The position numbers were made by a program, and so were the translations under genes. From contig CAJLYG010000051.1 of the NCBI GenBank assembly GCA_905210845.1, positions 1 to 16,458 of the forward strand: a stretch of DNA of 16,458 nucleotides. The letters run 5' to 3'. The stretch is from an uncultured Prevotella sp. Lineage in GTDB: Bacteria; Bacteroidota; Bacteroidia; Bacteroidales; Bacteroidaceae. This document shows, in pieces, positions 1 through 16,458 of the stretch. Each line of letters opens with the position of its first letter. Positions within the stretch are counted from its first letter, which is position 1. Under the pieces are notes generated by a model. The model ran no database searches. It saw only the letters and a program-made list of their open reading frames with translations, and was not told the origin of the DNA.

Positions 1-378
1 CGCATCGACCTGGGGAACGCGGCGGAGCAAGTCGAGCATCATGGCGATGGTCAATTCAGCAACAGCAACGGTCGAATAGCCCGATGCATTGCTGACTTTG
101 ATGCCTCTTGCTTTGGCAGCATCCAAGGCAACGTGGTCGACACCGGTAAAGGCGACGTCGATGTACTTCAGGTTCGGGCAGGCATTGATGACTTCCGCTT
201 TAAGGGGCATGTTGGCGATGATGAGGATATCGGCGTCCTTCGCTTCTTCAATCTGGACGGCTGGGTCATCATTGCGTTCATACGCAGCAAATTCATAGCC
301 TTTTTCCTTCAAGGGTTTTACATACGAATCAAGCAATTCCTGGCTGATACCTAACGATTCCAACAAGACAATTTTCAT
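1..378 (-). CDS. D-isomer-specific 2-hydroxyacid dehydrogenase, N-terminal part (cut by window edge)
   Basis: The first 126 residues (MKIVLLESLG...) of an NAD-dependent D-2-hydroxyacid dehydrogenase, the family that interconverts 2-oxoacids and D-2-hydroxyacids in the cytosol. Visible are the catalytic/substrate-binding domain strands (ADILIIANMPL, LKYIDVAFTGVDHVALDAA) and the segment leading to the NAD domain (GYSTVAVAELTIAMMLDLLRR). The Rossmann GxGxxG motif and the Arg/Glu/His catalytic residues would lie beyond the window edge. Substrate (lactate, glycerate, phosphoglycerate or other) cannot be told. The ATG at 378 is chosen because AAAGGAG lies 9 nt upstream. It follows the MarR gene with a 121-bp gap holding its own promoter. 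The style is Firmicutes-like, reminiscent of Megasphaera-type bacteria, which is a resemblance and not a proven assignment. Confidence 0.85.
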   Translation of the reverse strand, partial: MKIVLLESLGISQELLDSYVKPLKEKGYEFAAYERNDDPAVQIEEAKDADILIIANMPLKAEVINACPNLKYIDVAFTGVDHVALDAAKARGIKVSNASGYSTVAVAELTIAMMLDLLRRVPQVDA

Positions 379-387
379 TTTTAAAAT

Positions 388-394
388 CTCCTTT
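388..394 (-). promoter_or_regulatory. Shine-Dalgarno site of the 2-hydroxyacid dehydrogenase
   Basis: The minus strand reads AAAGGAG, 9 nt before the ATG at 378. This is a strong canonical ribosome binding site that fixes the start. Such sites are not seen before the genes right of about 1.1 kb. Confidence 0.8.
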
Positions 395-418
395 CAGCAT
401 AGGTAATATCTTGATTTA

Positions 419-446
419 ATTATACGCATATGCCGATGATTTGTAA
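419..446 (-). promoter_or_regulatory. Sigma-70/sigma-A-type promoter for the 2-hydroxyacid dehydrogenase
   Basis: The minus strand reads TTACAA (441-446), 16 nt spacer, TATAAT (419-424). The -10 is a perfect consensus and the -35 is weak. This fits housekeeping promoters of Firmicutes, not the TAnnTTTG form used by Bacteroidota. A start point near 412 would leave a leader of about 35 nt. Confidence 0.5.
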
Positions 447-499
447 GCTATCTATGGGAAATCAGTATAGGTAAGTCCTCTATATGATAAAAATATATA

Positions 500-934
500 C
501 TATTCCGCCTCTAAAGCCGCTTGGACTTTCGCACACAGTGTCAATAGCTGCTGACGTTCCGTTGCTGACAATCCCTGCAAGGCCTGTCTCCGATGGGCCG
601 TTACAAAAGGTTCCGCTTTGGCAAACAGGTCCCGGCCGTCTTCGGTCAATTCGATGTACTTACCCCGCCCTTTCTCCATAGGATGACGGCTAATCAGGCC
701 TTTCTTCTCCAGCCGGCTCAACGTGCGCGTAATCGCTGCCGCTTCTACCTTGAAATAACGAATCAAATCGGCCTGGGCAATGCCGTCATTCAAGTGAATG
801 AAGTTCAGGACCATCCATTCCGAGCTGTGAAGTCCTAAAGGGGCTACACAGCCGTTCAAAGTCCGGGAAAAAATCCGGGTCGTACAGAATAATTGTCGTA
901 TCAATTCATCATCTTTCCGATCTCGTACGTCCAT
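500..934 (-). CDS. MarR-family transcriptional regulator
   Basis: A 144-residue winged-helix repressor of normal family length. The N-terminal helix (DDELIRQLFCTTRIFSRTLN) and C-terminal helices (ATERQQLLTLCAKVQAALEA) would form the dimer interface. Between them lie the recognition segment (IAQADLIRYFKVEAAAITRT, then LSRLEKKGLISR) and the wing (MEKGRGKYIELTEDGRDLF). MarR proteins usually repress an adjacent transporter or enzyme gene and are released by small phenolic or toxic ligands; the ligand here is unknown. The ATG at 934 is preferred over an in-frame TTG at 949 because GAGAGG lies 7 nt before the ATG. The gene follows the MFS transporter remnant by 11 bp, the usual pairing of a drug-efflux pump with its regulator. 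Confidence 0.88.
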   Translation of the reverse strand: MDVRDRKDDELIRQLFCTTRIFSRTLNGCVAPLGLHSSEWMVLNFIHLNDGIAQADLIRYFKVEAAAITRTLSRLEKKGLISRHPMEKGRGKYIELTEDGRDLFAKAEPFVTAHRRQALQGLSATERQQLLTLCAKVQAALEAE

Positions 935-941
935 TAGGATA

Positions 942-947
942 CCTCTC
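942..947 (-). promoter_or_regulatory. Shine-Dalgarno site of the MarR gene
   Basis: The minus strand reads GAGAGG, 7 nt from the ATG at 934. It overlaps the TGA stop of the upstream transporter (946-948), suggesting translational coupling. It decides the start in favour of 934 over the TTG at 949. Confidence 0.65.
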
Positions 948-1083
948 AATCTTTATGGATATCGGCGACGGCTCCTTTTCCCACTTTCTGACTAGCCATG
1001 ACATCGCTGCCATAGCGATAATGACAGAACATGAACAGGACAGCAAAACAAATCATAAGGGCTGTGACACTCCAGTACATGTG
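946..1083 (-). pseudogene. 3' remnant of an MFS-type transporter, cut at the junction
   Basis: On the minus strand a reading frame ends with TGA at 946-948 and is open up to a TGA at 1096-1098. It encodes about 45 residues: a hydrophobic helix (MYWSVTALMICFAVLFMFCH) followed by a positively charged, hydrophilic tail ending DIHKD. This looks like the last transmembrane helix and cytoplasmic tail of a multidrug-type MFS permease. The position directly upstream of a MarR gene supports that. The rest of the transporter is missing because the sequence switches to a GH31 gene near 1083. The family call rests on one helix and on context, so it is moderate. The fragment is not a functional gene as read here. 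Confidence 0.5.
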
Positions 1084-2183
1084 TCCGGCTGCCATTCAAT
1101 CCGCAATTGCGTTTTCTTGCCAGCGGTCATCGGTACAGTAAACTTCCACGAGTTCGGATTCCAAGCGGTACGCCAGCGTTCAGCCACCACCTGCTTGCCT
1201 CCGACAAAGACTTTCATATACCCTGCATAGTACAGGATAAAATGGTAGGTTGCCGTCGTAGGAGCCTCCAAGAAGCCTTCATAAACGACGTGCGACCCAT
1301 CGAGATTGAATCCCTTCGGCAGGTTCTTGATGCCACCGGGCTCTGTACGACGGGCGATCTCAGACGTTTCCGGACATCCAAACTCATAGTAGATACTGTC
1401 TTCATCACGTACCAAGCGTTTCCCTTCCCGGTCTACGTAGATGCCCGTCAGGTGCCCTTCCTTGCCTCTTCTGTCATAGAGTCTGAATGCCCGGTTCAGC
1501 TGTTGGTAGTCGTTGGGATTGCCCCAACGGCAATAGGAATAGGAATCCCATAAGATCCCGTAGTTCTTATTGCTGATGACGAAAGGCACGCTCACCTTTG
1601 TATTATACTGGAACAAGTCCTCGTTCTTGCCTTTCATGTTGATTTCCTCCGCCTGGTGCTGGCCGAGCCCATAGAATGCCTCATCATCCGGGCTGTCGAA
1701 AAGGGCGCGCCAGGTCCATCCTCGCTTCTGGCTCCCACTCACTTTCTTGGCATCCACGCCTATCTCACGGTCGGGGACCGTAAACGGAAGGAAAGTCTTT
1801 CCTCCCTGAAGGGCTTCGGAGAGCATCCTCCGACCTGTTGCATCATAGAAGGCGACACGACCATCCCGAGCATCCACCACTGCCTTCACTGAGGACGTAA
1901 CTACCACGACCTGTTCACCATCCTCATGGACAGAGAAACGGGAATAAGGCTTTTGCGGGACAATGATCAAGCTTGTCTTCTGGGGAAAGGCATCCTCTGC
2001 CGTCGCCTCCACGCGAATGATCTTGTCGTTGATCACTTGCAGGCGAACTTGCCTGGCACCTTTGCTTGCGTGATTTTTTACTTGAACGGTAATCAAGTTT
2101 CCCTGCTTGGCGTAGTTCCCAGCATCAGAAGCCACACATCCCCCGATGCACAGAACCATCATCAGAATCATTCGAATTTTCAT
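1053..2183 (-). CDS. GH31-family alpha-glycosidase (alpha-xylosidase-like) with PA14 domain, 3'-truncated at the junction
   Basis: N-terminal part of a glycoside hydrolase family 31 enzyme, likely a cell-envelope alpha-xylosidase or alpha-glucosidase. The ATG at 2183 gives a lipoprotein signal (MKIRMILMMVLCIGGC, lipobox cysteine 16). Next comes the GH31 N-terminal beta-sandwich with its typical motifs (DEAFYGLGQHQ, PFVISNKNYGILWDSYSYCRWG). A PA14 domain follows from about residue 270 (FNLDGSHVVYEGFLEAPTTA, YYAGYMKVFVGGKQV) to RIEWQPD at residue 367. PA14 inserted before the catalytic barrel is known from GH31 alpha-xylosidases acting on xyloglucan. The barrel with its two catalytic aspartates is absent because the sequence changes at about 1083. 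The last nine residues before the stop at 1053 are junction sequence. An intact homologue would be roughly 950 residues. The LacI gene upstream may regulate it. Confidence 0.85.
   Translation of the reverse strand: MKIRMILMMVLCIGGCVASDAGNYAKQGNLITVQVKNHASKGARQVRLQVINDKIIRVEATAEDAFPQKTSLIIVPQKPYSRFSVHEDGEQVVVVTSSVKAVVDARDGRVAFYDATGRRMLSEALQGGKTFLPFTVPDREIGVDAKKVSGSQKRGWTWRALFDSPDDEAFYGLGQHQAEEINMKGKNEDLFQYNTKVSVPFVISNKNYGILWDSYSYCRWGNPNDYQQLNRAFRLYDRRGKEGHLTGIYVDREGKRLVRDEDSIYYEFGCPETSEIARRTEPGGIKNLPKGFNLDGSHVVYEGFLEAPTTATYHFILYYAGYMKVFVGGKQVVAERWRTAWNPNSWKFTVPMTAGKKTQLRIEWQPDTCTGVSQPL
1078..1098. other. Breakpoint joining Firmicutes-like and Bacteroidales-like DNA
   Basis: To the right, the GH31 frame is convincing up to the end of PA14 (RIEWQPD, aspartate at 1083-1085) and then runs into unrelated residues and a stop at 1053. 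To the left, the transporter frame is convincing from the MYW at about 1080 and hits a stop at 1096-1098. The two frames differ. Gene style, ribosome binding sites and promoter type also change across this point. No IS ends, tRNA or integrase is visible. The exact base cannot be set because a few bases fit both sides. Confidence 0.75.
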
Positions 2184-2214
2184 CTCGGTAGTAATTTTAA
2201 TCAATTTCCATTTG

Positions 2215-2249
2215 CAAAGATAGTTGTTTTTTCCTGATCTCCATGCAAA
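2215..2249 (-). promoter_or_regulatory. Bacteroidota-type promoter of the GH31 gene
   Basis: The minus strand reads TATCTTTG (2215-2222), a perfect match to the TAnnTTTG -7 element. A TTTG lies 23 nt further upstream (2246-2249), somewhat beyond the usual 19-21 nt. A start point near 2208 would give a leader of about 25 nt before the ATG at 2183. Confidence 0.5.
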
Positions 2250-2270
2250 AAGAACCACAAAAGATTGCAA

Positions 2271-2303
2271 AAGCTAAGGTCGAAAGACGCGAAACCTTAG
2301 CTT
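2271..2303 (-). terminator. 10-bp perfect inverted repeat; possible terminator of the LacI transcript or operator of GH31
   Basis: Arms AAGCTAAGGT (2271-2280) and ACCTTAGCTT (2294-2303) are separated by 13 nt. On the minus strand the hairpin is followed by TTTTGCAATCTTTTG, a broken T tract, so it could end the LacI transcript about 190 nt past its stop codon. It also sits just upstream of the GH31 -33 region, where an operator or activator site would lie. The two readings cannot be separated from sequence alone. Confidence 0.4.
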
Positions 2304-2357
2304 GGAGAGGGCTGCGGCTTAGTTCTGAGACAAGGGCATCAGCAGGCAAAACGCAAG

Positions 2358-2457
2358 AGATGACCTTTCGCGCCCTGAAAGATGACCTTTTAGGCTTCAT
2401 TAGATGACCTTTTAAGAGGCAAAAGATGACCTATTAGAAGACAGGAGATGACCTTTT
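2358..2457. repeat. Five copies of a 12-bp motif at exact 22-bp intervals
   Basis: AGATGACCTTTT or a near copy starts at 2358, 2380, 2402, 2424 and 2446: always 22 bp, about two helical turns. Copies 2, 3 and 5 are identical. Copy 1 ends in C instead of T and copy 4 has ATT in place of TTT. The 10-bp spacers between copies are unlike each other, so the 12-mer is conserved on its own and this is not a simple tandem duplication. The array lies between the LacI stop (2492) and the hairpin at 2271-2303, so it would be transcribed as LacI 3' UTR. Possible roles are a phased protein-binding array (for example a LytTR-type regulator, which binds direct repeats about two turns apart) or an interspersed element of the genome. 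Confidence 0.85.
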
Positions 2458-2491
2458 GGAAAACAGGGCGGTACCTGTCCAAGAAACGGCA

Positions 2492-3505
2492 TCAACTTTT
2501 CTCGGATGACTCCCTGATTTTCAGGATCATAGGGACGACTTCCCTATAGATCTTAGCATCTCCATTGATATGGCGCATTAAGATATCACAAGCCTTTTCC
2601 CCCTGTACGCACGCCTGGTCCATGATCGCTGAAAGCCTCGGGGTAACGAAGGCAGCATTGTCCCCATCCGTAAACCCGATGATGGCGACATCATTCGGGA
2701 TGCTCAATTTCATCTCCTTGATCGCGTCAAAGGCAGCATACGTAACGATATCGTTAAAGGCAAGGATGGCATCCGGGCGGTCGGGGCGTTTGAGCAACCC
2801 GATCGCAGCCTGGCGCGCCACCTCAAAGTCGATCTTATCGCAGATCACCAAGGTACGGTCGATCGGGATATGGCACTCACGAAGAGCCTCCAAGTAACCA
2901 TGCTTCCTACGCACGACCATGTCCAAGTGATTCGTCCCGCCCAGGAAAGCAATCCTCCTGCTGCCAGTCTTGATCAGATGGAGGGTCGCCTCATAGGCAG
3001 CCTCATCGCCATTGGCTACCACTTGGGAGAACTTATCGGGCAGACAGGTCCTGGCGAAGAAGACCAATGGGATGCCCAACTCATGCAGATACTCGAAATG
3101 ACGATAGTCGACCGTCTCTTGCGACAGGCAGGCAATGATGCCCTCGACGTGCATGGAGATGAAGTTATCCACCGCCTTCACTTCCCTTTCATAACTTTCA
3201 TGGGTGTTGACGCTAAACACCGAATAGCCCCTCCTTGACGCATAGTCCTCGGCACCAGCCAAGACCGCCGCAAAATAATGCGTGACTAAGTTGGGGACGA
3301 TAACCCCGATGATATGGGGAGCCTCTTTCCTCAGGCTCTGCGCGAAAGGATTCGGGCGATAGTTGAGTTCGCGGGCAAGGGCTTTCACCTTTTCCTTGAC
3401 CTCATCCCCTACCTCATGACTATTCCGCAAGGCACGGGATACCGTGGCGATGCTCACCCCAAGTTGATCGGCTAAATCCTTCAGAGATGTACGATGCTGC
3501 TTCAT
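2492..3505 (-). CDS. LacI-family transcriptional regulator
   Basis: A 337-residue sugar-responsive repressor of standard family length. The N-terminal helix-turn-helix and hinge (SLKDLADQLGVSIATVSRAL, then VKALARELNYRPNPFAQSL) bind DNA. The rest is a periplasmic-binding-protein-like ligand domain, with IIGVIVPNLVTHYFAAVLAG, the core segment RIAFLGG, and the typical DAILAFNDIVTYAAFDAIKE and DVAIIGFTDGD. The ligand is unknown; the GH31 gene downstream suggests a plant or starch oligosaccharide. The start at 3505 is the first ATG of the HTH and leaves a leader of about 15 nt behind the promoter at 3525-3555. A palindromic operator overlaps that promoter, so autoregulation is likely. No Shine-Dalgarno is seen, normal for Bacteroidota. 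Confidence 0.93.
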   Translation of the reverse strand: MKQHRTSLKDLADQLGVSIATVSRALRNSHEVGDEVKEKVKALARELNYRPNPFAQSLRKEAPHIIGVIVPNLVTHYFAAVLAGAEDYASRRGYSVFSVNTHESYEREVKAVDNFISMHVEGIIACLSQETVDYRHFEYLHELGIPLVFFARTCLPDKFSQVVANGDEAAYEATLHLIKTGSRRIAFLGGTNHLDMVVRRKHGYLEALRECHIPIDRTLVICDKIDFEVARQAAIGLLKRPDRPDAILAFNDIVTYAAFDAIKEMKLSIPNDVAIIGFTDGDNAAFVTPRLSAIMDQACVQGEKACDILMRHINGDAKIYREVVPMILKIRESSEKS

Positions 3506-3524
3506 AACCTACAATAATTGACTG

Positions 3525-3555
3525 CAAATATACTCAAATTATCCGGTTACGCAAA
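3525..3555 (-). promoter_or_regulatory. Bacteroidota-type promoter of the LacI gene
   Basis: The minus strand reads TTTG (3552-3555), 19 nt, TATATTTG (3525-3532). Both elements and the spacing match the TTTG / TAnnTTTG consensus exactly. It is the best promoter match in the window. The -33 element lies inside the palindrome at 3549-3564. Confidence 0.75.
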
Positions 3556-3564
3556 CGTTTACGT
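3549..3564. promoter_or_regulatory. Palindromic operator, probably for the LacI-family regulator
   Basis: ACGCAAACGTTTACGT is a near-perfect 16-bp palindrome (one mismatched pair) centred on a CG step, the hallmark of LacI-family operators. It covers the -33 element of the LacI promoter, so bound repressor should block RNA polymerase. No comparable site is seen before the GH31 gene. Confidence 0.65.
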
Positions 3565-3607
3565 GCAAAAATCCAAAGTTTTCCATGGAGCTTTGAATGA
3601 AATCACT

Positions 3608-3710
3608 TACCTTTGCGACATATTTATTAAGATGAGTAATGAATAGTTGATAATAAGTTAGTTAGCGATGAGTTAGGACTGTCGGGAGACCCTCCTAACT
3701 CTTTTCTTTT
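3608..3710 (+). ncRNA. Candidate small RNA with its own -7 element and intrinsic terminator
   Basis: On the plus strand TACCTTTG (3608-3615) matches the TAnnTTTG -7 element. About 55 nt further on begins a strong hairpin followed by a T tract (3670-3710). No reading frame of note lies between, and both flanking genes are on the other strand. The transcript would be about 90 nt and its end would overlap the last bases of the response-regulator gene in antisense. No good -33 element is found at the usual distance, so the promoter half is weak. Alternatively the hairpin merely stops readthrough. Confidence 0.4.
3670..3710 (+). terminator. Intrinsic terminator, plus strand
   Basis: Stem GAGTTAGGA (3670-3678) pairs perfectly with TCCTAACTC (3693-3701). 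Inside, a 3-bp GTC/GAC stem closes a GGGA (GNRA-type) tetraloop at 3684-3687. TTTTCTTTT follows at 3702-3710. On the minus strand no T tract follows the hairpin, so it serves plus-strand transcription and not the response-regulator gene that ends at 3709. Confidence 0.65.
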
Positions 3711-4347
3711 AAATATAGTACTCTGCTGAATCCACAAGTCCTGCCCGCAAGGCATATTTCGTAGCTTCATGCACGTTGTTCACCCCCAATTTGCGGAAGA
3801 TATTTTTCCGATGGGTGTTCACGGTATGGAAGCTTGAGAACCGTTTCTCCGCAATTTCCTTAGTCGTCATTCCCAAAGCGATGTCCTTGAGGATCTCCGT
3901 CTCTGTCTTGGTGAGGTTGACCTTCTCCTCCGTTGCATGGGCAGGAGCCAACAAAAGCTCTGTCATTCGCTGGCAGATATAACGTTGCCCACGGATCACG
4001 AACTGAATCGACTCGCGGATCTCAGGGAGAGGGGACTCCTTAAGTAAGATGCTGAAGGCTGAACTGCTGGCGATGAGCATGCGGACGAAGTCTGTACTCA
4101 GGTCCTCACTGAAGAGCAGCCACTGCACTTGTGGGAAACGCTGGTTCAGGATGAGCAGTTCTGCCGCGTCATTGATGTCGAACAAGGTATAGTCCATGAT
4201 CACGGCACAGGCAGGATACTCCCTCAATGCTTCCAACAGTCCAGCTTTGTCCGTCACCTGGCGATATTCCACGCCCTGGATACTGTCGAGGATGTACATC
4301 AGTCCAGCCCGTGTGATCCCCTGGTTATCAGCTAATAATATATTCAT
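3709..4347 (-). CDS. NarL/FixJ-type response regulator (REC + LuxR HTH)
   Basis: A 212-residue DNA-binding response regulator. The receiver domain spans about residues 1-120, with D7, the phospho-acceptor D52 (VIMDYTLFD), S80 at the switch position and the conserved K103 (LLKES). The second acidic-pocket residue is N8 in place of Asp/Glu. The LuxR helix-turn-helix is at about 145-205 (LTKTETEILKDIALGMTTKE, then IAEKRFSSFHTVNTHRKNIF). No sensor kinase is in the window, so the signal is unknown. ATG 4347 (MNILLADNQ) is preferred because receiver domains begin this way; an in-frame ATG at 4374 would add a lysine-rich MPKKKGKGR. It lies 39 bp after the thioesterase gene on the same strand and is probably co-transcribed with it. 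Confidence 0.9.
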   Translation of the reverse strand: MNILLADNQGITRAGLMYILDSIQGVEYRQVTDKAGLLEALREYPACAVIMDYTLFDINDAAELLILNQRFPQVQWLLFSEDLSTDFVRMLIASSSAFSILLKESPLPEIRESIQFVIRGQRYICQRMTELLLAPAHATEEKVNLTKTETEILKDIALGMTTKEIAEKRFSSFHTVNTHRKNIFRKLGVNNVHEATKYALRAGLVDSAEYYI

Positions 4348-4386
4348 TCTCCCTTTTCCTTTCTTCTTAGGCACGTCGAGGTACCG

Positions 4387-4872
4387 TCACATGGACAGTA
4401 ACTGCTCGTTCTCTACCTCACAACCCGTGAAGCCCATCTCCCTTGATCGTTCCGGATCCATGGCATAATAGACGACATCCGCCGTCACGCACGTCTCTCC
4501 CCGACTGTTCTCAATGGTAGCTGACATGAAAACATACTGTCGTTTCTGCTCCTTGATCGAGGCACGGACCGTCAACTGAGGGTCAGTGCTTCTCACCGGG
4601 TGCTTGTAATGGATGTCCAAGCGAGTGGTCATACCAGCTGCCTGCAACTTCCTCGTGACCACCCATCCACAAGTCTCATCAATCAGGGTAGCCAAGATAC
4701 CACCGTGCATCACCCCTTTCCACCCCTGGAAATGCTCCTGAGGTCGCCAAAAAGAGAGGATCTCATCACCATCCTCAAAGAATTCCATGTGCAAGCCGAT
4801 CGGATTATCCGGGCAGCACCCAAAGCAATCATACCCCTCTTGATGCAAGTAAGGATTCACTATTTTTCTCAT
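4387..4872 (-). CDS. PaaI-like hotdog-fold acyl-CoA thioesterase
   Basis: A 161-residue single hotdog-domain protein, likely hydrolysing acyl-CoA or aryl-CoA thioesters in the cytosol. The motif VMHGGILATLIDETCGWV (HGG at 56-58, D65, E66) is the active-site helix region of PaaI/DUF4442-type thioesterases. A cysteine-rich N-terminal motif, CFGCCPDNPIGLHMEF (C16, C19, C20), is typical of a PaaI subgroup and resembles a metal or structural site of uncertain role. Strands ending the fold follow (TTRLDIHYKHPVRS, ETCVTADVVYYAM). Start is ATG 4872; an upstream in-frame TTG at 4878 is less likely. First gene of a probable two-gene unit with the response regulator. Substrate unknown. Confidence 0.85.
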   Translation of the reverse strand: MRKIVNPYLHQEGYDCFGCCPDNPIGLHMEFFEDGDEILSFWRPQEHFQGWKGVMHGGILATLIDETCGWVVTRKLQAAGMTTRLDIHYKHPVRSTDPQLTVRASIKEQKRQYVFMSATIENSRGETCVTADVVYYAMDPERSREMGFTGCEVENEQLLSM

Positions 4873-4932
4873 TGTCAAACACTCTTAATCAAAATCCGCT
4901 TTCAGAGAATCCCTCATCGCGGCTTTCCCTTG

Positions 4933-4966
4933 CAAACTTACACAAAAATATCCAATCATGTGCAAA
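4933..4966 (-). promoter_or_regulatory. Bacteroidota-type promoter of the thioesterase/response-regulator unit
   Basis: The minus strand reads TTTG (4963-4966), 22 nt, TAAGTTTG (4933-4940). The -7 is a full consensus and the spacer is slightly long. The leader would be about 55 nt. Confidence 0.5.
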
Positions 4967-5110
4967 GACCGTCGCAAAATTATGTTTTCTTTTAAAGAAT
5001 CGTAAGATTCCATCTACATTTCCCTTCGTCCTCTAACCTGTCCAGGACAGAATCCAATGGGAAGGGGCATTATTTTAAATAAAAAAGAGGGAAGTTACGG
5101 AAAAAAGCAC

Positions 5111-5118
5111 TATCTTTG
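5111..5118 (+). promoter_or_regulatory. -7 promoter element of the DUF190 gene
   Basis: TATCTTTG on the plus strand matches TAnnTTTG, 28 nt before the ATG at 5147. No TTTG is present at the normal -33 distance, so only half of the promoter is recognisable. Confidence 0.5.
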
Positions 5119-5146
5119 TCAGACGATCGAAAAGAAAGGATTGACC

Positions 5147-5500
5147 ATGGAAATAAACAGCAAGGCTAAAAAGCTAAGGATCTATGTCAGCAATACAGAC
5201 AAATACAAGCACGAGCCGCTCTATCAGTATCTTGCCAGGACGGCAAGAGAGCTGGGCATGTCGGGCGCGACGATCTATAAAGGAGTGATGGGCTATGGGA
5301 CCAGCAGTGATTTCACCTCGCCGTCGCTTTGGGAGTTTGCCGAGAAAGTGCCTGTCACTGTGGAGATTATCGATGACGAGGCTCCGATCAACGACTACCT
5401 CCAGACCATCAAGCCCCTGTTGGATGAGCAGCCCAAGGGCTGTCTCATCACCTTACAGGATGTTGATGTCGTCTATATCAAGCACGGAACACCCTCTTAG
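5147..5500 (+). CDS. DUF190 (PII-like) domain protein
   Basis: A 117-residue cytosolic protein matching DUF190/COG1993. It has the characteristic start KKLRIYVSNTDKYKHEPLYQ, then LARTARELGMSGATIYKGVMGYG and a C-terminal strand DVDVVYIKHG. DUF190 proteins have a ferredoxin-like PII fold and are thought to be small-ligand or regulatory proteins, often beside the fluoride channel gene crcB; no crcB is seen here. The molecular role is not established. The ATG at 5147 is chosen because the family begins just before KKLRIY and a -7 element lies 28 nt upstream; the open frame extends back to 5057 without recognisable homology. Its stop (TAG 5498-5500) overlaps by three bases the stop of the convergent DUF5686 gene. 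Confidence 0.85.
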   Translation: MEINSKAKKLRIYVSNTDKYKHEPLYQYLARTARELGMSGATIYKGVMGYGTSSDFTSPSLWEFAEKVPVTVEIIDDEAPINDYLQTIKPLLDEQPKGCLITLQDVDVVYIKHGTPS

Positions 5501-8109
5501 AAGGTCATGCGGAGCATGGCACGGATGCCGTTCTTGTTGGGTGCTGAGGGCAAGTAATTGTAATTGCAGCGGTGCACCCATTCGATATGCAGGAACTTGA
5601 ATATGTTGTGGATGCCGAAGACCAGTTCGACATAGGGACGTTTAGGGTCCATCACCGAGCTGCCATCCGGGAATTGCATGAGGACCGGGTCATGAGCATT
5701 CTCCGAAAGGGTCGGGTTATTCTTGTCAGAAAGCTTTCCCCACAGGCACTTGATCCCAATAAACTCACGCCACTTCAACTTCTTCAGCAAGGGGATACGG
5801 TTGAAGATCTTCCCGTTCATATCCCAAGAAGCATCCAAGGACGCGTAACGGTCGTTGAGGAACTCCATGTTATTGATCAAGTTGAACGTCTCATCCTCTA
5901 TGATGTAAGAGAGGTTGGCAGCAGGCATGATCAGCAAGGGGAAGGGGACTTTGTTCCATTCGATCCCGCCTTTGAGGTAGATGTCCATCTTTCCCCAGCT
6001 GTTCAGCCAGAAGCGCTTATAGATATTCGCCTCGGTGAAGTTGTAATTATATTCACCTCCAAGGACACCTTTGACGCCCACCGTATGTGTAATCCCGAAG
6101 ACAGGGGCATCTAAGTTGATGGGAACCCTGCGCTGCTTAGTGTTGATATAAGTCCGGCCCGGTGCGATCTCGATCCCGAACATCGCCTCGGTGGTACGTA
6201 TCTTGCCATTATGGGTTAAGAATCCTGGTTCATAGTTAGACAAATGTGACATGATCTCCGCACGCTGCGGGTCAGGGTGAGCCAGCGACTGGAAGAACAA
6301 AGAGCCGGCAGCTTCGTTCTCTTCCGTTTTCAATGCCACCGTTGTCTTGAAGCCCCATTCCTCCTCACGCTCAAATTTCAGGGTCTGTCGGTTATAGAAC
6401 ATCATCTTGTCCACGGTTGTCCATTTGAAGGCCGTGAACATATTATCCTTATCGGTATGGATGAACTTGTCCGATGGAGCCATGATATCATACTCAGACG
6501 TGAAGGACAGGGTGCGCTTGGGAAACTCCCGGGGCAAGTAATCCTTCTTATTGAAGGAATAGGTCAGGTCGGCCTTATAGTAATTCTTGTCATTCTTCCA
6601 TCCCCTTGCATAATATCCTGAGGCAAACCAATGCTTGTTCAGGTTGGCGGTAGTCTGCGCCGTGATACGCGTACGCCATCCATCGATGAAGTTCTTGGTG
6701 ATCATCGTATTGACAGGTCCGATATCCACCTTACTCGGATGGTTCTCGTCGCCGGTCTCGACGAAGTTCTCGATCAGAGCCTTTGCCCCGAAGATAATAT
6801 ACTTGAAGCCTTTCAGCTGTTCAATCCGATGGATAAAGGCATCCATTGACGACTCGCTCTTCGTCAGTTCAACGGTTCGGTACTTATTCCAGAAAGCCTC
6901 ATCACGCATCTGGGCATCCGCCTCTCGTTTCTCCTTAGCCTTTCCCTTGAACAGTTTCTTGGGCAGTTCATCAAAGGCATAGTCGGTCAATCGTGTCGTC
7001 CTGACCACCAACACCTTCTGCAGGAACTTGGCAAGAGACATCTCGGCGATCATGTCATCGACGGTCAGTGCCCATTCCCCATCCGGTAACCGGGTATATT
7101 CCTGCTGGATCTGGAGATTATCCACGAAGTTCACGTCACTTCTCTTAGGAATCGTCAGGTTGCATCGCTTGACATGCAAGGTGGAGTCGGCCAAGATATA
7201 CAGTTCCCCACGGAATCCAAAATCCTGCTGGTTATTCGGAAGAAACTGCAAATGATAACAAAGATCCCTATCCACATAGACAGTGTCCTCAATATAATAT
7301 CGATAAAAATTGATAGCATCCTTTCCGATTGGACTGGTGAAAGGATATTGGAGCAGTCGCACCTGATCATCATAGATGTCAACGTCTGTGAAGACATCCT
7401 TTAAGGCAACCGTCGCGATATCACCGGTCTGGAACAACTGGTTGATACCCTGTGAATTTTGTCCGATGATGATATCCTTTTCCGACTTAGGGTCTTTGCG
7501 GTAGAGATGCTGCGTAACCGTCTCGTCGACTGTCAGCGGCAGGGTAAGCTTTTGGTTATAAGGACTCACCTCCACCTGGTCAAGCAGCCATTTCTTCTTG
7601 GCAAAGAAGCCACTGTCTAAGTCGGATGGCTTGAGGTCGTTCAGTGCAAAGGTAATCTTCTGATATTTGGTATATTGCAGATAAGGATGATTGGTCAGAT
7701 CCGTTTTCTTCTTGGCAGCGATGACACGTCTCATCAATTCAACGGCAGGGTTATTCTTTCGGGAATAACGCGCGCGTTTATGCCGGATGACCACCTCGGA
7801 CAATTGCTTTGTGTCCGGTTTCAACTTGATGTTCAGGACGTTCGGCGTATTCTCCTTGATCAGCACAGTCTGTGACTTATAGCCGACAGAACTGAACGTC
7901 AGGGACCATCCCTCGTGTCGCTCTATCTTGTATTGTCCCTGCGCATTGCCACTAACCGCGACATGATGGCCCTTATAGGCTGCGCTCGGATAGAACAAGG
8001 TATCACCGGTCTGTGCATCGGTGATAACACCTGTGATCTGAGCAGACGCGGAGACAGCAATCATCCACAGTACGGCAATGATCCCTACAATCTTTAACTT
8101 TTTCCTCAT
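5497..8109 (-). CDS. DUF5686 outer-membrane protein with N-terminal carboxypeptidase-regulatory-like domain
   Basis: An 870-residue exported protein. A Sec signal peptide (MRKKLKIVGIIAVLWMIAVSASAQ) is followed by a CarboxypepD_reg-like beta-sandwich at about residues 24-97 (ITGVITDAQTGDTLFYPSAA, SFSSVGYKSQTVLI-like strand). The DUF5686 region then begins (SEVVIRHKRARYSRKNNPAV, ELMRRVIAAK). The C-terminal half alternates aromatic and polar residues as in an outer-membrane beta-barrel, and the protein ends in phenylalanine (AMLRMTF), the usual barrel-assembly signal. The family is widespread in Bacteroidota and of unknown function; the layout resembles TonB-dependent-receptor relatives without a plug. 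It lies 52 bp after the HAD gene with no clear promoter between them, so it may be the last gene of the phosphotransferase operon. Confidence 0.87.
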   Translation of the reverse strand: MRKKLKIVGIIAVLWMIAVSASAQITGVITDAQTGDTLFYPSAAYKGHHVAVSGNAQGQYKIERHEGWSLTFSSVGYKSQTVLIKENTPNVLNIKLKPDTKQLSEVVIRHKRARYSRKNNPAVELMRRVIAAKKKTDLTNHPYLQYTKYQKITFALNDLKPSDLDSGFFAKKKWLLDQVEVSPYNQKLTLPLTVDETVTQHLYRKDPKSEKDIIIGQNSQGINQLFQTGDIATVALKDVFTDVDIYDDQVRLLQYPFTSPIGKDAINFYRYYIEDTVYVDRDLCYHLQFLPNNQQDFGFRGELYILADSTLHVKRCNLTIPKRSDVNFVDNLQIQQEYTRLPDGEWALTVDDMIAEMSLAKFLQKVLVVRTTRLTDYAFDELPKKLFKGKAKEKREADAQMRDEAFWNKYRTVELTKSESSMDAFIHRIEQLKGFKYIIFGAKALIENFVETGDENHPSKVDIGPVNTMITKNFIDGWRTRITAQTTANLNKHWFASGYYARGWKNDKNYYKADLTYSFNKKDYLPREFPKRTLSFTSEYDIMAPSDKFIHTDKDNMFTAFKWTTVDKMMFYNRQTLKFEREEEWGFKTTVALKTEENEAAGSLFFQSLAHPDPQRAEIMSHLSNYEPGFLTHNGKIRTTEAMFGIEIAPGRTYINTKQRRVPINLDAPVFGITHTVGVKGVLGGEYNYNFTEANIYKRFWLNSWGKMDIYLKGGIEWNKVPFPLLIMPAANLSYIIEDETFNLINNMEFLNDRYASLDASWDMNGKIFNRIPLLKKLKWREFIGIKCLWGKLSDKNNPTLSENAHDPVLMQFPDGSSVMDPKRPYVELVFGIHNIFKFLHIEWVHRCNYNYLPSAPNKNGIRAMLRMTF

Positions 8110-8161
8110 AAATGTGTTCTATTGATCCTGAATAGATCCCGTCTTGTCATGTAATGTTAGC

Positions 8162-8860
8162 TTAGAGAAGCTGCCCCAAGTCCGTAATCACCCGGTCGGG
8201 CACTGTCTCATCATACGACTGGTCTGTCCAGCCTTCCCCCTTGAACCAAACCGTCTTGCATCCCGCCTGCCGGGCTGGCTCTATATCCTTAAAGAAGCTA
8301 TCGCCGACGACGACGCATTCTTCTGGCTTCAGTCCCAAAGCCTCAACGCCCAAGGTGAAGATCTTAGGGTTCGGTTTCCGGATTCCTACCACAGCTGATT
8401 CTATCACGTCTTGGAACAAACCGTCCAACCCAAATTCCGACAATACAGTATGGATGTTCCCATAAAAGTTGCTGACCAATACCATCGGGTATTTCCCATG
8501 CAAGGTCTCAAGAACCTCCTTACTATGGGCGGTGATCTCCTTCACTTTCGCATACAGGTCGTCGAGGACCCGCTGCATTCCAGCCTTGAACGCAGCTTCG
8601 TCAGCATCCCATGCACCGACGGTACACAGGTGTTCCATCTCAATGCGGATCTTGGTCTGCAGGGTCTTGTAGAACGTATAGTCACTTTGGATGATCGGGG
8701 TCCTGCCCAAAGTCCGCTCTGCATAGACATAAGCTTCACGGAAAGCATCCTCGGAAACAGGTATCTGCTGGCGCTGGTACGCATGCCATAACATCTTTCC
8801 CCAATGGCAGCCATTGGTATCAAGGGTGCCACCATAATCAAATATATATCCTCTAATCAT
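8162..8860 (-). CDS. HAD-superfamily hydrolase with atypical motif I (DYGGT)
   Basis: A 232-residue Rossmannoid HAD protein. Motif I is FDYGGTLD with nucleophile D8. Residue 10, normally the acid/base aspartate of phosphatases, is glycine. Motif II is S130 (LVSNF), motif III K162 (GIRKPNPKIF) and motif IV GDSFFKD (186-192). A helical C1-type cap lies between residues 20 and 110. Family members dephosphorylate small metabolites; the missing second aspartate suggests altered chemistry or weak phosphatase activity. The start is ATG 8860, overlapping the TGA of the CDP-alcohol phosphatidyltransferase as ATGA (8857-8860), a strong sign of translational coupling. In this operon a role on a phosphorylated headgroup or product is plausible but unproven. 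Confidence 0.88.
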   Translation of the reverse strand: MIRGYIFDYGGTLDTNGCHWGKMLWHAYQRQQIPVSEDAFREAYVYAERTLGRTPIIQSDYTFYKTLQTKIRIEMEHLCTVGAWDADEAAFKAGMQRVLDDLYAKVKEITAHSKEVLETLHGKYPMVLVSNFYGNIHTVLSEFGLDGLFQDVIESAVVGIRKPNPKIFTLGVEALGLKPEECVVVGDSFFKDIEPARQAGCKTVWFKGEGWTDQSYDETVPDRVITDLGQLL

Positions 8861-9783
8861 GTTGCTTGGATCATTAAGTGAGCGCACAAGTGCTCGTGCC
8901 GCTTGTGCATATATACATAAAGAATATTCAAAACAATAATTTCAAAAAGCAAGTACACCCAAGGACAGTTCAACAGGCAGGTGACATAGATGACAATGGC
9001 ACGCACGTTGAAGGTCAGCCAGTTAGTATACTTCATCAAAGGACGGCTCCCTGCCAGGAAAGCCTGCCGCACCTGTTCTTTCTGTCCTGCATCCTGAAGT
9101 CCATTGTACCAAGGGAAGAATTTCTGAAAGCAAGGCGTCCGCCTCTCCTGGCTCCTGCAATAATTCGAGTAGGAAGAATAGAAAAGACGGCCGAACCACT
9201 CCTTTTTCGGCAAGCTCTCTAAGATCGCATGCTGCTGGGCGTAATTATCCAATTCGCTTCCCGCCTTACCCTTCAGGAAGAAGAGATGGATCTGACGATA
9301 GTAATCAGCGAGTGAGCTCTGAGGAGAATGACTCATCACCCCAGCGAGAATAGCCAAGATCCAGATCAAGAGACCCCATTTGATGTCTAATCCAGGTATG
9401 TTCTGGCCCATCAGTCGCACGGAAATGGCGACATAGATGCAAAAGAACCACACGTCCCCAGAAAATCCATCGAGCACCCGCCCTAACAAAGTCTTCTTCC
9501 CAGTGAGCCTTGCCATCTGCCCATCGGTAGAATCACAGAAATTAGCAAGCATCAACAGGAGGACGCCATAGAGATTATGGTATAGGTCGGTGAACGAGAA
9601 CATGTATCCAGCGGCACCCCCTAAGAAAAAGGAGAGGATCGTAATGACATTCGGGTGGATGTTCAGTCGGTCCCACAAAAGAGCGAAGACCAGTCCGATG
9701 GGACGTGTAAAATGAACGTCAAGCCATTCCTCCGTATCATTCGATTTCAATGAAGACTGTAATAAATTCTTAAATGTTGACAT
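8857..9783 (-). CDS. CDP-alcohol phosphatidyltransferase-family membrane protein
   Basis: A 308-residue integral inner-membrane enzyme that should displace CMP (or another NMP) from a CDP-activated alcohol or lipid using a hydroxyl acceptor. The signature is clear: D84, D87-G88, A91-R92, then eight residues to G101, and D105. The fourth aspartate is found at 110, not the expected 109 (DGFSGD). Hydrophobic helices lie at about 46-62, 70-84, 110-125, 136-150, 258-272 and 276-292. Between the fourth and fifth there is a charged cytosolic insert of about 95 residues (160-255), unusual in a family often near 200 residues. Start ATG 9783 is 23 bp after the ATP-grasp stop. An upstream frame extension to 9870 lies within the ATP-grasp gene and is rejected. 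Confidence 0.88.
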   Translation of the reverse strand: MSTFKNLLQSSLKSNDTEEWLDVHFTRPIGLVFALLWDRLNIHPNVITILSFFLGGAAGYMFSFTDLYHNLYGVLLLMLANFCDSTDGQMARLTGKKTLLGRVLDGFSGDVWFFCIYVAISVRLMGQNIPGLDIKWGLLIWILAILAGVMSHSPQSSLADYYRQIHLFFLKGKAGSELDNYAQQHAILESLPKKEWFGRLFYSSYSNYCRSQERRTPCFQKFFPWYNGLQDAGQKEQVRQAFLAGSRPLMKYTNWLTFNVRAIVIYVTCLLNCPWVYLLFEIIVLNILYVYMHKRHEHLCAHLMIQAT

Positions 9784-9806
9784 ATCTTTGGCACTATTGT
9801 GCAGTG

Positions 9807-10598
9807 TTATTTTTCGTTTAAATAGCGACTGACCAGGTCTGCGATGGCATCTGCCGCTTGCTCGCGGCACCTGCTGAAACTGGGCCAGTCATTAAAATCA
9901 ATCACATAAAAGTTCCCATCCTGATCGATGATAGCATCCCCACCATAGACATCGATTCCCGTCAGGCGAGCCACCTTGACCACTTCCTGGTGCAGTGCCT
10001 CCACGTCAAACGGATAATGGTGAGCCTGTCCGTTACGGCGCTCATCCCCGAATTTCGAGATGCCGTCATCATTTGGATAGTAATAGCGGAAGAAGCTGTC
10101 CCCTACCGCATACCATTTGACCAAGTCGCCTACCACATGAGCACTCACCACCTGATGAGTGATGCCACGTTCCCGGTAACGGGAGAGAGCCTCTCGGAGC
10201 TGTTGCTCGTCCTGGCAAAAGACCACATCATCCTTTCCTGTCGCCCATCCCCCATTCTTCAGCCAATAGCCATGGGTACCTTTCTCCGGTGGCATGGCAA
10301 CTTGATGCTTTCTCATCAAATCCTCCAACACGTAGCGAGGGCACACTGATTCCCCACGATTGACGACGACCTTCCCTTTCTTCTCTATTTGGGACAACCG
10401 TTCCAAGGTCTTCGGGAAACGCCCCATGGATAAATAGGCATCTGCCTCCGGGATCTTCAAAGCATCGTCAAATACCCTTTCATCCATCAACTGGCAATCT
10501 CCCAAGCGTTGCAAGACAGCCATGAGGATTGCCTTGTCCTTCCCTATGGAATGAGGCGAGAAGGTATCGTCACGTCGTATGGCCAGAACCTTACCCAT
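9807..10598 (-). CDS. ATP-grasp-fold protein, possibly a small-molecule kinase or ligase
   Basis: A 263-residue protein with a C-terminal ATP-grasp domain. Metal-binding residues are D221 (YGGDAII), D234 and N236 (VIDFNDWPSF). The loop/lysine region is near KNGGWATGKDD and a second substrate strand is DLVKWYAVGDSFFRYYYP. The DxNxxP ending is shared by inositol-phosphate kinases of the ITPK type and by RimK/D-Ala-D-Ala-type ligases, so either phosphorylation of a polyol or formation of an amide bond is possible. The N-terminal 90 residues (RRDDTFSPHSIGKDKAILMA...) are not recognised. ATG 10598 overlaps the end of the nucleotidyltransferase gene by 8 bp, showing tight coupling. The function is unassigned beyond the fold. 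Confidence 0.82.
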   Translation of the reverse strand: MGKVLAIRRDDTFSPHSIGKDKAILMAVLQRLGDCQLMDERVFDDALKIPEADAYLSMGRFPKTLERLSQIEKKGKVVVNRGESVCPRYVLEDLMRKHQVAMPPEKGTHGYWLKNGGWATGKDDVVFCQDEQQLREALSRYRERGITHQVVSAHVVGDLVKWYAVGDSFFRYYYPNDDGISKFGDERRNGQAHHYPFDVEALHQEVVKVARLTGIDVYGGDAIIDQDGNFYVIDFNDWPSFSRCREQAADAIADLVSRYLNEK

Positions 10599-11313
10599 GG
10601 ATGAATTCCTCTGCTTTTCGGATATCCGAGGCATGGTCGATGTCAAGCACCTTTGAGAAGGCAAAAGCTTTCAGCTTCCTACCGTCCCGAATCAATCCCC
10701 TCTGGAAATTACGCATTCTCGACTCACCCCTTTCCATGCAAGCATCCAAGGTAAGCAGTGCATTGGGGGCCAGACCATAGATGCCGCCCGAGATATAAGT
10801 ACAATGAGCGGTGTTCGTATCATAGAATCCAGTGACCTGCATGTGCGCATCCGTACCGACATACAGAGGTTTCTCATCGTCAACAAAATCCGTGACGCCC
10901 ATCATTCCATCCCATCCGTGGGACACAGCCTCCTGAAAAGAAGCCACATACTGAGAGAATTCATGCTCCCTGAAGATCGTGTCCACCGTGGTCAGCACGA
11001 ATGGAGTGCCCCCCAAGAGCCTGCTCAGCGCGAAGAAGCTGTGCATAGAACTGGGCGTACTCTGGACGATATATTTCAAAGGGACAGGGGTTCCATTCAA
11101 CCCTTCTTCCTGTATTCGTCGAAGATGCTGACTGACATACGGCGTGAGATCATTACAAATGACATCAACCTCATCGGCATGATTCTCCATAAAAATTCTA
11201 ATCAACCTATCAATCAGATGCTCTCCTTCGATTTTAACCAACGGCTTAGGGACCTGAATGCCTTCGGAAGCCAACCGGGATCCTTCCCCTGCCGCGATGA
11301 TCGCATACTTCAT
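10591..11313 (-). CDS. Sugar/polyol-phosphate nucleotidyltransferase (NTP_transferase family)
   Basis: A 240-residue enzyme of the GT-A-like nucleotidyltransferase superfamily. It has the nucleotide-binding loop AAGEGSRLA (residues 7-15), the PKPL motif (22-25), the metal-binding D111 (LTTVDTIF) and a second metal aspartate D226 in DIDHASDIRKAE. Such enzymes make NDP-sugars or CDP-polyols from NTP and a phosphorylated substrate. The CDP-alcohol phosphatidyltransferase two genes downstream argues for CTP as the nucleotide; inositol-1-phosphate, choline-phosphate or glycerol-phosphate are possible substrates and the sequence does not decide. It is the first gene of the operon. Start ATG 11313 fits the family (MKYAIIAAGEG). 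The stop lies within the ATP-grasp start (ATGGGTAA overlap). Confidence 0.87.
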   Translation of the reverse strand: MKYAIIAAGEGSRLASEGIQVPKPLVKIEGEHLIDRLIRIFMENHADEVDVICNDLTPYVSQHLRRIQEEGLNGTPVPLKYIVQSTPSSMHSFFALSRLLGGTPFVLTTVDTIFREHEFSQYVASFQEAVSHGWDGMMGVTDFVDDEKPLYVGTDAHMQVTGFYDTNTAHCTYISGGIYGLAPNALLTLDACMERGESRMRNFQRGLIRDGRKLKAFAFSKVLDIDHASDIRKAEEFIHG

Positions 11314-11338
11314 TTTCCTTAATAGAATTCAATAAGAA

Positions 11339-11374
11339 ATGTACCTTTATCGTAATTGGGCGGTAAAGGTACAT
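11339..11374. promoter_or_regulatory. 11-bp perfect inverted repeat at the operon promoter
   Basis: Arms ATGTACCTTTA (11339-11349) and TAAAGGTACAT (11364-11374) are perfect with a 14-bp spacer. The right arm holds the -7 element of the operon promoter on the minus strand, and the left arm would fall just past the start point. It could be a repressor operator straddling the start or a hairpin at the 5' end of the mRNA. Confidence 0.6.
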
Positions 11375-11394
11375 ATAATAGGTGAAAAAAGAAA
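11364..11394 (-). promoter_or_regulatory. Bacteroidota-type promoter of the nucleotidyltransferase operon
   Basis: The minus strand reads TTTC (11391-11394), 19 nt, TACCTTTA (11364-11371). This is one base off consensus in each element with ideal spacing. The leader before ATG 11313 would be about 45 nt. Confidence 0.5.
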
Positions 11395-11415
11395 ACTTTT
11401 TAGCAGAAATTTGTT

Positions 11416-12189
11416 TTATTGCTGAAGGTTTAACGCATCTACGCTAAAATCACCCGCCCCCTTCACGTCTTTGTCTAAGCGCTTAAGGTCGCCAGTCAAG
11501 GTAATATCCCCTGCGCCAAACAGTCGGCAATTTGCATAACCGCAATGCAGGAAGTCAACGGAAATGTCCCCTGCGCCAAACAGTTCCACTGTACTTTTAT
11601 CCACATTGACCAGTTTGGCATCCACATCACCTGAGCCAGCCAACCGGATGGAACTTTCCTGACATTCCAGGCGATCGAACTCAATATCCCCGCTCCCATT
11701 CATCTCGAACTGCGCCTGATCGCAGATCACGTCTGCCAAATGGATATCCCCATTACCATTCAGCGTAATGTGCAAGACATCCGTATCTAACCTGCGGAGC
11801 GACTCAAAATCGCCAGGACCCCGCATCACTACATCCGTCAAGTCAGGAGAAGAGACCAACAACCGCACGGAATGAGATGAATTGCGACTCAGATAGAAGC
11901 GAAGGTCCTTATCACGCACCATCAGCGTCCCGTCCTCCACGCTCAAGGCCCAATTATCCACCTGGTTCTTCGTTCCCTGCACCCGGACAGTGGTTGTGTT
12001 TCCTTGGACAAATTCCACATCACAGGCAGCACGTACATCGATCTTATGGAACTCCCTTGGATGGATCGTCCTTGTGATCTCAGCTTCTGATACCTGCCTG
12101 ATCGTGCTCCTGTCAAAATAAGTAAAGAACCCGGCAACAAATACTAAGACAACGAAGGCAACAACTAAAATAATCCCTAACTTCTTCAT
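11416..12189 (-). CDS. GIN-domain (DUF2807) auto-transporter-adhesin-head-like protein
   Basis: A 257-residue envelope protein with a single N-terminal hydrophobic segment (MKKLGIILVVAFVVLVFVAG), either an uncleaved anchor or a signal peptide without a clear cleavage site. The rest is a repetitive right-handed beta-solenoid of the putative auto-transporter adhesin head GIN type: six turns carry the motif [NAFK]Gx-GD[IVF] (NGNGDIHL, NGSGDIEF, AGSGDVDA, FGAGDISV, FGAGDITL, KGAGDFSV) at roughly 20-residue spacing. An 18-bp stretch encoding LFGAGD is repeated identically at 11507-11524 and 11567-11584, exactly 60 bp apart. Its function is unknown; family members are common in Bacteroidota and suspected envelope sensors or adhesins. 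It ends 102 bp before the nucleotidyltransferase gene on the same strand. Confidence 0.88.
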   Translation of the reverse strand: MKKLGIILVVAFVVLVFVAGFFTYFDRSTIRQVSEAEITRTIHPREFHKIDVRAACDVEFVQGNTTTVRVQGTKNQVDNWALSVEDGTLMVRDKDLRFYLSRNSSHSVRLLVSSPDLTDVVMRGPGDFESLRRLDTDVLHITLNGNGDIHLADVICDQAQFEMNGSGDIEFDRLECQESSIRLAGSGDVDAKLVNVDKSTVELFGAGDISVDFLHCGYANCRLFGAGDITLTGDLKRLDKDVKGAGDFSVDALNLQQ

Positions 12190-12413
12190 TTGCTATCTTT
12201 CTTGATTTATCCCTTTGACGAAAAGCTCCTGCAAAAAGTTGCATACAGAAAGAAATCCTGAAATATTTAACATTTTATCAGACACCTGTATATCAAATTC
12301 TATTCATCGTAATTTGTTATCTATTTATCACCTATTTAATAAATTAAAACATATTTTATTTCCTCAGGATGATAAAAGTTATTAAATTTGCATGTCAATT
12401 TGGAGAAAGAAAG
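12190..12413. other. AT-rich divergent intergenic region
   Basis: 224 bp between the divergent GIN-domain and activase genes, strongly AT-rich between about 12260 and 12360. It holds the activase promoter (12359-12390). No convincing TTTG/TAnnTTTG pair was found for the GIN-domain gene, and no ORF, RNA or repeat of note. Confidence 0.6.
12359..12390 (+). promoter_or_regulatory. Bacteroidota-type promoter of the giant activase gene
   Basis: TTTC (12359-12362), 20 nt, TAAATTTG (12383-12390). The -7 is a full match. The start point would be near 12397, leaving a leader of about 17 nt. No real Shine-Dalgarno pairs with the ATG at 12414. Confidence 0.55.
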
Positions 12414-15400
12414 ATGAACACAACCTGTTATCAAGTGGGATTGGACGTGGGATCCACAACGGCGAAGATCGTTGTCTTGGACGGAAACGGCAATATCGCT
12501 TATTCAAATTATGAACGCCACCATGCCCATGTCAAGGAATTGGTCAGTCAATATTTCAATAGCATCCAACAAAAACTTGGGGATATTGAATGCACGATTT
12601 GCGTGACCGGATCCGTAGGCATGTCAACTGCTGAGCAGCTTCATGTGGAGTTCGTACAGGAAGTGGTTGCCGCAACTGTTTTTGCGAAGGCACGTTATCC
12701 TCAGGCGAAGGCCCTGATCGATATTGGAGGCGAGGATGCAAAGGTCGTCTTCTTCAATGGAAAGAACATGGAACTGAGAATGAATGGCAACTGTGCTGGT
12801 GGAACGGGAGCCTTCATTGACCAAATGTCAGTCCTGATGGGTATCAACAATGACGAGATGAGTCAACGGGCCATGAATGCCACCCGCGTCTATCCGATGG
12901 CAGCCCGGTGCGGTGTCTTTGCCAAGACAGATGTCCAGAACCTGATGTCGAGGAACCTCCCCGAAGAAGACATCGCTGCCTCCATCTTCCACTCCATCGC
13001 CGTACAGACGGTGACGACCCTTTCCCATGGTTGTACCTTCGCTGCCCCCATCCTGCTCTGTGGTGGACCCTTGACATTCATGCCAGCCCTCAGGAAGGCA
13101 TTTGCGGACTACCTGCAGATGGACGGAGAAAAGGATTTCATCACCTCCTCCTTTAGCAACCTGATACCAGCCATCGGATGTGCCATTAGAAGCAAGGGAG
13201 ATGGCATCCGCCTTTCCCAATTGCAGGAGCGACTGCAACAAAAGGAGATCCATGCCTGGAAAAGCGTGCTCCAGCCCCTGTTCCTTTCGGAAGGCGATCA
13301 CGCCCAATGGCTCGCAGAGAAGCAGAGATATGCGACACCCATCCTTGGACTAAAAGCGGGCAAGGAAAAGGTGATTATCGGCATTGACAGTGGATCCACG
13401 ACAACAAAGATTATCGCAACCCGTCCTAACGGGGACATCCTCTATACCTATTATGCGCCCAACCTGGGCAATCCCATCGCTGCAGTCAAGAAGGGATTGC
13501 AAGAACTGAAAGGGCAAGCAGAGCAGGCGAACTGTGAGATTGAGATCGTAGGCAGCTGCTCTACAGGCTATGGCGAGGAACTGATCAAGGCTGCCTTCAA
13601 CTTAGATGCAGGCATCATCGAGACCATGGCCCATTACCATGCCGCATCACACCTAATGCCCGACGTGTCCTTTATCCTCGACATTGGCGGACAGGACATG
13701 AAAGCCATCTTCGTGGAGCATGGAGCCGTGGTCAGGATGGAGCTCAACGAAGCCTGCTCATCAGGATGTGGGACCTTCATCCAAACCTTTGCAAGGAACT
13801 TGGAATACGGCATAGCCGATTTTGCCAAGATGGCATGCACGGCACCTGCCCCTTGCGACCTCGGTACCCGATGCACCGTCTTCATGAACTCAAAAGTAAA
13901 ACAAGTGATGCGGGAAGGAGCCTCCGTTGCGGACATCTCCGCAGGACTGGCCTATTCCGTGATCAAGAATTGCTTGTACAAAGTCCTTAAGCTCCGTGGC
14001 AACGATGCCTTAGGGCTGCATATCGTCGTACAAGGAGGAACGATGAAAAACGACTCCGTCGTCCGTGCCTTCGAACTGCTCACCAAGACAAAGGTTGCCC
14101 GCAGCAATATTCCCGAGATGATGGGAGCCTATGACTGTGCCCTTTCCGCAGCCCACCACCAAACCGCAGCGCGGTCATTAGACGACCTGTTAGCAGGAGC
14201 GACCTATGAAACCCGCATGCTACAGTGCAAGGGCTGCGAGAACCAATGCTTAGTAAGCCGATACAAGTTCAAGGACCACAATTTCTATTCCGGGAACAAA
14301 TGCGAAAAGGTTTTCAACAACAAAGGAGGAAACCATGTCCCAGGCGAGAATATCTATGACATCAAATACAAGTTGCTCTTCGATCGCCCAACGATTGAAG
14401 GTGAAGGAAGCATCCATCGCCGCATCGGCATTCCCAGGGTATTGAACATGTATGAGGACTACCCCTTCTGGAACAAATTATTTACGACTTGTGGCTTTGA
14501 GGTCGTATTGAGCGGGAAATCGACCTTTGCTAAATACGAGAAAGCCGTAGGCAGCGTGATGAGCGACAACATCTGCTTCCCTGCGAAGTTAGTACACTCT
14601 CATATTCAGGAGTTGGACGGTGAAGATGTAGAGCGCATTTTCATGCCTTACGTGGTCTACGAGAAGAACGATGACGAACGCACCATCAACTCCTACAACT
14701 GTCCGATTGTCTCCGCCTACTCTGATGTGGTCAGGAGCTCCATGGACTTGTCAGTACCGTTAGATGCCCCAGTGATCAATTTCTCCAATCAGAAGCTCCT
14801 CAAGAAGCAAATCAGCCGTTACCTGAAGACCCTTGGTATCAGCAAGGACACTGTAGAGCGTGCCTTCAATGCAGCTTGGAAGGCACAAGAAGACTATTCC
14901 CACAAAATCAAGGAAGAAGCTGAAAGGATCTTAAAGGAAAGCCAGGACGCAGAAAGGATTACCATCCTGCTGGCAGGTCGCCCTTACCATACAGACCCCC
15001 TCATCCAGCATAAGCTAAGTGAGATGATTACCGCCTTAGGAGTTGATGTCATCAGTGATGACATCGTACGTGGCGACAACGAGACAGACAGCGGAGAGAC
15101 CTATCTCGTCAAGCAATGGGCATACATGAACAGGATCATCAAAGCAGGTCAATGGGCGGCTACCCAAGGAGAGAGGATCCATTTCATCCAGATGACATCA
15201 TTTGGTTGCGGTCCAGACTCCTTCATTCAAGATGAGATTAGGGATATCCTTCGCAGGCATGGGAAGCCGTTTACCTTATTAAAGATAGATGACGTGAGCA
15301 ATATCGGCTCCTTGAAACTGCGTGTCCGTTCCCTCATCGAAAGCCTTCATGATTACCAGTACCGACCGCATGCCATTCCCTTCGAGCAACCCAAGATCTA

Positions 15401-16458
15401 CCGGAAGGAAGACGTGCATCGCAAGATCCTGGCACCATTCATGACAGAATACCTCACCCCGATTCTCTCCCCATTGGTCTACCTTGCTGGCTATGACCTC
15501 CAAGTATTGCCGCCCAGTGATGAAGAGAGTGCGCAATTAGGACTGAAATACGCAAATAATGAGGTGTGCTATCCTGCCACCCTGATCGTAGGGGACATCG
15601 TGAAAGCTCTGCAATCTGGCAGATATGACAGGAAGGACATCGCCATAGCCATGACCCAGACCGGTGGCCAATGCCGTGCCACCAATTATGCGGGGCTGAT
15701 CAAGAGAGCAATGGTTGCCACCGGATTCAAGGATGTCCCCCTGATCACTATCGGTGTCACCTCACAAGGAGATGGTGAGAACGAGCAGGAAGGATTTGAC
15801 ATACCTTGGCTGAAATATGCCAGCATCATTGTCACATCCCTTTTGTATTGCGATACGATTTCTAAGATGTATCATGCTGCTGTCATTAGAGAGACCGCAC
15901 CTGGATTGGCAGCTGCCTTACGGGATAAATACCTCAAAGCTGCCGATCACCGTATCCGCAGGAATGACACAAGTGGAATGATGGAATTGATAGAAGATGC
16001 AGCGAAAGAATTTGATGCCATTGTCACCGACAAGGATGTGCCCGCTGTCGGGATCGTCGGTGAGATCTTCCTGAAGTTCAACCCCTTTGCACATCAATAT
16101 CTCGAAAAGAATATCATCAGCAAAGGCATAGAGATTATTCCTCCGCTTATATCTCCGTTCTTCCTCCAGGAATTCGTGAATGTGATTGCACAAAAGCACT
16201 TAGGGCTCTCTTGCTCGAAGACTCCTGACTGGATTGTCAAAGGACTTTATGGACTTATCAACCGGCGCATGAAGAAAGTTAACAAGGTAGCGGGATCATT
16301 CCGCTATTTCCGCCCCTTCACCAACATTTTCGATGATGCGAAAGCTGTTGAGAAAAACCATGTCGTATCCATGGCAGCGCAATTTGGAGAAGGTTGGTTA
16401 CTTCCTGCCGACATCATCTCTTTAGTAAGGAGTGGGGTCTATAACATTGTTTCCCTAC
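12414..16458 (+). CDS. Giant acyl-CoA dehydratase activase-related protein (BcrAD/BadFG x2 + DUF2229 + dehydratase-like), 3' end cut by window
   Basis: An open frame of 1348 codons without a stop to the window edge; relatives are about 1400-1500 residues, so little is missing. Residues 7-265 form an ASKHA ATPase module (GLDVGSTTAKIVVLD, DIGGEDAKV, NGNCAGGTGAF, CGGP). Residues 322-575 form a second (GIDSGSTTTKII, DIGGQDMKAI). C127 and C166 fall at the numbers known for the [4Fe-4S] ligands of Acidaminococcus HgdC. The second module repeats the pair as C448 and C487, with the same 39-residue spacing. Then come a cysteine cluster C605-x2-C608-x3-C612, a DUF2229 region (IPRVLNMYEDYPFWNKLF; C721 in ICFPAK) and a C-terminal HgdB-related part with C932, C1052 and C1087. 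By homology it is an ATP-driven electron-transfer or reductase system; its substrate is unknown. No separate dehydratase genes are visible. Confidence 0.9.
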   Translation, partial: MNTTCYQVGLDVGSTTAKIVVLDGNGNIAYSNYERHHAHVKELVSQYFNSIQQKLGDIECTICVTGSVGMSTAEQLHVEFVQEVVAATVFAKARYPQAKALIDIGGEDAKVVFFNGKNMELRMNGNCAGGTGAFIDQMSVLMGINNDEMSQRAMNATRVYPMAARCGVFAKTDVQNLMSRNLPEEDIAASIFHSIAVQTVTTLSHGCTFAAPILLCGGPLTFMPALRKAFADYLQMDGEKDFITSSFSNLIPAIGCAIRSKGDGIRLSQLQERLQQKEIHAWKSVLQPLFLSEGDHAQWLAEKQRYATPILGLKAGKEKVIIGIDSGSTTTKIIATRPNGDILYTYYAPNLGNPIAAVKKGLQELKGQAEQANCEIEIVGSCSTGYGEELIKAAFNLDAGIIETMAHYHAASHLMPDVSFILDIGGQDMKAIFVEHGAVVRMELNEACSSGCGTFIQTFARNLEYGIADFAKMACTAPAPCDLGTRCTVFMNSKVKQVMREGASVADISAGLAYSVIKNCLYKVLKLRGNDALGLHIVVQGGTMKNDSVVRAFELLTKTKVARSNIPEMMGAYDCALSAAHHQTAARSLDDLLAGATYETRMLQCKGCENQCLVSRYKFKDHNFYSGNKCEKVFNNKGGNHVPGENIYDIKYKLLFDRPTIEGEGSIHRRIGIPRVLNMYEDYPFWNKLFTTCGFEVVLSGKSTFAKYEKAVGSVMSDNICFPAKLVHSHIQELDGEDVERIFMPYVVYEKNDDERTINSYNCPIVSAYSDVVRSSMDLSVPLDAPVINFSNQKLLKKQISRYLKTLGISKDTVERAFNAAWKAQEDYSHKIKEEAERILKESQDAERITILLAGRPYHTDPLIQHKLSEMITALGVDVISDDIVRGDNETDSGETYLVKQWAYMNRIIKAGQWAATQGERIHFIQMTSFGCGPDSFIQDEIRDILRRHGKPFTLLKIDDVSNIGSLKLRVRSLIESLHDYQYRPHAIPFEQPKIYRKEDVHRKILAPFMTEYLTPILSPLVYLAGYDLQVLPPSDEESAQLGLKYANNEVCYPATLIVGDIVKALQSGRYDRKDIAIAMTQTGGQCRATNYAGLIKRAMVATGFKDVPLITIGVTSQGDGENEQEGFDIPWLKYASIIVTSLLYCDTISKMYHAAVIRETAPGLAAALRDKYLKAADHRIRRNDTSGMMELIEDAAKEFDAIVTDKDVPAVGIVGEIFLKFNPFAHQYLEKNIISKGIEIIPPLISPFFLQEFVNVIAQKHLGLSCSKTPDWIVKGLYGLINRRMKKVNKVAGSFRYFRPFTNIFDDAKAVEKNHVVSMAAQFGEGWLLPADIISLVRSGVYNIVSL

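Follow-up and report, generated by a model that had tools for sequence, protein, structure and literature searches.

An ATP-grasp gene in a Prevotella operon that looks like a MIPS-less variant of a predicted inositol-lipid cluster

The window considered here, a stretch of 16,458 nucleotides from an uncultured Prevotella sp., carries on its minus strand four overlapping or abutting genes, each with a frame that stays open as far as its stop codon, and these raise the question of which compound their products may jointly make and of what an ATP-grasp enzyme would do among them. Precisely, the genes for an NTP transferase and for the ATP-grasp enzyme share 8 bp, a gap of 23 bp separates the latter from the gene for a CDP-alcohol phosphotransferase, and an ATGA overlap joins this one to the gene for a HAD hydrolase (Table 1), so that the tight operon claimed in a preliminary description of this DNA was borne out. 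The Pfam matches NTP_transferase (1.6e-11), CDP-OH_P_transf (4.9e-10) and HAD Hydrolase (9.3e-20) were all above cut-off. For the ATP-grasp, CDP-alcohol enzyme and HAD genes we preferred, from relatives, internal ATGs to the GTG or TTG codons farther upstream at which the mechanical ORFs begin. Since a DUF5686/CarbopepD_reg_2 gene comes after the HAD gene on the same strand, the neighbourhood is larger than the four genes first described.

Table 1. Features of the operon and its neighbourhood; the 81 stretches are the window and 80 stretches of relatives collected by means of the ATP-grasp
Feature	Positions	Strand	Start, stop, length	Basis and occurrence
DUF5686 / CarbopepD_reg_2 protein, conserved neighbour	5497..8109	-		Pfam; family on 69/81 stretches
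HAD family IA hydrolase	8162..8860	-	ATG, TAA, 232 aa	Pfam, NCBIfam
CDP-alcohol phosphotransferase (PF01066), candidate CDP-inositol:lipid phosphoinositol transferase	8857..9783	-	ATG, TGA, 308 aa	
ATP-grasp enzyme, candidate inositol(-phosphate) kinase	9807..10598	-	ATG, TAA, 263 aa	
NTP transferase (PF00483), candidate CTP:inositol-1-phosphate cytidylyltransferase	10591..11313	-	ATG, TAA, 240 aa	
DUF2807 protein upstream, less constant neighbour	11416..12189	-		Pfam; clustering, 29/81 stretches

Among the 81 stretches the NTP transferase was found on 78, the CDP-alcohol enzyme on 77 and the HAD on 78, and in 68 of the 80 relatives the NTP transferase, ATP-grasp and CDP-alcohol enzyme were consecutive within 300 nt. 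We also considered 50 Bacteroidales stretches selected by the CDP-alcohol enzyme: 33 held this full trio, 15 held the CDP-alcohol enzyme with neither of the other two, 2 held it with the ATP-grasp and no NTP transferase (in one of these the NTP transferase gene sits just past the end of the stretch), and none held an NTP transferase without an ATP-grasp. By these two counts (68/80 and 33/50) the linked genes, on whose retention in relatives the preliminary description depended, are indeed retained. When 295 genomes were searched, the CDP-alcohol enzyme was present in 38 of the 39 that bear the ATP-grasp. Fusions were observed as well: of NTP transferase and ATP-grasp at five loci, of these two with the CDP-alcohol enzyme at one locus (820 aa), of ATP-grasp and HAD at one locus, and of CDP-alcohol enzyme and HAD in three genomes. 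The four-gene linkage exceeds chance, and the ATP-grasp is a steady member of the cluster.

Heaver et al. (2022, PMC9246714) have published a similar arrangement as a prediction, which they locate in Prevotella and B. vulgatus and which is known as the 'alternative inositol-lipid cluster'. According to the main text of that paper, it consists of an NTP transferase, a CDP-alcohol phosphatidyltransferase and a HAD with a CDP-inositol logic; B. vulgatus and P. veroralis are without BT-type genes and make phosphoinositol dihydroceramide. From another source, P. copri makes DHC-PI. In the account of Heaver et al., MIPS (inositol-phosphate synthase) is usually near the alternative cluster, with named exceptions such as P. 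copri, and a carboxypeptidase-regulatory-like gene is near both cluster types. The window has in common with this cluster the linkage of NTP transferase, CDP-alcohol enzyme and HAD and the carboxypeptidase-regulatory-like neighbour, and the fusion of CDP-alcohol enzyme and HAD seen among the relatives is likewise known there. Judged by domains, order and Prevotella distribution, and not by sequence comparison with BVU_RS13095, BVU_RS13105 and BVU_RS13115, the window operon looks like a MIPS-less variant of the alternative cluster. We file it solely as such a variant because there was no MIPS among the scanned window proteins, and the closest relative of the window (G001), which belongs to the MIPS-lacking lineages, matched neither PF07994 nor PF01658.

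The CDP-polyol logic of the preliminary description is thus plausible with inositol as the alcohol, given the gene content, the MIPS gene on 30 of the 80 relatives' stretches (one representative confirmed by Pfam) and the prediction in PMC9246714, but it was already in print as that prediction. To call the headgroup unknown was, on the same grounds, too cautious, and to call the system uncharacterised is true in the biochemical sense only. What goes beyond the published account is the membership of the ATP-grasp, the MIPS-less genomes, the ATP-grasp in PIP-synthase-type clusters and a missing fourth aspartate in the CDP-alcohol enzyme. In fact, a text search did not find the ATP-grasp named in the main text of PMC9246714, where it could stand unnamed in a figure, and as a pathway member it did not turn up in that main text, in passages of PMC10191378 or in literature listings without preprints and most subscription papers.

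The NTP transferase profile matches IMPCT 4JD0 over nearly full length (E 2.5e-06), at 17-18% identity. Its fold and its active-site R, K and D are as in IMPCT, the residues being equated by position only and many other nucleotidyltransferases scoring alike; in the fold comparison IMPCT reached 24.8, tied with PntC, GlmU and others, which does not single out a substrate. From its sequence we consider it a candidate, a putative inositol-1-phosphate cytidylyltransferase. The IPCT/DIPPS of thermophiles likewise combines a cytidylyltransferase with a CDP-alcohol enzyme, and a CDP-inositol route leads to ether inositol lipids (as related in passages of PMC9246714 and PMC10191378); the window differs by its separate genes, by the ATP-grasp between them, by low identity and by an acceptor that would be a lipid. 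CpgD of Caulobacter resembles the window as an IMPCT-like cytidylyltransferase for a ceramide headgroup, its best fold match being IMPCT, but differs in its substrate, phosphoglycerate; the terms 'ATP-grasp' and 'CDP-alcohol' are absent from the text of the CpgD paper (PMC12275187).

The CDP-alcohol enzyme scored 40.4 bits with PF01066 (cut-off 22). A housekeeping role as PssA or PgsA, which would have told against the preliminary description, found no support: identity with PssA was ruled out (NCBIfam pssA, 23.1 bits, cut-off 107), and no PgsA model was listed among the NCBIfam matches, the best of which was archaetidylinositol phosphate synthase (45.7 bits, cut-off 180). The best PDB match was AF2299 (E 5e-07). 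In the window the signature reads DSTDGQMAR..GRVLDGFSGD, with the fourth Asp displaced. The part D1xxD2GxxAR...GxxxD3 is present in the window and in 133/133 distinct relatives whose stretch covers the motif region, with Arg in all (8 rows ending at stretch edges were left out), and the fourth Asp (D4) is present in 0/133, its position being occupied by G in 120, S in 12 and E in 1, and by Gly in the window. The residue after this position is D in 115 relatives, N in 10, E in 5 and another in 3. Canonical D4 was found in the controls, 15/15 of PIP-synthase type and 6/6 distant paralogues. A passage of PMC4634129 calls the fourth Asp of D3xxxD4 'absolutely conserved' and the likely base, and the text of Heaver et al. 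reports a search with the full CDP-alcohol motif, whereas this Asp is missing in the relatives examined here. Because of this, the enzyme belongs to the superfamily by profile, which does not assure the reaction of the class.

Also in the HAD a usual residue is missing: motif I, DYGGT, has Gly at the acid/base position, where the second Asp would stand. In an alignment of 29 sequences D8 and G10 were invariant (29/29), as were K162, D187 and D192, and S130 was conserved in at least 90%. The HAD was suggested as phosphoinositol-dihydroceramide synthase in the main text of Heaver et al. (PMC9246714), and the missing Asp is neither for nor against this.

The survey of Heaver et al., by its main text, worked outward from MIPS, whereas the window stretch and the genomes of 20 of the 80 relatives are without it; MIPS (PF07994) was found in the other 60 ATP-grasp genomes. 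That a single family model simply overlooked MIPS is countered by the search with PF01658, which also detects actinobacterial-type MIPS (the control, C. glutamicum, was matched by PF01658 only) and matched 0/20 of the genomes without PF07994. The absences are clustered on the tree (10 changes versus a shuffled mean of 17.7, with 0/500 shuffles as low), which random losses in assembly do not explain, although single MAG absences may still be gaps; 9 of the 20 genomes are not marked MAG or uncultured. All 20 kept the HAD and the ATP-grasp. Phytase-like PF00328, considered as a compensating inositol source, showed no difference (18/20 MIPS-lacking versus 24/30 MIPS-bearing genomes, the latter being 30 of the 60), and no replacement gene recurred at the MIPS position across ten gene lists from loci without MIPS. 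At one locus (L036) a PIP-synthase-like CDP-alcohol gene was seen at this position, on the other strand.

Relatives of the ATP-grasp occur also in the PIP-synthase/AUR1-type inositol-lipid clusters of another family. Precisely, four genomes (G219, G483, G410, G396) have it inside such clusters, and in these genomes the NTP transferase is absent at 1e-10 and a full CDP-alcohol enzyme of the window type is absent (one has a weak partial match). The ATP-grasp is, by these genomes, not tied exclusively to the NTP transferase, and as it stands there without either enzyme, its role seems to follow inositol rather than the CDP step. The inositol-lipid cluster BT_1522-1526 (PIP synthase, PgpA-type PIP phosphatase, AUR1-type synthase and MIPS) has the same purpose and is of the type in which, in one family, these ATP-grasp relatives were found; its genes are not among the scanned window proteins, and here the donor would be CDP-inositol as against CDP-diacylglycerol. 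As far as the consulted text on B. thetaiotaomicron describes that cluster, no ATP-grasp is named (BT_1524 is hypothetical), and inositol in the medium gives no rescue.

The ATP-grasp of the window, whose identity was assigned from profile and predicted fold, matched nothing in Pfam or NCBIfam at 1e-3, its best Pfam hit being RimK (E 0.011, below cut-off). ITPK and PPIP5K are eukaryotic ATP-grasp inositol phosphate kinases. Of the ITPK resemblance proposed at first, a weak sequence signal stood, PF05770 matching 28/98 members of the family at E<=1 (best E 0.002), but it was absent in the window protein at the same threshold, and the fold was as much or more RimK-like. ITPK4/ITPK1 were among the PDB profile matches (E 0.036-0.11), in a range that unrelated chains also reach, and the fold comparison (RimK 19.5, PPIP5K2 17.4, ITPK 17.3) did not separate kinase from ligase.

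The best fold matches being the ligases RimK, LysX and ArgX, the ATP-grasp could be a ligase as most ATP-grasp enzymes are, making a decorated inositol lipid by attaching a carboxylate (e.g. an amino acid) either to a precursor of the lipid or to its inositol headgroup, and its company with both lipid routes would suit this. We consider it doubtful, as the products reported, in the sources consulted, for organisms with the cluster are phosphoinositol lipids, the C-terminal motif IDFNDWPSF and the PF05770 matches tilt weakly to inositol kinases, and the loss of MIPS would be left unexplained. The best fit would be a kinase for the salvage of inositol, with a fold that suits ligases at least as well.

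We tentatively propose, with nearly as much confidence as doubt, that the operon makes inositol phospholipids via CDP-inositol, and we infer every catalytic step. The ATP-grasp would convert inositol, chiefly scavenged, and ATP to inositol phosphate, and MIPS would be dispensable because of this supply. The NTP transferase would form CDP-inositol from inositol phosphate and CTP, and the membrane CDP-alcohol enzyme would transfer phosphoinositol to diacylglycerol or dihydroceramide, freeing CMP, to give phosphatidylinositol and/or phosphoinositol dihydroceramide. The HAD may remove a phosphate at or right after the transfer step, from inositol phosphate, a phosphorylated lipid or CMP. The ATP-grasp could feed the PIP synthase route too.

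It is unlikely, in our judgement, that the ATP-grasp adds a second phosphate to inositol monophosphate (e.g. to Ins-3-P, which MIPS makes, at its position 1), with the NTP transferase activating that position, the CDP-alcohol enzyme making a phosphatidylinositol-phosphate-type lipid and the HAD stripping the leftover phosphate. This would place all four enzymes in one order, would explain ATP-grasp and HAD both alongside MIPS, and agrees with the fusion of HAD and CDP-alcohol enzyme and with the weak ITPK-like signal; however, both genes are kept in the MIPS-lacking genomes (20/20), the ATP-grasp is kept in four genomes without NTP transferase, and no PIP intermediate is proposed in the main text of PMC9246714. 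We give equally little credence to another phosphorylated alcohol as headgroup, with the same enzyme set, in the MIPS-lacking genomes, the kin of the window included. The 20/80 genomes without MIPS and the IMPCT-like CpgD with its phosphoglycerate (PMC12275187, in part) speak for it, but on the tree lineages with MIPS are interspersed among those without it (10 changes), and at least 16 core residues are identical in 37/37 ATP-grasps compared, of which only those of L001, L004, L019 and the window come from MIPS-lacking kin. That the ATP-grasp phosphorylates the finished lipid, as a bacterial phosphoinositide kinase, is improbable: it is found with both routes and its fold is compatible with inositol kinases, but the MIPS-lacking genomes are left unexplained and the cited work, in the parts consulted, reports no phosphorylated inositol lipid.

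Inositol lipids occur widely among gut Bacteroidetes; in B. thetaiotaomicron loss of these lipids or of MIPS alters capsule, antimicrobial-peptide resistance and colonisation (main text of PMC9246714). The published alternative pathway is described without mention of the ATP-grasp, the gene that, wherever the case was complete here, stood with the NTP transferase. A wider reading, which we offer as a possibility and with more doubt than the pathway, is that the ATP-grasp founds a bacterial inositol kinase family for salvage in host-associated Bacteroidales, that with it MIPS, which several separate lineages lack, becomes dispensable, that it serves both lipid routes, and that its partner CDP-alcohol enzyme works without the canonical fourth-Asp base. 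The missing fourth Asp offers a direct test of the mechanism accepted for this large family of membrane enzymes. Should the ATP-grasp prove to be an inositol kinase, inositol from the diet or the host could be open to these bacteria, and producers of inositol lipids would not be safely recognised by MIPS.

On the minus strand, the operon runs from an NTP transferase gene through those for an ATP-grasp enzyme and a CDP-alcohol phosphotransferase to one for a HAD hydrolase. The four genes point the same way, separated in turn by an 8-bp overlap, a 23-bp gap and an ATGA overlap, and are followed by a DUF5686 gene. By sequence the window is Prevotella-like: an alignment of all four operon proteins (1027 columns) gives 93% identity to its closest relative, L001 (uncultured Prevotella, RUG143), with 87% for the ATP-grasp. 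Among the best 120 of 3697 matches to the CDP-alcohol enzyme, 118 have 68-74% identity to the window protein, with Prevotella as the organism wherever a name is shown. An alternative inositol-lipid cluster, consisting of an NTP transferase, a CDP-alcohol phosphatidyltransferase and a HAD protein and mostly close to the inositol-phosphate synthase MIPS, has been reported in B. vulgatus and Prevotella, with CDP-inositol as proposed intermediate and a putative function (Heaver et al. 2022, PMC9246714). A 2023 review restates it as an in silico prediction and treats it and the PIP-synthase route as alternatives (PMC10191378). The window operon fits this description except for MIPS, and is very probably a MIPS-less variant of the predicted cluster. 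The core idea of the preliminary description, a CDP-polyol pathway, was therefore right in outline, but the prediction was already in print (PMC9246714). Compared with that account, the ATP-grasp is the member missing from the main text, in which a text search did not find the term. Two features would surprise a specialist, namely a steady ATP-grasp with a dispensable MIPS, and the absent fourth aspartate of the CDP-alcohol enzyme.

We collected Prevotellaceae loci via the ATP-grasp (80 kept of 588 confirmed), and in 68 of the 80 it lay directly between the NTP transferase and the CDP-alcohol enzyme. As a reverse, fairer test, 295 Bacteroidales genomes were searched with the CDP-alcohol enzyme, which matched in 45. 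From these we considered 50 stretches, 20 of them hand-picked as second or odd copies and some covering one place twice: NTP transferase, ATP-grasp and CDP-alcohol enzyme were together on 33, the latter two without NTP transferase on 2, at a cut edge (in one of these the NTP gene sits just past the cut), and the CDP-alcohol enzyme without either on 15, while an NTP transferase without ATP-grasp was found on none of the 50. A separate ATP-grasp profile search matched in 39 of the 295 genomes, 38 of which are among the 45; 7 of the 45 have no ATP-grasp. Single reading frames joined NTP transferase and ATP-grasp (L063, L072, L140, L182, L184), these two and the CDP-alcohol enzyme (L180, 820 aa), ATP-grasp and HAD (L059), or CDP-alcohol enzyme and HAD (L058, L075, L077).

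MIPS was found by PF07994 in 3/7, 36/50 and 21/23 genomes (60/80), and PF01658, a search which would have detected the actinobacterial type, matched in none of the remaining 20. The titles of nine of these carry neither a MAG nor an uncultured label; examples are Hallella seregens, Hoylesella loescheii, H. enoeca, H. timonensis and Segatella baroniae. The window's nearest relative also belongs to the MIPS-less genomes. The stretches of all 20 retain NTP transferase, ATP-grasp, CDP-alcohol enzyme and HAD. In a tree built from 77 of the 81 rows, the MIPS label required 10 changes, against a shuffled mean of 17.7, and none of 500 shuffles gave so low a number; one group of six (SH-aLRT 79) and one of four (SH-aLRT 95) are MIPS-less throughout. 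Of the 39 ATP-grasp genomes in the order-wide sample, 5 had neither MIPS family. MIPS can thus be dispensed with while the rest of the cluster remains. One MIPS-lacking strain (L036) has a PIP-synthase-like CDP-alcohol gene (PF01066) on the opposite strand, between HAD and DUF5686. At L166 a major-facilitator transporter gene (MFS_1), a candidate inositol importer, adjoins the cluster's HAD gene, and MIPS lies elsewhere in that genome.

The sole exception among the 39 ATP-grasp genomes, G219, which has no CDP-alcohol match, pointed to another family, where the ATP-grasp occurs in 185 of 198 genomes. We examined 21 stretches of this family (20 hand-picked, plus L199). In 8, NTP transferase, ATP-grasp, PIP synthase, AUR1-like PAP2 and alternative-type CDP-alcohol enzyme all occur in one place, accompanied by a GtrA-like gene and, in many cases, one of PgpA size; PgpA was confirmed in L234 and L251. 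These hybrid operons (L234, L236, L237, L239, L241, L243, L244, L247) hold genes of both published routes side by side, whereas the literature treats the routes as alternatives. Four others are partial mixtures (L238, L246, L248, L251), four are pure alternative clusters (L249, L250, L252, L253), and in one (L240) the ATP-grasp is accompanied by a GtrA-like gene and MIPS. In the last four (L199, L235, L242, L245) the ATP-grasp stands beside a PIP synthase and an AUR1-like gene, and there is no NTP transferase or alternative CDP-alcohol enzyme; in their genomes no NTP transferase was found at 1e-10, nor any alternative-type CDP-alcohol enzyme apart from a partial match of 26.7 bits in G396, and all four have MIPS. 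Across 37 ATP-grasps compared, R9, S14, P15, M58, R60, N80, W112, K114, D124, H154, G157, K161, Y163, G219, N236, D237 and P239 are kept. The 177-194 loop is shortened or altered in PIP-synthase clusters without NTP transferase, and likewise in many mixed clusters and at least one of the alternative clusters (L175).

Eight residues of the CDP-alcohol signature are termed absolutely conserved, the fourth Asp being probably the base, and its change to Asn nearly abolished the activity of a PIP synthase (PMC4634129). Distinct alternative-type sequences, told apart by the 45 residues that begin with the motif, were each counted once, excluding 8 rows cut before the motif. In these 133 the other seven residues are retained, the fourth Asp is replaced by G (120), S (12) or E (1), and the residue after it is D (115), N (10), E (5) or other (3). 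The canonical Asp is present in 15/15 PIP-synthase-type proteins of the neighbouring family and in 6/6 distant paralogues. Either the base may have shifted to the adjacent residue, with a later loss in some members, or the family may use another base. The HAD motif is DYG in place of DxD in 29/29.

Other neighbourhoods were also observed. An alternative inositol cluster is present in L174, L175 and L176, in L174 adjoining an oxoamine-synthase-like gene (Aminotran_1_2 by Pfam), which we take to be serine palmitoyltransferase-like by motif. A second set nearby in L174 (aminotransferase, NTP transferase, CDP-alcohol enzyme with canonical fourth Asp) is perhaps an ethanolamine-phosphate ceramide route. 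CDP-alcohol relatives without ATP-grasp (L168, L171, L183) lie beside a CTP_transf_like gene, a short-chain dehydrogenase and an Acyltransf_2 gene (Pfam on L168 proteins), with a flippase-like gene also in L168 and L183, and read as a separate Kennedy-type headgroup pathway. In L165 and L167 a second CDP-alcohol paralogue of the window's nearest relative adjoins DUF5686; nearby genes, hotdog-like and oxidoreductase-like judging from sequence starts only, may form a pigment or aryl-polyene cluster. Pfam did not find a catalytic domain in the window's GH31-type gene, which therefore looks truncated.

Coordinates of features in the window and of features or gene neighbourhoods in related loci
Locus	Position	Strand	Feature
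Window	1053-2270	-	GH31-type gene; Pfam: N-terminal mutarotase-like and PA14 domains only
Window	12369-16457	+	BadF/BcrA-type CoA-enzyme activase with DUF2229, very large; extends past window end
L036	13265-13915	-	PIP-synthase-like gene
L165	5666-10313		Second CDP-alcohol paralogue
L166	8696-9904		MFS_1 gene
L167	9169-12766		Second CDP-alcohol paralogue
L168	7912-11992		CDP-alcohol relative
L171	8883-11820		CDP-alcohol relative
L174	2787-19487		Alternative inositol cluster
L183	8150-12204		CDP-alcohol relative

The common feature of the ATP-grasp contexts is inositol, not CDP-inositol. There is about an even chance that the enzyme is an inositol or inositol-phosphate kinase, free inositol being the more likely substrate of the two. 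In B. thetaiotaomicron, whose cluster as described in the text names no ATP-grasp, inositol in the medium gives no rescue, which poor inositol uptake would explain equally well (PMC9246714). An ATP-grasp supplying inositol phosphate would be compatible with either way of making the lipid, and would account for MIPS being dispensable.
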